A program made the position numbers and the translations under genes. The notes under the pieces are model-generated. The model was not told the DNA's origin. It made no database searches and was given only the letters and a program-made list of their open reading frames with translations. A stretch of 64,000 bases of DNA from Natronobacterium texcoconense (GTDB lineage: Archaea; Halobacteriota; Halobacteria; Halobacteriales; Natrialbaceae): assembly GCF_900104065.1 (NCBI RefSeq), contig NZ_FNLC01000006.1, positions 1 through 64,000 of the forward strand, read 5' to 3'. Shown in pieces: positions 1 to 64,000 of this stretch. Within the stretch, counting starts at the first letter, position 1. Each line of letters opens with the position of its first letter.

Positions 1-31
1 CACGTCGTTCGCATTATTACGAAATAGCGGG

Positions 32-48
32 TACATATATAAGACCGT
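32..48. promoter_or_regulatory. TATA-box-like element at the window's left edge
   Basis: A strong AT-rich TATA-like core (tacatatataa) stands in otherwise GC-rich DNA. No credible reading frame follows within 30 bases on the + strand, so it may serve a gene to the left of the window or a short RNA. Positions 49-210 hold no gene that I can support, apart from a short dyad near 57-72 (ttcc/ggaa arms). Confidence 0.3.
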
Positions 49-210
49 CGGACCAGTTCCATATCGGAACCCGATACCATGCCACGATTTTCCACCATAC
101 ACCCACCTAATTTCACTCCTTAAGCCCTGGAAATCAGTCGGGGTCGAAACTCGAGCGGGAACGGCGACGAGTTCCGATACGATTTACTCACGGGACGGAA
201 ATCGGTACGT

Positions 211-420
211 ATGAAGCGTGAGGGATTCGTCAAACTCGCAGTCATTGCCTTCGGCATCGTCTTCGTGAGTTTCGGCATTCGTGGCGTCGGCCAGATCATA
301 TTCGGCCTCGAAGTCGCACGCCTGCTTTCTGTTCCCGTCGCAATCGCCGGATTTCTCCTGCTGGTCTACTTATTCGTTCGGGCGACGCTGGACGCAGTCG
401 GGGTCTGGGAAGTACATTGA
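211..420 (+). CDS. Small two-helix membrane protein, unknown function
   Basis: This 69-residue protein starts at ATG. Two hydrophobic stretches (about residues 8-34 and 38-60) are joined by a short loop, and a basic start (MKREG) suggests N-in topology. I recognise no domain. The ATG lies about 25 bases after an AT-richer patch (gatttactc), which fits a leaderless haloarchaeal transcript. It stands alone. The stop codon touches a patch that looks like transposon debris (421-870), so the C-terminus could have been altered by that event, but this is inference. Length and composition support a real gene; its function is unknown. Confidence 0.55.
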   Translation: MKREGFVKLAVIAFGIVFVSFGIRGVGQIIFGLEVARLLSVPVAIAGFLLLVYLFVRATLDAVGVWEVH

Positions 421-870
421 TATCCTCCCGCGCCTACAGTTGCAGGAATCCGCGAAGCGGAGTGCAAGGTTGCACGTTTCCTCGGTGGTCAAGTTCCCTT
501 TCGGGAGCCACGTCAACGGTTACCTCCCAATTATGACCGGGGGAGTGCGTTGCAGTGCGTGTAGCCCTGTCAAGGGGTCCTTCCGTCCGACGCGTGGTCG
601 GGGCTTCGACGCGACGAATACCACTCGTCGCTCCACGGCGGGGTATTTAGCCCGCACGGTACCACGGTTCGCGTCGGCCAAGCCGTTACGTCGTGGACTG
701 GTTCGGTCGGATTTGTTACCACGCGAGAAGTCACAACAAAGTCGTGGTACCGTCGAAGACGGCGTTTCTCAACGAGGGAACTCCGGTACTTCCAGTTACG
801 GGATACAATTCTATCAAGCGTACGCGCGTATCCACGGCCCAAAGGCCGTGGCATTGCGCTGTGTCTCCTG
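421..870 (-). mobile_element. Probable decayed IS200/IS605-type (TnpB) element remnant
   Basis: About 500 bases before hisD hold no intact gene. On the minus strand the segment finishes with a hairpin (TCCGC gaa GCGGA, 449-461), a second dyad (GTGCA/TGCAC, 462-475) and a GGGAGGATATCAA-like end at 418-430, resembling the 3' ends of haloarchaeal IS1341-type tnpB units. At the other side an 8-bp perfect hairpin (CCACGGCC caaa GGCCGTGG, 832-851) resembles IS605 subterminal hairpins. No transposase frame survives. Resemblance is from memory of such ends, not from a search; it could be unrelated structured DNA. Confidence 0.3.
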
Positions 871-947
871 TAACGGACGCGTCGGGTCACGGGATTGCCG
901 TCCGGCAGAGGGAAACCGTTTTTCGACCCCCGCACCAACCCGGAGGC

Positions 948-2228
948 ATGAGTATCGAGGTCGAAGAGATCCAGGATCTCGGGCCGAGCGACCGCAACGC
1001 CTTCTTCGAGCGCGACGCCGGTATCGAGGCAGTCAGGACGGACGTCCGCGATATCGTTGATCGCGTACGCGAGGAGGGTGACGTCGCCGTCCGGGAGTTC
1101 ACGAGCGAGTTCGACGGCGTCGAGGTCGGGAACCTCGAGATCACCGACGAGTGTGAACGGGCCTACGACGAACTCGAGGACGATGTCCGCGAGGCGATTG
1201 AGACGGCCACGGCGAACGTCAGGGAGTTCCACGAGGCGCAGGTGCCCGAGGACTGGCGCGAAGAGTTCGCCGACGGGCGGGAACTCGGCCGGCGGTTCCG
1301 ACCGATAGAGCGCGTCGGCGTCTACGTTCCCGGCGGGTCGGCGGCGTATCCCTCGAGTGCGATCATGGGGGTCGTCCCGGCGGTCGTGGCTGGCGTCGAG
1401 CACGTGACGGTCGTGACGCCGCCGGCCGACGAGTTGAATCCGGTGACGCTGGCTGCGATCCACATTGCGGGCGCGGACGCGGTTTACAGCGTCGGCGGGG
1501 CACAGGCAGTCGCCGCGCTCGCGTACGGGACCGAGTCGGTGACGCAGGTCCAGAAGATCGTCGGGCCGGGCAACAGGTGGGTCACTGCGGCCAAGGCCGA
1601 GGTTCGGGGTGACGTCGAAATCGACTTCCTGGCGGGGCCGAGCGAGGTCGTCGTCGTCGCGGACGAGACGGCGGATCCGGAGCTGGTGGCGTCGGAACTG
1701 GTCGCCCAGGCCGAACACGATCCGAACGCCGCCGTCGTCGCGGTGACCGACGACGAGGCGACTGCAGAGGCGGTCGTCGAGGCTGTCGACGAGCAGGCGG
1801 GTGCGCGCGAGCGCGAAGACGTGATTGGAGAGGCGCTTGCAAACGACGCAAGCGGCGTCTTGCTGGCCCGGTCGATGAGCGAGGCGATCCTCTTTACCGA
1901 GGAGTACGCCCCAGAACACCTCTCGATCGTCGCCGACGACGACGAGTCGATTCTCGAGCGTATCGACAGCGCGGGCAGCGTCTTCCTCGGGCCGAACACG
2001 CCCGTGGCGGCGGGTGACTACGCCAGCGGAACGAACCACGTCCTGCCGACCAACGGTGGCGCACGGGTGACTGGCGGTCTCTCGGTCGAGACCTTCCTCC
2101 GGTCGACGACCGTCCAGCGACTCTCGGAGGAGGGACTCGAGGGAATCGGCGAGACGGTCACGACTCTCGCGGAGGCGGAGGGGCTCGAGGCCCACGCTGA
2201 AAGCGTTCGTAAGCGGCTAGATCGGTAG
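948..2228 (+). CDS. hisD: Histidinol dehydrogenase
   Basis: This 426-residue enzyme oxidises L-histidinol twice to L-histidine with NAD+, the last steps of histidine synthesis, in the cytoplasm. Family marks are the VPGG...YPSS segment (about 127-137), KIVGPGN (203-209), the QAEHD zinc-ligand motif (Q254, H257), PEHL with the catalytic Glu-His pair (E323, H324), GDYASGTNHVLPT (356-368) with zinc ligand D357, and H416 near the C-terminus. Length matches the family. ATG 948 is chosen because the HisD homology begins there; the longer open frame upstream is transposon-like debris. GGAGG abuts the ATG too closely for a normal ribosome site, so the transcript may be leaderless. No other his gene is adjacent. 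Confidence 0.97.
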   Translation: MSIEVEEIQDLGPSDRNAFFERDAGIEAVRTDVRDIVDRVREEGDVAVREFTSEFDGVEVGNLEITDECERAYDELEDDVREAIETATANVREFHEAQVPEDWREEFADGRELGRRFRPIERVGVYVPGGSAAYPSSAIMGVVPAVVAGVEHVTVVTPPADELNPVTLAAIHIAGADAVYSVGGAQAVAALAYGTESVTQVQKIVGPGNRWVTAAKAEVRGDVEIDFLAGPSEVVVVADETADPELVASELVAQAEHDPNAAVVAVTDDEATAEAVVEAVDEQAGAREREDVIGEALANDASGVLLARSMSEAILFTEEYAPEHLSIVADDDESILERIDSAGSVFLGPNTPVAAGDYASGTNHVLPTNGGARVTGGLSVETFLRSTTVQRLSEEGLEGIGETVTTLAEAEGLEAHAESVRKRLDR

Positions 2229-2325
2229 GGAGAGACGGGCTGTCTCCGGTAGCGGTCCATCGGCTGAGTCGTGCTCTATTCTCGGTGGCCACAAAAAATA
2301 CCAACTGATAGTGAACACGAAGGGT

Positions 2326-4107
2326 ATGAGCAAGTTACTCGAACGTGTTTTCTCGGTCCGGAGTGACGACGATGGGTCCAGTGAGTCGGATCCGGTCGGG
2401 AGCGACAGTGACGATCGGTCGGCGGGCCGTGACGACGAAGACGAACGGGGGTCGTCGGAACCGGTCGAGACGGACGACGAACAGGGTTCCGAGGAGACCG
2501 TGACCGTCGACGGTGGAACGGTCGTAGAGACTGGGGACGAGCCGGCAGAGACGGAGGAAGAGGACGAGTCGACGGTCGCGGAGTCGGCAACCGAATCGAC
2601 GGTTTCGACCGACGACGAATCGGCAGCCGAGACGGACGAAACGCTCGGTGACCGGGACGCTCAAAGCGAGGAACTGAACATCGCGACCGACGCCCTGCTC
2701 GATACGCTCCCACAGCCAGCGTTTCTCGTCGACACGGACCACCGGATTATCGGCTGGAACCAGGAACTCGAGGCACTGACCGGCGTCGACCGCGAGGAGG
2801 TTCTCGGCGAGACGGCCACCGAATCGTTCTTCCGGGATCATCGGACCACGACGCTGGCCGACGAGGTCGTCGAGAATCCGCGAGACGCACATCGGGGGAC
2901 GGACGCCGAGAAGTCCGGCCGCGACCAGCGTGCCTACGAGATCGAACGCGAACTGACGAACGCGGCCGGCGAAACGGTTCACGTCCACTCCGTCGCGACG
3001 CCGATCTATCAGCAGGAGCAGTTCCAGGGTGTCGTCCAGCTCGTCCAGGACAATACGGAAGTCATTCGTCGTCGCGAGGCGATGACGGATCTCGTCTCGG
3101 AGGTGACCGAAACAGGACGTGCGCTCAACGGCGGCGATCTCTCGGCGCGGGTCGAGTTTACGGACGATCACGACGTCCTCGAGGAGGAGGTCCACCAGAT
3201 CACCGGGACGATAAACGAGATCGGCGACCACGTCGAGACCACGATACACGGCATTGCCGACGAGATCGAGGAGCTTTCGGAAGAAGCGAGGACGATCGCA
3301 TCCGCTGCCGATGAGGTCGACGATCAGGTGAGCGAACAGACCGACTCGATCGGAACGATCGTTCAGGAGATCAGTGACCTCAGCGCGACGATGGAGGAGG
3401 TCGCTGCAAGCTCCGATCAGGTGTCGGCCGCCGCTGAACAGGCACAGGCCGCTGCCGAGGACGGCGTCGAGGTCAGCCAGGAGGCACGCGAGGAGATGAA
3501 CGCTGTCCGCGAGGCGTCCGACGAACTCACCGAGACGGTCGACCAGCTCGAAACGCGGATGGACGAGATCGACGAGGTCATCGAGGTCATCAGCGATATC
3601 GCCGACCAGACGAACCTGCTGGCGTTGAACGCGAACATCGAGGCGGCCCAGGCCGGCGAGGACGGCGACGGGTTCGCGGTCGTCGCAAACGAGGTCCAGT
3701 CGCTTGCCAGCGAGACGAAAGAACACACCCAGGAGATTTCCTCGAGAGTCGAGCAACTTCAGAACCGGACGGACGAGACCGTCGCCGTGACCGAACGGAC
3801 GAACGATCGCCTCGAGACTGCGGGCGAACAGGTCGATACGGCCATCGAGAACCTCCAGGAGATCGCGGACGCCGTCGACGAGGCTGCCCAGGGGATCGAG
3901 CAGATCGCGGAGGCGAACGACGACCAGGCCGCGTCGGTCGAGGAGGTGGCGGCGGAAGCCGACGGCGTCGCCGCCGACGCAGACAGGATCGAAGAGCGGA
4001 TCAGCGAGGTCACCGAGCGGACGGCCGCCCAGCGGGATGCCATCGACGAGATGGTCGAGCACGTCGAGGAGGTCACCGACGGAGACGCCGTCGACCGATC
4101 GCAGTAG
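2326..4107 (+). CDS. Soluble PAS-containing methyl-accepting chemotaxis transducer (Htr family)
   Basis: This 593-residue protein should relay a sensed signal to CheA/CheW. Order: an acidic Ser/Glu/Asp-rich low-complexity stretch (about 8-110), a PAS domain (about 120-235, including FLVDTDHRIIGWNQELEALTG), a HAMP-like linker (about 260-310), then the coiled-coil signalling domain. The hairpin tip reads IADQTNLLALNANIEAAQAG, the hallmark of MCPs. No transmembrane segment is seen, so it should be cytoplasmic and sense an internal cue, perhaps a PAS-bound cofactor. The ATG at 2326 is preferred over an in-frame GTG at 2311. No che genes lie nearby. The family is certain; the ligand is unknown. 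Confidence 0.93.
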   Translation: MSKLLERVFSVRSDDDGSSESDPVGSDSDDRSAGRDDEDERGSSEPVETDDEQGSEETVTVDGGTVVETGDEPAETEEEDESTVAESATESTVSTDDESAAETDETLGDRDAQSEELNIATDALLDTLPQPAFLVDTDHRIIGWNQELEALTGVDREEVLGETATESFFRDHRTTTLADEVVENPRDAHRGTDAEKSGRDQRAYEIERELTNAAGETVHVHSVATPIYQQEQFQGVVQLVQDNTEVIRRREAMTDLVSEVTETGRALNGGDLSARVEFTDDHDVLEEEVHQITGTINEIGDHVETTIHGIADEIEELSEEARTIASAADEVDDQVSEQTDSIGTIVQEISDLSATMEEVAASSDQVSAAAEQAQAAAEDGVEVSQEAREEMNAVREASDELTETVDQLETRMDEIDEVIEVISDIADQTNLLALNANIEAAQAGEDGDGFAVVANEVQSLASETKEHTQEISSRVEQLQNRTDETVAVTERTNDRLETAGEQVDTAIENLQEIADAVDEAAQGIEQIAEANDDQAASVEEVAAEADGVAADADRIEERISEVTERTAAQRDAIDEMVEHVEEVTDGDAVDRSQ

Positions 4108-4193
4108 CGACGGGACGGACGTCTATTCGAGTCTCTTTGTAGACGTTCGCCGAGGGCGTCAAGGTTAACATCGTCGCGCCGGAAAGAGTGAGT

Positions 4194-4568
4194 ATGAGCA
4201 CGGACAGCATGGACGGCGGGCAGGCGGAGACGCGCCCCGAGATCGAGGTAACCGAGAACGCGGCCGAGCAAGCCCTCTCCCTGCTCGAGAGCGAAGGACT
4301 GGACGAGAACGAGGCGGGGCTTCGCCTCTTCGTCCAGCAAGGCGGGTGTGCGGGTCTCTCCTACGGCATGCGGTTCGACGACGCGCCAGACGAGGACGAC
4401 ACGATCTACGAACACCACGACCTGCGCGTGTTCGTCGATCCGGCGAGCCTGAAGTACATCGAGGGCAGCGTCCTCGACTACGAGAGTGGCCTGCAGGCAG
4501 AGGGGTTCCACGTCGAGAACCCGAACGTCGTCAGTGAGTGTGGCTGTGGCGAGTCGTTCCGGACGTAA
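4194..4568 (+). CDS. A-type iron-sulfur cluster carrier (IscA/SufA/ErpA family)
   Basis: This 124-residue protein belongs to the HesB/IscA family, which hands [2Fe-2S] or [4Fe-4S] clusters to client enzymes. The three conserved cysteines are visible: C52 in GGCAGLSY, and C116 and C118 in the C-terminal ECGCGESF. A short acidic N-terminal extension (about 15 residues) precedes the fold, common in haloarchaeal versions. ATG 4194 is chosen over the GTG two codons upstream (4188). It stands alone on the + strand, with no suf cluster in view, so which client it serves cannot be read from context. Confidence 0.93.
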   Translation: MSTDSMDGGQAETRPEIEVTENAAEQALSLLESEGLDENEAGLRLFVQQGGCAGLSYGMRFDDAPDEDDTIYEHHDLRVFVDPASLKYIEGSVLDYESGLQAEGFHVENPNVVSECGCGESFRT

Positions 4569-4677
4569 CGTCGACGACTGTCCGATACCGTCCGCTCTCT
4601 GACAGGTTTTCCGTTCTTCGTGGCACTAGCTGCCTCGTCACGTGATCTCGAAGGCGCTGGTCGATGTATCCGGCGTG

Positions 4678-4878
4678 TTACTCCTCGAGTTCGAAGGCGA
4701 CGGTGACTTCTGCCTGGTACTGTCGGTCGTCGGCGGTCGCGACTTCGACGCCGAGTTCGTCGACCTCTACCCAGTGGACGTTCTGAAGGGTGTCCTCGGC
4801 GCGGTCGATGGCGTCGTCCGCTGCCGCGTCGAAGCTTTCCGAGCTGGTACCGATCAGGGTGATCTTCTTGAATACCAT
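4678..4878 (-). CDS. Dodecin (flavin-binding protein)
   Basis: This 66-residue protein matches the haloarchaeal dodecin family, which forms hollow dodecamers that bind riboflavin/FMN/lumichrome and buffer free flavin. Typical marks are [12 protein letters not shown] at the start, the [13 protein letters not shown] helix, and W36 in the NVHWVEV strand, equivalent to the tryptophan that sandwiches flavin in Halobacterium dodecin. The ATG is at 4878. A much longer minus-strand open frame spans this region and the aminotransferase gene on the other strand, but only these 67 codons look like a gene. The 207 bases to the next gene hold nothing else recognisable. Confidence 0.93.
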
Positions 4879-5085
4879 CGCTCGTATGCGTACAGTGTCG
4901 TTCGTATTCAATGTATGGCTAATGATAGCAACGAGCATTGTATTTGATACGCGGACGATCGAAATCGGTTCGGGGGTCCTACCGGTAGATCGCAACCCGG
5001 AATTGTAATCGAAGCCAACGGTGAGCGGAGCACGCCATTCGCCGAGGCGTGAACGTTTTTGGGGGTTCCGGTCGCACGTGTACCC

Positions 5086-6288
5086 ATGCCAGGTAGTGAC
5101 GATCCGATCGACGTGTCGGAGATCAGTGAACTGACGCCGCCGGACCGGACGCTGATGGGGCCGGGACCGAGCGACGTTCATCCGCGCGTGCTTCGAGCGA
5201 TGAGTACGCCGCTCGTGGGTCATCTCGATCCCTCGTTCGTCGAGATCATGAACGAGGTCCAGGAGCTTTTGCGCTACACGTTCAGGACCGACAACCAGTG
5301 GACGATTCCGGTCTCGGGGACCGGATCGGCCGCGATGGAGGCCGCGATCGGGAACGTCGTCGAACCGGGCGATACGATGCTCGTCCCGACGAACGGCTAC
5401 TTCGGCGGCCGCATGGCGTCGATGGCTCGCAGGGCCGGCGGCGAGGTCGTCGAGGTCGACGCACCGTGGGGCGAACCGCTCGAGCCGGCCGACGTCTCGG
5501 ACGCGCTCGCCGAACACGATCCGGACGTCTTCGGGTTCGTCCACGCCGAGACGAGTACCGGCGTGCTCCAGCCGAACGTGGAGGAACTCACCGCGGCGGC
5601 CCACGACCACGACGCGCTGGTGATCGCCGACACCGTCACCTCTCTCGGTGGCGTCGAACTCCGGGTCGACGAGTGGGACATCGACGTCGCCTACTCCGGA
5701 CCACAGAAGTGTCTCTCCTGTCCGCCGGGTGCGAGCCCGCTGACGCTTTCCGACGAGGCGATGGAGAAAGTCCTCTCCCGGGACGAGGACCCGCGCTCGT
5801 GGTATCTCGACCTCTCCCTGCTCGAGGGTTACTGGGGTGACGAGCGATCCTACCACCACACCGCGCCGATCACGAACGTCTACGCGATCCGTGAGGCGCT
5901 GCGGCTGGTCGCCGAGGAAGGCATCGAAGAGCGCTGGGAGCGCCACGAACGCCTCGCCGGCGCGCTAAAGGCAGGCGTCGAGGCGATGGGACTCGAGATG
6001 AACGCGCCCGACGACTACTGGCTGCCGAGCCTGAACGCCGTCCGCGTCCCCGACGGCATCGACGACGGCGAGGTCTGTGACGCGCTGATCGAACAGTACG
6101 ATCTCGAAATCGCGAGCGGTCTGGGCGATCTGGACGGCGAGATCTTCCGGATCGGCTGCATGGGCCACTCCGCGCGACCGGAGAACGTGATCTTCGTGGT
6201 GACGGCGCTGGGGGACGTCCTCGAGTCGATGGGTGCGGACGTCGATCCGGGCGCTGGCGTGACAGCGACGCGTCGCGCGCTCGAATAA
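5086..6288 (+). CDS. Class V aminotransferase (alanine-glyoxylate / serine-pyruvate type)
   Basis: This 400-residue PLP enzyme is of the AGXT/SPT group, which moves amino groups between alanine or serine and glyoxylate or pyruvate. Seen directly: the N-terminal [14 protein letters not shown] signature (about 23-36), the [10 protein letters not shown] cofactor loop (about 77-86), a VIADTVTS strand with D182 placed to bind the pyridine nitrogen, and [12 protein letters not shown] with K208 as the likely Schiff-base lysine. The start is the ATG at 5086; the GTG upstream adds only an unconserved leader. It stands alone, so the physiological substrate (glyoxylate, phosphonopyruvate or purine breakdown) is open. 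Confidence 0.9.
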
Positions 6289-6306
6289 AAGCAGTATCGC
6301 GGTTTT

Positions 6307-6615
6307 CTACGCGGTTACTCGCGGTCCTGGCGGGGCACGTTCGACCTGATAGTCGTCTCCGTCGACGACGATGATCGCCCACTCGTAGCTGGGGTCGGTA
6401 CTCGTGAGCCGTTCCTCGAGATCGTCTGCGTCGTCGGGTTGTGCGACGAAACAGTGGAACTCTCCGTTTGTCGAGGTTGGAAGTTCGTCGTTCTCGAGGA
6501 CGGTGTTTACGTGGACGACTTTCCACGCTCGTTCGGCTCGGAACTCCGGTCCGTCGCCTTCGACGCTGTATCCAAGCTCTGCGAAAATCGACCTGGCCTG
6601 CTCGACGAGTCGCAT
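6307..6615 (-). CDS. Conserved haloarchaeal hypothetical protein
   Basis: This 102-residue acidic soluble protein carries no domain I can name with certainty; it resembles a small family found in many haloarchaea. It starts MRLVEQARSIFAELGY, then a strand-rich middle (RAWKVVHVN, GEFHCFVAQ) and a YEWAIIVVDGDDYQVE end, suggesting a small alpha/beta fold. Two ATGs are possible, 6630 and 6615; the inner one sits about 30 bases from a TATA-like gtatacc on this strand and is preferred. It converges with the aminotransferase gene, 18 bases apart. Function unknown. Confidence 0.7.
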   Translation of the reverse strand: MRLVEQARSIFAELGYSVEGDGPEFRAERAWKVVHVNTVLENDELPTSTNGEFHCFVAQPDDADDLEERLTSTDPSYEWAIIVVDGDDYQVERAPPGPRVTA

Positions 6616-6804
6616 GTTAACAGGACCCATTCATACTGGTATACATCACCAGGTGTCATAAGTCTTTGTGTGTAGAAGATATTGTCCGATGTTTTTCGCC
6701 GATACCAACCTACAGCAGGGAAGACTGGTCGATTGAAAGTCAATTCGGCGAAACGGTGTTCGATAACAGAGAATTACTATCGAGCAGCGACGATCCGCCG
6801 GTAC

Positions 6805-7044
6805 TCACTCGTGAGCGGCGTCCCACTCGGTCGGCTTCCGGAAGTTCTCACACTGGTTGCACCTGATACGGCCCATCGTGTCCATCGCGTTGTCCAGACT
6901 CTCGCAGTTCGTGCAGAACCAGCCGTACCGACGGTCGCTGTCCTGGGACTCGTACGCGACGAGAAACGGCCCCTTCGAACCCCTGTCGCCTTCGGTCTCG
7001 GACACGTAGACCGTCTCTCCATCCTCGGTCACGGTCGATCGCAT
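6805..7044 (-). CDS. DUF5816-type zinc-ribbon protein
   Basis: This 79-residue protein matches my memory of the haloarchaeal DUF5816 family. Two CxxC pairs form a zinc ribbon: CTNC (about 48-51) and CNQC (about 66-69), separated by an AMDTMGRIR stretch. A GSKGPFLVAYE segment precedes the first knuckle and WDAAHE closes the protein. The ATG at 7044 gives a normal family length. It lies alone between a hypothetical gene and a stress protein on the opposite strand. Such small zinc ribbons are often regulators or protein-protein adaptors, but no role can be read here. Confidence 0.8.
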   Translation of the reverse strand: MRSTVTEDGETVYVSETEGDRGSKGPFLVAYESQDSDRRYGWFCTNCESLDNAMDTMGRIRCNQCENFRKPTEWDAAHE

Positions 7045-7193
7045 ACTCGACCATAGCGGACGTTCGGATAAAGGACTGTCCGTCCGCGTGGCCGGTCGAC
7101 TGGCGTCCGGAAAACACGTGGGTATGCGTCTCTTACCCACGAAGAACTGTCGTACTGAAACCTTTACCCTCGCGGAAATCGTTCGGTGGGATA

Positions 7194-7625
7194 ATGGCGC
7201 TGGTCGTGGTTCCCGTTCGGTACCCGTTGACGAAACGCTCCCGCAGAACACTCGAGCGGGCGATCGAAGTCGCCCAGGAGCGGGACGCGGCGTTGACGGT
7301 CTTGCACGTCGATCTCTACCAGAACGGGAAGAAAGTGACGCGAATCGATCTCAAAACCGCCGTCGAGCGGTCGTTCGGTCCGATCGAGAACACCCGTTAC
7401 GTGGTTCGAACCGGCTTCCTCGTCGAAGAGAGCATTCTGGACGAAGTCGCGGCGGAAGACGCGGACGTCGTCGTGATCGGCAACCAGAGCGCGAGCCGAC
7501 TTCGTCGCGTATTCCGGCGGTTCACGAGCAATCCCGACATCGACCGGTTCCTGCGAGAACACCTCGACTGCGAGGTGATCACGGTCAATGGCGGGAGCGC
7601 CGCTGCGAGCTATAGTAGCGACTGA
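7194..7625 (+). CDS. Universal stress protein-like, lacking the ATP motif
   Basis: This 143-residue protein has a UspA-like alpha/beta fold: strand MALVVVPV, helix SRRTLERAIEVAQ, strand LTVLHVDLY, then EESILDEVAAEDADVVVIGNQSASRLRRVF near the end. The Gly-rich ATP-binding loop of classical UspA (GxxG-9x-G[S/T]) is not present; that region reads GNQSASRLRRVFRRF, so nucleotide binding is doubtful. The last four codons and the stop (YSSD, TGA) fall inside a ~85-bp palindromic repeat whose other arm ends the convergent Usp gene, so the C-terminus was probably reshaped when the repeat arrived. Confidence 0.85.
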   Translation: MALVVVPVRYPLTKRSRRTLERAIEVAQERDAALTVLHVDLYQNGKKVTRIDLKTAVERSFGPIENTRYVVRTGFLVEESILDEVAAEDADVVVIGNQSASRLRRVFRRFTSNPDIDRFLREHLDCEVITVNGGSAAASYSSD

Positions 7626-7694
7626 AACGATTTACACACCGATCGCACCGCTGTCCTGCGATCGGGTGTGCATTGACGTTCAGTCGCTACTATC
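7611..7694. repeat. Palindromic MITE-like element, copy 1
   Basis: About 84 bases with terminal inverted repeats (TATAGTAGCGACTGA at 7611-7625, TCAGTCGCTACTAT at 7680-7693) and an inner dyad (cacaccgatcgcac / gcgatcgggtgtg). It matches copies at 23351, 53585 and 60813. It sits between two convergent usp genes and reaches into both: each arm encodes SSD and a TGA stop on its own strand. It has no reading frame of its own, so it is a non-autonomous element or a conserved palindromic terminator. Confidence 0.85.
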
Positions 7695-8120
7695 GGTGTC
7701 GCGAACGACGAACACGGGAATCGAAGCGTTGTCGACCACGCGCTCGGAGACACTCCCCAGTGAAACGACCTTCTCCCGTGGACTCTTCCCGCGAGTTCCG
7801 ATGACGATCAGGTCGATTCCTTCTTCGTCGGCGTAATCGAGAATCGTCTTCGCGGGCGTCCCCTTTCGTATCTCGGCGGTCGTCTCGAGACCCTGGGCAG
7901 ACGCCCGGTCCCGTACTTCCTCGATCGCTTCCGATCCGTCCCGTTCGAGTGTCGTCTCGAGGTCGTCGGCGTTGTCGTCGGCCGCGGCGGTGATGCGACT
8001 GTCGACGACGTACAGTACGTGGACTGTCGCGTCGTTGTCGGCTGCAATCGGGAGGGCGTGTTCGAGCGTCTCGGAAACGGTGTCGCTGCCGTCGGTCGGG
8101 ACGAGGACGTCGTCGTACAT
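7680..8120 (-). CDS. Universal stress protein, UspA family
   Basis: This 146-residue protein has the classic UspA layout: MYDDVLVPTDGSD at the start, an HALPIAADNDATVHVLYVVD strand-helix unit, and near the C-terminus GTRGKSPREKVVSLGSVSERVV, which is the GxxG-9x-GS ATP-binding pattern. It is therefore likely an ATP-binding stress protein. The start is ATG 8120; an earlier in-frame ATG at 8168 adds an unconserved leader. It lies 60 bases downstream of the mscS gene on the same strand and is probably cotranscribed, a sensible pairing for osmotic stress. The C-terminal SSD and stop come from the palindromic repeat at 7611-7694. Confidence 0.93.
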   Translation of the reverse strand: MYDDVLVPTDGSDTVSETLEHALPIAADNDATVHVLYVVDSRITAAADDNADDLETTLERDGSEAIEEVRDRASAQGLETTAEIRKGTPAKTILDYADEEGIDLIVIGTRGKSPREKVVSLGSVSERVVDNASIPVFVVRDTDSSD

Positions 8121-8180
8121 ACTTCGTCGTTCGGACAGAACCGGCATAAAGGCACCCGGAAATCCCACTCTCGTGGGAAC

Positions 8181-9212
8181 TCATTCGCCGCTCTCGGTCG
8201 ACTCCTCGCCCGTACTCGCCCCGATCGATCCGTTCGTTTCCCCGTCTGCTCGCGGTCGCCTCGGTTCCGACTCGAGCGATGGGCCTCGATCCGGTTCGCG
8301 ACCGTCGACAGCCATCCGTGCGACGCCACTGGTTTCGTCGAAGACGTGGTGGCGACGTGGATAGGCGAACTCGACGTCTGCGTCCGCAAACCGGTTCCCG
8401 ATCGCCCGCTGGACCCTGGACTTGGCGAGTGACTGTTTGTAGGGATGTTTGATCCAGAAGTACAGCACGAGCGCGATACCGTCGTCGGCGTACTCGTCGA
8501 CGGTACACACCGGCGCTGCGGCGTACCGTGCACTTCCGATTCGTATGTCCGGACCGCCAGTGATGACGTCGTCGACGTTGCGCGCCGCTCGTTGGGCGTG
8601 TTTCGTGGCGGCCTCGAGGTCGCTCTCGTAGGTGATCTCGAACCTGATCGAGATGCGCGTTCGTTCGTCCTCGGCGGAGTAGTTGACGACGTCTCGCTGT
8701 TGAATTTCGGAGTTCGGAATGACGATGAACGTGTTCTCGAGGGTGAATATCTTGGTGTAGCGGATCGTGATGTCCTCGACGAACCCACGGTGGCCTTCGT
8801 CGACGATCTCGATCATGTCGCCGATCTCGTAGGGCCGATCCGCGAGGACGAAGAAGCCGTTGATCAGGCTCCCGACCAGCGGCGCGAGGACGACGGCGAT
8901 GACTGCCGAAATGACACCCACCGAGAGGAAGATGTTCTCTTCGCTGACTCCGAGGATGCTGGCGACGACGGCGAGTGCGACGAACAACACTGACGCTCGA
9001 ATTCCTCGCAGGACCGCCCTGGTGACGCTCGGCCGCTCGATCCGCTGGGCAACCGTGCGACCGACCAGACGAACGACGAGTTTCGAGAGGACCCAGCCGA
9101 TCACGAGGACGAGGAGAGCGAGTCCGATCTCGTCGGGTTCGGGGAACCCTATCGGGAGCGTCTCCTCCGGATCTGCGCCCGTGGCCGTCTCGTCCTGGAG
9201 CACCCCGTACAT
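8181..9212 (-). CDS. Small-conductance mechanosensitive channel (MscS family)
   Basis: This 343-residue membrane protein should release solutes under hypo-osmotic shock. Three hydrophobic segments are seen: about 30-48, 67-87 and a Gly/Ala-rich pore-lining third helix about 93-125 (SVGVISAVIAVVLAPLVGSLINGF). Then comes the cytoplasmic beta domain with RPYEIGDMIEIVDEGHRGFVEDITIRYTKI and VIPNSEI, strongly conserved in MscS. The C-terminal tail from about residue 290 is charged and low-complexity. The ATG is at 9212. A universal stress protein gene follows 60 bases downstream on the same strand. Confidence 0.94.
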   Translation of the reverse strand: MYGVLQDETATGADPEETLPIGFPEPDEIGLALLVLVIGWVLSKLVVRLVGRTVAQRIERPSVTRAVLRGIRASVLFVALAVVASILGVSEENIFLSVGVISAVIAVVLAPLVGSLINGFFVLADRPYEIGDMIEIVDEGHRGFVEDITIRYTKIFTLENTFIVIPNSEIQQRDVVNYSAEDERTRISIRFEITYESDLEAATKHAQRAARNVDDVITGGPDIRIGSARYAAAPVCTVDEYADDGIALVLYFWIKHPYKQSLAKSRVQRAIGNRFADADVEFAYPRRHHVFDETSGVARMAVDGREPDRGPSLESEPRRPRADGETNGSIGASTGEESTESGE

Positions 9213-9411
9213 GGAAGCACACTCACGAGCGTGATGGTTAAGCGTTCGGACGGATACGTCCGATCCGATCGACAGGCGTGGGCTCGACGAGCCCCGTAGT
9301 ACGGGAATACGCCACCCTTACGCGATCAGTTCAGGAAAACTACCCGATTTCGAAAACAGGTGCTACTCGGTGTATAATAAATCATTTAGCCATCGGGATC
9401 GTACACCCGAT

Positions 9412-10476
9412 ATGGCACCAGACGAACTGCGCTCGACGGTCGAGCGTGTCGGGGACCGGTTCAACCTCGGCGAGTACGAGATCGACGCCTACCTGACCGT
9501 GTTAGAGCAGGGTCAGCTCACTGCAAGCGAGATCGCTGATCAGACGGACATTCCACAGCCCCGCGTCTACGACACCGTGCGTAGCCTCAGCGACCGCGGC
9601 CTGGTCGAACTGCGGGAATCCCGCCCGATGAAAGTCGTCGCGATCGACCCCGACGAGGCCTTCGACGACGTCCAGAGTTCCCTCGAGGAGATGATCGACG
9701 AACTCGAGGCCCGGTATACCGCGCCCGCTCGCGACACGGAAGCAGTGTCGCTGGTCAAGTCTCGATCGACGATCCTGCGGTATCTGGAGGAGGTCATCGA
9801 CGCCGCCGAGTACGAGCTCTCCCTGTCGCTGACCCCTGACCTGCTGACTCGCTTCGAGGACGAACTCCAGGAGACCATCGCCGACGGCGTCAGCGTCGAC
9901 CTGATCGTCACGCCCGGCAGCGAAGCACCGGATCCGGACGAGTTCGACTACCTCTCGGTCGCGACGAGCGCCCGGGCACGCCGCGGGATCACGACGCCCG
10001 TCGTCGCCGTCGCGGACGGCAACTACTCCGTCTACGCGACCCAGGATGCCCTTCGCGACGACCAGGACCGCTACGGCGTCATCTTCAACCGGTCGGCGCT
10101 CGGCTTCCTGGTCTCGGGCTTCTTCGGCACCGTCCTCTGGACGACCGCGGAACGAACGCTCGCCGAGGACGGCACCGAACGGGGCTACCCCCGCAAGTAC
10201 GCCTCGATCCGCCGATGCGTGAAAGACGTCATCGACGAGGGTGGCGAGTTCTACGCGACGATCGAGGGTCGCGACGTCGAACTCGGCGGCACCGAGGTCG
10301 TCAAGGGCCGCGTCGTCGACGTCTCCTTCGAGGTCAGCGAGGAGGTCGCCAGTATGACTCTCGAGACCGAAGGCGGTCGGGAACTGACCGTCGGCGGCCG
10401 CGTGGCCGCCCTCGAGGATCTCGAAGCCCACCAGATCCACATCGGCCGTCACGAACCGCCGGCACTCGAAGAGTAA
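9412..10476 (+). CDS. TrmB-family sugar-responsive transcription regulator
   Basis: This 354-residue protein has the TrmB layout: an N-terminal winged helix (about 15-80: [26 protein letters not shown], then [16 protein letters not shown]), a short coiled linker, a central phospholipase-D-like effector domain (about 110-250: [23 protein letters not shown]... SRSALGFL) and a C-terminal beta domain. TrmB proteins bind sugars and switch sugar-uptake or glycolytic genes. The start is ATG 9412, just after an AT-rich box (gtataataaat), so probably leaderless. It lies 345 bases upstream of a sugar ABC cluster on the same strand, which is its likely target. The sugar is unknown. Confidence 0.9.
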
Positions 10477-10821
10477 TCGCTCGAGACTCTCCCCAGTTCG
10501 TCGTTGCGTCGTCTCTCGTCGCCAGTGACAACCCTTCGCTCCGTCCGAATTTCGTCCTGGCCACGCGAACACTGGTAGCCGCTTCCGGCGCGAGAAAGCA
10601 TCGTGGGCGTTACTGGTCGATACCGACGATTTTCGGAGTATCGACCACGTATTGTCGGCTGAACTGACGAAGCTAGATTCCGTTCGCTTCTCCTATTCGT
10701 TTCACACACCCTACTGTGAACGTAATGCGGTATTAGACAGAACAGCAATCCGGACTGTCCAGTTATTTTACGGCGTTCCTGGCCAACAATTATAGTCGAA
10801 AGCGTGTTCTGATGGGAGGGA
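10477..10821 (+). promoter_or_regulatory. Intergenic region with the likely promoter of the sugar ABC operon
   Basis: 345 bases carry no reading frame that I can support. Near the operon, AT-rich patches (gttattttac about 10760, aattatagtc about 10790) could be the TATA element, and GGGAGG at 10814-10819 could act as a ribosome site for the ATG at 10822. I looked for the reported halophile TrmB motif (TACT, 7-8 bases, GAGTA) and did not find it with correct spacing. Confidence 0.4.
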
Positions 10822-12291
10822 ATGGGTGACAATAGCACAGGTCGACGATTCCGGGAGGGTCGATCGCGGCGATCGGTCCTCGAGGCGACGGCCGGAGTCG
10901 CTACAGTTGGCGGCGTCGCCGTCGCGGGCTGTCTCGGCCGCTCACCCCGCGAAGGGACGGTCGTGATGACCGCTGCGACGGACGTCGAAGGGATCATGTA
11001 TCCCAAAGAAGACGAGGCTTCGATCCAGGAGGCGCTCTGGGACGCGGGTCTCGACGAGGACATCCAGGTCGAGATTCAGACGGTCGTCAGCGACTCCGAC
11101 GCCCGGATGGAGGGGGCACAGTCGGCGCTCCAGGCCGGTCGTGCCCCGCCCGACATCCACATGATGGACAGCGGGTGGACGATCCCGTTCATCCTCCGGG
11201 AACAGACGACCAACCTCAGCGAGGAACTCCCCCAGAACGTCCTGGATCGGGTCGAAGACGAGTACCTCGAGGCCGCTCTCGAGACGGCGCGGGATCCGGA
11301 GACGGACGACCTCCACGGGCTTCCGCTGTTTCCCGACCTCGGGTTCATGCTGTACCGCGAGGACCTGATCGAGGAGGCCGGTCACGACACGAGCGACTGG
11401 GGAGAGGAGCCCCCCTCCTGGGAGGAGTTCTCGACGGCAGTCAGTGGCGCGATGGACGAAGGGGACGTTCAATACGGCTGGACGACCCAGGGAGATGCCT
11501 ACGAGGGACTGGCGTGTTGCTCGTTCAACGAGGTGATGACCTCGTGGGGCGGGGCGTACTTCGGCGGCGCTGGCAACCTGTTCGAAGCCGGTGACCGCCC
11601 GATCACGGTCGACGACGAGAACGTCGTAAACGCGATCCGGATGATGCGGACGTTCATCGACGAGACCGATCCGCACGCACTCGAGGAGTACGAGGAGATC
11701 TGTCCGACGGCGATCGTCCAGTGGACGGAACAGGAGTCGCTCGGACCGTTCGAGGCCGGTGACGCCGTCGCCCACCGTAACTGGACGTTCTCGATCGCCG
11801 CGACTGGCGACGAGGAGGTCATTGGCGAGGATCTGGGCGTTACAACGATGCCGTATGCAGTCTCGGAGGAGGAAGCCGAATACGACGGCGTCGGCGGCAC
11901 GACCTCGGCACTCGGCGGGTGGAACCTCGTCGTGAGCCCCTACACCGATCGTCGCGAGGAGGCCCTGGAGGTGCTCGAGGCGTTCACTCACGAGGAGGTA
12001 ATGCTGACGATCCTCGAACTGCAGGGTTTCCTGCCACCGATCATCGACCTCGTGGAGGAAGCCAGTGAGGACGATATCGGCGCGATCGCGCGGTACACAG
12101 ACCAGATCGAACGGGCGAGCGAGACCGCGATTCCGCGGCCGGTGACCGACGTCTGGCCCGAACAGTCGGCGCTGATCTACCAGGCGATCAATGCGGGCTA
12201 CCGGGGTGAAGATCCCGAAGAAGGGATGAGCGACCTGGCGGCCCGACTCGAGAGAAGCGAAGTGGAGGTGGCAGAGCAGCATGGCGACTGA
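10822..12291 (+). CDS. Sugar ABC transporter substrate-binding lipoprotein (family 1)
   Basis: This 489-residue extracytoplasmic protein should capture a sugar for the permease encoded next door. The N-terminus is a Tat lipoprotein signal: twin arginines at 16-17 (SRRSVLEA), a hydrophobic stretch and a lipobox AVAGC with the lipidated C37. The mature part has the family features: binding of an extended ligand between two lobes, PPDIHMMDSGWTIPF, GWTTQGDAYEGLACCSFNEVM and GGTTSALGGWNLVVSPYT. It opens a tight operon: its stop overlaps the first permease start by 11 bases. The ligand (maltose, trehalose, pentose or other) cannot be read from sequence alone. Confidence 0.93.
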   Translation: MGDNSTGRRFREGRSRRSVLEATAGVATVGGVAVAGCLGRSPREGTVVMTAATDVEGIMYPKEDEASIQEALWDAGLDEDIQVEIQTVVSDSDARMEGAQSALQAGRAPPDIHMMDSGWTIPFILREQTTNLSEELPQNVLDRVEDEYLEAALETARDPETDDLHGLPLFPDLGFMLYREDLIEEAGHDTSDWGEEPPSWEEFSTAVSGAMDEGDVQYGWTTQGDAYEGLACCSFNEVMTSWGGAYFGGAGNLFEAGDRPITVDDENVVNAIRMMRTFIDETDPHALEEYEEICPTAIVQWTEQESLGPFEAGDAVAHRNWTFSIAATGDEEVIGEDLGVTTMPYAVSEEEAEYDGVGGTTSALGGWNLVVSPYTDRREEALEVLEAFTHEEVMLTILELQGFLPPIIDLVEEASEDDIGAIARYTDQIERASETAIPRPVTDVWPEQSALIYQAINAGYRGEDPEEGMSDLAARLERSEVEVAEQHGD

Positions 12292-13312
12292 TACGGACGG
12301 CCTGATCGGTAGCGAGGCCGAGACCGACCGGGACCGAACCGGGAACGCGGTCGTCAACTGGATGGAGAACCTGAGCGAGGCAGCCTACGCCTACCTGCTC
12401 CTGCTGCCGGCGTTCGCGCTGTTGGCGCTGATCGCGTTCTATCCGCTGATCGCGACGTTCGTCACGTCGCTGCGCGAGGATCAGACTCGCGGGGCGGAGC
12501 CGCTTGGCGGGTTCGTCGGGATCGAGAACTACGTCGACATCCTCACCGGGAACGCCCGCCTCGCGAGACAGTTCGTCGACGTCGGCCTCACCAGTTCGTT
12601 CCCGTTCCTCGAGTTTGGCACCCCAATCCTGCAGCAGGCACTGTTCGTCACGATCGGGTTCGCGGTCATCAGCGTCTTTCTCGAGACCGTGATCGGGTTC
12701 GGGCAGGCGTACGTGCTGGACCAGGAGTTCAGGGGTCGACGCTGGGTTCGGGTCGCGATCATCCTCCCGTGGGCGGTGCCGATCGTCATCCAGGGGATGA
12801 TCTTCTTCCTGCTGTTCCAGCCGGAGGTCGGCTTCGGGACGGAACTCGGCCAGTGGCTCGGGATCTTCGGGCCGAACCCGCTGGCGGACAGTCAGGACGC
12901 GTTCATCATCATCCTCGTCGCGGACATCTGGAAGTCCTCGGCGTTCATGGCGTTGCTGATCCTCGCCGGTCTTCAGAGCATCGATCGGAGCCTCTACGAC
13001 GTGGCTCGCGTCGCCGGAGCGAGCCCATGGCAGCGGTTCAAGCGGATTACACTGCCACTCGTGTTGCCGGCGCTGCTGGTCGCAATGTTGTTCCGGACGA
13101 TGGACGCGATGCGCGTGTACGGACTGATCGAGTCGAGCGTCGGCTGTACGACCGTCCCGTCGCTGACCTGTCTCGTCGTCGAGGCGATGTTCGGCGGGAC
13201 GCGCATCTACGCGACGGCAGCGGCGGTCGCGTTCTCGACCGCACTGGTCATCGGGATCATCATCTCGGCGTACGTGGTGTTGTTCCGCGACACCGAGGGA
13301 GGGCTGTACTGA
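12281..13312 (+). CDS. Sugar ABC transporter permease, MalF type
   Basis: This 343-residue protein is the first inner permease subunit. After a charged N-terminus (about 1-35) there is a first helix (YLLLLPAFALLALIAFYPLIATFV), then five more hydrophobic segments. The EAA loop that docks on the ATPase is visible about 231-262 (IDRSLYDVARVAGASPWQRFKRITLPLVLPALL), with the conserved DVARVAGAS core. ATG 12281 overlaps the binding-protein gene by 11 bases, and its TGA overlaps the next gene's ATG (TGATG), indicating translational coupling. Confidence 0.93.
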   Translation: MATDTDGLIGSEAETDRDRTGNAVVNWMENLSEAAYAYLLLLPAFALLALIAFYPLIATFVTSLREDQTRGAEPLGGFVGIENYVDILTGNARLARQFVDVGLTSSFPFLEFGTPILQQALFVTIGFAVISVFLETVIGFGQAYVLDQEFRGRRWVRVAIILPWAVPIVIQGMIFFLLFQPEVGFGTELGQWLGIFGPNPLADSQDAFIIILVADIWKSSAFMALLILAGLQSIDRSLYDVARVAGASPWQRFKRITLPLVLPALLVAMLFRTMDAMRVYGLIESSVGCTTVPSLTCLVVEAMFGGTRIYATAAAVAFSTALVIGIIISAYVVLFRDTEGGLY

Positions 13313-14298
13313 TGCGAGACACCGATTCGTCACCACGAACCGACGGCGGCGAGACGGGAACGGCGATCTTAGAGGAGGAAAGCGACGCCGAACTCGACCG
13401 TGGCCCCTTCCAGCGGTGGGTCGACGAGTCGATCCAGAACCCCCAGAAGGTCTACCGGGCGATGTTCTACACCGCCGCGATCTTCTTCCTCGTGACGACG
13501 CTGTTCCCGTTCTACTGGCTGCTCATGGTCGCGCTGACGCCGGAAGGACAGCTCCAGGACATCGTCTTCACCCCCAACGGCTTCAATCCCGGCGTCTTCG
13601 TCGAAGTCTTCCAGACGATCCCCTTCCACTGGTACGTCTTCAACAGCTTCGTCATCGCGACGGCCTCGACCATCGTCGTCCTGGTCATCGCCAGCCTCGC
13701 CGGCTACGCGTTCGGCCGCCTCGAGTTCCCCGGGAAGGTGCCACTGCTGTTGCTGGTGCTCGTCATCTCCTTTTTCCCGCCGGCAGCCTTCTTTATCCCG
13801 CTGAACGACCTGTTCAACACGCAGTTTGCGGTCCTCGAGCCGATCACTGGCGACGGGACGCTGTACAACACGCCGGGTGCGATGGTGTTGCCGCTGTCGG
13901 CGATCTTCATGCCGCTGGCCATCTTCATCCTGACGACGTTCTACAGCCAGATCCCGGACGGTCTGGAGGACGCAGCCAGGGTCGAAGGAACGACCCGACT
14001 CGGCGCGCTGTTCCGGGTCATCATCCCCCTGTCGGCACCCGGCGTCGCGACCGCAGGCGTGTTGACGTTCATCGCCGTCTACAACGAGTTCTTCTTCTCC
14101 TTTTTGATGACCGACGGCCAGCCGGAAAGCTGGGCCCCGCTGCTCGAGGGGATCCTCGCCTACCAGGGCCAGTACGAGGTGCTGTACCACCTGATGGCGG
14201 CCTCGAGCATCATCGGCGTGATTCCGGTCGCGATCCTCGTGGTCGTGGCCCAGGAGAAGATCGTGAGCGGACTGACCGCTGGAGCACTCAAAGAGTAA
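13312..14298 (+). CDS. Sugar ABC transporter permease, MalG type
   Basis: This 328-residue protein is the second permease subunit. It has a 45-residue acidic, polar N-terminus, then six hydrophobic segments beginning VYRAMFYTAAIFFLVTTLFPFYWLLM. The EAA loop reads IPDGLEDAARVEGTTRLGALFRVIIPLSAPGVAT. Start ATG 13312 shares a base with the MalF-type stop (TGATG) and removes about 180 unrelated codons of the longer open frame. The ATPase gene follows two bases after the stop. With its neighbours it forms a heterodimeric type I importer. Confidence 0.93.
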   Translation: MRDTDSSPRTDGGETGTAILEEESDAELDRGPFQRWVDESIQNPQKVYRAMFYTAAIFFLVTTLFPFYWLLMVALTPEGQLQDIVFTPNGFNPGVFVEVFQTIPFHWYVFNSFVIATASTIVVLVIASLAGYAFGRLEFPGKVPLLLLVLVISFFPPAAFFIPLNDLFNTQFAVLEPITGDGTLYNTPGAMVLPLSAIFMPLAIFILTTFYSQIPDGLEDAARVEGTTRLGALFRVIIPLSAPGVATAGVLTFIAVYNEFFFSFLMTDGQPESWAPLLEGILAYQGQYEVLYHLMAASSIIGVIPVAILVVVAQEKIVSGLTAGALKE

Positions 14299-14300
14299 CC

Positions 14301-15485
14301 ATGGCACGAGTAAGACTCGAGAACATCACGAAACGCTACGAAGACGTCACGGCAGTCGACGACGTCAGCCTCGAGGTCGAGGACGGCGAGTTCGTCACCT
14401 TCGTCGGCCCATCGGGGTGTGGCAAGTCGACGACGATGGAGACGGTCGCCGGACTCACGCGGCCCACCGAGGGTCGCGTCTACATCGGCGACGACGAGGT
14501 AACCAACCTCGCACCGAAAGACCGTGGGGTCGCGATGGTCTTCCAGAACATCGCCCTGTTTCCCCACATGGACGTCTTCGAGAACATTTCCTTTGGCCTC
14601 CGGTTGCGCACGTACTCCGACGACGAGATCGACCGGCGCGTCGAGCAAGCCGCGGAGATCGTCCAACTCGAGGGGCTGCTCGAGCGGATGCCCGACGAGT
14701 TGTCCGGCGGTCAGCGCCAGCGGGTCGCGATCGCCCGTGCGATCGTCCGCAACCCGGACGTGTTCCTGATGGACGAGCCGCTTGCCAACCTGGACGCGAA
14801 GCTGCGGGTCCACATGCGGACGGAACTCCAGCGACTCCACCGCCAGCTCGGGACGACGGTCATCTACGTCACTCACGACCAGGCCGAGGCGATGACGATG
14901 TCAGACCGGATCGCCGTCTTAAACGAGGGACGGCTCCAGCAGATTGCACCGCCACTGGAGTGTTACAACGCACCCGCAAACCTCTTCGTCGCGGGCTTTA
15001 TCGGCTCGCCATCGATGAACTTCGTCGAGGGCGAACTGGTCACGGACGGCCTCGAGACCAGCAATTTCCGGATCGATCTCGATCTCGAGGAGATTCCAGG
15101 GGTATCCGTCGGCGACACGGTCACGCTCGGGATCAGGCCGGAAGACGTCTATCCCGCGAGGCAGGCAGACGAACTGCCCGCGGCCACCGACCCGATCGAC
15201 GCACGGACGGACGTCCTCGAGCCGATGGGTGACGAGGTGTTCGTCTACCTGTTGCTGGCCGAGGAAGCAGGTCGGTCGATGGCGGAGGATCCGGCGACGG
15301 CTCCCGATCAACTTCTGATGAGCGCCGCGCCGGACACGGAGATCCGCGAAGAACAGGAAATCGACGTCGTTCTGGACCGATCGAAGATTCACCTCTTCGA
15401 TACGGAGACCGGCGCGGCGTTACGCCATGGCCTGGTCGAGCCGTCGGAGCACGAACCCGGTGAACGGACGAGAGCCGACGGCTAG
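14301..15485 (+). CDS. Sugar ABC transporter ATP-binding protein (MalK/UgpC type)
   Basis: This 394-residue ATPase powers the importer. Seen: Walker A GPSGCGKST (36-44), Q-loop FQNIALFP (about 81-88), signature LSGGQRQR (134-141), Walker B VFLMDEP (154-160), and the switch His in YVTHDQAEAMTM (H192). A C-terminal regulatory OB/TOBE-type domain (about 240-394, including FIGSPSMNFVEG and LGIRPEDVY) is of MalK type. A short negatively charged tail follows. Its ATG lies two bases after the permease stop. It ends the four-gene transporter operon; a dehydrogenase gene follows 121 bases later. Confidence 0.95.
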   Translation: MARVRLENITKRYEDVTAVDDVSLEVEDGEFVTFVGPSGCGKSTTMETVAGLTRPTEGRVYIGDDEVTNLAPKDRGVAMVFQNIALFPHMDVFENISFGLRLRTYSDDEIDRRVEQAAEIVQLEGLLERMPDELSGGQRQRVAIARAIVRNPDVFLMDEPLANLDAKLRVHMRTELQRLHRQLGTTVIYVTHDQAEAMTMSDRIAVLNEGRLQQIAPPLECYNAPANLFVAGFIGSPSMNFVEGELVTDGLETSNFRIDLDLEEIPGVSVGDTVTLGIRPEDVYPARQADELPAATDPIDARTDVLEPMGDEVFVYLLLAEEAGRSMAEDPATAPDQLLMSAAPDTEIREEQEIDVVLDRSKIHLFDTETGAALRHGLVEPSEHEPGERTRADG

Positions 15486-15606
15486 CCCGTCGTGACGGGG
15501 ATTGTGCCCGTGCGTTTGGCGACGAAGCAAAGGGAGTCGAGCCCTGAATTCGATATAGCGGTAAAGGGTGTATGGATTCGAAACTGGACAGTCACGGTAC
15601 GAGAAA

Positions 15607-16668
15607 ATGACAGCTGACAGAACAGAAATCAGGACAGGAATCGTCGGACTCGGCAATATTGGGCAGTATCACGCGGAGCGACTCGTCGACCTCGGCGTCC
15701 CGCTGGTGGGAGGGATGGACGTCGCCGACAACGCACGCTCGCGATTCGCCCGGCGATACGACGTCGACGTCTACGAGGACCACACGGAACTGTACGAGAC
15801 GGTCGACGCCGTCGTCGTCACCACGCCAAACAAGTACCACGAGGAGTACGCCGTCGACGCACTAGAACACGGGCTCGACGTCCTCCTCGAGAAGCCACTC
15901 GCCCACGACCTAGAGAGCGCACGCCGGATCGCGGAGGCAGCAAAAGAGGCCGACGGCCACTGCATGGTCGGATTCAACAACCGGTTCGCGAACACGGTCC
16001 AGATCGTCAAGAACCGGCTGGATCGCGGGGATCTGGGAGCAATCACCCACGTCGAAGCCAACTACGTTCGCCGTCGCGGTATTCCCGGCCGCGGCTCGTG
16101 GTTCACCCGCCAGGGAATCGCCGGCGGCGGCGCACTCATCGATCTGGGCGTCCACGCCGTCGACCTCGCTCTCTACCTGCTCGAGTATCCCGACGTCGAC
16201 GAGGTAACCGGAACCACCAGAAGCGAGTTCGGCTCCCGCGAGGAGTACGCCTACCTCGAGATGTGGGCCGAGGACGCCGGTCCCGGCGAGTTCGACGTCG
16301 ACGACTCCGCGAGCGCGTTCGTCCGCTGTGCGGACGGACAGACGATCTCGCTCGAAGTTGCGTGGGCGACGAATCGCCCGGAGAACCACGAGTTCGTCGT
16401 CCGGGGAACCGAGACGGCCGCCCGATTCGACCTGCTCGAGGGTGATCTCTCCTTTCACTCCGCGAGCAAGGCCGGTCCCGATCACCTCGAGAACACGTCG
16501 ATCGAGACGCGCCAGAACGACACGCACAGGGACGAACAGCGGGCGTTCTTCGATCGAGTCGTGACCGGGACAGGTGGAAACAGCAGCGTCGAACAGGCAC
16601 TCGCCGTTCAGAAAGTCGTCGACGGCATCTATCGCTCGAGCGAGGAGCGCCGGACAATCAATCCGTGA
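15607..16668 (+). CDS. Gfo/Idh/MocA-family sugar or polyol dehydrogenase
   Basis: This 353-residue NAD(P)-dependent oxidoreductase has an N-terminal Rossmann fold with GIVGLGNIG (11-19), the LLEKPLAHD signature with E95-K96-P97, then the alpha/beta catalytic half including GGGALIDLGVHAVDLALYLLE, where D and H are the usual catalytic pair. ATG 15607 is preferred over the GTG 39 bases upstream. It follows the sugar ABC operon on the same strand and probably acts on the imported sugar or a derivative. Its last 11 bases overlap the convergent HalOD1 gene. Confidence 0.9.
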   Translation: MTADRTEIRTGIVGLGNIGQYHAERLVDLGVPLVGGMDVADNARSRFARRYDVDVYEDHTELYETVDAVVVTTPNKYHEEYAVDALEHGLDVLLEKPLAHDLESARRIAEAAKEADGHCMVGFNNRFANTVQIVKNRLDRGDLGAITHVEANYVRRRGIPGRGSWFTRQGIAGGGALIDLGVHAVDLALYLLEYPDVDEVTGTTRSEFGSREEYAYLEMWAEDAGPGEFDVDDSASAFVRCADGQTISLEVAWATNRPENHEFVVRGTETAARFDLLEGDLSFHSASKAGPDHLENTSIETRQNDTHRDEQRAFFDRVVTGTGGNSSVEQALAVQKVVDGIYRSSEERRTINP

Positions 16669-16969
16669 ATCGGTCCTCGAGCGATTTGCCATCCCCGGAC
16701 TCGCTGACGTCGACGCGGCCGTCGCCGCGGACGACGACGTCGTAGCCCTCGTACTCGAAGGCGACGACGGCGTCCCGCTGGGCCTCGGAAGCGGCCGTCG
16801 AGAACAGATCGTCGAGCGCCTCCGGATTGACGACCGAGTACAGTGGCTCGTACTCCGGGGGTGCGATCTCGGTCGCGTCGACGCCTTCGCGTGCGGCAAC
16901 TGCGTCGATGATGGCCTGACTCGGCGTGCCCGAGCCATCTGCCGTCGACCTGTCTTTGGAAGAGGGCAT
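16658..16969 (-). CDS. HalOD1 output-domain protein
   Basis: This 103-residue protein is a stand-alone HalOD1 (Halobacterial output domain 1), a module otherwise found at the ends of haloarchaeal signal proteins. The pattern is an N-terminal helix (SQAIIDAVAAREGVDATEI), PPEYEPLYSVVNPEALDDLFS, then FEYEGYDVVVRGDGRVDV. The biochemical role is not established. It converges with and overlaps the dehydrogenase gene by 11 bases. A second HalOD1 protein is encoded at 20095-20373. Confidence 0.85.
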   Translation of the reverse strand: MPSSKDRSTADGSGTPSQAIIDAVAAREGVDATEIAPPEYEPLYSVVNPEALDDLFSTAASEAQRDAVVAFEYEGYDVVVRGDGRVDVSESGDGKSLEDRFTD

Positions 16970-17053
16970 ATCACCAGTTAGCAGATTCCCTCAGATAAGG
17001 ATACTGGCACCTCTCGTTCGTTGCGTTTCGATGACATCATCGAGCGGGCAGTC

Positions 17054-17299
17054 CTATTCCTCGTACTCTGTGGGCGTGTACGTCGACAACTCGAGTGCGT
17101 GGATGTCGGTCGTCATGTGGTCGTCGAGTGCGTCGTAGACCTGCTGGTGTTGCTGGACCAGCGGGAGTCCCTCGAACGCCGGGGAGACGACCGTCGCCGC
17201 GAGGTGGTCCTCGTCGTGTTCGTCCCGGGCGTGGGTGACCGTCGCTTCGGCGTCCTCGAGTTCCGATTCGATGAGTTCCTCGACGTCGTTCGGATCCAT
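17054..17299 (-). CDS. BolA-family protein
   Basis: This 81-residue protein has the BolA layout: helix MDPNDVEELIESELEDAEATV, strand with H/R residues (THARDEHDEDHLAATVVSPAFEG), the PLVQQHQQVYDALDDHMTTDIHALELSTYTP end, where the class II KH-like fold and the conserved His before the last strand are visible. BolA proteins partner with monothiol glutaredoxins in iron-sulfur handling. The start is the ATG at 17299, giving normal family length; an in-frame extension upstream is not conserved. No glutaredoxin gene is in view. Confidence 0.88.
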   Translation of the reverse strand: MDPNDVEELIESELEDAEATVTHARDEHDEDHLAATVVSPAFEGLPLVQQHQQVYDALDDHMTTDIHALELSTYTPTEYEE

Positions 17300-17387
17300 A
17301 CGCGATAGGTCGGACGCTCGAGCCAAAAACGACGCGGTCGAGAAAACGGTCGTCGTTTTTATGCTGTCCCAGTACACCCCCAGTGAT

Positions 17388-17888
17388 ATGTCACTGGCAG
17401 CACGGACCCGACGCGCCGTCGAAGAGCATCCGTTTCTCGTGACGGCACTGCGGGCAGGCGTCGTCAACTACACCGCCGCTGCCCGGTTTCTCGACCTCGA
17501 GGGGGATACCGACGCCGTCGCGACGGCACTGCGCCGGTACGCCGAGGAACTACCAGCCTACGAGACCAGCGCGCGCGACGTCCGGGTGCGCATGGAAAGC
17601 GGCGTCGGACCGGCCGACGGCGGCGACGAGCCACTGCTCTCGGTCGGCGGCGCTGCGTTCGGATTCGGCGGCGACGGCGACCGAACGGCGATTCTCGCGA
17701 CCGGCACCGTCGATCCGCCCGCACTCGCCGAGACGCTGCGGGTACTGGCGCTCGAGGACATCGCTCCGACGGCTGCTGCGGTCGGCGCGGACACGCTGGT
17801 TGTCGTCGTCGACCGTCTCGACGGGGCGAACGCAGTTCGTGCGGTCGAAGCAGCGCTCGAGTCCGTTCCATCTCCTGCCGACGAGTAG
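17388..17888 (+). CDS. Conserved haloarchaeal hypothetical protein (ACT-like layout)
   Basis: This 166-residue protein begins MSLAARTRRAVEEHPFLVTALRAGVVNYTAAARFLD, a helical segment that resembles haloarchaeal DUF75xx proteins. The second half (PLLSVGGAAFGF... AILATGTVDPPALAETLRVLALEDIAPTAAAVGADTLVVVVD) has the beta-alpha-beta pattern of an ACT-like regulatory fold. The start is ATG 17388, about 27 bases after a TATA-like tttttatg; the next ATG upstream lies within that box. It stands 65 bases before cysS on the same strand. Function unknown. Confidence 0.72.
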   Translation: MSLAARTRRAVEEHPFLVTALRAGVVNYTAAARFLDLEGDTDAVATALRRYAEELPAYETSARDVRVRMESGVGPADGGDEPLLSVGGAAFGFGGDGDRTAILATGTVDPPALAETLRVLALEDIAPTAAAVGADTLVVVVDRLDGANAVRAVEAALESVPSPADE

Positions 17889-17953
17889 CGGAACGCTCCT
17901 CGAGAACCGCGTATTGACAGCGTTTAACTGCCGGCCGCGGGTAGACACTGGTA

Positions 17954-19447
17954 ATGACCCTACACGTGACGAACACGTTGACGGGGGAGAAAGAGCCGTT
18001 CGAGCCACAGGATCCCGAGAACGTCTTGCTCTACTACTGTGGCCTGACGGTTTCTGACCCGCCCCACCTGGGCCACGCGCGCTCGTGGGTCCACGTCGAC
18101 GTCATGCACCGCTGGCTCGAGTATCTCGGCTACGACGTCCGTCACGTCGAGAACTTCACCGACGTCAACGAGAAGATCGTCGCCCGCGTCGGCGAGGACG
18201 ACTTAGGCGAGGACGAAAGCGCAGTCGCCGAGAGCTACGTCGAGCACACCCTCGAAGACATGCGCTCGCTGAACCTCCTGCGTGCGGAAGTCTACCCCCG
18301 CGTCTCCGAGCACGTCCCCGAAATCGTCGACCTCGTCGAGACGCTGATCGAGAAGGGGTACGCCTACGAGTCAAACGGTTCGGTCTACTTCGACGTCACC
18401 CAGTTCGACGAGTACGGCAAACTCTCGAACCAGGAACTCGACGAGATCGAATCCCAGGGCGACCCCGACGAACGCTCCGAGAAGCGCCATCCGGCGGACT
18501 TCGCGCTCTGGAAGGCCGGCGGCGTCGACGAAGAGGCGATCGAGGAACACCGACACGAGGGCGCAGCACCGGCCGAGAAAGCCTGCGAGACGTCCCTGAC
18601 CTGGGACTCCCCGTGGGGTGAGGGGCGACCGGGGTGGCACATCGAGTGCTCGGCGATGAGCATGACCCACTTGGACGAGACCCTGGACATCCACGTCGGC
18701 GGTCGCGACCTCGTCTTCCCACACCACGAAAACGAGATCGCCCAGTCCGAGGCGGCGACCGACCAGCAGTTCGCGAACTACTGGCTCCACTGTGAACTGT
18801 TCCAGATGGACGACGAGAAGATGTCCTCGAGTCTCGGCAACTTCGTTACCGTCGACGAGGCCGTCGACCGCTGGGACACGAACGTCCTGCGAACGTTCCT
18901 CACTGCGGGTTCGTACAACAGCAAACAGCTCTACTCCGACGAGACGATCGCCGAGGCCGAGGAGCGATGGGAGCAACTCGAGCGCGCACACGAGGCCGCC
19001 GTCGACGCCATCGACTCGCCGGACGCGGCGACGAAGGTCGACGACGAGACGTTGCAGTCCGCCGTCGACGAGGCTCGTGAGGCCTTCACCGCGGCGATGA
19101 ACGACGACTTCAACACGCGCGAGGCTCAGTCTGCCTTGCTGTCGGTCGCGACCGCGATCAACCGACACCTCGAGGACCGCGAGGAGTACGACTATCGCGG
19201 AGTCAGAGAAGCCGTCGAGACCCTCGAGGAACTCGGCAACGTGCTCGGCCTCTCGTTCACCGGCGACACGACGGGGTCGGCTGCCCTCGCCGGCGACGTG
19301 GTCGACCTCGTCCTCGACGTTCGCGAGCAGGAACGCGATGCGGGCAACTACGAGCGCGCAGACGAACTCCGCGACGAACTCGAGGCGCTGGGAATCGAGG
19401 TCCAGGACACCGACGAGGGTCCGACCTACCGACTCCCCTCGGAGTAA
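17954..19447 (+). CDS. cysS: Cysteinyl-tRNA synthetase
   Basis: This 497-residue class I synthetase charges tRNA(Cys) in the cytoplasm. Seen: zinc-ligand C29 in YYCGLTVSDPPHLGHARS, where PPHLGHA (36-42) is the HIGH motif; the TWDSPWGEGRPGWHIECSAMS zinc/cysteine site; HVGGRDLVFPHHENEIAQSEA; and KMSSS (289-293) as the KMSKS motif. The C-terminal DALR-like helical region and a short domain ending GIEVQDTDEGPTYRL follow. Length fits the family. It is followed two bases later by a convergent CBS protein gene. Confidence 0.97.
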   Translation: MTLHVTNTLTGEKEPFEPQDPENVLLYYCGLTVSDPPHLGHARSWVHVDVMHRWLEYLGYDVRHVENFTDVNEKIVARVGEDDLGEDESAVAESYVEHTLEDMRSLNLLRAEVYPRVSEHVPEIVDLVETLIEKGYAYESNGSVYFDVTQFDEYGKLSNQELDEIESQGDPDERSEKRHPADFALWKAGGVDEEAIEEHRHEGAAPAEKACETSLTWDSPWGEGRPGWHIECSAMSMTHLDETLDIHVGGRDLVFPHHENEIAQSEAATDQQFANYWLHCELFQMDDEKMSSSLGNFVTVDEAVDRWDTNVLRTFLTAGSYNSKQLYSDETIAEAEERWEQLERAHEAAVDAIDSPDAATKVDDETLQSAVDEAREAFTAAMNDDFNTREAQSALLSVATAINRHLEDREEYDYRGVREAVETLEELGNVLGLSFTGDTTGSAALAGDVVDLVLDVREQERDAGNYERADELRDELEALGIEVQDTDEGPTYRLPSE

Positions 19448-20002
19448 TTACTCGATCGCAGTCTGTCTGTGGCGAACGTCGCCGCCGCAGTTCGGGCACT
19501 CTCCCGGGTTGGTTGCGGCGGTAATGAGCGTTCCACACTCGAAACACTCGTAGACGCTCTCCTCTCCGGGATCGTAGTCGACGTCCCGGATCGTCTCCCG
19601 GAGCACTGCTTTGGACGTCGCCTCGTCGAGCGCCTCGATCACGTCGCCAGCCGTGACGACCCCGAGCAACTCGTTTTCGTCGTCGACGACCGGGAGCGCC
19701 ATGAACTCGTTCCGGGAGAAGGTCTTCGCGACGCGGTCGGCCGGATCGTCCGTGTGAACCGAAACGACGCGGTCGGTCGCGACCGCGGACACGGACGCCC
19801 CCTGGTCGGCGTTCAGCAGTTCCCGAAGCGAGACGACTCCCTCGAGGGTGCCGTCCTCGTCGACGACGTAGGCGTAGTAGACGGTGTACTCCGACTCCGA
19901 CGACGACGTACGGATCGCGTCGATGGCGTCGTCTACCGGCACCGTTGCCTCGAAAGAGGCCACGCTCTCCTCGAGTAGTTCTTCGGCAGTCGGTGTGGGC
20001 AT
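19448..20002 (-). CDS. CBS-domain pair with C-terminal zinc ribbon
   Basis: This 184-residue protein has two CBS motifs (about 10-65, with YYAYVVDEDGTLEGVVSLRELL; about 75-130, with FMALPVVDDENELLGVVTAGDVIEAL), which normally bind adenosine nucleotides. A short helix leads to a zinc ribbon CFECGTLITAATNPGECPNCGG (CxxC twice). The start is the ATG at 20002, where the CBS homology begins. The ribbon suggests contact with DNA, RNA or a partner protein. Convergent with cysS, sharing its 3' end. The regulated target is unknown. Confidence 0.88.
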   Translation of the reverse strand: MPTPTAEELLEESVASFEATVPVDDAIDAIRTSSSESEYTVYYAYVVDEDGTLEGVVSLRELLNADQGASVSAVATDRVVSVHTDDPADRVAKTFSRNEFMALPVVDDENELLGVVTAGDVIEALDEATSKAVLRETIRDVDYDPGEESVYECFECGTLITAATNPGECPNCGGDVRHRQTAIE

Positions 20003-20094
20003 ATCCGGCCGTTCGATGTCCAGACAGATAGTGGTATGCTTGATCGTGACCGTCAGCGACGTTGTGCTTTGATCGGCCAGTGACGATTCGCGTC

Positions 20095-20373
20095 CTATCG
20101 AACGCCGTTGCACGACCGCTTCGGTTGATTACTGGAACCGCTCGTTCGATCGGACGGGGAGAGCGTGACGTCACCGAAGCCGTCGACTCGGACGGTATAC
20201 CCGGCGAACGTGAACTCGACAGTGAGTTCCTCGTCTGCCGATTCGACCAGCCGATCGAGTGCATCGGGGTCGATGGCCCGGTACAACGAGGGGTCGAGCG
20301 CCATCGGATCGGTTCCTTCGGCCCTCGCGACCGCTTCGACGACGGCGACGCTCGGTTGTAGTTCTCTCTCCAT
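20095..20373 (-). CDS. HalOD1 output-domain protein (second copy)
   Basis: This 92-residue stand-alone HalOD1 protein has the pattern SVAVVEAVARAEGTDPMALDPSLYRAIDPDALDRLVES followed by VEFTFAGYTVRVDGFGDVTL, the same layout as the protein at 16658-16969 with limited identity. The C-terminus ends in a polar tail. The ATG is at 20373. It lies 92 bases upstream of the CBS gene on the same strand. Role unknown. Confidence 0.83.
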   Translation of the reverse strand: MERELQPSVAVVEAVARAEGTDPMALDPSLYRAIDPDALDRLVESADEELTVEFTFAGYTVRVDGFGDVTLSPSDRTSGSSNQPKRSCNGVR

Positions 20374-20514
20374 ACGACAAATACGATGGCTGGATGGATA
20401 ATCCAGGCGAACGTTCCCGCGATACGGGAACTTCCTCGAGCGCCGCCGTCTCGCGTTTCGTCAGTTCGTGACGCCCGTCACGATACTTATCCGATCGGTC
20501 GTGGTGGAGCCCGT

Positions 20515-21195
20515 ATGTACCGACGCTCGTTCGTCGCGACGGTCGTCGCGACCGGAGCCGTCGCGTCGGCTGGCTGTCTCGGCGACGTCCTCGAGGACGT
20601 GACGACACACTCGGCGTCGCCGGCCGTCGTTGCCGACGCAGCTACGGACGAGACAGCGTACGAGTACCGGGGAACCGAGGAAACTGTCCGAACCGAAACC
20701 GTCGCGGGCGAATCTATCGAGGCAACGAACTACATAAGCGAGTACGTCCGGACGATCGACCTCCCCATCGACGCGTTCGACGCGGAGACCGAAGCCGGCG
20801 TCTTCGGCCTCGTCACGACGCCACGAGTGAGCGTCGCCGGCGAGGAGTTCAACCCCGTCGGGGAGCTGTCCCACGCCGAAATCGCCGAACACGTTCAGGA
20901 CCAGTACGGAGACCTCGCAGTCGACGACGAACCGATCGATCGGCGAACGCGCGAGACGCTCGGCCAGTCGATCACAGTCGACAGCTTCGAGGGCGAAGCC
21001 ACCCTGCTGGAAGACCGGCGAGTCGACGTCTACGTCGACGTCTCACAGCCCGATCACGACGGCGACCATCTCGTGATCACCGGCGTCTATCCCGACGTCG
21101 ACGGCCTCGAGCGCGAGGCCGAACGCGACCGGATCGACGCGCTGATCGACGGGATCGAACACGGTGACGACGTCGACGTGGAACTCGAGTCCTGA
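20515..21195 (+). CDS. DUF6517-type lipoprotein
   Basis: This 226-residue exported protein resembles the haloarchaeal DUF6517 family. The N-terminus is a Tat-like lipoprotein signal: MYRRSFVATVVATGAVASAGCLG, with twin arginine (3-4) and a lipobox SAGC at C21. The mature part starts with ASPAVVADAATDETAYEYRGTEE and continues with conserved ISEYVRTIDLP, TTPRVSVAGEEFNPVGELSHAEIAE and DVYVDVSQPDHDGDHLVITGVYP. It stands alone on the + strand; ATG 20515 is the only start that keeps the signal near the N-terminus. Function unknown. Confidence 0.85.
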   Translation: MYRRSFVATVVATGAVASAGCLGDVLEDVTTHSASPAVVADAATDETAYEYRGTEETVRTETVAGESIEATNYISEYVRTIDLPIDAFDAETEAGVFGLVTTPRVSVAGEEFNPVGELSHAEIAEHVQDQYGDLAVDDEPIDRRTRETLGQSITVDSFEGEATLLEDRRVDVYVDVSQPDHDGDHLVITGVYPDVDGLEREAERDRIDALIDGIEHGDDVDVELES

Positions 21196-21199
21196 AACG

Positions 21200-21424
21200 T
21201 TAGTCCCGATCGGAGTGTGCGTGAGTGGGACGAGCCTTCTCGAACAGCGGCCACGCGAGTACCATCGTCCCGAAGAAAACCAAGAGGAACGTGACCCCGA
21301 CCGGACCCACGGGGAGTCCCAGACTATACAGCCCGATCGTTACGGCGATCGACAGGACGACGACGCCCATGAGCACCGCCTGAACCTCGCTGAAAGCGCC
21401 GGTTGGAGTAGCATCACCGAACAT
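21200..21424 (-). CDS. Small two-helix membrane protein
   Basis: This 74-residue protein has two hydrophobic helices (about 14-32 and 36-57) separated by a GLPVGPVGV turn, and a basic/His-rich end (FEKARPTHAHSDRD). I recognise no family. ATG 21424 is chosen over the upstream start that would add a hydrophobic but AT-rich leader. It faces the DUF6517 gene tail to tail, with 4 bases between. Function unknown. Confidence 0.6.
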   Translation of the reverse strand: MFGDATPTGAFSEVQAVLMGVVVLSIAVTIGLYSLGLPVGPVGVTFLLVFFGTMVLAWPLFEKARPTHAHSDRD

Positions 21425-21515
21425 ACCGAACACAATGAAACAATTGTCTAAATAACCTTCGGAAAGCATATATTTTTCCTATTTTTGGCAATCGGAGTGG
21501 CCGGGTGTAAACAAC

Positions 21516-22571
21516 TCAGAACCCGAGTGCCGTCGCAATCGAGACGCCGCTCGCGAGTGCACCGAGCAGATAGCCACCGATCGCGCCACCGTTGAGCAAC
21601 GGCAGGCCCGCGTGCGCCCGACCCCGGATAACCATGTACATGAGAACGACCAGCCCGGCAATCGTCCCGAGCAACGCCCCAAGTGCCGGCACGTTCAGCG
21701 CGATCCAGGGCACCTCGAGCGCCTCCACCTCGAGGAAGAAGGCCGCGCTCACGACGAGAATCGTTGGGATAACGGCGTCGCCGAGTCCGATGAACAGGGC
21801 GTCGCGCTCGAAGTCCCGCGCGTCCTCGCTTTCGGTCTCCTCGGCGGCGTCCGGATCGGGCGCGAGACCGGGCTCCGGCCCGGGACCGGAACTGGAGGGA
21901 ACGGCTTCGGTCTCGCTGTCAAGCGCGTCGGGTTCACTCGACTCCTCGAGATTCGCGGGATCCGTGCTCTCGAGATAGGAGTACGACAGCGACGTCGGGA
22001 TCACGAGCACGACGGGGATCTTCAGGTCCATCACGCCTTCGGCGAGGTCGAGCATGTGTTCGGTGCCGTAGACGCTGATGGCGTCGTAGACCGCGAGGAC
22101 GGCCAGCAACAGCAACGCCGGCAGAAGGCCGAAGCTGATACCGAACAGTGCGGCCGCGCCAGCGCCCATCAACACCCCCGTTGCGTCGATGACGTACCAC
22201 TCGGGATATAACAGGAGCGCAAGACCGACGCCCAGCGACGCGAGCACGGCGATCACGTTCACCGGCCCGGCCGTGATCACCGGCGGGACGAACTCGGTGA
22301 AGACGAACCAGGCGAGCATCACGCTCACGCCGACGATCAACGCCCGGATCAGCCACTGGAGGTCGAACTTGAACGCCGCGAGCATGAGTCCGGTCGCGGC
22401 GAGGATGATCGCGAAGTAGACGACGCTGTTAGTCGGATCTTCGGGGTTCTCGACGGCCTGTCGGTCGGATTCGTGGAAGGGCTCGATCAGCGCCAGCGCG
22501 CCGAACTGGACGCCCAGAAAGAGGACCACCGTCACGCCAACGGCGACGAGCACCCGCGTCCGATCGTTCAT
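21516..22571 (-). CDS. Presenilin-like intramembrane aspartyl protease (A22, archaeal)
   Basis: This 351-residue protein has nine or so hydrophobic segments and both catalytic motifs: YD (Y162, D163) in AVLAVYDAISVYGTEHM and GLGD (262-265) in FIGLGDAVIP. The PAL-like segment is LPLLNGGAIGGY near the C-terminus. It belongs to the presenilin/signal peptide peptidase superfamily, which cuts transmembrane peptides. Between helices 6 and 7 lies an acidic, Pro-rich loop (about 198-255), longer than in the minimal archaeal homologues. ATG 22571. It stands alone; the substrate is unknown. Confidence 0.9.
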   Translation of the reverse strand: MNDRTRVLVAVGVTVVLFLGVQFGALALIEPFHESDRQAVENPEDPTNSVVYFAIILAATGLMLAAFKFDLQWLIRALIVGVSVMLAWFVFTEFVPPVITAGPVNVIAVLASLGVGLALLLYPEWYVIDATGVLMGAGAAALFGISFGLLPALLLLAVLAVYDAISVYGTEHMLDLAEGVMDLKIPVVLVIPTSLSYSYLESTDPANLEESSEPDALDSETEAVPSSSGPGPEPGLAPDPDAAEETESEDARDFERDALFIGLGDAVIPTILVVSAAFFLEVEALEVPWIALNVPALGALLGTIAGLVVLMYMVIRGRAHAGLPLLNGGAIGGYLLGALASGVSIATALGF

Positions 22572-22718
22572 AGCGCGCCGTTTGCACCCCTCTCGTATGG
22601 GTGTTTTCGTTGGCGCTCGAGGATCGTGTTCGGACAATCGTCTGTGTTATCAAAAGCGTCTGTGACCACCACGAAAGCCCCTGGCTCGAATAGGATCTGA
22701 ATACGATGCTTTCCAATC

Positions 22719-22976
22719 TCAACGAGCGTACAGCGTCGATCCGACGAGCGACGGCAGGTGGACGTCGTCGTCCGGCGTCACCGAAAGATAGGGGCGATCG
22801 ACGGGCCCGAAGACGTCGACCACGCGGCCGACCTCCTCGAGCGAGTCGTCGAGGACCATCGTCCCGATCTCGTGGCGGTGCTCGTCCGCGTCCGCACTCG
22901 TATCACCGTCGTCGGTTCGCAACACGGCAAGTCCCTGTGCGGTCCTGACGACCGTTCCGACACGGCGCATGCTCAT
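22719..22976 (-). CDS. H/ACA ribonucleoprotein subunit Gar1-like
   Basis: This 85-residue protein fits archaeal Gar1, which with Cbf5, Nop10 and L7Ae guides pseudouridylation. The beta-barrel core includes [48 protein letters not shown]. It starts at ATG 22976, overlapping the SRP19 stop as ATGA, so the two are translationally coupled. The SRP19-Gar1 order is common in haloarchaea from memory. A second ATG two codons inside (22970) is also possible. Confidence 0.88.
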
Positions 22977-23254
22977 TCGCGCATCGCGACGACGTACGCC
23001 GCCACTGCCTGGACGAGATCGTTTTTCGTCGAGTCGTCCGCACCGCGAACGACGACGCGACCCCGATCTTCCCAGTGCTCTCGAGAGTAGGACTTGTCGC
23101 GTTCTATCGTGGCGTCGTATCCGATCTGCTGGACGGCTTTGGCGATCTCCTCGACCGTCGGCTCCTCGACGGCGAGGTCCTCGGAGACCCGGCGGCCGTC
23201 AGACCTCGAGAGAGAGGCGTCGAGGTAAGCGGGCCAGATGACGTTTTCGACCAT
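22973..23254 (-). CDS. srp19: Signal recognition particle 19 kDa subunit
   Basis: This 93-residue RNA-binding protein assembles with SRP RNA before Ffh binds, for cotranslational targeting to the membrane. Seen: [66 protein letters not shown], with the conserved GRRV and [13 protein letters not shown]. Start ATG 23254. A perfect 9-bp hairpin (23258-23279) lies just upstream. It overlaps Gar1 by 4 bases. Confidence 0.95.
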
Positions 23255-23256
23255 AT

Positions 23257-23280
23257 CATCCCGTCCGTAAGGACGGGATA
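23257..23280. promoter_or_regulatory. Perfect palindrome in front of srp19
   Basis: ATCCCGTCC gtaa GGACGGGAT is a 9-bp inverted repeat with a 4-base loop that abuts the srp19 start codon. A T-run (ttttta on the minus strand) directly precedes it and could be part of the promoter. It could be an operator or an RNA hairpin in a short leader. Confidence 0.55.
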
Positions 23281-23350
23281 AAAATCGGTCGTTCACGGGA
23301 TCGGATGGCGCAGGGTATGGGCAGGTCGTCAGACCGCAACAGCAGTTACT

Positions 23351-23436
23351 CTATAGTAGCCACTGCAAGGCACTGCACACCTGATTGCACGACAGCTGTG
23401 CGATCAGCGTGTAACTAGTTGCAGTTGTTACTATAG
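23351..23436. repeat. Palindromic MITE-like element, copy 2
   Basis: 86 bases from CTATAGTAGCCACTGCAA to TTGCAGTTGTTACTATAG, with an inner dyad (tgcacacctgattgcac / gtgcgatcagcgtgta). It is very close to copy 4 at 60813. It sits between srp19 (97 bases upstream of its start) and the end of the BtuF gene. No coding potential. Confidence 0.88.
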
Positions 23437-23487
23437 TTTGACAACGCTCGTCCGAGAGAAAGTGAACCGCTGATCGACTTCAGGTCG

Positions 23488-24615
23488 CTACTGCCTCGAG
23501 CGAACCAGCACGAGCGACGTCAGCAGAACGGCTACCAGTGCCGTGGAGACGGCGAATCCGGGGATCGAGTCGTCGGCGTCACCGTCCGCGACCGCCGCCG
23601 CTTCTTCGTCGTCTGCGTCAGTTTCGCTCTCGTCAGTTTCGTCTTCCTCGCTATCCGTACCCTCGAGTTCGTCGACAGCTTCCTCGTAGGCCTCGGGGTG
23701 GACAGCCTGGACGATATCTTCGATGGCGTAGACGACGTGGGGGGCCGCCTGGTTGATCTGGTTCGAGTCGACCGCGACTAGCTGGTCGTTCTCGTAGGCG
23801 GTCGTCGCCATCACGCCCTCCGAGAGACCGGGGTCCTCACCCTCTTCGTCGACGCCGTAGATGATCCATTCGGGGTCTTCCTCGATGATCACTTCGTCGC
23901 TGATCTCCTGCCATTCTACGATGCCAGCTTCGGCGCCGAGGTTCTCGACGCCGGCAGTCTGCAGCACCTCGTCCTGGAAGGTCTCCGCGCCGGCCGTCCA
24001 GCCGAAGCCGAGCGACCAGTAGGCAAGCGGTCGGTCCTCACCGTCGACGGCCTCCTCGACGACCTCGAGGCGTTCGTCCATCCAGTCGACGCGCTCCTCT
24101 GCGCCCTCACACTCTCCGATCAGCTGACCGGTCGTGTAAACGTTGTCGCGAACGTCGTCGAGCGACTCCGCGGTTTCGAAGTGATAGACCGTCAGCCCGG
24201 CATCGCGAAGCTGCTGGACGTCCCCATCGACGGTGACGTTGGCAGCCAGAACGACGTCCGGCTCGAGGTCGATCACGGTCTCGACGTCGATACGCTCGTC
24301 TTCCGGAATGTCGATGTCCGTCCGATCACCGGCGTCGTGGTGGTCCGTGTAGTCGTTGATCGGCATGCCGACGAGTTGGTCCTCGGCGCCGATTTCGAAG
24401 ACCGTCTGCGTGTCACTCGGCTGTAGAGCGACGACCCGTTCCGGGGGTTCCTCGAGCGATACCTCCTCACCCGTCGCGTCCGTGAGTTCCATCGGGTGCT
24501 CGCAGTCGACGTCCGGCTGTGCCGTGTCAGCGGCGACACTGCCAGCGATCGTCGCGGGAGCGAGAACGGAGACGACGAGCAAGACTGCCATCAGCGTGGT
24601 CGTTACGTTTCGCAT
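23488..24615 (-). CDS. btuF: Cobalamin/siderophore-type ABC substrate-binding protein with PGF-CTERM anchor
   Basis: This 375-residue binding protein is of the BtuF/FhuD class: ERVVALQPSDTQTVFEIGAEDQLVG at the start of lobe 1, then VETVIDLEPDVVLAANV and PEWIIYGVDEEGEDP in lobe 2. It has a Sec-type signal (MRNVTTTLMAVLLVVSVLAPATIAGSVAA), not a lipobox. The end is an acidic spacer (about 325-347) then SIPGFAVSTALVAVLLTSLVLVRSRQ, a PGF-CTERM sorting signal read by an archaeosortase. It is divergent from btuC across 61 bases that hold a palindrome. The ligand is probably B12 given btuCD, but a siderophore is possible. Confidence 0.87.
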   Translation of the reverse strand: MRNVTTTLMAVLLVVSVLAPATIAGSVAADTAQPDVDCEHPMELTDATGEEVSLEEPPERVVALQPSDTQTVFEIGAEDQLVGMPINDYTDHHDAGDRTDIDIPEDERIDVETVIDLEPDVVLAANVTVDGDVQQLRDAGLTVYHFETAESLDDVRDNVYTTGQLIGECEGAEERVDWMDERLEVVEEAVDGEDRPLAYWSLGFGWTAGAETFQDEVLQTAGVENLGAEAGIVEWQEISDEVIIEEDPEWIIYGVDEEGEDPGLSEGVMATTAYENDQLVAVDSNQINQAAPHVVYAIEDIVQAVHPEAYEEAVDELEGTDSEEDETDESETDADDEEAAAVADGDADDSIPGFAVSTALVAVLLTSLVLVRSRQ

Positions 24616-24640
24616 CGGTCGAGTTATCCACCGCACTCCA

Positions 24641-24652
24641 ACAAATATTTGT
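24641..24652. promoter_or_regulatory. 12-bp palindrome in the btuF/btuC divergent promoter
   Basis: ACAAATATTTGT is a perfect palindrome near the centre of the 61-base gap between the two divergent genes. Its ATATTT core could act as a two-way TATA region, with the flanks as an operator. It is about 26 bases from the btuF ATG and about 25 from the btuC GTG, which fits leaderless transcripts both ways. Confidence 0.5.
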
Positions 24653-24676
24653 CTAAAGCAAGCGAGGTTGATCACT

Positions 24677-25771
24677 GTGAGACTTCGGAGTCGAGCCCTC
24701 TCGTGGTCGATCGCGCTGACGATACTCCTCGTGGGGGTCGTCATCGTCAGCGCCGGGCTCGGCCCGGTCAGAATCGACCCGATCACGGTCGCACTCGCGA
24801 TCATGAACAGTATCGTCGTACCGTCCGGAGTCGGCTTCGGATCGTGGACGGTCCCCGTGTTCGGCTGGGCGATTCCCGTCCCTTCCCTCGAGTACACCGG
24901 GATTTTTGCCTTCGACATACATGGCCCCCACCAGACGATCGTCGCGGATATCAGACTACCGCGTATCGCACTCGCGGCGACGGTCGGATTCGCCCTCGCA
25001 GCCGCGGGAACGGTCATGCAGGGGTTCTTCCGCAATCCCCTCGCCGATCCGTCGATCATCGGGGTCTCGACGGGAGCGGCCGTGGGTGCCGTCGCAGCAC
25101 TGGCGTTCCCCGCGTTCGTTCCGATCGGGTTGCGTCCCGCAGCGTTTCTCAGTGCGATCGCAACGGCGTTTCTCGTCTACGCAATCGCGACCGACGGCGG
25201 GCGAACTCCCGTCGCAACCCTGCTGCTCGCGGGAGTCGCAATCCAGGCGTTTCTCGGTGCAATGATTTCGTACATGCTCGTCCACAGCGGCGATAGCCTC
25301 CGACAGGCGGTCGTCTGGCTGATGGGACATCTCTCGAACAGTACCTGGGACGACGTCTCGCTCTCGCTCCCGTTCGTCCTGATCGGCGTCGTCGTTCTCG
25401 GTGCCTACACACGCGAGATGAACGTTCTCCTGCTCGGCGAGGAGGACGCACACCATCTCGGCGTCGACGTCGAACGAACCAAGCTACTGTTGCTGGCGAT
25501 CGCCAGCGTCGTTACCGCTGCAGGGGTAGCCGTCGCGGGTGTCATCGGATTCGTCGGCCTCGTCGTCCCCCACATCATGCGACTGATCGTCGGCCCCGAC
25601 CACCGGATCCTCCTGCCGACGAGCGCGCTGGCGGGCGCCTCGTTTCTCGTCGTGACCGATACGATAGCACGGTCCGGTCCCGCTGAGGTGCCTGTCGGGA
25701 TCGTAACAGCCGCCTTTGGCGCGCCGTTTTTCCTCTATCTGCTCAAACGACGGGAGGTGCACTCGCTGTGA
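24677..25771 (+). CDS. btuC: Cobalamin-type ABC transporter permease
   Basis: This 364-residue permease of the BtuC/FecCD family has about ten hydrophobic segments. Family marks: DIRLPRIALAATVGFALAAAGTVMQGFFRNPLADPSIIGVSTGAAVGA, GEEDAHHLGVDVERTK (the L-loop that contacts the ATPase) and GVIGFVGLVVPHIMRLIVGPDHR. GTG 24677 is the likely start; upstream codons in the long open frame lie inside the divergent btuF signal region. It overlaps btuD by 4 bases (GTGA). Confidence 0.93.
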   Translation: MRLRSRALSWSIALTILLVGVVIVSAGLGPVRIDPITVALAIMNSIVVPSGVGFGSWTVPVFGWAIPVPSLEYTGIFAFDIHGPHQTIVADIRLPRIALAATVGFALAAAGTVMQGFFRNPLADPSIIGVSTGAAVGAVAALAFPAFVPIGLRPAAFLSAIATAFLVYAIATDGGRTPVATLLLAGVAIQAFLGAMISYMLVHSGDSLRQAVVWLMGHLSNSTWDDVSLSLPFVLIGVVVLGAYTREMNVLLLGEEDAHHLGVDVERTKLLLLAIASVVTAAGVAVAGVIGFVGLVVPHIMRLIVGPDHRILLPTSALAGASFLVVTDTIARSGPAEVPVGIVTAAFGAPFFLYLLKRREVHSL

Positions 25772-27213
25772 CTCGAGACGAAACGACAGACGAGACGGAT
25801 CCTGCCCCGATCGAGGTCAACGACGTCGCGGTCTCGTTCGGCGACGTCGACGTGCTCGAAGACGTTTCGTTCACCGTCGAGCCCGGAGAGTTCGTCGGGC
25901 TGGTCGGCCCGAACGGGGCAGGAAAGACGACACTCCTTCGGGTCCTCAGCGGCGCTCTCTCCCCGGACCGAGGACGAGTGACTATCGACGGAGACAGTAT
26001 CCACGATCTCTCCGCACGCGCCTCGAGTCGACGGGTCGCGGTCGTTCCCCAGGATACGACGCTCTCGTTTTCGTTCGACGTCCGGACGGTCGTCGAGATG
26101 GGACGATACCCGCATCGATCCCGGTTCACTCCGCCGGCCGAAACCGATCGAGCGGCAGTCGACCGGGCCCTCGAGCGTACACGAACGGAGACGTTCGCAG
26201 ACAGGTCCATCGACGAGGTCAGCGGCGGCCAGCGCCAGCGGGTCGTCATGGCTCGAGCCATCGCCCAGGAGACGCCCGCCCTGTTGCTCGACGAGCCGAC
26301 CGCGAGCCTCGACATCAACCACGCGATCGAGACGCTCGAGCTGGTCCGGGAACTGGTCGCCGACGGCCGGACGGCGGTCGCGGCGATCCACGACCTCGAT
26401 CTCGCTGCGCGGTACTGCGATCGGCTCGTCATGCTGGCCGACGGCGGCGTCAGAAGCGTCGGCCCGCCATCGGAGGTGCTCACGAGGGAGGCACTGGCCG
26501 ACGCGTTCGACGCGAACGCGACAGTCGTCCCGAACCCGGTGACGGGGACGGAGACGGTGACTGCGCTGTCGAACTCGGCAAGCTCGGTAGCCACCGCGGA
26601 GTCGCCCGAAACGGCCGGGGAGAGCGACGACCGAGGCGAGCCAGCCCGCCTCGAGCACGACGGCGGCCGGGAGACCCACGTCCACGTCGTTGGGACGGGA
26701 ACGACCGCCGCAGGGACGGTCGCCCGACTCGCAGCCGCCGACCTCTCGGTCTCCGTCGGCCCCGTCACCCAGGGTGTCGTGACCGAGACCGCGGATCGGC
26801 TCGAGGCCGAAACCATCACTGTCGATCCACACGCGCCGCTCTCCGATTCTCAGCGACGAAAACTCGAGGACGCCGTCGAATCCGCCGACGCGACGGTGCT
26901 CGCCGATCCCGTGATCAGTGCTGGCAACGAGTGCGTACTCGAGACACTCGAATCGGTCTCGTCGCTGGTCGTCGTCGATCGCCAGCCGCTCGAGGATCGG
27001 CTCTTCGCAGCGGCAACGGCGCGAACGCGGTACGAGCGGATTTGCGACCGTGCGATCGAGGCGTCTCCGGAGACGGTACTCGAGGCCCTCCAGCGTGTAC
27101 TGGCCGACGAGGAACGGACGGGAAACACCGGTGAGACTGCAGGCAGTCTGGAATCCGTTCGAGCCGATCCGGACGGCCCATCGGACTCGCCACTCGAGTC
27201 CTCGACGGACTGA
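25768..27213 (+). CDS. btuD: Cobalamin-type ABC ATPase with long C-terminal extension
   Basis: This 481-residue ATPase is nearly twice the normal BtuD length. Residues 1-260 are a canonical ATPase: Walker A GPNGAGKTT (47-55), signature VSGGQRQR (about 150-157), Walker B PALLLDEPTAS. A low-complexity linker (about 265-305) leads to a second domain, beginning HVHVVGTGTTAAGTVARLAAADLSVSVGPV and VVTETADRLEAETITVD. That region has a Rossmann-like GxGxxxAG pattern and no ATPase motifs. Similar fused forms are known among haloarchaea. The start GTG 25768 overlaps btuC. The extension's job is unknown; corrinoid handling is a guess. Confidence 0.88.
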   Translation: MTRDETTDETDPAPIEVNDVAVSFGDVDVLEDVSFTVEPGEFVGLVGPNGAGKTTLLRVLSGALSPDRGRVTIDGDSIHDLSARASSRRVAVVPQDTTLSFSFDVRTVVEMGRYPHRSRFTPPAETDRAAVDRALERTRTETFADRSIDEVSGGQRQRVVMARAIAQETPALLLDEPTASLDINHAIETLELVRELVADGRTAVAAIHDLDLAARYCDRLVMLADGGVRSVGPPSEVLTREALADAFDANATVVPNPVTGTETVTALSNSASSVATAESPETAGESDDRGEPARLEHDGGRETHVHVVGTGTTAAGTVARLAAADLSVSVGPVTQGVVTETADRLEAETITVDPHAPLSDSQRRKLEDAVESADATVLADPVISAGNECVLETLESVSSLVVVDRQPLEDRLFAAATARTRYERICDRAIEASPETVLEALQRVLADEERTGNTGETAGSLESVRADPDGPSDSPLESSTD

Positions 27214-27292
27214 TTCTCGGTCGAACCCCAGCCACCGAACGACAACGGCGAACTGAACGGTTTTTTACCCCTCCGTCACCGAGTGAACGCCA

Positions 27293-29167
27293 ATGACTGC
27301 GAGCGAGTACGACTACGACGAGCTCGGACTCGTCGCCGGGCTGGAAATCCACCAGCAACTCGATACGGCGACGAAACTGTTCTGCCAGTGTCCGACCGAA
27401 CTCCGCGAACCCGAGGAAGCCGAGCGAACGTTCACCCGCTACCTCCATCCTACCCGGAGCGAACTCGGCGAGATCGACGAGGCCGCCCTAGAGGAGAGCA
27501 AGGTCGACCGCGAGTTCGAGTATCTCGCGTACGACTCGACGTGTCTCGTCGAGGAAGACGACGAACCACCGCACGAACTCGACGAGGAAGCTCTCGAGAC
27601 CGTCCTCGAGATCTCCCAGCTGATGGAGATGAACCCCGTCGACCAGGCTCACGTCATGCGAAAGCTCGTCGTCGACGGCTCGAACACCTCCGGGTTCCAG
27701 CGTTCGACTCTCATCGCGACTGGCGGTGAGATCGAGACGAGCGACGGCGCAGTCGGCATCGAGGACCTCATGCTCGAGGAAGAAAGCGCCCAGCGCGTCG
27801 AAGAGACCGACGACGGCGTCCGCTACAGCCTCGACCGACTCGGCATCCCGCTGGTCGAGATCGGGACGAGTCCGGACATCTCGACGCCCGAACAGGCGCT
27901 CGAGGCCGCCGAACGGATCGGGATGCTGCTTCGGTCGACGGGCAAGGTCAAACGCGGTCTGGGGACGATCCGCCAGGACGTCAACGTCTCGATCGAGGAG
28001 GGTGCCCGCGTCGAGATCAAGGGCGTCCAGAGTCTCGACGACATCGACGACATCGTCCGCAACGAGGTCGCTCGGCAGGTCGAACTCGTCGAGATCGCCG
28101 ACGATCTGGCCGACCGCGAGGCCGAGGTCGGCGAGACCCAGGACGTGACCGAGGTCTTCGAGGGCACCGACAGCGGCGTCATCAGTGGGGCACTGAATTC
28201 GGGCGGCTCCGTGATGGCCGTCCCACTCTACGGCTTCGACGGACTCGTCGGCCGAGAGATCGCACCAGATCGCCGTCTCGGTACCGAGTTCTCCGACCAC
28301 GCCAAACGCCACGGCGCGGGCGGCATCTTCCACACCGACGAACTGCCGGCCTACGGCGTCACCGAAGACGAAGTCACAGCCCTGCGAGACGCCGTCGGTG
28401 CTGGCTCCGAGGACGCCGTCGCCATCGTCGCCGACGATACCGACGTCGCGAAGGCCTCGATCGAGGCAGTCGCCGAACGCGCGGAGACCGCATTCGAGGG
28501 CGTCCCCGAGGAGACACGCGGTGCGAACGACGACGGGACGACCCGCTACCTGCGGCCGCTGCCCGGCGCGGCACGAATGTACCCCGAGACGGACGTTCCG
28601 CCCGTCGAACCCGACCCGAGTGACGTCCCCGAACCCGAACTGCTGACCGAGAAGGTCGAACGCTACCAGGACGAGTACGACCTCGGCGAAGGGCTAGCCG
28701 AACAGGTCGCCTACGGGAAGCACATGCCACTGTTCGAGGACGTCGTCGCCAACGGGATCGATCCCACGCTCGCAGCATCGACCCTCGAGTCGACGCTGAC
28801 CGAACTCCGCCGTGACGACGTCCCCGTCGAGAACCTCGAGGACGAACATCTGCGTGGCGTGCTCGAGATGGTCGAGGACGGCGACCTGCCCAACGAGGGC
28901 GTCGGCGACCTGCTCGAGGCGCTGGCCGAGAACCCCGACCGGACGCCCGAAGAGGCAGCCGAAGCGGAAGGTCTCGGCGGTGCCGACGAAGAGGAGGTCC
29001 GCGAGGCCGTCGCCGAGGTCGTCGAGCGAAACGAGTCGCAGGTCGAAGAAGAGGGCATGCAGGCGTTCTCCGGGCTCATGGGCGAGTGTATGGGTGCGCT
29101 CCGCGGGAAGGCCGACGGCGACCTCGTGAGCCAGTTGCTCCGCGAGGAGATTCAGAAACGAGCCTGA
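27293..29167 (+). CDS. gatE: Glu-tRNA(Gln) amidotransferase subunit E
   Basis: This 624-residue subunit is archaeal-specific and works with GatD to turn Glu-tRNA(Gln) into Gln-tRNA(Gln). Seen: the GatB-like kinase domain (LGLVAGLEIHQQLDTATKLFCQCP, NPVDQAHVMRKLVVDGSNTSGFQRS, GIPLVEIGTSPDISTPEQA, LRSTGKVKRGLGTIRQDVNVSI), an inserted AspRS-like domain (about 285-400), and a C-terminal helical/YqeY-like tail (about 450-624) for tRNA binding, ending FSGLMGECMGALRGKADGDLVSQLL. ATG 27293. No gatD is in the window. Confidence 0.97.
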   Translation: MTASEYDYDELGLVAGLEIHQQLDTATKLFCQCPTELREPEEAERTFTRYLHPTRSELGEIDEAALEESKVDREFEYLAYDSTCLVEEDDEPPHELDEEALETVLEISQLMEMNPVDQAHVMRKLVVDGSNTSGFQRSTLIATGGEIETSDGAVGIEDLMLEEESAQRVEETDDGVRYSLDRLGIPLVEIGTSPDISTPEQALEAAERIGMLLRSTGKVKRGLGTIRQDVNVSIEEGARVEIKGVQSLDDIDDIVRNEVARQVELVEIADDLADREAEVGETQDVTEVFEGTDSGVISGALNSGGSVMAVPLYGFDGLVGREIAPDRRLGTEFSDHAKRHGAGGIFHTDELPAYGVTEDEVTALRDAVGAGSEDAVAIVADDTDVAKASIEAVAERAETAFEGVPEETRGANDDGTTRYLRPLPGAARMYPETDVPPVEPDPSDVPEPELLTEKVERYQDEYDLGEGLAEQVAYGKHMPLFEDVVANGIDPTLAASTLESTLTELRRDDVPVENLEDEHLRGVLEMVEDGDLPNEGVGDLLEALAENPDRTPEEAAEAEGLGGADEEEVREAVAEVVERNESQVEEEGMQAFSGLMGECMGALRGKADGDLVSQLLREEIQKRA

Positions 29168-29203
29168 ACTGAACCGATCGAACTGGTTCGAACTCGAGTG
29201 TTT

Positions 29204-29557
29204 CTACGTTCCGGGCACGCCAGCCGCGTCGAACGTCGTGTAGCCGGCGAACGCGAGAGCGTACAACACGACGATCACGGCGATCCACGCGACCAGCGTG
29301 ATCCCCGCTGCGTCGATCCAGCCGCCGGGGTACCGCCGTTTGACGACTCCGAGATAGGCAAGCAGGACAAGCGCCGGGCCGAGCAGCGGAATCCAGCCGA
29401 AGAGGAATCCGACGACGCTCCAGACGATCGCACCGAACAGCGCGGTGAACACCGCGTAGGTGTAGTCGCTGACGTCTGCGATTACCATCGCGCCGACGTG
29501 GATCCCGAGCGCGCCGATGAGGAGGCTGACGACGAAAACGACGATACTGTCGATCAT
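29204..29557 (-). CDS. Four-helix membrane protein, unknown function
   Basis: This 117-residue protein has four hydrophobic segments (about 3-25, 32-54, 56-72 and 84-104) and a conserved-looking GWIPLLGPALVLLAYLGVVKRRYPGGW loop. ATG 29557 is preferred over an upstream start that adds a polar leader. It stands tail to tail with gatE, 36 bases away. I recognise no family; the size and layout suggest a small haloarchaeal membrane protein. Confidence 0.65.
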   Translation of the reverse strand: MIDSIVVFVVSLLIGALGIHVGAMVIADVSDYTYAVFTALFGAIVWSVVGFLFGWIPLLGPALVLLAYLGVVKRRYPGGWIDAAGITLVAWIAVIVVLYALAFAGYTTFDAAGVPGT

Positions 29558-29656
29558 GTTGGCTCGTTCCCACCATTTCTGGGACGAAACCAAATAGCTG
29601 GCTACTGTTCGCCGGTCGGCGACCGGTCGAGCGAAAGACGGCTCGAGTCAGCCAGC

Positions 29657-30139
29657 TCAGTCGTCGACCAGTTCCTCGAGCAGCGTCTCTAGCTCGTAGC
29701 TCTGTAACGCGTCCCGCTCCTCGATCGCGGAAATCACGAACGTCGAGTCGGTTCGGTCGACGCCCTCGAGTTGCTCGAAGTCGGCGATGAGTCGTTCGAC
29801 GGTCTCGCTGCTGCTCAGGCGTGCGAGGACGATGAAGTCGGTTTCGCCCATCGTGAAGTAGACGTTCGTGACGCCTTCGATCGTCAGCAGACGGTCCGCG
29901 AACTCCTCGTAGGAACCCTGGTAGTCCGCGTGCACTTCGACGATGACTGTTACGCCGAGGCCGAGTTCCTCGAGGTCGATCTCGTACCGATCGTTCGCGA
30001 TGATCCCCTCTTCGCGGAGGTTCGAGAGTCGGTAGTGGATCGTCGACACCGGAATGTCTGTCGCCTCGTGGAGCCGTTCCGGGCTTCCGGTCTCGAGTTC
30101 GGAGATAGCCTTCAGCAAGCGCACGTCGCGTTCGTCCAT
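29657..30139 (-). CDS. Lrp/AsnC-family transcription regulator
   Basis: This 160-residue protein has an N-terminal winged helix (about 1-60: DERDVRLLKAISELETGSPERLHEATDIPVSTIHYRLSNLREEGII) and a C-terminal RAM effector domain (about 65-150: VTVIVEVHADYQGSYEEFADRLLTIEGVTNVYFTMGETDFIVLAR). The Gly-rich GETDF turn is where Lrp proteins bind amino acids. The ATG is at 30139. It lies divergent from an EamA transporter gene; a dyad at 30234-30255 between them may be its operator. Target genes are unknown, but the transporter is a likely one. Confidence 0.92.
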   Translation of the reverse strand: MDERDVRLLKAISELETGSPERLHEATDIPVSTIHYRLSNLREEGIIANDRYEIDLEELGLGVTVIVEVHADYQGSYEEFADRLLTIEGVTNVYFTMGETDFIVLARLSSSETVERLIADFEQLEGVDRTDSTFVISAIEERDALQSYELETLLEELVDD

Positions 30140-30233
30140 GCACGGACGGTCACGACGGAACGGGATAAATGTCCTTCACTCGAGGTAATTGAAGATATCT
30201 ACAAAGAGTGCATCCGATGTAGTGTCCTGTTCG

Positions 30234-30255
30234 AATCACATCCATATGTGTGATT
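30234..30255. promoter_or_regulatory. Inverted repeat between the Lrp gene and eamA
   Basis: AATCACA (30234-30240) and TGTGATT (30249-30255) form a 7-bp dyad around 8 bases, lying between two divergent genes. Its size suits a dimeric regulator such as Lrp. A TATA-like tctaaatac (30289-30297) follows, about 25 bases before the eamA ATG at 30322. Confidence 0.5.
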
Positions 30256-30321
30256 CTGTATTCGTCGAAACGGCGCGTCTTGTAGAAGGATCTAAATACG
30301 TCCGTGAGTTTCGAACTGCGT

Positions 30322-31350
30322 ATGACTCTACTCGGATCTCTTCCGGACACGTACCGGGATGGGGTGTTCTTTTCGATACTGGCACTCTGCTGGGGAAGTT
30401 CGTTCGTCGCGATCGAAATCGGCCTCGAGTACGTTCCACCGCTGCTGTTCGCAGGGCTTCGCTACGCGCTCGCGGGTGCGATCGTCCTCGGCTACGCGTA
30501 TCTCGCAACCGATCGGATTCGTCCCGCTACGTTCGGCGAGTGGCTCGCCGTCAGCGTCGCCGGTGTGTTCGTCATCGCGCTCTATCACGGGCTGTTGTAC
30601 ATCGGTGAACTGTACGTCTCGGGCGCGGTCGCCGCGACGGTCGTCAGCACGGCTCCGATCCTCACCGTCGCCTTCGCAGGCGTCTTGTTACCCAGCGAGC
30701 GCCTGAGCCCTGTCGGTGTCTTCGGGTTCATCCTGGGACTTGTCGGCGTAGTTCTGGTGGTCCAGCCGACGCCGGGAATGCTCGGCGACGACGTGACCTA
30801 CGGTGCCGCACTCGTCTTCGCCTCCGCCGTCGCGTTCGCGCTCGGGGGCGTTCTCGTGCGTCCGATCGAGTCGAACCTTCCGCTCGAGACGCTACAGGCC
30901 TGGGCAATGTTACTCGGCGCGGGCGTGTTACTCGGCTGGGCGGCTCTGCGTGGCGAGTCGGTAGCAGCGATCGAGTTCACGACGACGGCGATCCTCTCGT
31001 ATGTCTATCTCACGTTCGTCTCCGGTGTCTTCGCCTTCCTGCTGTACTTCCAGCTGCTCGATCGCAGCGGGGCAGTCCAGGTCAACCTGGTCGGCTACGC
31101 CGAACCCGCGGTCGCCATCGTCGTGAGCTGGATCCTGCTCGGCTCGGTCGTCGACTCGCTGACGATCGTCGGGCTCGTGACGATCCTCGTCGGGTTCGTC
31201 GTCATCAAACGCCACGCAATTCGACGGCTCGTCCGCCCGTACTGGCCGTCGGACGGAATCCAGCGACCACACGTACCGGACGTCTCGAGCGATCACCAAC
31301 CGACGCGTACAGATGGCGGAACGTCGTCGGAGTCCGACTCCCTCGAGTAG
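30322..31350 (+). CDS. EamA/DMT-family transporter
   Basis: This 342-residue protein has ten hydrophobic helices in two EamA repeats: LALCWGSSFVAIEIGLEYVPPLLFAGLRYALAGAIV in the first half, and VFASAVAFALGGVLVRPI onwards with AVAIVVSWILLGSVVDSLTIVGLVTILVGFVVI in the second. It is a metabolite exporter of the drug/metabolite superfamily; the substrate is not known. The ATG at 30322 fits a leaderless start after the TATA-like box; a GTG at 30304 would be too close to that box. A polar tail of about 50 residues follows. Confidence 0.9.
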   Translation: MTLLGSLPDTYRDGVFFSILALCWGSSFVAIEIGLEYVPPLLFAGLRYALAGAIVLGYAYLATDRIRPATFGEWLAVSVAGVFVIALYHGLLYIGELYVSGAVAATVVSTAPILTVAFAGVLLPSERLSPVGVFGFILGLVGVVLVVQPTPGMLGDDVTYGAALVFASAVAFALGGVLVRPIESNLPLETLQAWAMLLGAGVLLGWAALRGESVAAIEFTTTAILSYVYLTFVSGVFAFLLYFQLLDRSGAVQVNLVGYAEPAVAIVVSWILLGSVVDSLTIVGLVTILVGFVVIKRHAIRRLVRPYWPSDGIQRPHVPDVSSDHQPTRTDGGTSSESDSLE

Positions 31351-31710
31351 CCATCACCGTACCGGCGCCGCCGACCTGGTCGAACACGTCGGATCTGGGG
31401 TCGTGAAAACAGACAACTAAGTGGTACGTTTCGGAGACGCTATTTTCCGACCCGATAGATACTCAATTAGTAAACAGAGTAAAAGCCGCCGCAGTCATGC
31501 GGTTATGATCGGTTCTTCTCGTGGCAGGTCGTTCTATTCGGCCCAAACGGTTATCAGTCAGACGGAAACAGTTATATGTTCGAAATGACCCAAACAATTA
31601 TATAATTGAATGTTGACTTCCGGACAGATACCGATTCGGACCGCGATCGGCAATCGGTTCGAGGCCGGTCGTCGTTCGAATTCGAGCGGTTATACGGGGG
31701 AAATCGACTC
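31351..31710 (+). promoter_or_regulatory. Intergenic region with three direct repeats and a palindromic TATA-like box
   Basis: 360 bases without a supported gene. Three related direct repeats, CAAACGGTTAT (31544), GAAACAGTTATAT (31565) and CAAACAATTATAT (31591), sit 21 and 26 bases apart. The last merges into CAATTATATAATTG (31595-31608), a perfect 14-bp palindrome. This may be a regulated promoter for the HEAT-repeat gene. The sequence from 31351 to 31540 shows nothing I recognise. Confidence 0.4.
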
Positions 31711-32988
31711 ATGCAAGACGGAGATACGGCGTATCTGTACGAACTCGCTCGTGACTCCAGAGAACAGGAGTTACTCGAGTACCTGACGGAAGCGAACGAT
31801 CCAGTCGTCCGGTACCGGGCAGCGGAATTGCTCGGCGGCCTCGAGACGGGGACGAGTCCGGAACTCGAAGAACGCATCGGGGCAGCGTTACTTCGGGCCG
31901 TCCGGACGGACGATCGAAACGAGGTCCGTGCCGCCGCGATCAACGCGATGTACCTCCGCGAGGAAGGATATCTGGACCGGTTACTCGCGGAGGTCACGGC
32001 GGCCGGTCCCGACGGAACACCGGAGTGGATGGGAGTCGACCGAACCGCCGACTGGCTCGACACCGACTATCCCGAGTTCCGACTGATCGCAGCCACTGCC
32101 CTCGGACGGATCGGCAGTGACGCCGCGACGGACGCGCTCGTCGGTGTGATCGGCGATCCGGACGTACGCGTCAGAACCAAAGCACTCGGGGCGTGTGCCA
32201 GGATCGGTGATCCAAGCTGTATCGACGCGGTCGCGTCCCGACTGGACGATCCACAACGACGCGTTCGTCGTACCGCCGTCATGTCGCTTGCTTCGATCGG
32301 GACAGAGCGGTCGATTCAGGCGCTTGCGTCCGCAGCACGGTCGGGTAGCGAGGACGTCCGCGCTATCGCGATCGGTTCGCTCGATCAGTTCGGCTCTCCA
32401 GCGCCGCTGCCGCTCTTGCTCGACGGACTCGAGGACAGGTCCGAGCAGGTTCGCCGGACTGCGGCACGAACGCTGCTCGAACTGCTGGCCAACGCTCCCA
32501 GCGACCGGAGCCACGAGGTTCGCCACGAAATCGCCGAGCGGATCTGCGATGCAGCCCCGCCGAATCTGCCCTCGGAACTCCTGGCGATCCTGGACGAAAA
32601 TCAACCGCAGTACGTTCGACGGAACGCGACCTGGTTGCTCGGGCACGTTGCCGAACACGGGGTAGAACTGCCGGACGAGAGCGTGGACTATCTCGTCGAA
32701 GCCCTCGACGATCCCGACGAGATCACTGCAGAGTTTGCACTCTCGACGCTGGCCGAACTGGACGACTCCGGACTGGTCGATCGACTCGAGGCGTTCGTAG
32801 ACCGCGACGATCTCTCCGGGGCTGCGAAGTCGAGAGCCGAGTTCGTCCTTCGAAAGCAGACGACTCGCGGTCCATCGCGGAAAGCAGTCGTCGACTCTGT
32901 GGAGTACACCTACGTCGCCGAACCGTTCGATTACACGGCGAAAAAGCGGGGACAGGGAGCGGGATCGTGGATCGAATCGACAGAATGA
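31711..32988 (+). CDS. HEAT-repeat protein (PBS-lyase-like)
   Basis: This 425-residue protein is built of about ten HEAT/armadillo-like helical pairs, for example YLTEANDPVVRYRAAELLGG, LIAATALGRIGSDAATDALVGVIGDPDVRVRTKALGACARIGD and RRVRRTAVMSLASIGTERSIQALASAARSGSEDVRAIAIGSL. Such stacks are protein-binding scaffolds; some act as bilin lyases, but no bilin pathway is in view. The last 40 residues (AVVDSVEYTYVAEPFDYTAKKRGQ) are basic and not a repeat. Start ATG 31711; the frame extends upstream only through a TTG. Confidence 0.82.
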   Translation: MQDGDTAYLYELARDSREQELLEYLTEANDPVVRYRAAELLGGLETGTSPELEERIGAALLRAVRTDDRNEVRAAAINAMYLREEGYLDRLLAEVTAAGPDGTPEWMGVDRTADWLDTDYPEFRLIAATALGRIGSDAATDALVGVIGDPDVRVRTKALGACARIGDPSCIDAVASRLDDPQRRVRRTAVMSLASIGTERSIQALASAARSGSEDVRAIAIGSLDQFGSPAPLPLLLDGLEDRSEQVRRTAARTLLELLANAPSDRSHEVRHEIAERICDAAPPNLPSELLAILDENQPQYVRRNATWLLGHVAEHGVELPDESVDYLVEALDDPDEITAEFALSTLAELDDSGLVDRLEAFVDRDDLSGAAKSRAEFVLRKQTTRGPSRKAVVDSVEYTYVAEPFDYTAKKRGQGAGSWIESTE

Positions 32989-33103
32989 GTTCACGAATCC
33001 GAACACGGCGACAGAACGAACGAATCGGAGCACGGCCGAACCTGCGTGTTACGGTCCAGCGACGGCCGTCCGGAAATGCGTCACTCGAGGATGACCGAAA
33101 ACG

Positions 33104-33967
33104 ATGACTGACATACCGCCGAAAGCGACGTTGCAGCGTAAAACCGACGTAACACACAGCTGGAGTTGCCGTCGATGTGAGTTCGCCGTCTGGTCGCAAA
33201 CGCGAGACGTGGTACGGGAAGCAGTCCGTACCCACCTGTTCGACCACAACGAACGGGCACTCTCCAGGGAAGGCTACCAGTTCCGCTGGAACTGCCCCCG
33301 CTGTGGCGCGGCCAGGGCGAAACACGAGAAGGAAGACGCTGTATGGTCGTTCGAACAGCACCTCTTCGATCACGTCGAACAACAGCTCGAGACGGACACC
33401 CACGTCACTGACGAGATCGGATCGGCGGGCAACGCCCTGGTACTGTCGTCGCCGGAGCGGGCAAACGACGCCCGCATCCACTTCTTCGACTCCTGTGACG
33501 TTGCGATTCTCGTGACGACTGCAGTCGCGGATCGACTGCGATTGCTCGCGGAACGAGGCTCGTCGTGGCCGGATCGAACGATCGTTCTGACGACGGAAGA
33601 ACGACCGCTTGCGTCGGTCGACGACCTCGATCTTCGCGACGTCCCACTCGAGGTCGTCGAACTGGATCGGACGCTCGGACTGGACGAGGTCGGGGAGACG
33701 ATCTCGCGTGTCATCGCCGAACACAACTCGCCGAACGCGGACGTCTCGCTTGCCTTCGACATGCTTTCGGAGGTGCTCGCGACGAACGACCTTGAGCCGG
33801 CGTTTACGTTCTTCCACCTGCTCACGGAGCGAGTCGAAACCGCCGACGCGTTCGCTCACTTCTACTGTGACCCAGACACGACGGCCGCACCGACGATGAA
33901 CCTGCTCTCGGAACTGTTCGACGCTCGCCTCTCCGTGACGGAGGACCGATTCGTTCTCGAGTCCTGA
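33104..33967 (+). CDS. Two-zinc-finger protein with a C-terminal haloarchaeal regulatory domain
   Basis: This 287-residue protein has two CxxC...HxxxH-like knuckles: CRRCEF (about 23-28) with HLFDH (44-48), and CPRCGA (about 64-69) with HLFDH. A central Rossmann-like segment (about 100-210: ALVLSSPERANDARIHFFDSCDVAILVTTAVADRLRLLA) leads to a C-terminal block AFTFFHLLTERVETADAFAHFYCDPDTTAAPTMNLLSELFDARLS, which I associate with haloarchaeal DUF7504/DUF835-like signal proteins, not with certainty. The zinc fingers suggest DNA binding. It follows the HEAT protein by 115 bases on the same strand. Confidence 0.65.
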   Translation: MTDIPPKATLQRKTDVTHSWSCRRCEFAVWSQTRDVVREAVRTHLFDHNERALSREGYQFRWNCPRCGAARAKHEKEDAVWSFEQHLFDHVEQQLETDTHVTDEIGSAGNALVLSSPERANDARIHFFDSCDVAILVTTAVADRLRLLAERGSSWPDRTIVLTTEERPLASVDDLDLRDVPLEVVELDRTLGLDEVGETISRVIAEHNSPNADVSLAFDMLSEVLATNDLEPAFTFFHLLTERVETADAFAHFYCDPDTTAAPTMNLLSELFDARLSVTEDRFVLES

Positions 33968-34185
33968 CGGGCGAATCCAGTGGCCGGCTACCGTTCGTAT
34001 CCACTATCCTGATTGTCGCCGTCCTCGAGAACGAGTACGGCCACTCGGTTCGGCCCGGCATCGAGCCGAGACCACCTCACTACTCGAGCGGAATCGATCG
34101 TAGAGAGATTGTATCGACGGCCTATGGCCAGTGATACCACGCCCACCACCAAGATTTATCAGCGAGAACGTGGCCGATCCGAACG

Positions 34186-34812
34186 ATGACGGAATCGCCG
34201 ATTACAATCGTATGTCACGTCCGTGCGCCCTTGCTCCTGGAACCGGTCGACAGCCAGGTCGAGACCCTGCAGGCGTGTGAGTCCGAGGGAACGGTCGACG
34301 ACCTGCTGCTTCGAAGCTGGCCGAAAGAAGTCACGCGGTCGGAGACCAGTCCCCACCAGGAGGTCCTCGAGACGTTCGAGCGATTCGAGTCGTGGGCCGA
34401 CCGCCGCGGCGTGAGCATTCGTCCGCCGTTCAGAGAACGCACGAGGACCTCGCTGACCGGCGAGACACGGGAGCTGTTGATGACGCCGCTGCTCTGTCTC
34501 GAGGTCTACGAGGACGACGAACTGGTCGGCGTGTTCCCCCACTCCGACGACGAGACCGACGAGACCGCCACGACCGACGAGGCCATCGCCACGCTTCGAA
34601 CTGGCGAGGTGCCGACGCCGCTGGGCGAACTGCCCACCGAATCCGCAGGCGAGAACGACGGGACCTGTCCCGACTGTGGCGACCAGTTAGTCGACGGCCA
34701 GGGGCTGTTCGCCTGCCGGGAATGTGGCTGGCTCGGAACGGTCGACGATGCCGGTCAGTTCGTCTCGCAGGAGTCGCCGACTCGAGCGGAAGAGACGCCG
34801 ACGATCCCGTAG
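34186..34812 (+). CDS. Conserved haloarchaeal protein with C-terminal zinc ribbon
   Basis: This 208-residue protein has an N-terminal alpha/beta domain (about 1-120: TIVCHVRAPLLLEPVDSQVETLQACESEGTVDDLLLRSWPKEV, then FERFESWADRRGVSIRPPF and LLCLEVYEDDELVGVFPHSD) resembling a widespread haloarchaeal family of unknown function. An acidic linker follows, then a zinc ribbon CPDCGDQLVDGQGLFACRECGWLG. It ends in a short polar tail. ATG 34186 is about 25 bases after a TATA-like aagatttatc. It stands alone; a role in transcription or RNA binding is a guess. Confidence 0.7.
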   Translation: MTESPITIVCHVRAPLLLEPVDSQVETLQACESEGTVDDLLLRSWPKEVTRSETSPHQEVLETFERFESWADRRGVSIRPPFRERTRTSLTGETRELLMTPLLCLEVYEDDELVGVFPHSDDETDETATTDEAIATLRTGEVPTPLGELPTESAGENDGTCPDCGDQLVDGQGLFACRECGWLGTVDDAGQFVSQESPTRAEETPTIP

Positions 34813-34859
34813 CCGGATAGCGAGGGTGTTGCTTTCGATACGACGGACGAGTAGCCGAC

Positions 34860-35891
34860 CTACTCCTCGACGAGGTCGCCGCTGTACTCTGCCTCGAGTG
34901 CAACGGTCGTCCCGTCATGAACAGTCTCGAACGAGTCCGCATCGGCCCCGAACGTCGACTCGAGACGTTCCTCGTCGACCCGCTCTTCGTCCGCGTAGGT
35001 GACGACCGTCCGGGCCGTGGCGTCGCCACCCTCGAGCACCGAGAGTTGCTGGTAAACGCCGTTCGCGCCCGTGAACCCACCGAAGGAGAGAGTCAGAGTC
35101 TCGGCCTCGGCCGGATCGTCGATGGTCTCCTCGTCGAACTCGTCGTCGGTCGTGTACAGTCCCAGCGTGATCCCGGCCGGTTCGCCGGTTCGGAGGAGTT
35201 CCTCGAACGCCTCGTCTCCAGCGGGTGCCGAGTCCCGTTCGTCGGCTGCTGTCGCGACCGTTCGCTCGACCGCGTCGACGGCATCGAACTCGTCGCCGGT
35301 CTCCAGTTCCGCCCCGTCGTAGGAGAAGACGAAGGCGTCGTCGGTCACACCGACGACCTCACCCGCGTTCGGCCACGTATAGACGGCGTACTCGTCGTCC
35401 GTGACTTCGGGCTCGTATCCCGCCTCCTCGAGTCCCTCCGCGAGTTCCTCGGCGTCGTAGTCGCCGGCCAGCGCGTAGACGCCGTCGACAAAGACGAACG
35501 TCTCCTGGCCGTCACTCGTCCGGTTGTGCTCGACGTAAGCGCCGAAACTCGGAGAGTTCGAGAGCAACTCGAGGCCGTACAGACAGTGAAGTGCGACAAC
35601 GACGGGATTGCCGAGCAGCGGATCCGTCGGCTCCTCGGCCTCCGTCGCGTCGTCGGTGTCTAACAGCGCGTTCATGGTCTCGAAGTCGATTGCACCGTAC
35701 AGATACTCCGTGTCGTCTACCTCGGGAAGCGTCCCGGCGTACGACGGGAGGTCACCGTCGGCGGCGATCGCTGCTTCGTCTACCGCTTGTTCTTCGGGCT
35801 CTTCACTCGAGTCGGAACAGCCAGCGAGCGATACCGATGCGACACTTGCTCCCAACAGGGACAGTGCTGTACGTCGATCCAGCGTAGTCAT
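34860..35891 (-). CDS. Tat-exported lipoprotein, unknown function
   Basis: This 343-residue exported protein starts MTTLDRRTALSLLGASVASVSLAGCSDSSE, with a twin arginine (6-7) and a lipobox LAGC (C25). The mature part is acidic, with two similar-looking alpha/beta blocks (LYGAIDFETMNALL and YGLELL; YTWPNAGEVVGVTDDAFVFSYDG). No catalytic motif is seen, and I do not recognise the family. It stands alone, convergent with the zinc-ribbon gene. The ATG is at 35891. Confidence 0.8.
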   Translation of the reverse strand: MTTLDRRTALSLLGASVASVSLAGCSDSSEEPEEQAVDEAAIAADGDLPSYAGTLPEVDDTEYLYGAIDFETMNALLDTDDATEAEEPTDPLLGNPVVVALHCLYGLELLSNSPSFGAYVEHNRTSDGQETFVFVDGVYALAGDYDAEELAEGLEEAGYEPEVTDDEYAVYTWPNAGEVVGVTDDAFVFSYDGAELETGDEFDAVDAVERTVATAADERDSAPAGDEAFEELLRTGEPAGITLGLYTTDDEFDEETIDDPAEAETLTLSFGGFTGANGVYQQLSVLEGGDATARTVVTYADEERVDEERLESTFGADADSFETVHDGTTVALEAEYSGDLVEE

Positions 35892-35961
35892 CTTCTGGTC
35901 GTGGTCGATAAGCCCACATCATTGTGACGGCCTTTTCGCTCGAGCGAACTGTTCGTAAACG

Positions 35962-36020
35962 GTATACTAGTTACTCGTACTAGTTATCGTATCTAGACTA
36001 GTAGTAGTTCTAGACTAGAG
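35962..36020. repeat. CTAG-rich short repeat cluster
   Basis: Six CTAG tetranucleotides fall within about 55 bases (35967, 35980, 35993, 35998, 36010, 36015). Two tandem units ACTAGTT (13 bases apart) are followed by two TCTAGACTAG units (17 bases apart). CTAG is normally rare in haloarchaeal chromosomes, so this density is unusual. It lies in the gap upstream of the lipoprotein gene and past the end of the convergent TrmJ-type gene. Confidence 0.75.
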
Positions 36021-36097
36021 ATGGGGAGTTAGCAACCAAATCTGATGTTGCAGGTGGAAAATCGCTGGTGCTTAGGAGTCGTGTCCGTCTCCAAAGA

Positions 36098-36865
36098 TCA
36101 CGACTCGTCGTCGCTCGGTTCCGGCCGTTCCGTCGCTCGGCGGAGCAGACCGAGGAGCGTATTCGCCTCGCGATCCGTGAGATCCGCCCGGCCGTACACT
36201 CTCCGGAGCATTCGCATCGTCTTCCCCCGTTTCTCCTCGGGATGGTTGATCGCCTCGAGTAGCTCTGCCCACTGATCGTAAAGTCGATCTATCGTTGCTT
36301 CCGGCGCTCGGACACGTTCGACGTCGGGAAGTTGTGTGCCGTCATCGTCGAGCGTCAGCGTTCGAAGTTCGTAGAGGGTGACGGTCGCGGCCTGTCCGAG
36401 ATTCAGCACGGGATACTCGGCGCTGGCCGGAATCGAACAGATCTCGTCAATCTCGGCGAGTTCCTCGTTGGTCAATCCGACGCGTTCCCGGCCGAAGACG
36501 AGTGCAGTCGGTGCATCGACCGTCGGCAGTCGATCCGCAAGTTCCGCCGGCGTCGAGAACGGAAACCGGACGTGACTCCGGTCGTCCTCGTTCGTGACCG
36601 CCGTACAACCGATGGTGTGGTAGTTCGAGACGAGTTCCTCGAACGTGATCTCCGTGGCGTTCGGGAGAATATCTTCTCGAGCATGGCCAGCGAATCCGTA
36701 GGCCTCACCGTCGGGATCGAGTTCGGGCGGATCGACCAATAGCAGATCCTCGAACCCGAAGTTCTTCATCGCCCGAGCGATCGTTCCGACGTTGCCCGGC
36801 GACTGGGCGTCGACGACGGCGACCGCTGGCGTTCGACGATCCGTCCCGGACGGCGTTTCGCTCAT
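36098..36865 (-). CDS. SpoU-class tRNA (2'-O-ribose) methyltransferase, TrmJ-like
   Basis: This 255-residue SPOUT enzyme uses S-adenosylmethionine to methylate a ribose 2'-OH in tRNA, probably position 32 as in archaeal TrmJ. The three motifs are clear: AQSPGNVGTIARAMKNFGF (motif 1), TALVFGRERVGLTNEEL (motif 2), and SIPASAEYPVLNLGQAATVTLYEL (motif 3, forming the trefoil knot). The C-terminal 80 residues form a helical tail typical of TrmJ. The ATG is at 36865. It faces the replication origin region with its back. Confidence 0.88.
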   Translation of the reverse strand: MSETPSGTDRRTPAVAVVDAQSPGNVGTIARAMKNFGFEDLLLVDPPELDPDGEAYGFAGHAREDILPNATEITFEELVSNYHTIGCTAVTNEDDRSHVRFPFSTPAELADRLPTVDAPTALVFGRERVGLTNEELAEIDEICSIPASAEYPVLNLGQAATVTLYELRTLTLDDDGTQLPDVERVRAPEATIDRLYDQWAELLEAINHPEEKRGKTMRMLRRVYGRADLTDREANTLLGLLRRATERPEPSDDES

Positions 36866-36933
36866 CCCTTCGATATGGACTCGAGTGTGGGTTACCGGTT
36901 TCGGTTCTCGGAAGTGCAGTGCTCGTCACGGTT

Positions 36934-36962
36934 GACACACACACCACCCTCGCGTTTGTAAG
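36934..36962 (-). repeat. ORB-like repeat a
   Basis: On the minus strand it reads CTTACAAACGCGAGGGTGG then TGTGTGTGTC, matching the TTACAxxCGCGA...GGTGGTGTG pattern of repeat c with a few changes. It points toward the TrmJ-like gene. Confidence 0.75.
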
Positions 36963-36993
36963 CGCACTAGAGGGTGGGGGAGTTCTGATCAGG

Positions 36994-37018
36994 AACACAC
37001 CACCGTCGCGGATGAAAA
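36994..37018 (-). repeat. ORB-like repeat b
   Basis: On the minus strand it reads TTTTCATCCGCGACGG then TGGTGTGTT, sharing CATCCGCGACGGTGGTGTG with repeat c but lacking the TTA in front. Confidence 0.8.
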
Positions 37019-37087
37019 TTCTCGGTTATGACCTACCCAAATCGACCAAATCGGGAGTTCGGTCGAACCCCACCCACCGTTTCGGCG

Positions 37088-37115
37088 TTACATCCGCGAC
37101 GGTGGTGTGGGTGTC
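37088..37115 (+). repeat. ORB-like repeat c (best match)
   Basis: TTACATCCGCGACGGTGG followed by TGTGGGTGTC. It is the clearest of the five copies and is inverted relative to repeats a and b, about 70 bases from b. Confidence 0.82.
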
Positions 37116-37258
37116 GTCCGGATTCTCGAGAAAACCACTTCGATCACCAACGGACGCGTCACGTCCCAGCGGCCGAAAATTTCATTTCGAGAGTTTTTTC
37201 CGCTTCGGACCTCGGACCGAACCTCGCTTCTATCCTCTCTCGGGCCCGTTTTCGACAC

Positions 37259-37286
37259 TTACATACGCGAAGGGGGTGTCGGTGTC
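37259..37286 (+). repeat. ORB-like repeat d
   Basis: TTACATACGCGAAGGGGG followed by TGTCGGTGTC. It keeps the TTACAT, CGCGA and GGTGTC blocks and carries the G-string typical of haloarchaeal ORBs. Confidence 0.78.
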
Positions 37287-37401
37287 GAACGGCGAGTAAG
37301 CGATCCATACGCGTCCCCGATTAGAAGCGCGATATGGGCCGTTCCAGACACTCTCTCCTAGCCTAGTCAAATTCCGGCATTTCGACCGCCAAATCGACGG
37401 A

Positions 37402-37422
37402 TTTACATCCGCGACCGATCCC
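37402..37422 (+). repeat. ORB-like repeat e (partial)
   Basis: TTTACATCCGCGACCGATCC keeps the first half of the box but not the G-rich second half. It lies just before a TATA-like stretch (tatacttttattt, 37423-37436) that is likely the orc1 promoter, so Orc1 binding here could repress its own gene. Confidence 0.65.
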
Positions 37423-37440
37423 TATACTTTTATTTCAGTC
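37423..37440 (+). promoter_or_regulatory. Likely orc1/cdc6 promoter
   Basis: An AT-rich TATA-like stretch (tatacttttattt) 30-43 bases upstream of the orc1 ATG, directly after the partial ORB e. A start site near 37455-37466 would leave little or no leader. Confidence 0.55.
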
Positions 37441-37465
37441 CGGTTGGTAGGCTCTCGGTACTGCA

Positions 37466-38695
37466 ATGTCCGCGAACGACGATCGTGATCCCCTCTTCCA
37501 GTACGACGATCCGGTTTTCGCCGACGAGCGACTGCTCGAGATCACGCACCTGCCCGGGCCGGACCGGATCGTCGGTCGTGACGAGCAGATGCAACGGGTC
37601 GCGGACGCCCTGAATCCGGCTATTTTCGGGAGCGAGCCCAACCACCTGTTCATCTTCGGCAAGACCGGAACCGGCAAATCGCTGATTTCGCGGTCGGTCA
37701 CTCAGCGAGTGATTTCGGAGGCCGAACACGACGGCGTCACCGTGAAATACGCCTTCATCGACTGTGGAGAGCAAAACACGGAAGCATCGATCATCAAGAC
37801 CATCGCTCAGATCGTCAACGAACCGGACGAGAGCGGCATCACCGTCCCTGATCGTGGTCTGGGAACCGGCGACTACTACAAACGGCTCTGGCAGGCCGTC
37901 GACGGCTGTACCGACGTCACCATCGTCATTCTCGACGAGATCGACATGCTCGAGGACGACGAGGTCCTCAGAAAGCTCTCGCGTGCGGGCGAGAACCGGC
38001 GCATCTCGGACTCGAGCATCGGCATCATCGGCATCTCGAACAAGATCGACTTCCCGGATCACCTCTCGGAGCGGGTCAAGTCCAGTCTCTCGCGGGACGA
38101 ACTCGTCTTCCCGCCGTACGACGCGAACCAGCTCGTCGAAATCCTCGAGAAACGACGCGACGCGTTCCACGACGGCGTCCTCTCGGACGACGTGATTCCG
38201 CTTACTGCGGCACTCGCGGCCCAGGAACACGGCGACGCGCGCAAAGCGATCGACATCCTTCGAAACGCAGGCCGTATCGCAAAGAAGCAAAACGACGACG
38301 CGGTCACCGCCGATCACGTCCGTGACGCCAAAGAGAAGACCGAGGCCGACCGGTTTAACGAACTCATCGAGGGATCGCCCCAGCAGGCCAAAGCCATCCT
38401 CTACGCCCTGACGATCCTCACCGAGAACAGCACCCAGAAGGAGTTCCCGACGAAGATCATCTACAACCAGTACAAGGAGATCGCCCGACAGCTCGACTTC
38501 GACGTGCTCTCCGAGCGCCGGGTCCAGGAGATCCTCCAGGAACAGAACTTCCTCAACGTGATCCAGTCCGAACGCGAGGGACGCGGACGCGGTCGCGGCG
38601 CACACGCCAAACATCGACTGCTCGAGAACCCCTCGATCGTCAAGAAGGTGCTCCTGCGAGACGCCAGGCTCGCGGTGCTCGAGGACGACGACTGA
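37466..38695 (+). CDS. orc1: Orc1/Cdc6 replication initiator
   Basis: This 409-residue AAA+ initiator should bind the adjacent ORB repeats and load MCM helicase. Seen: the initiator entry IVGRDEQMQRVADAL (about 35-49), Walker A GKTGTGKS (65-72), Walker B VILDEID (about 153-159), sensor 1 IIGISNKIDF, arginine-finger region ERVKSSLSRDELVFPPY, sensor 2 HGDARKAIDILRNAG, and a C-terminal winged helix (about 310-409) for DNA contact with a basic GRGRGRGAHAKHR wing. Start ATG 37466. Most haloarchaea have several orc genes; the neighbourhood marks this as one that pairs with its own origin. Confidence 0.96.
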   Translation: MSANDDRDPLFQYDDPVFADERLLEITHLPGPDRIVGRDEQMQRVADALNPAIFGSEPNHLFIFGKTGTGKSLISRSVTQRVISEAEHDGVTVKYAFIDCGEQNTEASIIKTIAQIVNEPDESGITVPDRGLGTGDYYKRLWQAVDGCTDVTIVILDEIDMLEDDEVLRKLSRAGENRRISDSSIGIIGISNKIDFPDHLSERVKSSLSRDELVFPPYDANQLVEILEKRRDAFHDGVLSDDVIPLTAALAAQEHGDARKAIDILRNAGRIAKKQNDDAVTADHVRDAKEKTEADRFNELIEGSPQQAKAILYALTILTENSTQKEFPTKIIYNQYKEIARQLDFDVLSERRVQEILQEQNFLNVIQSEREGRGRGRGAHAKHRLLENPSIVKKVLLRDARLAVLEDDD

Positions 38696-38800
38696 TACAA
38701 ACTGACGGCGCTCGAGGACGACAACTGAGCACCCTCGAAATTCGTTCTACTGGTTCGCCGGAACCGCGTCTCATTTCAGTCTCCCTTCCTCACTCGAGGT

Positions 38801-39994
38801 ATGAACACCGTCGACGCCGCGGGGCTGGAGATCGGCGACGGCCACCCGCCCCGTATCATGGGCGTGTTGAACGTCAGCGAGGAGTCCCCGTACGATCCGA
38901 GCGTCTACGACGATCCGGGCGAAGCAGCCCAGTACGTCGACGAACAACTCATCGACCAGGGTGCGGACATCGTCGATATCGGCCTCGAGTCGGCGAACAA
39001 ACGCTTCGAGGTCCTCTCGGCTGAGGAGGAACTCGAGCGACTCCACGTCGCCCTCGAGACGATCGAGAGCGTTTCCGGCGACGCCGTCTTCTCGATCGAG
39101 ACCCGCTACGCTTCCGTCGCGGACGAGGCGCTCTCGCAGGGGTTCGACATGGTCAACGACATCTGTGGGTTCGCCGACCCGAAGCTACCGGCCGTCTGTG
39201 AGGAGTACGACGTCGCCGTCGCGAAGATGGCGAGTCCGCCTGACCTCGAGCGGCCGGGCGCGGTCGAGGAGACCGACTGGAAGCGACGCAAGTCGGCGGA
39301 CTGGGCAGCGGAAGCCGATTACGTCGATCAGGTCTACGAGGCGCTCAAACAGAACGGACTTACCGACAAGACGATCGTCGACCCCGCCTTCGGTGGCTGG
39401 AGCGAGGCCCAGACGCTCGAGGACGATCGGGAGACGTTCCGCAGGCTCCGGGAGTTCCGTGCGCTCGGTCAGCCGATGTTGGTTTCGATCAATCGGAAGA
39501 ACTTCCTCGGAGATATCGCCGGCCGCGATACCGAGGAGCGACTGCCGGTCAGTCTGGCAGCCACCTCGATGGCCGTCGAACGTGGTGCGGACGTCGTCCG
39601 AACCCACGACGTCGCTGAGACCCGCGACGCCGCCCTGATCGGTGACGCGTTCGCCGATCGAGCGACCGTTACGAGCGATGGCGTCACTATCTCTCGGTTG
39701 GAGGCCCAGTCCGACCGTGAACTTCGTCGACACCTCGAAGAGCGAGACGTCGATCCCGACGAGGTCGACCGCTGGGGGTCCCAGCTGGTCGAAATCGAGG
39801 GTCTTGCCGTCGACGAGCGAACCCGCCTGACCGAGGCTGCCGCCGACGCGAACGTCTCGACGTACCCCACCCCCGGTAATGGCGTCTTACTGGCCGGGAC
39901 ACCGTCGGCGTTTTCAGACATTTCGACGTTTTTAAAAGTCGAAAACGGCACTGACAGCACTCCACTCGAGGAAATAGAGAATATACTACAGTAA
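38801..39994 (+). CDS. Dihydropteroate synthase-like pterin enzyme
   Basis: This 397-residue protein starts with a TIM-barrel resembling dihydropteroate synthase: PPRIMGVLNVSEESPYDPSVYDD, GADIVDIGLESAN (where DHPS has DIGGEST), MVNDICGFAD and RGADVVRTHDV. Its C-terminal 120 residues (from about 275) have no match in bacterial FolP. It belongs to the archaeal DHPS-like family, whose role in folate or methanopterin making is not firmly settled. Beside it lies mptE, so the two probably serve the same pterin route. ATG 38801. Confidence 0.88.
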   Translation: MNTVDAAGLEIGDGHPPRIMGVLNVSEESPYDPSVYDDPGEAAQYVDEQLIDQGADIVDIGLESANKRFEVLSAEEELERLHVALETIESVSGDAVFSIETRYASVADEALSQGFDMVNDICGFADPKLPAVCEEYDVAVAKMASPPDLERPGAVEETDWKRRKSADWAAEADYVDQVYEALKQNGLTDKTIVDPAFGGWSEAQTLEDDRETFRRLREFRALGQPMLVSINRKNFLGDIAGRDTEERLPVSLAATSMAVERGADVVRTHDVAETRDAALIGDAFADRATVTSDGVTISRLEAQSDRELRRHLEERDVDPDEVDRWGSQLVEIEGLAVDERTRLTEAAADANVSTYPTPGNGVLLAGTPSAFSDISTFLKVENGTDSTPLEEIENILQ

Positions 39995-40004
39995 GAGAAA
40001 GCTT

Positions 40005-40130
40005 ATGGCGGATGCTTCGAAACAGGGGAGTGGACGCCGGGCGGCCTCCCGGGTAGGGGTACTTCGGAGGCGACCCCCGGCCCACAACACAGAATTATTG
40101 GGACATTACTCGCCCAGTGGCGACGCTTGA
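40005..40130 (+). CDS. Candidate 41-residue small protein or structured leader RNA
   Basis: ATG 40005 opens a 41-codon frame beginning MADASKQGSGRR and ending at TGA 40128-40130. It is rich in Arg, Ser and Pro and includes RVGVLRRRPPAHN. No known family. The same DNA can fold: GCCTCC pairs with GGAGGC, and CCGGGTAGGGGT pairs with ACCCCCGG, two exclusive hairpins, which raises an RNA leader or small RNA. It lies 10 bases after the DHPS-like gene. Either use is possible; coding is the weaker case. Confidence 0.35.
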   Translation: MADASKQGSGRRAASRVGVLRRRPPAHNTELLGHYSPSGDA

Positions 40131-40160
40131 CTGGTTACTGTCCGCTGAACTACCGGATAG

Positions 40161-40316
40161 CTGTCGGGTTCGAACTACAGCGAATTCGCCAGTGTACGAA
40201 CTACAGCTAACTCACCAGCGTCCGAACTATCGCCCACCCGCCACAGCAAGAACAATCGCTGACTCGCCAGAGTACGACCTGCCACCTAACCGCCAGAGTA
40301 CAACCTGCCACCCAAC
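40161..40316 (+). repeat. Six-copy 26-bp tandem repeat (minisatellite)
   Basis: Six head-to-tail units of exactly 26 bases: 40161, 40187, 40213, 40239, 40265, 40291, with a partial seventh at 40317. The last two are near identical (CGCCAGAGTACGACCTGCC and CGCCAGAGTACAACCTGCC), while the earlier ones are more diverged (CGCCAGTGTACGAACTACAG, for example). The period is not a multiple of three and stops fall in the frames, so it is not coding. It ends 37 bases before mptE. Confidence 0.85.
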
Positions 40317-40353
40317 CGTCAGTCTCGAGTAGTTCGACTGCAAACCACCACTG

Positions 40354-41058
40354 ATGGAGTTCGACGACTGGGAGCCGGTCTACGAGGAAATTCTCGCGGA
40401 CTTCGGCTACGACCGAACCGGCGACGAACGGGCACGAGACGTCCTCGCGTCGCTGACCGATCCGTTCGACCTCGAGACGCTACCATCGGTCGACAACAGC
40501 ACTGTCGCCGTCGCCGGCGCTGGGCCGTCGCTCGAGGACGACTCGGCACTCGAGCGGGCACGCCGTGCCGATACCGTATTCGCGGCGTCGACGGCAGCCG
40601 ACGTTCTCGGCGCAAACGACGTGGCCGTCGACTGCATGGTCACCGACCTCGACAAGAACCCGGAGACTGTCCGTCGACTGACCGAGCGAGGGATTCCGGT
40701 CGCGGTCCACGCACACGGCGATAACGTCGATGCGATTCGATCGATCGTCCCCGACTGTTCGGACGAGTACGTCCTTCCGACGACGCAGGCAGCCCCACGA
40801 GACCACGTCAGGAACTTCGGTGGCTTCACCGACGGCGACCGGGCGGCCTTTCTCGCCGACCACCTCGGCGCTTCCCGACTCGAGTTCGTCGGCTGGGACG
40901 TCGACGACCCCGCCGTCACGGAAACGAAAGCGCGCAAACTCGAATGGGCCGAACGACTCCTCTACTGGCTAGAGAGGCGACGAGGAGAGCGGTTCGACGT
41001 GCTGGACGGGCGACGCGACGGACTCGAGATAGAGCCACTCCCACTCACCGAGGAGTAA
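40354..41058 (+). CDS. mptE: 6-hydroxymethyl-7,8-dihydropterin pyrophosphokinase MptE
   Basis: This 234-residue enzyme transfers pyrophosphate from ATP to 6-hydroxymethyl-dihydropterin, as in archaeal MptE (DUF115), before coupling to the aminobenzoate moiety. Seen: AGAGPSLEDD (about 48-57, the nucleotide-loop motif), MVTDLDKNPETV (about 90-100, with metal-binding Asp), HAHGDN (about 120-125), TTQAAPRDHVRNFGGFTDGDRAAFL and FVGWDVDD. The ATG is at 40354, 37 bases after the 26-bp repeat array. It lies two genes from the DHPS-like protein. Confidence 0.93.
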   Translation: MEFDDWEPVYEEILADFGYDRTGDERARDVLASLTDPFDLETLPSVDNSTVAVAGAGPSLEDDSALERARRADTVFAASTAADVLGANDVAVDCMVTDLDKNPETVRRLTERGIPVAVHAHGDNVDAIRSIVPDCSDEYVLPTTQAAPRDHVRNFGGFTDGDRAAFLADHLGASRLEFVGWDVDDPAVTETKARKLEWAERLLYWLERRRGERFDVLDGRRDGLEIEPLPLTEE

Positions 41059-41061
41059 CGG

Positions 41062-41253
41062 CTACTGAATCCGGTACTCGACGATATCGGCACAGCCACA
41101 GGACGGACAGTCGACGTGGTGGGATTCGATCGACTTTCCACACCGCCGGCACTCCTCGATGGTGGTCACGTCGTCACCCCGGAAGAGAACCCGCTTGACG
41201 GCTTTTCGCATCGTCGACGTCGTTGCGCGCTTCGATTGCTTCTGGCTGACCAT
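41062..41253 (-). CDS. Small zinc-ribbon protein
   Basis: This 63-residue protein has a basic start (SQKQSKRATTSTMRKAVKRVLFRGDD) and a zinc ribbon made of CRRCG (about 36-40) and CPSCGC (about 49-54), then DIVEYRIQ. It is of the type common in haloarchaea, unknown in role, likely nucleic-acid or protein binding. It converges with mptE, 3 bases apart. The ATG at 41253 is the only one upstream; M15 is an alternative. Confidence 0.7.
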   Translation of the reverse strand: MVSQKQSKRATTSTMRKAVKRVLFRGDDVTTIEECRRCGKSIESHHVDCPSCGCADIVEYRIQ

Positions 41254-41415
41254 AGAGTACCCGAATCGTATATCACAGTTCGTTATACTCTCGTTAACCG
41301 GAAAGTCAGGAATTCGTTGGTGTCTCGAGTCGACCCGTATGGACTCCCGTCAGTCATCGACGGCCCAATCGCGAACTATCCTGTGGCTACGCCGGTAAAC
41401 CGTCGGTGGATCGTT

Positions 41416-42420
41416 TCAGTTTTCGGGTGCCAGCGCGTCGATCGTCGTCTCGATCTCCTCGGTCGTGGCACCGCGCGGGAAGCCGACGGCGATGTCGTCG
41501 ACGCCGTCGATTTCCGCGAACTTCTGGAGTTCCTCGCGGGCGCGTTCGGGCGTCCCGGCCGCGCTCGTCGCGTCGAGCAATTCGTCGGAGATGCAGTCGA
41601 GCGCCTCTTCGCGGTCGCCGCTTGCCCACGCTGCGGCGATCTCGTGAGCTTCCTCCTCGTATCCCTGGCGGGACAGCGACTCGCGGTAGTAGGTTCCCAT
41701 CGCGCCGACGTAGAAGGCCATGTGTTCGCGGGCCAGCTCGCGCGCGCGTTCACCGTCCTCGAGCGCACAGGCCGTCAGCGAGAACGTGACGCGAACGTCG
41801 TCGGGGTCGCGGTCACCGAGTTCGATCCCACGCTGGAGGTCCTCGAGTCGTTCCTCGAGACCCTCGGGGGTGAAGACGATCGCGTGCCAGCCGTCGGCGA
41901 AGCGGCCGGCGAGTTCGACCGACTTCGGCCCCATCCCGGCGGCGTCGATGAGGACGGGTTCTTCGGGCGGATCACAGCGAAGTCGGAAGCCCGACAGCGA
42001 GAAGATATCGCCGTCGTAGTTGACGGTCTCGCCGGACAGCACTTCCCGGATGATGTCGACGTACTCGCGGGTGCGACGCAGCGGTCGGTCGAAGTCGACG
42101 CCGTGCCAGCCCTCGATGACGGCAGGGCCGCTCGGTGCGACCCCAAGCCGGAACCGTCCGTCGGAGACTTCCTGCAACGTCGCCGCGGTCTGGCCGATCA
42201 GTGCCGGCGATCGGGAGTAGACGTTGACGATGCTCGGTCCGAGGCCGATCGTCTCCGTCTCGCGTGCGATTTCCGTGAGCACGGTCGGCGCGTCCCGGCC
42301 CCACGTCTCGGGGAGCCAGGCGTACTCGTACCCGCGCTCTTCCCCGCGTTTGGCGAAGTCGACGATCGACTCGATGCTGGGCTGTGCTGCGACCGGTAGG
42401 TGAAGACTTCTGTCGGTCAT
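41416..42420 (-). CDS. LLM-class F420-dependent oxidoreductase (Mer-like)
   Basis: This 334-residue protein is of the luciferase-like family that uses coenzyme F420 to reduce or oxidise substrates. Seen: YEYAWLPETWGRDAPTVL (F420-binding), SIVNVYSRSPALIGQTAATLQEVSDGRFRLGVAPSGPAVIEGWHGVDFDRPLRRTREYV, and EPVLIDAAGMGPKSVELAGRFADGWH. It resembles the archaeal methylene-tetrahydromethanopterin reductase-like group, and a specific role is not assigned. Start ATG 42420. It lies 104 bases downstream of the cetZ stop on the same strand, possibly separately transcribed. Confidence 0.9.
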   Translation of the reverse strand: MTDRSLHLPVAAQPSIESIVDFAKRGEERGYEYAWLPETWGRDAPTVLTEIARETETIGLGPSIVNVYSRSPALIGQTAATLQEVSDGRFRLGVAPSGPAVIEGWHGVDFDRPLRRTREYVDIIREVLSGETVNYDGDIFSLSGFRLRCDPPEEPVLIDAAGMGPKSVELAGRFADGWHAIVFTPEGLEERLEDLQRGIELGDRDPDDVRVTFSLTACALEDGERARELAREHMAFYVGAMGTYYRESLSRQGYEEEAHEIAAAWASGDREEALDCISDELLDATSAAGTPERAREELQKFAEIDGVDDIAVGFPRGATTEEIETTIDALAPEN

Positions 42421-42524
42421 CCCCTCGAAAAGACACAGTCAACTCTATTAAAGTTCCCCCGCGAAAACGACGTTCGCCGAACCGGTATCCGCTTGAGATC
42501 GACGATCGATACGACCGGCGACGA

Positions 42525-43682
42525 TCAGAACAGGGCGTCTAGCTCGCCGCCGGTGTCCATCAGCGACGCGAACTCGTCCTGGGAGTTCGCCTGGACCGTC
42601 TCGGCGGTCTCCTGGGCTTCGATCGCGACCTGCTGGAGCTGGTCGACGCGTGGCACGTCGGTCACGCCCGACAGGAGGACGATCGCACCGACCTCGTTAC
42701 GATCCGACAGCGGGTAGTCACCGCCGCGGATCTCCATGCTGCCGGTTTCGTCCTCGAGCCACTGGCGTCCGCGTTCGACGCCCTTGCGGTTCAGGTGCTC
42801 TGCGGGCCCGGTGGCGACGACCAGCCCGCGATCCGCACTCGAAACGTCACAGGGAAGCGTCAGTCGGCCCAGCGTCGCCTTGCGGACGAGGCTGGTCATC
42901 CGGTTGGTCGCCTCGCCCTCGTCGAACCCCTCTTCGTCGCGCAACGACGAGAGGAGCCCACCGCTCGAGTCGACCGTCTCGCGAGCGTACCCGATCGTCG
43001 AGACGCCGCCTTCCAGGGTGTTTATGATCTCGGAGGAGTCGACGACGCTCTCTGCGACATCGTCGTCCTCGTCGACCTCGCCGGCGGCGAAGAGGAGGCC
43101 GAACCGTTCGACGATCTCGCGGTTGATCCGGTCGTAGCCGTCCTCGACTGACTCGCCGGCGCTACGCCAGACGTCGTTGTCGAACACGAGCAGGTTGTCG
43201 ACCTCGTGGACGAACGTCTGGAACGAACGGGCCGCGTTGAGGGTGTAGATTCCGCCCTCGTCCGTTCCGGGGAGGATGCCGAGCCCGTAGACGGGTTCGG
43301 TGTAGATTCGCTTGAGGTGTTTCGCGAGGACCGGCGCGCCGCCGCTTCCCGTGCCGCCGCCCATACCGGCGACGATGAGGAACGCGTCGATCTCGTGGAC
43401 GGGAACCCGGTCGATCGCGCCCTGGATCTCGTCGATGTCCTCTTCGGTCACGGTCGCGCCGAGTTCGTTGTCGGCGCCGACGCCGTGTCCTTTCACGCGT
43501 GCCTGTCCGATGAGAACGCGGTTCTGCTGGGGAACGTGCTCGAGTCCGTGGAGGTCCGTCGTCGCGGAGTTGACGGCGATAGCCGTCTCGACGAACCCGC
43601 CGTCGATCGATGCGTCGTACGCCAGGAACTCGTCGACGACCTTCCCGCCTGCCTGTCCGAAGCCGATAAGTGCGAGTTTCAT
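42525..43682 (-). CDS. CetZ tubulin-superfamily cytoskeletal protein
   Basis: This 385-residue GTPase is of the CetZ family, which controls haloarchaeal cell shape and motility. Seen: KLALIGFGQAGGKVVDEFL (loop 1), the tubulin signature GMGGGTGSG (106-114), ARSFQTFVHEVDNLLVFDND and YDRINREIVERF (nucleotide contact helix). It differs from FtsZ in that tubulin loop and lacks the FtsZ C-terminal peptide; its own end is GGELDALF. The ATG is at 43682. The 344-base gap upstream carries possible promoters for cetZ and for the binding-protein gene. Confidence 0.94.
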   Translation of the reverse strand: MKLALIGFGQAGGKVVDEFLAYDASIDGGFVETAIAVNSATTDLHGLEHVPQQNRVLIGQARVKGHGVGADNELGATVTEEDIDEIQGAIDRVPVHEIDAFLIVAGMGGGTGSGGAPVLAKHLKRIYTEPVYGLGILPGTDEGGIYTLNAARSFQTFVHEVDNLLVFDNDVWRSAGESVEDGYDRINREIVERFGLLFAAGEVDEDDDVAESVVDSSEIINTLEGGVSTIGYARETVDSSGGLLSSLRDEEGFDEGEATNRMTSLVRKATLGRLTLPCDVSSADRGLVVATGPAEHLNRKGVERGRQWLEDETGSMEIRGGDYPLSDRNEVGAIVLLSGVTDVPRVDQLQQVAIEAQETAETVQANSQDEFASLMDTGGELDALF

Positions 43683-44026
43683 GGTTGTCTCTCGTGGCCG
43701 CTCTTTCCCGTACGCGATAGCGTCGTTCGTGCCCGAGATAGCTCGGCGTTCACGTCCGGGAGTGGGGGAGCGGGTGCCACGACTCGAACCAACCCGGTAT
43801 CGGCCATTGTTATGGCCTTCGTATAGAGGAAGAAAAGACGTTCATCTATTCGTGACATTCTCTTACTCGTTATAGTCGTGGCCTACCGAGAATCATACTT
43901 ATCTGACCGTCGTGAAATATAATATTTTGGAGGTACTGGTCGGCCCACGCCGTCGACCGGTCGTCTGGCCGAAGTTGTCGCTTCGAGAGTAAGTCCTATA
44001 CTTCGTGGTGGCATACCCCCACGGAC
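43683..44026. promoter_or_regulatory. Divergent intergenic region, AT-rich centre
   Basis: 344 bases separate cetZ and the oligopeptide-type binding-protein gene, pointing away from each other. An AT-rich, partly palindromic stretch (aaatataatatttt, 43914-43927) about 100 bases before the + gene is the best promoter candidate. No gene or tRNA is seen: a TTCGAGTC-like stretch near 43780 lacks tRNA pairing. Confidence 0.4.
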
Positions 44027-45814
44027 ATGGAAGAGGTCGCACCGGCGACGACGCGGCGAGGGCTCCTCGCGAGTGTCAGCGCCGTCACTGTGAGTTCCCT
44101 CGCTGGCTGTTCGGAGCGGTTCTGGTCGCGGGCGGAGAACGTCGGCCCCGATCAGGTGTCGCTTACCATCAAGACGGTGCCAGCGGACGACGACGTCGCC
44201 GCTGCCACTATCATGAGTCGCCTCCGCGAGAACTTCCGGGAGGCCGGAATCGCCGTCACTCACGAACCCGTCCCCAAACCCGACATCTATCGTGACGTCC
44301 TCCTCGAGGGTGATTACGACGTGTTCGTCCTCCGGCACCCGGGACTGGATGACTACGATGGGTTACGGGAACTGCTCCACTCGGATTTCGTCAGCGAACT
44401 CGGCTGGCAGAACCCGTTTCGCTTCTCGGATCTGACTGCCGACGACCTCCTCGAACAACAACGACTGACGACCGGCGACGACCGACGCGAGGTCGTCGCG
44501 GAACTGATCGAGTATCTCGGTGAGACCGCTCCCTACACGACCGTCGCGTTCCCCACTCGAATCGGTGGCCGACGCGACGCGCTCGACGTCGACCGTCCGC
44601 CACGCTGCTCGATCGAGTACCTCGATCTCATGAGCCGCCAACTGGATGAAGGACCCAGGGAAGGGCCACTCGAGGTCGGCGTCTTCGGCGAGGGAATGGC
44701 CGAACGGCTGAACCCGATTTCCGTCGATTACGACGGGATCGACGGGTTGCTCGGACTGCTGTACGATCCGCTCGCCCGGCGAGTAGACGAGCGTCTGCTC
44801 CCGGAGGACGAGGATACGGACGAACGCGACTCTACCTACGTCCCGTGGCTTGCCGAGGAAATCGCCTGGGACGACTCGTCGGACCAGCTCCGGGCCGAAG
44901 TCACGCTCCGCGAAGGACTCGAGTGGCACGACGGCGAGAGCCTCGACGCGAACGACGTGGTGTTCACGATGCGATTGCTTCAGGATACGTCGATGGGCGA
45001 GATCGAAGACGGGCTCCCAGCACCCCGATACCGGAGCCGACAGACGGTCATCGAAACGGTCGACGTCCTGGACTCTCGGACGGTTCGACTTTCGTTCGGT
45101 GAGACGGTTCGACCGGTCGCCGAGCGGGTATTTTCGCTGCCTGTGCTGCCGGAACACGTCTGGGGGCCTCGTACTAACGTGGTCGCCGACCACCGGACCG
45201 AAGTGCTGACGAGCGACAACGAGAACCCGGTCGGCTCCGGCCTCTTCGAACTCGAGACGGTCGGAATGGACGAAATCGTCCTCGAGCCGTTCTCCGACCA
45301 CGTGTTCCGGGACGAGGACGCCGATCGGCCCGACGTCATCGAGGATTTCTCACAGTTTTCGGGGATCCGGTTCCAGATCAATCCGAACGTCGGTTCGATG
45401 CTCGACTCGCTTCTCGAGGGTGACATCGACGTGACCGGAGACAACGTTCCCCCGGGGAACGCGGACGCGATAACCGGCCACGACGAGGTGTCGGCGATTA
45501 GCACTCCGACGGACTCGTTTTACCTGATCGGCTACAACCACCATCACTCGGAACTCGGAAACCCGCGGTTCCGGGTGATCCTCTCGCGGCTGATCGATCG
45601 CAGTCACGTCGTCTCCGACGTCTTCGACGGGTTCGCCGACGCTGCGACGTCGCCAGGATCGCTCGTCGGTCTCTCCGAAAGCGAGTTCGACGTCGACGCC
45701 GATATTCCGATACTCGAGTTCCCTGGCTCCGACGGCGAACTCGACGTCGAACTCGTCCGGTCACTGTTCCAGGACGCCGGCTATCGGTACGAGGACGGCT
45801 CGTTGCTCGGTTGA
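44027..45814 (+). CDS. Oligopeptide-type (SBP_bac_5) binding lipoprotein with circularly permuted domain order
   Basis: This 595-residue Tat lipoprotein (RR 10-11, lipobox LAGC, C28) is of the DppA/OppA class. Its segments are in unusual order. Residues about 43-195 look like the usual END of such proteins: VSLTIKTVPADDD, LRENFREAGIAVTHEPV, VLLEGDYDVFVLRHPG, FRFSDLTADDLLEQQR, GETAPYTTVAFPT. Residues about 215-595 then begin like the usual START (GLLGLLYDPLARRV, YVPWLAEEIAWDD, EGLEWHDGESLDANDVVFTMRLL) and stop at LVRSLFQDAGYRYEDGSLLG, just where the missing end would continue. No permease or ATPase is nearby, so partners are unknown. ATG 44027. Confidence 0.85.
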   Translation: MEEVAPATTRRGLLASVSAVTVSSLAGCSERFWSRAENVGPDQVSLTIKTVPADDDVAAATIMSRLRENFREAGIAVTHEPVPKPDIYRDVLLEGDYDVFVLRHPGLDDYDGLRELLHSDFVSELGWQNPFRFSDLTADDLLEQQRLTTGDDRREVVAELIEYLGETAPYTTVAFPTRIGGRRDALDVDRPPRCSIEYLDLMSRQLDEGPREGPLEVGVFGEGMAERLNPISVDYDGIDGLLGLLYDPLARRVDERLLPEDEDTDERDSTYVPWLAEEIAWDDSSDQLRAEVTLREGLEWHDGESLDANDVVFTMRLLQDTSMGEIEDGLPAPRYRSRQTVIETVDVLDSRTVRLSFGETVRPVAERVFSLPVLPEHVWGPRTNVVADHRTEVLTSDNENPVGSGLFELETVGMDEIVLEPFSDHVFRDEDADRPDVIEDFSQFSGIRFQINPNVGSMLDSLLEGDIDVTGDNVPPGNADAITGHDEVSAISTPTDSFYLIGYNHHHSELGNPRFRVILSRLIDRSHVVSDVFDGFADAATSPGSLVGLSESEFDVDADIPILEFPGSDGELDVELVRSLFQDAGYRYEDGSLLG

Positions 45815-45907
45815 ATGGTTCCCGCTACCTCGAGTAGTGACGGCTCGTCGGGATCGAGCAACCAATCGATATTAATGCCGTTTAGTTCGTAGAGCACACG
45901 AGAAGGG

Positions 45908-46783
45908 ATGGCTCTCGCCACTGTCGTTCTCGAACTCGCAGTCGTGGTGACGACGATGCTCGTGACCACGGCGCTGGTCGTGGTCGGTCCGCGACGGTTA
46001 GCGGCGGCGCTGACGGACGTTCGATGGCGACTCCAGATGTGCCTGCTCCCGCTTGCGGCACTCGCCGTCGTCTTGTTACTTCGATGGGGGACGGTCGACG
46101 TTGCGATCCGACTGGAGCGCCGGGTCGTCGGCTACAACATCACGCCGTACCTGTTCGAACTCGAGCGCGTGGTCTTCCCCGAGAATCCCGTCGCCGTCCT
46201 GCAGTCGTTCCAGTCGCCCGAACTGACGTCGTTTTTCGTGTTCATCTACATCTACGGCTACGCGTTCCTGCTTTTGTTTCCCTTCGTCGCGTACTTCTCC
46301 CTCGAGGAGATGGAGGAGCTGTCGACCCTGATCCTCTCGTTTACGGCCAACTACGGGATCGGACTGGTGTTTTACGTCTTCTTCATCGCTGTCGGGCCAC
46401 GAAACATCGCGCCGGATTTATTCGAGCCACTGCTGTACGACGCCTTTCCACAGGCAGGGTTTCTCACCTATCAGGTGAACCAGCCGACCAACGTCTTCCC
46501 CTCCCTGCACACGTCGCTGTCGGTGACCGTTTTCCTCCTCGCCTGGCTCACCCGCGACAAGTATCCGGCGTGGGTTCCGATCGCCGGTATCCTCGCGCTC
46601 AGCGTCTTGCTCTCGACGATGTACCTGGGAATCCACTGGTTCTCCGACGTCGTTGCCGGTACCGCGCTGGCTCTCGTCAGCGTCTATATCGGTCGCAACT
46701 ACACCGTCGCAGGCATCCTCCGCGGCGTTCGCGACTACGTCGACTCCCGCCTCGGACGCGAGGGTCAGCCCGGCGGGGAGTGA
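45908..46783 (+). CDS. PAP2-superfamily membrane enzyme (inositol-phosphoceramide-synthase-like)
   Basis: This 291-residue membrane protein has about seven hydrophobic segments and the PAP2 catalytic motifs: FPSLHTSLSVTVFLLAWL (H201, motif C2) and MYLGIHWFSDVVAG (H243, D247, motif C3). The layout, with long N-terminal helices, fits the Aur1/Ipt1-like subgroup that moves phospho-head groups between lipids or dephosphorylates them. In archaea these may act on archaeal phospholipids or sugar-phosphate carriers. ATG 45908. It stands between the binding-protein and photolyase genes on the same strand. Confidence 0.85.
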   Translation: MALATVVLELAVVVTTMLVTTALVVVGPRRLAAALTDVRWRLQMCLLPLAALAVVLLLRWGTVDVAIRLERRVVGYNITPYLFELERVVFPENPVAVLQSFQSPELTSFFVFIYIYGYAFLLLFPFVAYFSLEEMEELSTLILSFTANYGIGLVFYVFFIAVGPRNIAPDLFEPLLYDAFPQAGFLTYQVNQPTNVFPSLHTSLSVTVFLLAWLTRDKYPAWVPIAGILALSVLLSTMYLGIHWFSDVVAGTALALVSVYIGRNYTVAGILRGVRDYVDSRLGREGQPGGE

Positions 46784-46841
46784 CACTCGAGTGACGTGCC
46801 GGTAACCGGGTACTTTCGATCCTCGAGTCCACAGTTCACGT

Positions 46842-48245
46842 ATGATCGTCCACTGGCACCGACGGGACCTGCGGGTGCGGGACAACTGTGGACTCGCCCG
46901 CGCTGTGGCAGCCGACGAGCCAGTCGTTCCCCTGTTCGTCTTCGATCCGGTCGTCCTCGAGCACGCCTCGCCAATCCGGGTCGCGTGCCTGCTCGAGGCC
47001 CTCGAGTCACTCCGGTCGTGGTACCGCGACCGCGGAAGCGACCTGCTGATCGCACGCGGCGACCCGAGCGACGTTCTCCCCCGGATCGCCGCCGAATACG
47101 ACGTCGACGCCGTCACCTGGAACGAAGACTACAGCGGCCTCGCCCAGGAACGAGACAGGGCCGTTACTGCGGCACTCGAGGACGAGGGAATCACGCCGGA
47201 GACGACCCACGACGCCGTCCTCCACGAACCCGGCTCGATCACCCCAAACCAGGGCGAGTACTACTCCGTGTTCTCGTACTTCTGGAAGAAGTGGCGCGAC
47301 CGCGAGAAGCAAGCACCGCTCGAGCCCCCAGCCGAGAACGACCTCGCCGACGTCACGGGCGAGCCCCTTCCCTCGGCTGCCGACCTCGGGTTCGACACTC
47401 CCGACGCGACGCCGCTGACTGTCACGCAAGAGGCGGCACGCGAACGCGTTACGTCGTTCTGTTCGGGACCGATCTACCGCTACGACGAGAACCGGGATGT
47501 TCCTGCGGCCGGCGCAACCTCGCGACTCTCGGTCCACTACAAGTGGGGGACGATCGGACCGCGGGAGGTGTACGCGGCGACCGAACGTGCAGCCGAACGC
47601 GCCGAGACGAGCACGGCACGCGACGGCGTGACCGCGTTCCAGCGACAGCTTGCGTTCCGCGAGTTCTACGCACACGTGCTTTCGTTCAACCCCGAAATCG
47701 TCACGGAGAACTTCAGCGGCTACGAGAGCGAAATCGAGTGGCGAAACGACCCCGGTGAACTCGCCGCCTGGAAAGCCGGCGAGACGGGGTATCCGATCGT
47801 CGACGCCGGGATGCGCCAGCTTCTCGAGGAGGGGTGGGTTCACAATCGCGTCCGGATGATCGCGGCCGCGTTCCTGACGAAGGATCTGCTGGTCGACTGG
47901 CGGAAGGGGTACGACTGGTATCGGCGAAAACTCGCCGACCACGAAACCGCAAACGACGTCGGCGGCTGGCAGTGGTCCTCCTCGACGGGGATGGACGCCC
48001 AGCCGTACTTCCGGGTGTTCAACCCGACGAAACAATGTCGAGAGTACGATCCGGACGGCGAGTACGTTCGTCGGTACGTCCCCGAACTCGAGGGCGCGAC
48101 CACCGACGACATTCACGACTGGCCGACGCTCTCGGCCGAGCGCCGGGAGTCGGTCGCGCCCGACTATCCGGCGCCGATCGTCGACCACGACGAACGCCGA
48201 GAGCGTGCGATAGAAACTTTCGAACGCGCACGGGGAGACGATTGA
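46842..48245 (+). CDS. DNA photolyase / cryptochrome family
   Basis: This 467-residue FAD flavoprotein repairs UV pyrimidine dimers using blue light. Seen: the N-terminal antenna domain start (WHRRDLRVRDNCGLARAV), and the C-terminal FAD domain with GPIYRYDENRD, RLSVHYKWGTIGPREVY, FQRQLAFREFYAHVL, YPIVDAGMRQLLEEGWVHNRVRMIAAAFLTKDLLVDWR and the WQWSSSTGMDAQPYFRVFNPTKQCREYDPDGEYVRRYVPEL block. This fits class I CPD photolyases of the Phr2 type; a cryptochrome signal role cannot be excluded. ATG 46842. Confidence 0.94.
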   Translation: MIVHWHRRDLRVRDNCGLARAVAADEPVVPLFVFDPVVLEHASPIRVACLLEALESLRSWYRDRGSDLLIARGDPSDVLPRIAAEYDVDAVTWNEDYSGLAQERDRAVTAALEDEGITPETTHDAVLHEPGSITPNQGEYYSVFSYFWKKWRDREKQAPLEPPAENDLADVTGEPLPSAADLGFDTPDATPLTVTQEAARERVTSFCSGPIYRYDENRDVPAAGATSRLSVHYKWGTIGPREVYAATERAAERAETSTARDGVTAFQRQLAFREFYAHVLSFNPEIVTENFSGYESEIEWRNDPGELAAWKAGETGYPIVDAGMRQLLEEGWVHNRVRMIAAAFLTKDLLVDWRKGYDWYRRKLADHETANDVGGWQWSSSTGMDAQPYFRVFNPTKQCREYDPDGEYVRRYVPELEGATTDDIHDWPTLSAERRESVAPDYPAPIVDHDERRERAIETFERARGDD

Positions 48246-48314
48246 GTCGACCCAATACTCGTCGCCCGAGGGCGTACCCGCAGCTTTATCCTGCTATACT
48301 GATAGGATACGTAC

Positions 48315-48776
48315 ATGGAAGCGCTCAACACTCGCATTCGCTATCTCTGGATTGCACAGGGGGTGATCCTGGCGGCCATCCTGGGCGTCGTGCTCGCGGC
48401 CGTCGATCAGTGGATCGTCACGGTCCCGACGGCCGTCCTCGGTGGAATCGTCGCGGTCGTCCTCCTCGCGGGAACCGCGTACGCGATTCGCCTCTACCAG
48501 ATCTGGCGGTTCGAACTCCAGTCGGACGCGCTGTATCTCGAGCGCGGCGTCGTCACGTTCGTCGAGACAGCAGTGCCGTTCGTTCGCGTCCAGCACGTCG
48601 ACACACAGTTCGGCCCGATCGAGCGTGCGCTCGGTCTCTCGAGCGTGGTCGTCTACACCGCGGGATCGCGGAACGCGGACGTACGGATCCCGGGGCTGAC
48701 CCCCGACAGGGCACGGGAACTCCAGGACACGCTACGGGACCTCGCCGTCGAGAGCGAGGCCGACGACGCAGTCTAA
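48315..48776 (+). CDS. bPH2 (DUF304) membrane protein, short
   Basis: This 153-residue protein has two N-terminal hydrophobic helices (about 10-30, 33-55) and a bPH2 domain (about 60-150: RFELQSDALYLERGVVTFVETAVPFVRVQHVDTQFGPIERALGLSSVVVYTAG). It resembles bacterial YdbS. The stop (TAA) is one base before the ATG of the larger partner, which resembles YdbT, so the two form an operon. In bacteria this pair is implicated in resistance to certain bacteriocins or envelope stress; the archaeal role is unknown. Confidence 0.88.
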   Translation: MEALNTRIRYLWIAQGVILAAILGVVLAAVDQWIVTVPTAVLGGIVAVVLLAGTAYAIRLYQIWRFELQSDALYLERGVVTFVETAVPFVRVQHVDTQFGPIERALGLSSVVVYTAGSRNADVRIPGLTPDRARELQDTLRDLAVESEADDAV

Positions 48777-48777
48777 T

Positions 48778-50499
48778 ATGAACCGGCTCCATCCACTCAG
48801 CGCGCTCACGTACGGCCTCCAGTACGGGTTCATCTGGCTCTGGATTCCGGTCTTTCTCGTCGTCGTGCTGGCTGGCGTCTTCGATCCGGTGAGTGCCGCC
48901 TGGTTCCCCATTGCCGCACCCATCGGATTCCTTCTCGGCGCGGCGTACGGTGTCGCCTACTACTACCGCTTTGGCTACGAGATAACGTCCGATACTGCCG
49001 ACGTCTCTTCGGGGGTCTTCGCCCGTCGCTCTCGTGAGATCCCGTACGGTCGGATCCAGAACGTCGACATCAGACAGAGCGTCTTTCAGCGTCTGCTCGG
49101 TCTCGCGACCGTCTCGATCGAGACCGCAGGTGGGGGCAACACCGAAGCGACGCTGAACTTCGTCAGCGAAGACGAGGCGAACCGTCTTCAAAGCGAGATC
49201 CGACGACGCACTGCCGAGGCGAAGGGGCGACGACAGGAACGGAAACGCGACCGTCGTGCGGCCGCCGACGCCGACGCGCAGGCCGACGCCCCGACCGACG
49301 TCGAGGGCGAACACGACGAGTACGCCGAACCGGTCGAAACCGATCGGGAAACCGTCGACGACGCGACTCGCGTCCCCCCGGACCCAGACGACGTCGACGA
49401 TCACGAACCCGCGGCTGACCGGGAGCCAGCCGTCGGATCGGACCCGACGACCCATCCCCGGAAACAGCGGCTGTTCGACCTCGAGGCCAGGGAACTGCTG
49501 CTCTATTCGTTCACCTCGTTCCGACCTGCGGCCGTCGCTGCAGTCCTGTTTATCTTCTTTCTCGCGACTGACCAGATCCTCGAGTTCTTCGTCACCGCTG
49601 CCCAGCCGTTCGGCGGACCGGCCGACCTCGAGACCGGCGATACGGGAAGTTACGGCATCCTGTCGATCGTCTCGGCGATCATCAGTATTCTCGTCACCTA
49701 CCTGCTCAGCGTCGCGTACACGTTCGCGACGTACTACGACTTCCGGCTCGGGCGGGTCGGCGAGGACTTCGTCTACGAGCGCGGACTGCTCCAGCGCTAC
49801 AGCGGCTCGATCCCCTCTGAGAAGGTACAGTCGATTACGGTCACCGACAACCCGATTCAGCGCCTGATCGAGTATGCCGGACTCTGGGTCGAAACTGCCG
49901 GCTACGGCCCCGAGAGCAACGGCGGGAGCCAGTCTGCAGTGCCGCTGGCCCAGCATCGACGGGTCTACACGTTCGCGGAGAACCTCACCGGCGTCGAGAC
50001 GCCGAAGTTCGAGAGTCCACCACCGATCGCCCGCCGGCGATATCTGGTCCGGTACTCGCTGCTTGCGGCCGCGTTCGTCGCAGTCGCGTTCGGCGCCGCC
50101 TACACGACGGCGTTCGAGGGCTGGTACTTCGTCGCGGTCGTCTTTCTGGCAGTGCCGCCGGCAGCCCACCTCCGATACGTCAACCTGGGCTACTACGTCG
50201 GCGAGGACCACCTCGTGATCCGCGGTGGCTTCTGGCGGCGACGGACGACGGTGATTCCCTACTACCGAATCCAGACGGTCTCGACGCGGCGGTCGATCTT
50301 CCAGCGGCGACTCGGTATCGCGTCGCTGGTCGTCGATACGGCCAGTTCCCGCACGTTCTTCTGGTCGCCGACGACGATCTACGATATCGATCTCGAGGAC
50401 GCACGAGACGTTCACCGAACCAGCCGCAAGCGCCTCCAGACGGCGCTGCAAGAACGGGCGGCCGCCGACGACGTCGGCCTCTCCGTCGACTTTACCTGA
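48778..50499 (+). CDS. bPH2 (DUF304) membrane protein, long, three PH repeats
   Basis: This 573-residue protein is YdbT-like. It has pairs of hydrophobic helices followed by bPH2 domains at about 60-140 (GYEITSDTADVSSGVFARRSREIPYGRIQNVDIRQSVFQRLLGL), about 320-400 (YYDFRLGRVGEDFVYERGLLQRYSGSIPSEKVQSITVTDNPIQRLIEYAGLWVETAGYG) and about 475-540 (YYVGEDHLVIRGGFWRRRTTVIPYYRIQTVSTRRSIFQRRLGI). Between the first and second is an acidic disordered insert (about 155-235). It starts one base after the shorter partner's stop. Confidence 0.88.
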   Translation: MNRLHPLSALTYGLQYGFIWLWIPVFLVVVLAGVFDPVSAAWFPIAAPIGFLLGAAYGVAYYYRFGYEITSDTADVSSGVFARRSREIPYGRIQNVDIRQSVFQRLLGLATVSIETAGGGNTEATLNFVSEDEANRLQSEIRRRTAEAKGRRQERKRDRRAAADADAQADAPTDVEGEHDEYAEPVETDRETVDDATRVPPDPDDVDDHEPAADREPAVGSDPTTHPRKQRLFDLEARELLLYSFTSFRPAAVAAVLFIFFLATDQILEFFVTAAQPFGGPADLETGDTGSYGILSIVSAIISILVTYLLSVAYTFATYYDFRLGRVGEDFVYERGLLQRYSGSIPSEKVQSITVTDNPIQRLIEYAGLWVETAGYGPESNGGSQSAVPLAQHRRVYTFAENLTGVETPKFESPPPIARRRYLVRYSLLAAAFVAVAFGAAYTTAFEGWYFVAVVFLAVPPAAHLRYVNLGYYVGEDHLVIRGGFWRRRTTVIPYYRIQTVSTRRSIFQRRLGIASLVVDTASSRTFFWSPTTIYDIDLEDARDVHRTSRKRLQTALQERAAADDVGLSVDFT

Positions 50500-50566
50500 A
50501 CGCGTACAGTCCGGCCACGTCCGCGGTTTCGGTGGATTTTACCCCTCCGCCCGCGACGCTCCGCGT

Positions 50567-51976
50567 ATGGGAGACGAATACCGAATCGAAGAGGACAGCC
50601 TCGGCGAAATGGAGGTTCCGGCGGACGCCTACTGGGGCGCCCAGACCCAGCGTGCGATCCAGAACTTCCCCATCTCCGGAATCTCGTTTGGCCGACGGTT
50701 CGTCCGCGCACTCGGCGTCGTCAAGAAAGGTGCTGCACAGGCAAACCGCGATCTGGACCTGATCGAGGACGACGTCGCAGAGGCGATCGTCGAAGCCGCA
50801 GACGAGGTCATCGCCGGCGAACACGACGACCAGTTCCCGGTCGACGTCTTCCAGACCGGCTCCGGCACCTCCTCGAACATGAACGCAAACGAGGTCATCG
50901 CCAACCGTGCCGCCGAGATCATGGGCGCGGAGATCGGCGACCGCGTCGTCCACCCGAACGACCACGTCAACTACGGCCAGTCGAGCAACGACGTCATCCC
51001 GACCGCGATGCACGTCGCCTCCCTCGAGGCCGTCGAGAAAGACGTCATCCCGGCACTCGATACGCTTCGTGAGTCGCTCGAGCGCAAGGAAGAGGAGTTC
51101 GACGACGTCGTCAAGACCGGCCGCACGCACCTTCAGGACGCGACGCCGGTCACGCTCGGCCAGGAGTTCGGCGGCTACCGCACGCAGATCCAGAAGGGAC
51201 TCGACCGCGTCGACAAGGTACGAGACCACCTCGCCGAACTCGCACTCGGTGGCACCGCGACGGGAACGGGGCTGAACACCCACCCCGAGTTCCCCGGCCG
51301 CGCCGCGGAGTACATCACCAAAGAGACCGGCGTCCAGTTCCGCGAGGCCGACAACCACTTCGAGGCACAGGCCGCCCACGACGCCATGAGCGAGGCCCAC
51401 GGTGCCCTTCGCGTCGTCGCTGGATCGCTCAATAAGATCGCCAACGACCTGCGCCTGCTCGCTTCCGGGCCCCGCAATGGTCTGGGCGAACTCGAACAGC
51501 CGGAGAACCAGCCCGGATCTTCGATCATGCCCGGCAAGATCAACCCGGTCGTCGCCGAGGCCGTCAACCAGGTCCACAAGCAGGTCGTCGGCAACGACGC
51601 CGCAGTGTCGGCCGGCGCTGCCGAGGGTCAGATCGACCTCAACCTCTACAAGCCCGTGCTGGCCCACAACTTCCTCGAGTCCGCGGAACTGATCTCGAAC
51701 TCGAGTCAGGTCTTCGCCGAGCGGTTCGTCGATCCGCTCGAGGCAAACGAGGAGTACTGTCGTGATCGCGTCGAGCAATCGATGGCGATGGCGACTTCGC
51801 TGAACGTCCACATCGGCTACGACAAGGCCAGTGAGGTCGCGAAGACCGCGCTCAAGGAGGACAAGACGGTTCGAGAAGTCGTCCTCGAGAAAGGCTACCT
51901 CGACGAGGAGGAGGCCGACGAAGTGCTCGACCCCGCCGCGATGACCGAACGCGGTATTCTCGGTCAGGACGACTGA
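50567..51976 (+). CDS. fumC: Fumarate hydratase, class II
   Basis: This 469-residue homotetrameric enzyme hydrates fumarate to L-malate in the TCA cycle, without an iron-sulfur cluster. Seen: YWGAQTQRAIQNFPIS (about 20-35), TGSGTSSNMNANEVIANRA, HPNDHVNYGQSSNDVIPTAMH, TGRTHLQDATPVTLGQEF, and the lyase signature GSSIMPGKINPV (about 320-331) with the catalytic Ser. ATG 50567; 68 bases after the long bPH2 gene. Length and motifs are standard. Confidence 0.96.
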   Translation: MGDEYRIEEDSLGEMEVPADAYWGAQTQRAIQNFPISGISFGRRFVRALGVVKKGAAQANRDLDLIEDDVAEAIVEAADEVIAGEHDDQFPVDVFQTGSGTSSNMNANEVIANRAAEIMGAEIGDRVVHPNDHVNYGQSSNDVIPTAMHVASLEAVEKDVIPALDTLRESLERKEEEFDDVVKTGRTHLQDATPVTLGQEFGGYRTQIQKGLDRVDKVRDHLAELALGGTATGTGLNTHPEFPGRAAEYITKETGVQFREADNHFEAQAAHDAMSEAHGALRVVAGSLNKIANDLRLLASGPRNGLGELEQPENQPGSSIMPGKINPVVAEAVNQVHKQVVGNDAAVSAGAAEGQIDLNLYKPVLAHNFLESAELISNSSQVFAERFVDPLEANEEYCRDRVEQSMAMATSLNVHIGYDKASEVAKTALKEDKTVREVVLEKGYLDEEEADEVLDPAAMTERGILGQDD

Positions 51977-52263
51977 ACGGCTACGAGCCAGTCTGACGTC
52001 TCGAGTCGCTGTCGCTGTTTTCGATTCGTTTCGCTCAGTAACTGTCGGATTCGGTTTAGCTCGGGTCTGTGTGTTCCTGAACCCCCACGACGGCTGTTCT
52101 TGACAGCCGACAATGTACTTGAGTCATAGTAAACAGCGTATTCTGTAACTCTTTATTCCGAGCACATTCGACGTAAACCAGCGCATAGGGCCCTAATCAC
52201 TGCCGAATTCAACGTAATAAACGAATCCAAGCAGTTTTGGTGGATGCTCGCGTCAGACGAAAT
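51977..52263 (+). promoter_or_regulatory. Intergenic region upstream of the zinc-finger gene
   Basis: 287 bases. The second half becomes AT-richer (cttgagtcatagtaaacagcg, then ttctgtaactctttattcc) and may carry the promoter of the zinc-finger gene at 52264. An ATG-less extension of that frame exists to GTG 52237 but lacks conservation. Nothing else is recognised. Confidence 0.3.
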
Positions 52264-52497
52264 ATGCACACTTGTCGTAACTGCAACCAGTCCTTCCAGA
52301 CTGAGCTCGCCCTCGAGTTACACCGGGACACCTGCAAGAAGGGCCAGCTCTTCTGTCAGGAATGTGGCGACCGGTTCCAGGAGGCCGACGCGACCCAGGA
52401 CGGGTGGCACTACGAGTGTCCAAGCGAGGACTGCGACGGCGAAGGACTCCAGGAAGACCTGTATCAGGTAGAAGACGTACGAACTGCGACTCACTAA
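52264..52497 (+). CDS. Small double zinc-finger protein
   Basis: This 77-residue protein has a C2H2-like first knuckle (CRNCNQSFQTELALELHRDTC) and a second ribbon CQECGDRF... CPSEDC. It ends GEGLQEDLYQVEDVRTATH. Small zinc-finger proteins of this type are widespread in haloarchaea, some with a role in regulation, but the target is unknown here. ATG 52264 is preferred over GTG 52237. It precedes the DUF4395 gene by 63 bases on the same strand. Confidence 0.75.
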   Translation: MHTCRNCNQSFQTELALELHRDTCKKGQLFCQECGDRFQEADATQDGWHYECPSEDCDGEGLQEDLYQVEDVRTATH

Positions 52498-52560
52498 CTC
52501 TCGACGTTCTCTGTATCCGACTGGCAACGTGTTCTTCTCTCTCGAGTTACTACGTCACAT

Positions 52561-53031
52561 GTGAACGTAAATCAGGGATCTGGGTCCTCGAGTAGGGCCC
52601 GCTCGAACAACGAACTGACCGATCCTCGAGCAGCCAGGTTCGGACAGGCGATTACGGCGACGTTGCTGCTCGCCGGGGTCGCACTCACCGAGTCGGCGTT
52701 CGTCTACGTAGTGGCCCTGATTCTCGGGCTCGCGGTCGTCTCCGGCTGGCGACTCGACGCATATCGGTTGCTCTGGCAACACGTCGTGGTTCGCGTGGTC
52801 GGTCGGCCCGACGAACTCGAGGCTGCGGCACCACATCGCTTCGCGAAGGTCCTGGGTGCGGTCGGCTCCGGCGCTGCGACGCTTTTCTTGCTCCTGGGTT
52901 CCCCAACTGCCGGATTCGCTCTAGCTGCACTGGTCGGGTTACTCGCGGCGCTCTCGGCGACGACTGGATTCTGCCTTGGCTGTCGGATGTACCGGCAGGT
53001 GTCGTTCCTGCAGTCTCGAGACGTGCTGTGA
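52561..53031 (+). CDS. DUF4395 membrane protein
   Basis: This 156-residue protein resembles DUF4395. It starts with a polar N-terminus (1-25: NVNQGSGSSSRARSNN), then hydrophobic helices about 30-60 and 95-130 (ALSATTGFCLGCRMYRQ at the end). The CLGC motif near the C-terminus is typical. DUF4395 proteins are often linked to thiol/sulfur handling, but no rhodanese or thioredoxin gene is adjacent. GTG 52561 is the only practical start. Its stop is 15 bases before the left inverted repeat of the integrase module. Confidence 0.72.
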   Translation: MNVNQGSGSSSRARSNNELTDPRAARFGQAITATLLLAGVALTESAFVYVVALILGLAVVSGWRLDAYRLLWQHVVVRVVGRPDELEAAAPHRFAKVLGAVGSGAATLFLLLGSPTAGFALAALVGLLAALSATTGFCLGCRMYRQVSFLQSRDVL

Positions 53032-53045
53032 CCGGCAACTCGAGG

Positions 53046-53077
53046 CTACCATCGATATAGCGATATAGAATTTACAA
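53046..53077 (+). repeat. Left 32-bp inverted repeat of the integrase module
   Basis: CTACCATCGATATAGCG followed by ATATAGAATTTACAA. It pairs with 55460-55491 in opposite orientation: 27 of 32 positions agree by eye. It lies 15 bases after the DUF4395 stop. Confidence 0.75.
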
Positions 53078-53584
53078 ACCGGGTTCAAAACGGGCGTGGC
53101 AGCGACTGAAATTCGAAGAGTGCGGCATATAGGGCTTCTCGAGCCCGATTTCGCGAATGTAGTTTCGGTGACTTTCGGATAATCGTCTCGAGACGCTTCT
53201 TCGACGACCGTCTCGACAGTTGGCGACGTTCGATCCGTACTCCTCCCTGCGCTTCGATCGTTGCAGATCGCCTCGAAACGGCCGATGCCACTATGCAGGC
53301 AACCACTCCTCTGCCGACGAAATCGGCGACAGTCGGCCGCTGAGACGCACTGAAGGACCTGCAGCAACCGATAACTGCGGCCACTGACGGCCCGACGATG
53401 ACTTTCGGAGATCCGTAGCACTGGACCGAGACGACAGCCACACTAGGAACGCCGACGGCTGGCCTCCAACCTCTTGATCTGCGAACGCCAGGAACTCCCA
53501 GTGTTCGATACGACTCGTACCGATCACTGCGACATTGTAGGTAGCTCTGTTTGCCGAGCTGGGGCCGAGTTCAATACTCGTTCA

Positions 53585-53669
53585 CTATAGTAGCCACTGT
53601 AAGTCAGTTCACACCTGATCGCACAGTTGTCGTGCGATCAGTGTGTGAATCGTTGCAGTCCTTAGTATC
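53585..53669. repeat. Palindromic MITE-like element, copy 3
   Basis: About 85 bases beginning CTATAGTAGCCACTGTAAGT and ending GTTGCAGTCCTTAGTATCG. The inner dyad (cacacctgatcgcac / gtgcgatcagtgtgtg) is intact, while the right terminus (cttagtat) has decayed compared with copies 2 and 4. It lies inside the inverted-repeat-bounded module, upstream of the DUF5805-like gene. Confidence 0.83.
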
Positions 53670-53939
53670 GCGACTGTCGACAACTCCGATCACTCGAGTC
53701 CTCCATCGGAAACTTTCCCGGCGACTGTGGCCACTGTGAAGACGAATCCTACCCAAATCTATATCTCGAATTGTGGGGCCACATATCTGATAATGAAATC
53801 CCAGAATGTGGTCTCCTCATATAGAAAATACGTACTGGTGGTGCTACTTTTGAGAGGAAATTCGGTCTACAAAAAGAGATAAACTCACTTAGCCCGAATA
53901 ACGGGAAGATTGAAGGTCACGGCGTTTGATCGGTCACGT

Positions 53940-54332
53940 ATGAGCGACGCTGCGGACACCTCCAGGAAGACGGTCAAGACCTACGTCCCTGCCTACCAGA
54001 AAGAGGAGTGGCAGTCCCACGCCGACGACCTCGACATGAGTCAAAGCGAGTTCGTCCGGACGATGGTCCAGGCGGGGCGCGCGGGGTTCGAATCGGGTCG
54101 TGAGGAACCCACTTCTCCGGACCCAGACCCTGGGGGTAACGGCCTCGAAACACGTGTCCTGAAATTGCTACAGAATGACACGTACGACTGGGACGAACTC
54201 CTCGAGGCAGTCAGCGACGACATCGAGTCGCGACTGGACGACGCACTCGAGGAACTCCAGGCGCGAAACGAGATCAGGTACAGCGGACGCCACGGCGGAT
54301 ACACCACTGTCGGTGATAACGATGGCGACTGA
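53940..54332 (+). CDS. DUF5805-type DNA-binding partner of the integrase
   Basis: This 130-residue protein resembles haloarchaeal DUF5805. Its N-terminal half has a ribbon-helix-helix look: RKTVKTYVPAYQKEEWQSHADDLDMSQSEFVRTMVQAGRAGFE. An acidic linker follows, then LLQNDTYDWDELLEAVSDDIESRLDDALEELQARNEIRYSGRHGGYTTV, a possible winged-helix. It overlaps the integrase by 11 bases, so the two are coupled. It may be a cofactor or recombination directionality factor for the integrase. ATG 53940 is preferred over GTG 53910. Confidence 0.8.
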   Translation: MSDAADTSRKTVKTYVPAYQKEEWQSHADDLDMSQSEFVRTMVQAGRAGFESGREEPTSPDPDPGGNGLETRVLKLLQNDTYDWDELLEAVSDDIESRLDDALEELQARNEIRYSGRHGGYTTVGDNDGD

Positions 54333-55374
54333 TCCACGCGGCACCCAGGTTCCGGAGGAGGTAGAGGATCCGATCGAGTACTTCCTCGACGACCAGCGGT
54401 ATCACGGCAAGAGCGAACGCACCCTCGAGGCCTACGACCGGGTGCTCCACGAGTTCGAGGCGTTCCTTCGAGAGCGATTCGACGGCGTCGAGGGTCCCCG
54501 TGACGCCGACCGCCGGGAGTGTATGGCCTGGATTCACTCCCTGCGGGGGGAGTTCGAACCGAGTACGATCGCCACCTACGCCTCCTACCTCAACCGCTTT
54601 TACGACTACATGAACCGCGTCGGCGTCTTCGAACACAACCCGATGGCGCTCGTCATGGAGGAGATGTCCGAATCGATCGACACCGATCCGACTCGACGGG
54701 ACGTCTCCGTTCCCGAGATGCAGTCGTTCGTCGACTCAATCTCCCATCCCCTCGAGCGGGCCATCGTCGTCACACTGCTGAAGACGGGGATGCGTGTCGG
54801 CGAACTCTGCAACCTCGATCTGGAGGATCTACACCTCGAGACGCCCGAAATCGACCTCGAGTGGGAGCCACGCGTCCACCTGGATCGGCGGCCGGATTCG
54901 ATCTTCGTCTCCTCGGAGCCTGCCCGCGGGAAGAGCGTCAACGACGAGGTACGGACCGCCTCGAACAAGCGAAAGCGCGACACGGTGGTTCCCGTCGATG
55001 ACGAACTCCAGTGGGCACTGATCGAGTGGCTCGCGATCCGGCCGGACGCGGTCTCTCCGGCCCAACCTCTGTTTCTCGACACCGGCGAGTCGTGGGGACA
55101 GCGCCTCGAGCCGTCGGACGTCCGCTACATCGTCAAGAAACACGCTCGAGAGCGGGGATGGTACCGAACTGGCGGCGGTACGACCGAGAACGTCACGCCC
55201 CACTACTTCCGGCACTTCTTCACGACGCACCTCCGGGATCGAACCGGTGACCGCGGTATCGTCCAGTATCTCCGCGGAGACGTCGCGAGCGATGTGATCG
55301 ACACCTACACGCACAACTGGGGCGACCGGGTTCGGGATACGTATCTCGAGTGTATCTACTCGGTGACCGAGTAG
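54322..55374 (+). CDS. Tyrosine recombinase (phage-integrase family)
   Basis: This 350-residue recombinase has an N-terminal SAM-like core-binding domain (about 15-100) and a catalytic domain with R158 (LLKTGMRVGELCNLDLEDL), a Lys-rich beta-turn (TASNKRKRDTVVP, about 211-224), H294 and R297 (TPHYFRHFFTTHL) and Y329 (VIDTYTHNW) as the likely nucleophile. The second family His (LGH) reads LRGD here (D320), an uncommon change. Start ATG 54322 overlaps the DUF5805-like gene by 11 bases. This pair with no other element genes is typical of haloarchaeal XerC/D-like integrases; whether it moves DNA is unknown. Confidence 0.92.
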   Translation: MATDPRGTQVPEEVEDPIEYFLDDQRYHGKSERTLEAYDRVLHEFEAFLRERFDGVEGPRDADRRECMAWIHSLRGEFEPSTIATYASYLNRFYDYMNRVGVFEHNPMALVMEEMSESIDTDPTRRDVSVPEMQSFVDSISHPLERAIVVTLLKTGMRVGELCNLDLEDLHLETPEIDLEWEPRVHLDRRPDSIFVSSEPARGKSVNDEVRTASNKRKRDTVVPVDDELQWALIEWLAIRPDAVSPAQPLFLDTGESWGQRLEPSDVRYIVKKHARERGWYRTGGGTTENVTPHYFRHFFTTHLRDRTGDRGIVQYLRGDVASDVIDTYTHNWGDRVRDTYLECIYSVTE

Positions 55375-55662
55375 TAGTATCGATCGAATTCGCTCATTTC
55401 GCCCCCTCTGGAGCTTCTATTCTGCTCTCAGTGCGTATTACTCGTGCTCGACCGCCACCTTGTAAACTGTATATCGCTATAGCTATGGTGGTTCTATCGA
55501 CGGGTTTTCTCCAGTCACAATCCAGATTCAGAAATCGGCCCGCGAACGGGGCAGTACCTGTATTTTCCCGTCCTGCAAAAGAACTGGTCGGTCAGTCCGT
55601 TCGGATCGACCGACCTGTCGTGCTTCCTCGATCCCCGGTCTCGTTCGAGAACGCGACGATAC
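55375..55662. other. Gap with the right inverted repeat
   Basis: 288 bases without a supported gene. It holds the right 32-bp inverted repeat (55460-55491). From 55500 to 55640 the sequence contains a GCAAAAGAACTG stretch that recurs near 60677, perhaps shared debris. Confidence 0.45.
55460..55491 (-). repeat. Right 32-bp inverted repeat of the integrase module
   Basis: TTGTAAACTGTATATCG followed by CTATAGCTATGGTGG. It is inverted relative to 53046-53077 with 27 of 32 matches. Together they bound 2,446 bases that contain palindromic element copy 3 and the DUF5805-like/integrase pair. Confidence 0.75.
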
Positions 55663-56028
55663 CTAGACTGCCTCGTCACGCGACCCGACCGCGTCAAAAA
55701 TTTGGGGGACGAACCCTTCCGCGAGCGGTGACAGTTCGTACACGCGGCTCCCGCTGTCGCGGAACTTGCCAACGAGTCCGGCGTTCTCGAGTTCGTCGAG
55801 GTGGTGGTACAGGTCGTTCTGGCGTCGATCCAGCAAGTCGGCGAGTTCACCGCTTCGAATCTGTCCCTCCTCGGCGAGCAGATAGAGGATGGTAAACCGC
55901 GTGGGTTCACCCATCACCGACAGTCGGTTGGCCTCTCGGTCGAGGTCGAGTGCTCCCGCGAGCAGTTCCGATTCGACGCGTTCCCGTGCTTTCGTCCGGT
56001 CGTCGTGGGAAATCCCGCGATCGGTCAT
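55663..56028 (-). CDS. ArsR-like winged-helix regulator
   Basis: This 121-residue protein has a winged helix (about 30-105: REANRLSVMGEPTRFTILYLLAEEGQIRSGELADLLDRRQNDLYHHLDELENAGLVGKFRDSGSRVYELSPLAEGF) similar to haloarchaeal ArsR/HTH_20 regulators. A helical N-terminus (about 1-30) and a short tail complete it. No metal-binding cysteines are present, so the signal is not metal. ATG 56028 is chosen; a GTG at 56046 is possible. It lies 94 bases downstream of the HisG-like gene on the same strand. Confidence 0.85.
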   Translation of the reverse strand: MTDRGISHDDRTKARERVESELLAGALDLDREANRLSVMGEPTRFTILYLLAEEGQIRSGELADLLDRRQNDLYHHLDELENAGLVGKFRDSGSRVYELSPLAEGFVPQIFDAVGSRDEAV

Positions 56029-56122
56029 ATGCACACGTTTCACCACGAAACTTCCTGAACTTAACCCCGATTAAGACACTACGACAACAGAAACGTTGAT
56101 TGTAGACGGTGTCAGTAAAAAT

Positions 56123-57049
56123 TCAGCCGTCGACGGCCAGTTCCGTCTCGAGATCCGCTCCGTTCAACAGCGACCGAACCGCGGCGACCGATTCCGTAAC
56201 CTCCGGCGCGCTCTCGAGCAGCACGGTCTCACTCGGGAATAGCTGTTCGCCCAGCAGCAGGCCGTGTTCGCGGGCGGTCGAGCCGGTGACGGTGAGGTAG
56301 ACGCCGAGTCCGGCGTCGGCGATGGCGGCTTCCTCCTCGCGGCCGTCTTCGGGATAGGAGAACTCGACGTCGTCTAACGTTCGCGTTCCGAGGACGGCAC
56401 GGACCAGTCGTTCGTATCGCGGTTCGATACACAGCGGCCCCTCGTACCCCTCGAGGAAGTCACGGTCGATCGACTCGTTTGCTGGCGCAACCTCGGGCGT
56501 AGCCATCAGTGTGTGATAGACTGTATCTCCGAGTCCGGTCACGACGCGAACGTCGGTGTCGGCTGGATCGATCCGAGCGTTCATATCCGCAATCCTGTCG
56601 ATCGGCTCGGGACGGAGTTCGACGACCTCCTCCAGGATCAGGTCGGCGCTATCGAACCCGAGCGCGAACTCGTGGGTTCGCAGCGCCCGAAACGGCTCCT
56701 CGCGGCCGACCAGCCGAATCCGTGTATCGTCGGGAACACCCGCGACGTCCTCGAGCGGGATCGTGACGCTGTCGAAGACGATCCGTCGTGGGTGGCCGGC
56801 GCGCGTGTCCCGGACGAGCGTGTACTCGGGTTCTGTCGGATCGTCGACGTCGCTGTACTCGGCGAGACGATGGTAGACGTCCTCGGCTGGCTCCTCGAGG
56901 TTTCCTTTCGTTCGTGCCTTCTCGTGACGAAGCGTCGAGGTGACGTCGTCTGCAAGCTCTGGCGCGTCGAGTCGACGTGCGAGCCGGTCCAGTACCGACT
57001 CGAGCGGTCGCCCTTTGCGCGGAACTGCGATCGGAATCGTCTCGCCCAT
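56123..57049 (-). CDS. HisG-like paralog (ATP-phosphoribosyltransferase-related), function unknown
   Basis: This 308-residue protein begins MGETIPIAVPRKGRPLESVLDRLARRLD, close to the HisG start (IAVPNKGR), and near the C-terminus has VYLTVTGSTAREHGLLLGEQLFPSETVLL, close to HisG's ITGSTLRENGL region. The middle (IRLVGREEPFRALRTHEFALGFDSADLILEEVVEL) resembles the HisG periplasmic-binding-like fold. It is long for the short-form HisG and lacks a clear PRPP-binding loop, so activity is doubtful. The start is ATG 57049; the longer frame to 57100 is a GTG after a TATA-like patch. A winged-helix gene follows. Confidence 0.6.
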   Translation of the reverse strand: MGETIPIAVPRKGRPLESVLDRLARRLDAPELADDVTSTLRHEKARTKGNLEEPAEDVYHRLAEYSDVDDPTEPEYTLVRDTRAGHPRRIVFDSVTIPLEDVAGVPDDTRIRLVGREEPFRALRTHEFALGFDSADLILEEVVELRPEPIDRIADMNARIDPADTDVRVVTGLGDTVYHTLMATPEVAPANESIDRDFLEGYEGPLCIEPRYERLVRAVLGTRTLDDVEFSYPEDGREEEAAIADAGLGVYLTVTGSTAREHGLLLGEQLFPSETVLLESAPEVTESVAAVRSLLNGADLETELAVDG

Positions 57050-57143
57050 CGATATCGACCGGGTCTCGACTGCGGACGGATAAACGAGTTGTGTTTCCAC
57101 ACGAATACGGCCGCGAATTACGTCGGCCGAGAGAAAAGCCGAT

Positions 57144-58919
57144 TCAGTCGCCGGAGAACATCGAGCCGAGCTGGTCGCGCCACTCCCGGAGGTCCGTCAC
57201 GTCCTCGCGGACGTCCTCGAGTTCGGATTCGATCTCCTCGACGTCGCTTTCGAGTGCCTCGAGTTCGTCCGTGACGTCTGTGACGTCGTCGACCTCCTCG
57301 CGGACGTCCTCGAGCCCGCTTTCGACGTCTTCGACGTCGTCCTCGAGCGATTCGACGTCGCCTGCCACGTCCTCGACATCCTCGAGGCCGTCTTCGACTT
57401 CTGCGGTCCGGTCTGCCAGGTCGTCGACCTCGTCGGTCACCGACTCGAGGTCGTCCTCGACGTCGTCGGTCCGATCGCCGATCTCGTCGACGTCGTCTTC
57501 GATATCGGTCGTCCAGTCGGTGAGCGTCTCGATTTCGTTCTCGGTGTCGTCGAGTCGCTCCTCCGTTTCGTCGACCTGTTCAGTCATCGACTCGAGGTCG
57601 TCCTCCAGCGAGGCCAGGTCCTCGCGGAACTCGTCGAGGATGTCGCTTGCGGTGCCGTTCTCGCTGATGAACTCCTCGAGTGCACCGGTGTAGGCGGCGA
57701 CTTCCTCGACGCGGGACTGGAGGTGGTCGAGTTTCGCGAGGTCGGCCGGCGTCGGCTCGCCGGCGTCCTCGTCGTCACTCTCGCGTTCGATCTCGAGTTC
57801 GGACTGGAGGGTCTCGAGGTCGTCGTCGTCGACTTCGTCGTTTCGAATCTCCTCGGCGAGCCGTTCCGCGACGGAGCGATCGGTCAGTTCGTCGGCGACG
57901 GCAGCCGGGTCGACGGTAACGTCGCCAGTGGGAGACGCGTCGCCGGCCGGGTCGTTGCCGGTCGACGTCTCGTCGGCCGCTGGCTCGGTTTCGGAGATGG
58001 CGTCGGTCGCAGATTCGGGGGTCTCGTCGACTGCCGGTGCATCCTCCGTTTCCGGTTCCGCTGGCTCCGATTCAGCGAGTTCCGAGTCGGTGTTCACGGT
58101 GGCGTCCTCGGACTGGACGTCCGCTTCCGGCTCTGCCGTCAGTTCGATACCGTCCTCGTGGTCCGGTTCGTCGTCGGTCGCTTCCTCCTCGTCGAACCCG
58201 AGGTCGATATCGGGCGCGTCTTCCTCGTCGTCCTCGTCGTCGGGCGAGTCGACCGGTTCGGCGTCGACGTCCTCGAGGTCGAGGTCCAGACCGCCTTCCG
58301 CCTCCGTGTCGGGAGCAGGGTCGTCGCTGGCGTCGGCTGCTGCCGGTTCGTCGTCCGCAGCGGGGGGTGTGTCGGAAGTGGAGGTGTCGTCCGATTCGCC
58401 GACGACGCTCTCGCCAGTCTCGCTGTCTTTCAGCCCGGGGACGGACTCGGAGCCACCGGAGATCATCTCTTTGACGGCACGGTCGCTCTCGCCGGAGACG
58501 ATGCTGTCGATGACCGCGTCGTCGACCTCGTCGCTGGTCGACCGCTGTTCGTCCGGGTTCACCTCGACGATCGTCGGCTCCGTCATGAAGTCCGCGGCGG
58601 CGCCTTCGTCGTCGATCCGGATGCCGTACACCGTCACGAGCCGTTCGCCCGCCTCGAGCGTGTGCGTGAACTCGACGTGGTTGTCCTGGAAGGCCGTCCA
58701 GTCGTCGCTGTGGTATTCGGGGTGGAACCCGATCTTGTCCATCGGGAACGAGTCGGGGATATCTTCGGAGAGTCTAAATTCGACCGTACTGTCGCGCTGG
58801 GATTCGATCTCGAAGCGGATCGCAGGAACGGGGAACTCCTCCGCCGTAAACGTCTTTCTGACGTTTAGCCCGTCGGCGCTGACTTCGATCACGTCGTCCG
58901 CGTCGGCGATGCTACTCAT
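57144..58919 (-). CDS. Long acidic coiled-coil protein with N-terminal conserved domain
   Basis: This 591-residue protein has three parts. Residues 1-120 form a folded domain (DGLNVRKTFTAEEFPVPAIRFEIESQRDSTVEFRLSEDIPDSFPMDKIGFHPEYHSDDWTAFQDNHVEFTHTLEAGERLVTVYGIRIDD), beta-rich, known in haloarchaea but of unknown role. Residues about 120-370 are low-complexity and acidic (Glu, Asp, Ser, Ala). Residues about 400-580 are a long heptad-like coiled coil (EDDLESVTDEVDDLADRTAEVE...), ending LREWRDQLGSMFSGD. No TM segment. Lying next to an MBL hydrolase gene. A structural or scaffold role is inferred. Confidence 0.8.
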   Translation of the reverse strand: MSSIADADDVIEVSADGLNVRKTFTAEEFPVPAIRFEIESQRDSTVEFRLSEDIPDSFPMDKIGFHPEYHSDDWTAFQDNHVEFTHTLEAGERLVTVYGIRIDDEGAAADFMTEPTIVEVNPDEQRSTSDEVDDAVIDSIVSGESDRAVKEMISGGSESVPGLKDSETGESVVGESDDTSTSDTPPAADDEPAAADASDDPAPDTEAEGGLDLDLEDVDAEPVDSPDDEDDEEDAPDIDLGFDEEEATDDEPDHEDGIELTAEPEADVQSEDATVNTDSELAESEPAEPETEDAPAVDETPESATDAISETEPAADETSTGNDPAGDASPTGDVTVDPAAVADELTDRSVAERLAEEIRNDEVDDDDLETLQSELEIERESDDEDAGEPTPADLAKLDHLQSRVEEVAAYTGALEEFISENGTASDILDEFREDLASLEDDLESMTEQVDETEERLDDTENEIETLTDWTTDIEDDVDEIGDRTDDVEDDLESVTDEVDDLADRTAEVEDGLEDVEDVAGDVESLEDDVEDVESGLEDVREEVDDVTDVTDELEALESDVEEIESELEDVREDVTDLREWRDQLGSMFSGD

Positions 58920-58972
58920 GAGACTAACGTTACCGTACCATTACTATAAATGGTGCGGGGAATTGTGACGAA

Positions 58973-59803
58973 TTATATATCAGTTCGGTCACCGATCTCG
59001 ACGACCTCGAGCCGTTCCGGGTGGTCGAAACTCGCGGCGTGGTGATGAAGGACGGTCGGATCGGCGGTCAGTCCTTTCCACATGTCCCAGTGGCTTGGCA
59101 GGAGGCGGTCGAACTGGAGGCTCGATGCGGCCTCGACGATCTGGTTCTCGTCGTTGTACCACCGCGTCCGTTTGGGTTCGCGGGTTTCTTTGTCGGGAAT
59201 CTGCCCGACGGTGCCGAACGCGAGCACGCCGAGGTCGATGTCGTACTCTTCGCCGATCCGATCGAACGCGTCGCTGGGCTTCGTATCGCCGCCGTGGAAG
59301 AAGGTGCCCGCGTCGTGTTCGATCACGTAGCTCACCGGATGGGTCGCGTCGGGGTCGTGGGCCTCCTCGACGTGGATCGTGAACTCACCGATATCGAAAG
59401 TGTCGCCCTCCGCAATCTCCGACAACTGGTCCTCGGAGACGTCCCACTCCTCGGTCCAGTTCTCCTCTTCCCGTGCGACGGTCAGACTATCGTCGGGTGC
59501 GTAAAACGTCGCGTCCGTGTTCTCGAGGATCGGTGCCTGGCTCGGCCCGTGGACGTGGTCGGTGTGTTCGTGGGTCGCGAGCACGGCGTCGGCCTCGGCG
59601 ACGTCGTCGGGGTCGAACGGCACCGGGATCATCCGGACCGTCCGTGGCGGGTCGCCGAGTCCGAGGTAGGGGTCGATGAAGAGCGTCGTTCCGCCGGAGC
59701 CCTTGAGAACGAAGCCGTTGCAGCCGAGATACCAGACGGCGACGCCGTCGGGCGTCGCCTCCTCGACGTCGCGAACGAGCCAGTCTCCCCAGTCGCTTTG
59801 CAT
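58973..59803 (-). CDS. MBL-fold metal hydrolase (UlaG-like)
   Basis: This 276-residue hydrolase belongs to the UlaG-like subgroup. Metal-binding motif THEHTDHVHG (HxHxDH), with further ligands in HPVSYVIEHDAGTFFHGGDT (G-G-D) and LLPSHWDMW. The start WYLGCNGFVLKGSGGTTLFIDPYLG is typical. UlaG opens L-ascorbate-6-phosphate lactone; other subgroup members act on cyclic phosphates or nucleotides, so substrate is open. ATG 59803 is preferred over an upstream GTG-type extension. It lies 53 bases upstream of the coiled-coil gene on the same strand, likely one operon. Confidence 0.88.
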   Translation of the reverse strand: MQSDWGDWLVRDVEEATPDGVAVWYLGCNGFVLKGSGGTTLFIDPYLGLGDPPRTVRMIPVPFDPDDVAEADAVLATHEHTDHVHGPSQAPILENTDATFYAPDDSLTVAREEENWTEEWDVSEDQLSEIAEGDTFDIGEFTIHVEEAHDPDATHPVSYVIEHDAGTFFHGGDTKPSDAFDRIGEEYDIDLGVLAFGTVGQIPDKETREPKRTRWYNDENQIVEAASSLQFDRLLPSHWDMWKGLTADPTVLHHHAASFDHPERLEVVEIGDRTDI

Positions 59804-59890
59804 ACTCGAGAGGTCGTGAACCGACTGGGTAAGTGTTGTTGTCTCGATTTCGAACGCCAACCACGGTCGATGACAGCCGAGAAAACGACG

Positions 59891-60646
59891 CTACACCGAC
59901 TGACCGACCGAGATGAGTGTCTCGCAATCGTCGGCCGTTCGAACGTCGACGCCGTAGACGCGTGGTTTCGCGTCGTCGTCTTCGTTCCCGTCGATCCAGG
60001 TAGTACAGACGATCCGTTCCTCGCTGGTCGACACTCGATCCGAGTCCGCCTCGTACTCGAGGAGTCCGACGTCGGAGAGCGTCGACAGGTGCCCGTGGAC
60101 GAGCGACGTGTGGACGCGGTCGATCCGATCCTGGGTTACGTCGCGTTCGGTCGTCGCGGCCTCACGAGCGGCGACGGCGCGAGCGAGTTCCGCGGTCGTC
60201 AGTGGACGATTAGCGTCGCTGAGCGCGGAGAGGGCGGCCAGTCGGCGTGGTTCCGCAAGCGCGTGAAACGCTGCGTCGAGTTCGTCGCTCGAGGCGTCGG
60301 TTCGACCGGAGACGATCTCCACGATCTCCGGGTCGTCGTACGCCCAGTGGTCGGTCGTCGTGACGGTGCCGTCGTCCACCGTGACGAGGTCAGCGTCGCG
60401 CAGTGCCGGCAGTAATCGATGTGTGCAGTCGATCAACGCACGGTCGTGGTCGTCGTCGCTGACCGCGTCGACCGGTTTGTCGTTCGTTACTGCAGCGACC
60501 TCGAGTGCAAGGTCGTTTTTCCCGATTCCGTCCGGCGATCGCTCGTACGCGAGTCGGAGAACCTCCCGTCGGCTCTCGTCTGCCAGTGCTCGAAAGACGT
60601 CCGCTCGAGAGTCGGTCGGTCGGCCGTCGGCAGGTGAGTTAGTCAT
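59891..60646 (-). CDS. Tandem winged-helix protein (DUF7344-like duplicate)
   Basis: This 251-residue protein carries two similar winged helices: about 12-105 (SRADVFRALADESRREVLRLAYERS... DHDRALIDCTHRLLPALRDADLVTVDDGTV) and about 120-215 (ELDAAFHALAEPRRLAALSALSDANRPLTTAELARAVAAREA... RIDRVHTSLVHGHLSTLSDVGLLEYEAD). The halves match the DUF7344 layout seen in haloarchaea, and the pair looks like an internal duplication. It probably binds DNA as a single-chain dimer. A polar tail (about 216-251) follows. ATG 60646. Confidence 0.82.
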   Translation of the reverse strand: MTNSPADGRPTDSRADVFRALADESRREVLRLAYERSPDGIGKNDLALEVAAVTNDKPVDAVSDDDHDRALIDCTHRLLPALRDADLVTVDDGTVTTTDHWAYDDPEIVEIVSGRTDASSDELDAAFHALAEPRRLAALSALSDANRPLTTAELARAVAAREAATTERDVTQDRIDRVHTSLVHGHLSTLSDVGLLEYEADSDRVSTSEERIVCTTWIDGNEDDDAKPRVYGVDVRTADDCETLISVGQSV

Positions 60647-61039
60647 CGACTACTGGTCCGTCCTGTTCGGGCAAAAGAACTGCTCCAAACTAGTTTGGAA
60701 GAAGTGGAGTATTACGCCTCTGCCGCTGAAATTCTCCAGAACCTGTGATTCACGAATCGATGAAAAAGAGAACGAATCGAGGACCGACCGGTACGTCGCA
60801 GACGAGGAGCAGATATAGTAGCCGCTGCAAGTCAATGCACACCTGATCGCACGACAACTGTGCGATCAGTGTGTAAATAGTTGCAGTTGTTACTATAGAG
60901 AGCGAACGCGACGACGGTCCGCCAGAGGACCCCATCGACGCCGGACCAGTCGAGAACGACGCCCAGAACTGAACGCGGTCGGGACGGCCAGCGGCGATTC
61001 GGTCCCGACTCGAGACTGCAGTCGGTCGAGTTCGACCGA
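60647..61039. other. Gap with palindromic element copy 4
   Basis: 393 bases without a gene between the winged-helix gene and dph2. The only feature is the palindromic element (60813-60898). The left part is AT-rich (cctctgccgctgaaattc, gatgaaaaagagaacg) and may carry the promoter of the winged-helix gene. From 60899 to 61039 nothing is recognised. Confidence 0.5.
60813..60898. repeat. Palindromic MITE-like element, copy 4 (best preserved)
   Basis: 86 bases from ATATAGTAGCCGCTGCAA to TTGCAGTTGTTACTATAG, with the inner dyad GCACACCTGATCGCACGA / TGTGCGATCAGTGTGTAA. It is nearly identical to copy 2 over the whole length, differing by eye at about ten positions. It stands between two unrelated genes. 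Confidence 0.9.
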
Positions 61040-62089
61040 CTACCAGGTTCCGTGGAAGGTGTCGAAGGAGAGTTCGTCGAGCGGTTTGTTGCCGACGGCG
61101 ATCTCGTACTCGCCGGGGGTGAGCATCGGCTTGTGGAACTGCGGGCCGTCGTCGGTCGTGATCCGCGGACAGCCGGTGTTGACGAACGCGTCCATGTCGA
61201 AGTTCCGCAGCCGATCGGGGGTGACCTCGTCCATCGTGATGAGGTAGGCGTCGTCGTTGTCCTCGAGGATCTCCTGGGCGGTCTCCCAGCGTCCCTGGCC
61301 GATCTTGGTACAGAAGATGACGCCCCACTTCTTGGCGTCCATCGCCTTGTGGACCGAGGCGTAGCGCTGTTTCATGAACTTCTCCGTGTCTGCGGCGGTG
61401 ACGACGTTGTTGACGGGGTCGGCGATGACGACGTGTTTCTCGGGGTGTTCCATCGCCAGACCGAGCGGGTGGAACTTCCCGCCGCCGACGTACAGTACCT
61501 GGTCCGCGGGGACGTCCGCGCTCGCGTAGTTACAGCCCAGGACCTGCCCCTCGTGGGTCAGTCGGTCGTCCCCACGGCGGCTGTGGACCTCGTAGCCCTG
61601 CTCTTCGAGGAATTCACGCATTTCCTCGTAACGGTTCATATGCTGAGCCGTCGTCACGAGCCCGACGTCCGCCGTCTCGTCGGGTGACTCGAGGGTATCC
61701 AGGGCTTCCTCCATGATCGGCAGGACGTCGACGTTCGAGAACAGCGGGACGTAGATCACCTTGTCCGTGTCCTTCATCGGGGAGTGACCGAAGTGGACGA
61801 AGACGTCGGTGCGTTTCATCAGGTAGGTGTCGAGGTCGCAGGCACCGTAACAGGGCTGTCCGGAGAGCATGAAGGTGACGTCGTCGCTGGTGCGTTCCCG
61901 GAGGTCGTCGGCGACGGCGGGACCGCGCCGTTTCAGTCCCTCGGGGAACTGCAGTCCGACCTTGGTCGCGTCTCGTTCCTCGATCGCCTCGATGATCTGC
62001 TCGAGTTCGTAGTCCCACTCGCGATCGTGTTTGAGACGCATTCCGGTGTTCCGAAGATCCCCTTCGGTGTACTCCGACTCCTGACTCAT
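61040..62089 (-). CDS. dph2: Diphthamide biosynthesis protein Dph2 (archaeal radical-SAM type)
   Basis: This 349-residue enzyme starts diphthamide making on elongation factor 2 by moving a 3-amino-3-carboxypropyl group from S-adenosylmethionine to a histidine, using a [4Fe-4S] cluster. Three cluster cysteines fit C80 or C84 (SGQPCYGACDLDTYL), C186 (QVLGCNYASADVP) and C307 (VNTGCPRITTDD), the archaeal pattern rather than the CxxxCxxC of classic radical-SAM. FPEGLKRRGP and VGGGKFHPLGL are also conserved. ATG 62089; single-gene unit. Confidence 0.95.
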   Translation of the reverse strand: MSQESEYTEGDLRNTGMRLKHDREWDYELEQIIEAIEERDATKVGLQFPEGLKRRGPAVADDLRERTSDDVTFMLSGQPCYGACDLDTYLMKRTDVFVHFGHSPMKDTDKVIYVPLFSNVDVLPIMEEALDTLESPDETADVGLVTTAQHMNRYEEMREFLEEQGYEVHSRRGDDRLTHEGQVLGCNYASADVPADQVLYVGGGKFHPLGLAMEHPEKHVVIADPVNNVVTAADTEKFMKQRYASVHKAMDAKKWGVIFCTKIGQGRWETAQEILEDNDDAYLITMDEVTPDRLRNFDMDAFVNTGCPRITTDDGPQFHKPMLTPGEYEIAVGNKPLDELSFDTFHGTW

Positions 62090-62200
62090 TAACCGCGGTA
62101 ACGGCCACGGACGTATAACGCCGACGCTTCACGATCCTTATTTTCGATCCTGGTACTGGCGACCCAACAGTCATAGTACTGGAGTCTAAACGAGGGTGTA

Positions 62201-63103
62201 ATGTCAGCTGAGGAGTCCACAGACGGGTATCTCTTCGACCTCTACCGCCAATATATCGGCGAACCGGAGGATCGGACCGACGTCTACGTCGGCTTCGGAC
62301 TGTTCCTGGGCGGCATCGGTCTCGCCGTCGTCGCCCTGCTGCTCTTTCTCTGGAGTACGACGCTCGAGGCTCGCTCGTCGGCGTACTTCGCGTGGGTCGA
62401 ACCGGCGTACATGGTCGCGATGCTGTCGGTGCCGCTGGCGCTTCTCGGCGTCGTCGTGTTGCTTCCGTCCGAACGACGCATGCTCTATACGTCGATCGCC
62501 GGCGTCGCGATTACGTTCGGTGCCGTCGTCGGCTTCTACGTGGCCTACCCCGAAGACTGGCTGTACGGCGATGACTACACCGTCGAAATCGTCGCAACGT
62601 ACGCGATCGGACTCGCTGGCGTCGCCGCCTCGACCGGCGCGGCGCTGATCGCCCACTACCTGGATATGGCCCAGACCGTCGACCGCCTCGAGGAAGCGAC
62701 CGAGGAGACGGAGACCGAATCCTACACCGACGAGGAGATTCAACAGGACATCGACGACGCGATGGCCGACGTCGAACTCTCCTGGGGCGGCGTCGAGAAG
62801 AACGACAACACCCGTCTGAGCTTCTCGGACCACGAGTTCGACGACGTCGAAGTCGACACGAGCGCCGGGACGACGACGACGCGTTCTTCCGGGATCGACG
62901 CGCAGGTCAACAGCCTCAAGGGGCTCAAAAGCGGTGAATCGAAGACGACGACCTCGAGTGCAACTGTCGACGAACAGACCGAAAAGCTGCGAGAACTCCG
63001 CGAACAGAAGCGGGCAGAGGAGGAGACAGACGACGAGGGCGACGCGAAAGCGAAACTTACCTCGATCGTCGACCGATTCCGGGCATTCGTCGGCAAGAAG
63101 TAA
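62201..63103 (+). CDS. Four-helix membrane protein with cytoplasmic tail
   Basis: This 300-residue protein has a polar start (SAEESTDGYLFDLYRQYIGEPEDRTDVYVG), four hydrophobic helices (about 26-48, 62-83, 90-108 and 128-145), and a long charged tail (about 150-300) with a coiled section (AQTVDRLEEATEETETE), SDHEFDDVEVDTSAG, and a Lys/Glu-rich end. It resembles haloarchaeal DUF7139-like proteins, a family that includes a cell-division membrane protein in some species as I recall. It lies 97 bases upstream of the actin-like gene on the same strand, which suggests a joint role. Confidence 0.7.
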   Translation: MSAEESTDGYLFDLYRQYIGEPEDRTDVYVGFGLFLGGIGLAVVALLLFLWSTTLEARSSAYFAWVEPAYMVAMLSVPLALLGVVVLLPSERRMLYTSIAGVAITFGAVVGFYVAYPEDWLYGDDYTVEIVATYAIGLAGVAASTGAALIAHYLDMAQTVDRLEEATEETETESYTDEEIQQDIDDAMADVELSWGGVEKNDNTRLSFSDHEFDDVEVDTSAGTTTTRSSGIDAQVNSLKGLKSGESKTTTSSATVDEQTEKLRELREQKRAEEETDDEGDAKAKLTSIVDRFRAFVGKK

Positions 63104-63200
63104 TCCTCTCTTACTTTCAGGGAGATAGTATATTTACCATTAATTCGAGATTGAAATTAATAGACATAGATTTATAATCCGTCAGCCGCCTTGCTCAACT

Positions 63201-64000
63201 ATGGCCAAAGGCCTAGACGTCGGTACGATGAACATCCTGTCTGCACAGCAGGATGGGAACGACACGGTATTCGTGCAACAGCGCAACTCCTTCGTCGAGA
63301 TCGAGTACTCGGATATGGCCGAGCAGATGCTCTCGCGGAGCGAAGTCCTCCACATTCGCAAGGACGATAAGGTCTACGTCGTCGGCGACGACGCCTTGAA
63401 CTTCGCGAACATCTTCAACAAGGAGACTCGCCGGCCGATGAAACACGGGATCCTCTCGAACGACGAGCAGAGTGCGATCCCGATGATGAAGCTCATCATC
63501 GAACAGGTCGTCGGCGAACCCGGCTATCCCGACGAGAAACTCTACTTCTCGACGCCTGCCGACCCGATCGACTCGGATCTCTCGACGCTGTACCACCAGA
63601 AGACGATCGAATCGTTCCTCAACGACATGGGCTACGACGCAGAGCCCATCAACGAGGGGATGTCCGTCATTTACAGTGAACTCGCGGACAACAACTTCAC
63701 CGGACTGGGCATCTCCTTCGGTGCCGGTATGACCAACGTCTGTCTGTCCTACTACGCCGTCCCGGTCATGAAGTTCTCCGTCGCCCGCGGTGGCGACTGG
63801 GTCGACGAACAGGCCGCTCGCGCGACTGGCACGCCCGTCGACAAGGTGACCTCGATCAAGGAAGACGACTTCGAACTCGACTTCACGACCGACGTCGGTG
63901 GCGTCGAAGGGGCGCTGTCGATCTACTACGAGAACCTGCTCGATTACGTCATCGACAACATCGTCTCGGAAGTCGACGACGAAGACGTCGAGGAAGGACT
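63201..64000 (+). CDS. Salactin-like actin homologue (partial, runs off the window)
   Basis: The visible 266 residues (of perhaps 350-380) begin [17 protein letters not shown], a phosphate 1 motif, and continue with [96 protein letters not shown] is the phosphate 2 motif of the actin/MreB/FtsA superfamily. It resembles haloarchaeal salactin, a dynamic filament-forming actin of Halobacterium, by memory of the family. It has no stop inside the window. The ATG is at 63201. Confidence 0.85.

Follow-up and report, generated by a model that had tools for sequence, protein, structure and literature searches.

The open reading frame at 44027-45814 on the forward strand of the window (the whole 64,000 nt stretch of Natronobacterium texcoconense DNA analysed here) raises the question of whether a family-5 solute-binding protein (SBP) can carry its C-terminal lobe segment at the N-terminus and, if so, whether this rearrangement makes the protein a distinct receptor. 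The first-pass annotation had proposed the relocated segment and suggested that the protein may be a distinct sensor or receptor. The 595 aa ORF is conserved at full length among haloarchaea and is therefore a real gene. The features of the locus are listed below.

44027-45814, + strand: circularly permuted family-5 solute-binding lipoprotein, 595 aa (ORF, permuted order, AlphaFold2 model, conserved family)
44027-44110, + strand: Tat signal peptide with lipobox, residues 1-28 (RR at 10-11, Cys28)
44156-44614, + strand: relocated segment, residues 44-196, the usual C-terminal part of an SBP (collinear profile 386-545; aligns with the C-terminal part of DppA)
44615-44647, + strand: new junction of old C-terminus to old N-terminus, at about residues 197-207 (between the two matched segments)
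44648-45811, + strand: residues 208-595, the usual N-terminal and middle part of an SBP, ending at the break AGYRYEDGSLLG (VIA-align to AppA; Pfam SBP_bac_5 1-283)
45908-46783, + strand: partner gene for a PAP2_3/AUR1-like integral membrane phosphatase or phosphotransferase, 291 aa (PF14378; fold; adjacency)
46394-46405, + strand: PAP2 conserved motif GPRN (residues 163-166), on the predicted extracellular side (invariant in 46/46)
46499-46510, + strand: PAP2 catalytic motif PSLH, with His201 (invariant in 46/46)
46613-46648, + strand: PAP2 catalytic motif STMYLGIHWFSD, with His243 and Asp247 (both invariant in 46/46)

Divergent from the SBP gene lies a CetZ tubulin-like gene (window 42525-43682), which was present in 17 of 80 loci and is probably mere synteny. 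Two adjoining bPH_2 (bacterial-PH-domain) membrane proteins are encoded at window 48315-50499, downstream of a photolyase gene and outside the SBP-PAP2 pair.

Segment order was examined with a collinear family-5 SBP profile, for which seven collinear SBPs encoded in the same genome served as input. Residues 44-196 matched profile positions 386-545 (16.3 bits) and residues 268-587 matched positions 87-383 (101.2 bits), so that the two pieces are complementary. Rotation of the SBP gave a single match, of residues 63-544 to profile positions 87-543, scoring 134.3 bits; shuffling the moved segment in the rotated protein gave 104.3 bits, leaving the unshuffled rotated sequence approximately 30 bits higher. 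The first-pass annotation had proposed looking for the same order in other haloarchaea, and in 20 of 20 family members tested rotation produced one continuous match above the shuffled control, with a gain of roughly 10-40 bits. The Pfam SBP_bac_5 search that it had also proposed returned two partial matches. Residues 270-591 corresponded to positions 1-283 of PF00496 (130.4 bits, against a gathering cut-off of 32.4), whilst a second stretch, residues ~48-104, corresponded to positions 291-346 and is weak alone (E 0.078). The same reversed order stood out more clearly in two paralogues from the same genome (E 2.9e-5 and 9.9e-4), and likewise in a more remote permuted relative (E 4.9e-11). The controls, Escherichia coli DppA, GsiB and NikA, matched the profile collinearly. 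When the rotated SBP is aligned directly with DppA, the result is convincing by eye. The SBP at 44027-45814 does not have the collinear segment order and, as read from its sequence, its circular permutation is real. The profile matches, the rotation, the Pfam order and the superposition of residues 208-595 bear out the original claim of a C-terminal lobe segment at the N-terminus, and the break falls exactly where it had been placed, after AGYRYEDGSLLG.

An AlphaFold2 model built from 55 sequences predicted that the SBP folds as one protein (pLDDT 89.6, pTM 0.87), with pLDDT below 50 in the signal peptide only. VIA-align placed residues 208-595 on residues 17-355 of the 504-residue chain of AppA (1xoc; Z 21.9). 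Within the model, residues 208-595 superpose on SBPs and residues 44-196 are matched by sequence; as the structural alignments each cover one run of residues, the permutation of 44-196 is a sequence-based assignment. We also considered whether a permuted SBP had already been solved, and no PDB chain listed for one permuted alphaproteobacterial SBP covers its full length collinearly. The Tat motif and lipobox, TTRRGLLASVSAVTVSSLAGC, were present in 55 of 55 aligned sequences, with R10, R11, G27 and C28 invariant, in agreement with the lipoprotein signal originally reported.

The permutation is not a quirk of this gene alone. Permuted SBPs with the same break, after AGYxYxxDGxL, are encoded in haloarchaeal operons together with DppB and DppC, and often with DppD and DppF, and one such ABC-linked protein (L049) belongs to the N. 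texcoconense genome itself. The same break was found in alphaproteobacterial plasmid operons of Nitratireductor, Ketogulonicigenium and Roseomonas. Because the same order and break occur in ordinary Dpp-type operons of haloarchaea and alphaproteobacteria, the permutation is not what makes the SBP a distinct receptor. The first-pass interpretation was therefore right in part: the permutation, the Tat lipoprotein and the lack of a linked transporter stand, whilst the permutation as the mark of a distinct receptor does not.

Several further observations concern the alphaproteobacterial proteins. Permuted SBPs are carried on plasmids at L161, L162, L163 and L172, the first three being annotated as plain ABC substrate-binding proteins. 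An M28 peptidase gene lies near the permuted SBP in L162, L163 and L173, and in Neorhizobium galegae VafX2 (L173:5013-6666) the permuted SBP is annotated as two genes, a hypothetical protein and an SBP, through either a split of the gene or an error of annotation.

A second break point, before the preceding helix 'eeAkxLLxxAG', was found in four ABC-linked haloarchaeal SBPs (L155-L158). A tree of the core shared by all these proteins joins the four to a haloarchaeal SBP of collinear order (99/92), which suggests an independent permutation event, and unites the PAP2-linked SBPs in a single clade (100/98) on the first-break side. A single origin for the first-break class was not rejected (p 0.29). 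One origin for all permuted SBPs, covering both break classes, was disfavoured at p 0.014, for a group named after seeing the tree and with long branches. The second break point, the grouping with a collinear SBP and this p value together indicate that the permutation probably arose at least twice. No earlier description of natural permutation of family-5 SBPs, and no earlier account of SBP-PAP2 pairs, was found in the open-access papers searched, a set that leaves out most subscription papers.

The first-pass annotation had seen no permease or ATPase near the gene, and indeed no dipeptide permease or ATPase adjoins the SBP in the window; across the PAP2-linked family, DppB or DppC was found near 2 of 80 loci. 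It had not included the conserved partner gene at 45908-46783. Three permuted SBPs of the window's family are encoded in the genome, each followed on the same strand by a gene for a PAP2-type membrane protein, and the genome's three best PAP2_3 matches are exactly the PAP2 proteins behind those SBPs. Among 97 family ORFs (80 named loci), PAP2 was directly downstream of 90 and directly upstream of five, each of the five being the second SBP of an SBP-PAP2-SBP array; one ORF lay at a contig end and one had no PAP2 gene. An SBP without an adjoining PAP2 gene was found at L091, in one genome. Across 41 whole genomes, PAP2 lay directly downstream of 60 of the 63 SBPs, and 59 of 68 related PAP2 genes followed an SBP. 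Two annotated records carry the same pair, with the partner named 'inositol phosphorylceramide synthase' or 'phosphatase PAP2 family protein'. Tandem copies were duplicated as SBP-PAP2 pairs, and the divergence of SBP and PAP2 was correlated (r 0.91, 88 pairs), as is partly expected from common descent. The PAP2-linked subfamily is set apart by its PAP2 pairing, not by its permutation.

The arrays in which two SBPs share one PAP2 gene were observed in Natrinema (L104, L117, L127, L128 and L130). PAP2 paralogues without a permuted SBP (L184-L191) lie in other neighbourhoods and form a separate group. Arylsulfotransferase-family genes occur near the pair in a few lineages (L193, L194, L091, L092, L096 and L098); as a third component they were rejected, being present at only 4 of 80 loci and in two annotated plasmid records. 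ABC ATPase matches near 16 loci were likewise set aside as partners, since their sequences read for the most part as another kind of ATPase, of sugar type, belonging to a syntenic block. An apparent SBP-PAP2 gene fusion, a 1336 aa open frame in one genome (G028), proved to be overlapping frames in GC-rich DNA.

The window's family was present in 18 of 197 sampled genomes of the phylum, all of them from the taxonomic order to which the window belongs. All 80 named loci are haloarchaeal, and the genomes sampled from the rest of the phylum, outside the haloarchaea, gave no match at E 1e-60.

The partner protein matched PF14378 (PAP2_3) with 67.5 bits against a cut-off of 27, and its predicted model had a pLDDT of 92.9. 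Among solved structures AUR1 has the nearest fold (Z 20.2; rmsd 2.5 over 216 residues), followed by LpxE (Z 15.7) and then by other PAP2 phosphatases such as PgpB (Z 12.5). The His-His-Asp triad is intact: H201, H243 and D247 were invariant in 46 of 46 relatives, as were GPRN, PSLH and the His and Asp of STMYLGIHWxxD. The charge distribution predicts an outward-facing position for the catalytic loops, on the side of the membrane where the lipoprotein would lie.

We propose, with a probability of about 0.5, that an SBP of an ABC importer was co-opted as a ligand-binding accessory subunit of the adjoining AUR1-like PAP2 membrane enzyme, and that it would work in the manner of mycobacterial LpqW. 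The SBP is almost never found without a PAP2 gene, yet PAP2 paralogues without the SBP exist, and the SBP consequently looks like the accessory partner. The source would have been a Dpp-type ABC importer. Tethered at the outer face of the membrane, the SBP would sit beside an enzyme with a predicted outward active site, and its cleft may accommodate a lipid headgroup or a lipid-linked intermediate, or else an extracellular signal. It could present this ligand to the PAP2 enzyme or switch the enzyme on, and in the outer leaflet the enzyme would then remove or transfer a phospho-headgroup. Collinear SBPs carry their lipid anchor on the first lobe. In the permuted protein a second-lobe strand follows immediately after the anchor, so that the SBP would face the membrane in a different orientation. 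Slightly less probable than this recruitment, and put forward tentatively, is the wider reading of a two-gene envelope system that, on the searches made, occurs in Halobacteria only. Here a permuted SBP formerly of ABC type would be a dedicated subunit of an AUR1-like outer-leaflet phosphotransferase or phosphatase, the permuted class having arisen at least twice.

The strongest competitor to an accessory subunit is that the protein is an ordinary importer SBP that happens to be permuted and delivers solute to an ABC permease encoded elsewhere, its adjacency to PAP2 reflecting co-transcription only. Family-5 SBPs can serve transporters encoded elsewhere, and co-transcription and common descent can produce adjacency and co-divergence even in proteins that form no complex. 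The nearest permuted relatives are ABC-linked, the genome holds a complete DppBCDF operon and other SBPs, and the SBP fold looks intact in the predicted model. However, the PAP2-linked clade has kept PAP2 and not a permease (DppB or DppC at 2 of 80 loci, against PAP2 after 90 of 97 ORFs), and we regard this explanation as unlikely.

Less probable still is a scavenging unit, in which PAP2 would dephosphorylate extracellular or membrane phospho-compounds and the SBP would capture the product for uptake by a separate system. Both the strict pairing and the predicted location of SBP and PAP2 on the same membrane face are consistent with such a unit, but neighbourhood clustering revealed no transporter as a general neighbour of the pair. 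We give marginally less credence to the original suggestion of a free-standing sensor or receptor, an SBP that would signal on its own. Its Tat lipoprotein nature and the lack of a linked transporter are compatible with that role; however, the neighbourhood comparison yielded no conserved signalling partner, and the partner that is conserved is a membrane enzyme, making a free-standing sensor less likely than a subunit serving that enzyme. Finally, an artefact of frame, assembly or alignment, to which the weak Pfam match of the relocated segment on its own might have pointed, is refuted by relatives collinear with the window's SBP over their full length in dozens of haloarchaeal genomes, by the single match after rotation in every member tested, by collinear controls that behave as expected and by a confident whole-protein model.

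Family-5 SBPs are among the most numerous prokaryotic receptors, and the permuted SBPs encountered here bear the plain label 'ABC transporter substrate-binding protein', with the result that the permutation goes unseen. Natural permutation shifts the membrane anchor to the other lobe, and thus offers a ready-made test of how important the orientation of an SBP is. If the PAP2 pairing is functional, haloarchaea would have a receptor-controlled lipid-modifying enzyme, and the pair would exemplify the re-use of an uptake protein. The phosphatase that finishes inositol phospholipids has been described as unidentified (PMC9385802), making these PAP2 enzymes candidates worth assaying.

Compared with known systems, the partner shares its fold, the PSLH and HxxxD motifs of the His-His-Asp triad, and PF14378 with AUR1 inositol phosphorylceramide synthase and other PAP2_3 enzymes. 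However, sequence identity to AUR1 is low (16%), and the likeness in fold does not fix the reaction of the partner. In yeast, AUR1 has a partner of its own, Kei1 (in entry 9ivc). The SBP resembles the family-5 ABC SBPs (Pfam SBP_bac_5: DppA, OppA, NikA and AppA) in the fold of residues 208-595, in its Pfam score and in its lipoprotein export signal, but differs from them in its permuted segment order and in having no linked permease or ATPase. The DppA aspartate that we take to hold the amino end of the peptide aligns with a residue that is not acidic here. The permuted SBPs of Dpp-type ABC operons (L049, L141-L160 and L161-L163) share the permutation, most with the same break; unlike the SBP studied here, they are mostly linked to Dpp-type permeases and ATPases, without PAP2, and lie outside the PAP2-linked clade. 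LpqW of Mycobacterium (PDB 2grv) has the same fold (Z 19.7) and is also a lipoprotein, but it is bacterial, with a role in glycolipid mannosylation, and its N-terminal part aligns with residues 211-595, as in collinear SBPs, so that it is not permuted in this way. By steering a glycolipid pathway of the mycobacterial membrane (PMC3229680, PMC10928101), LpqW nonetheless sets a precedent for lipoproteins with an SBP fold that act in membrane lipid pathways.
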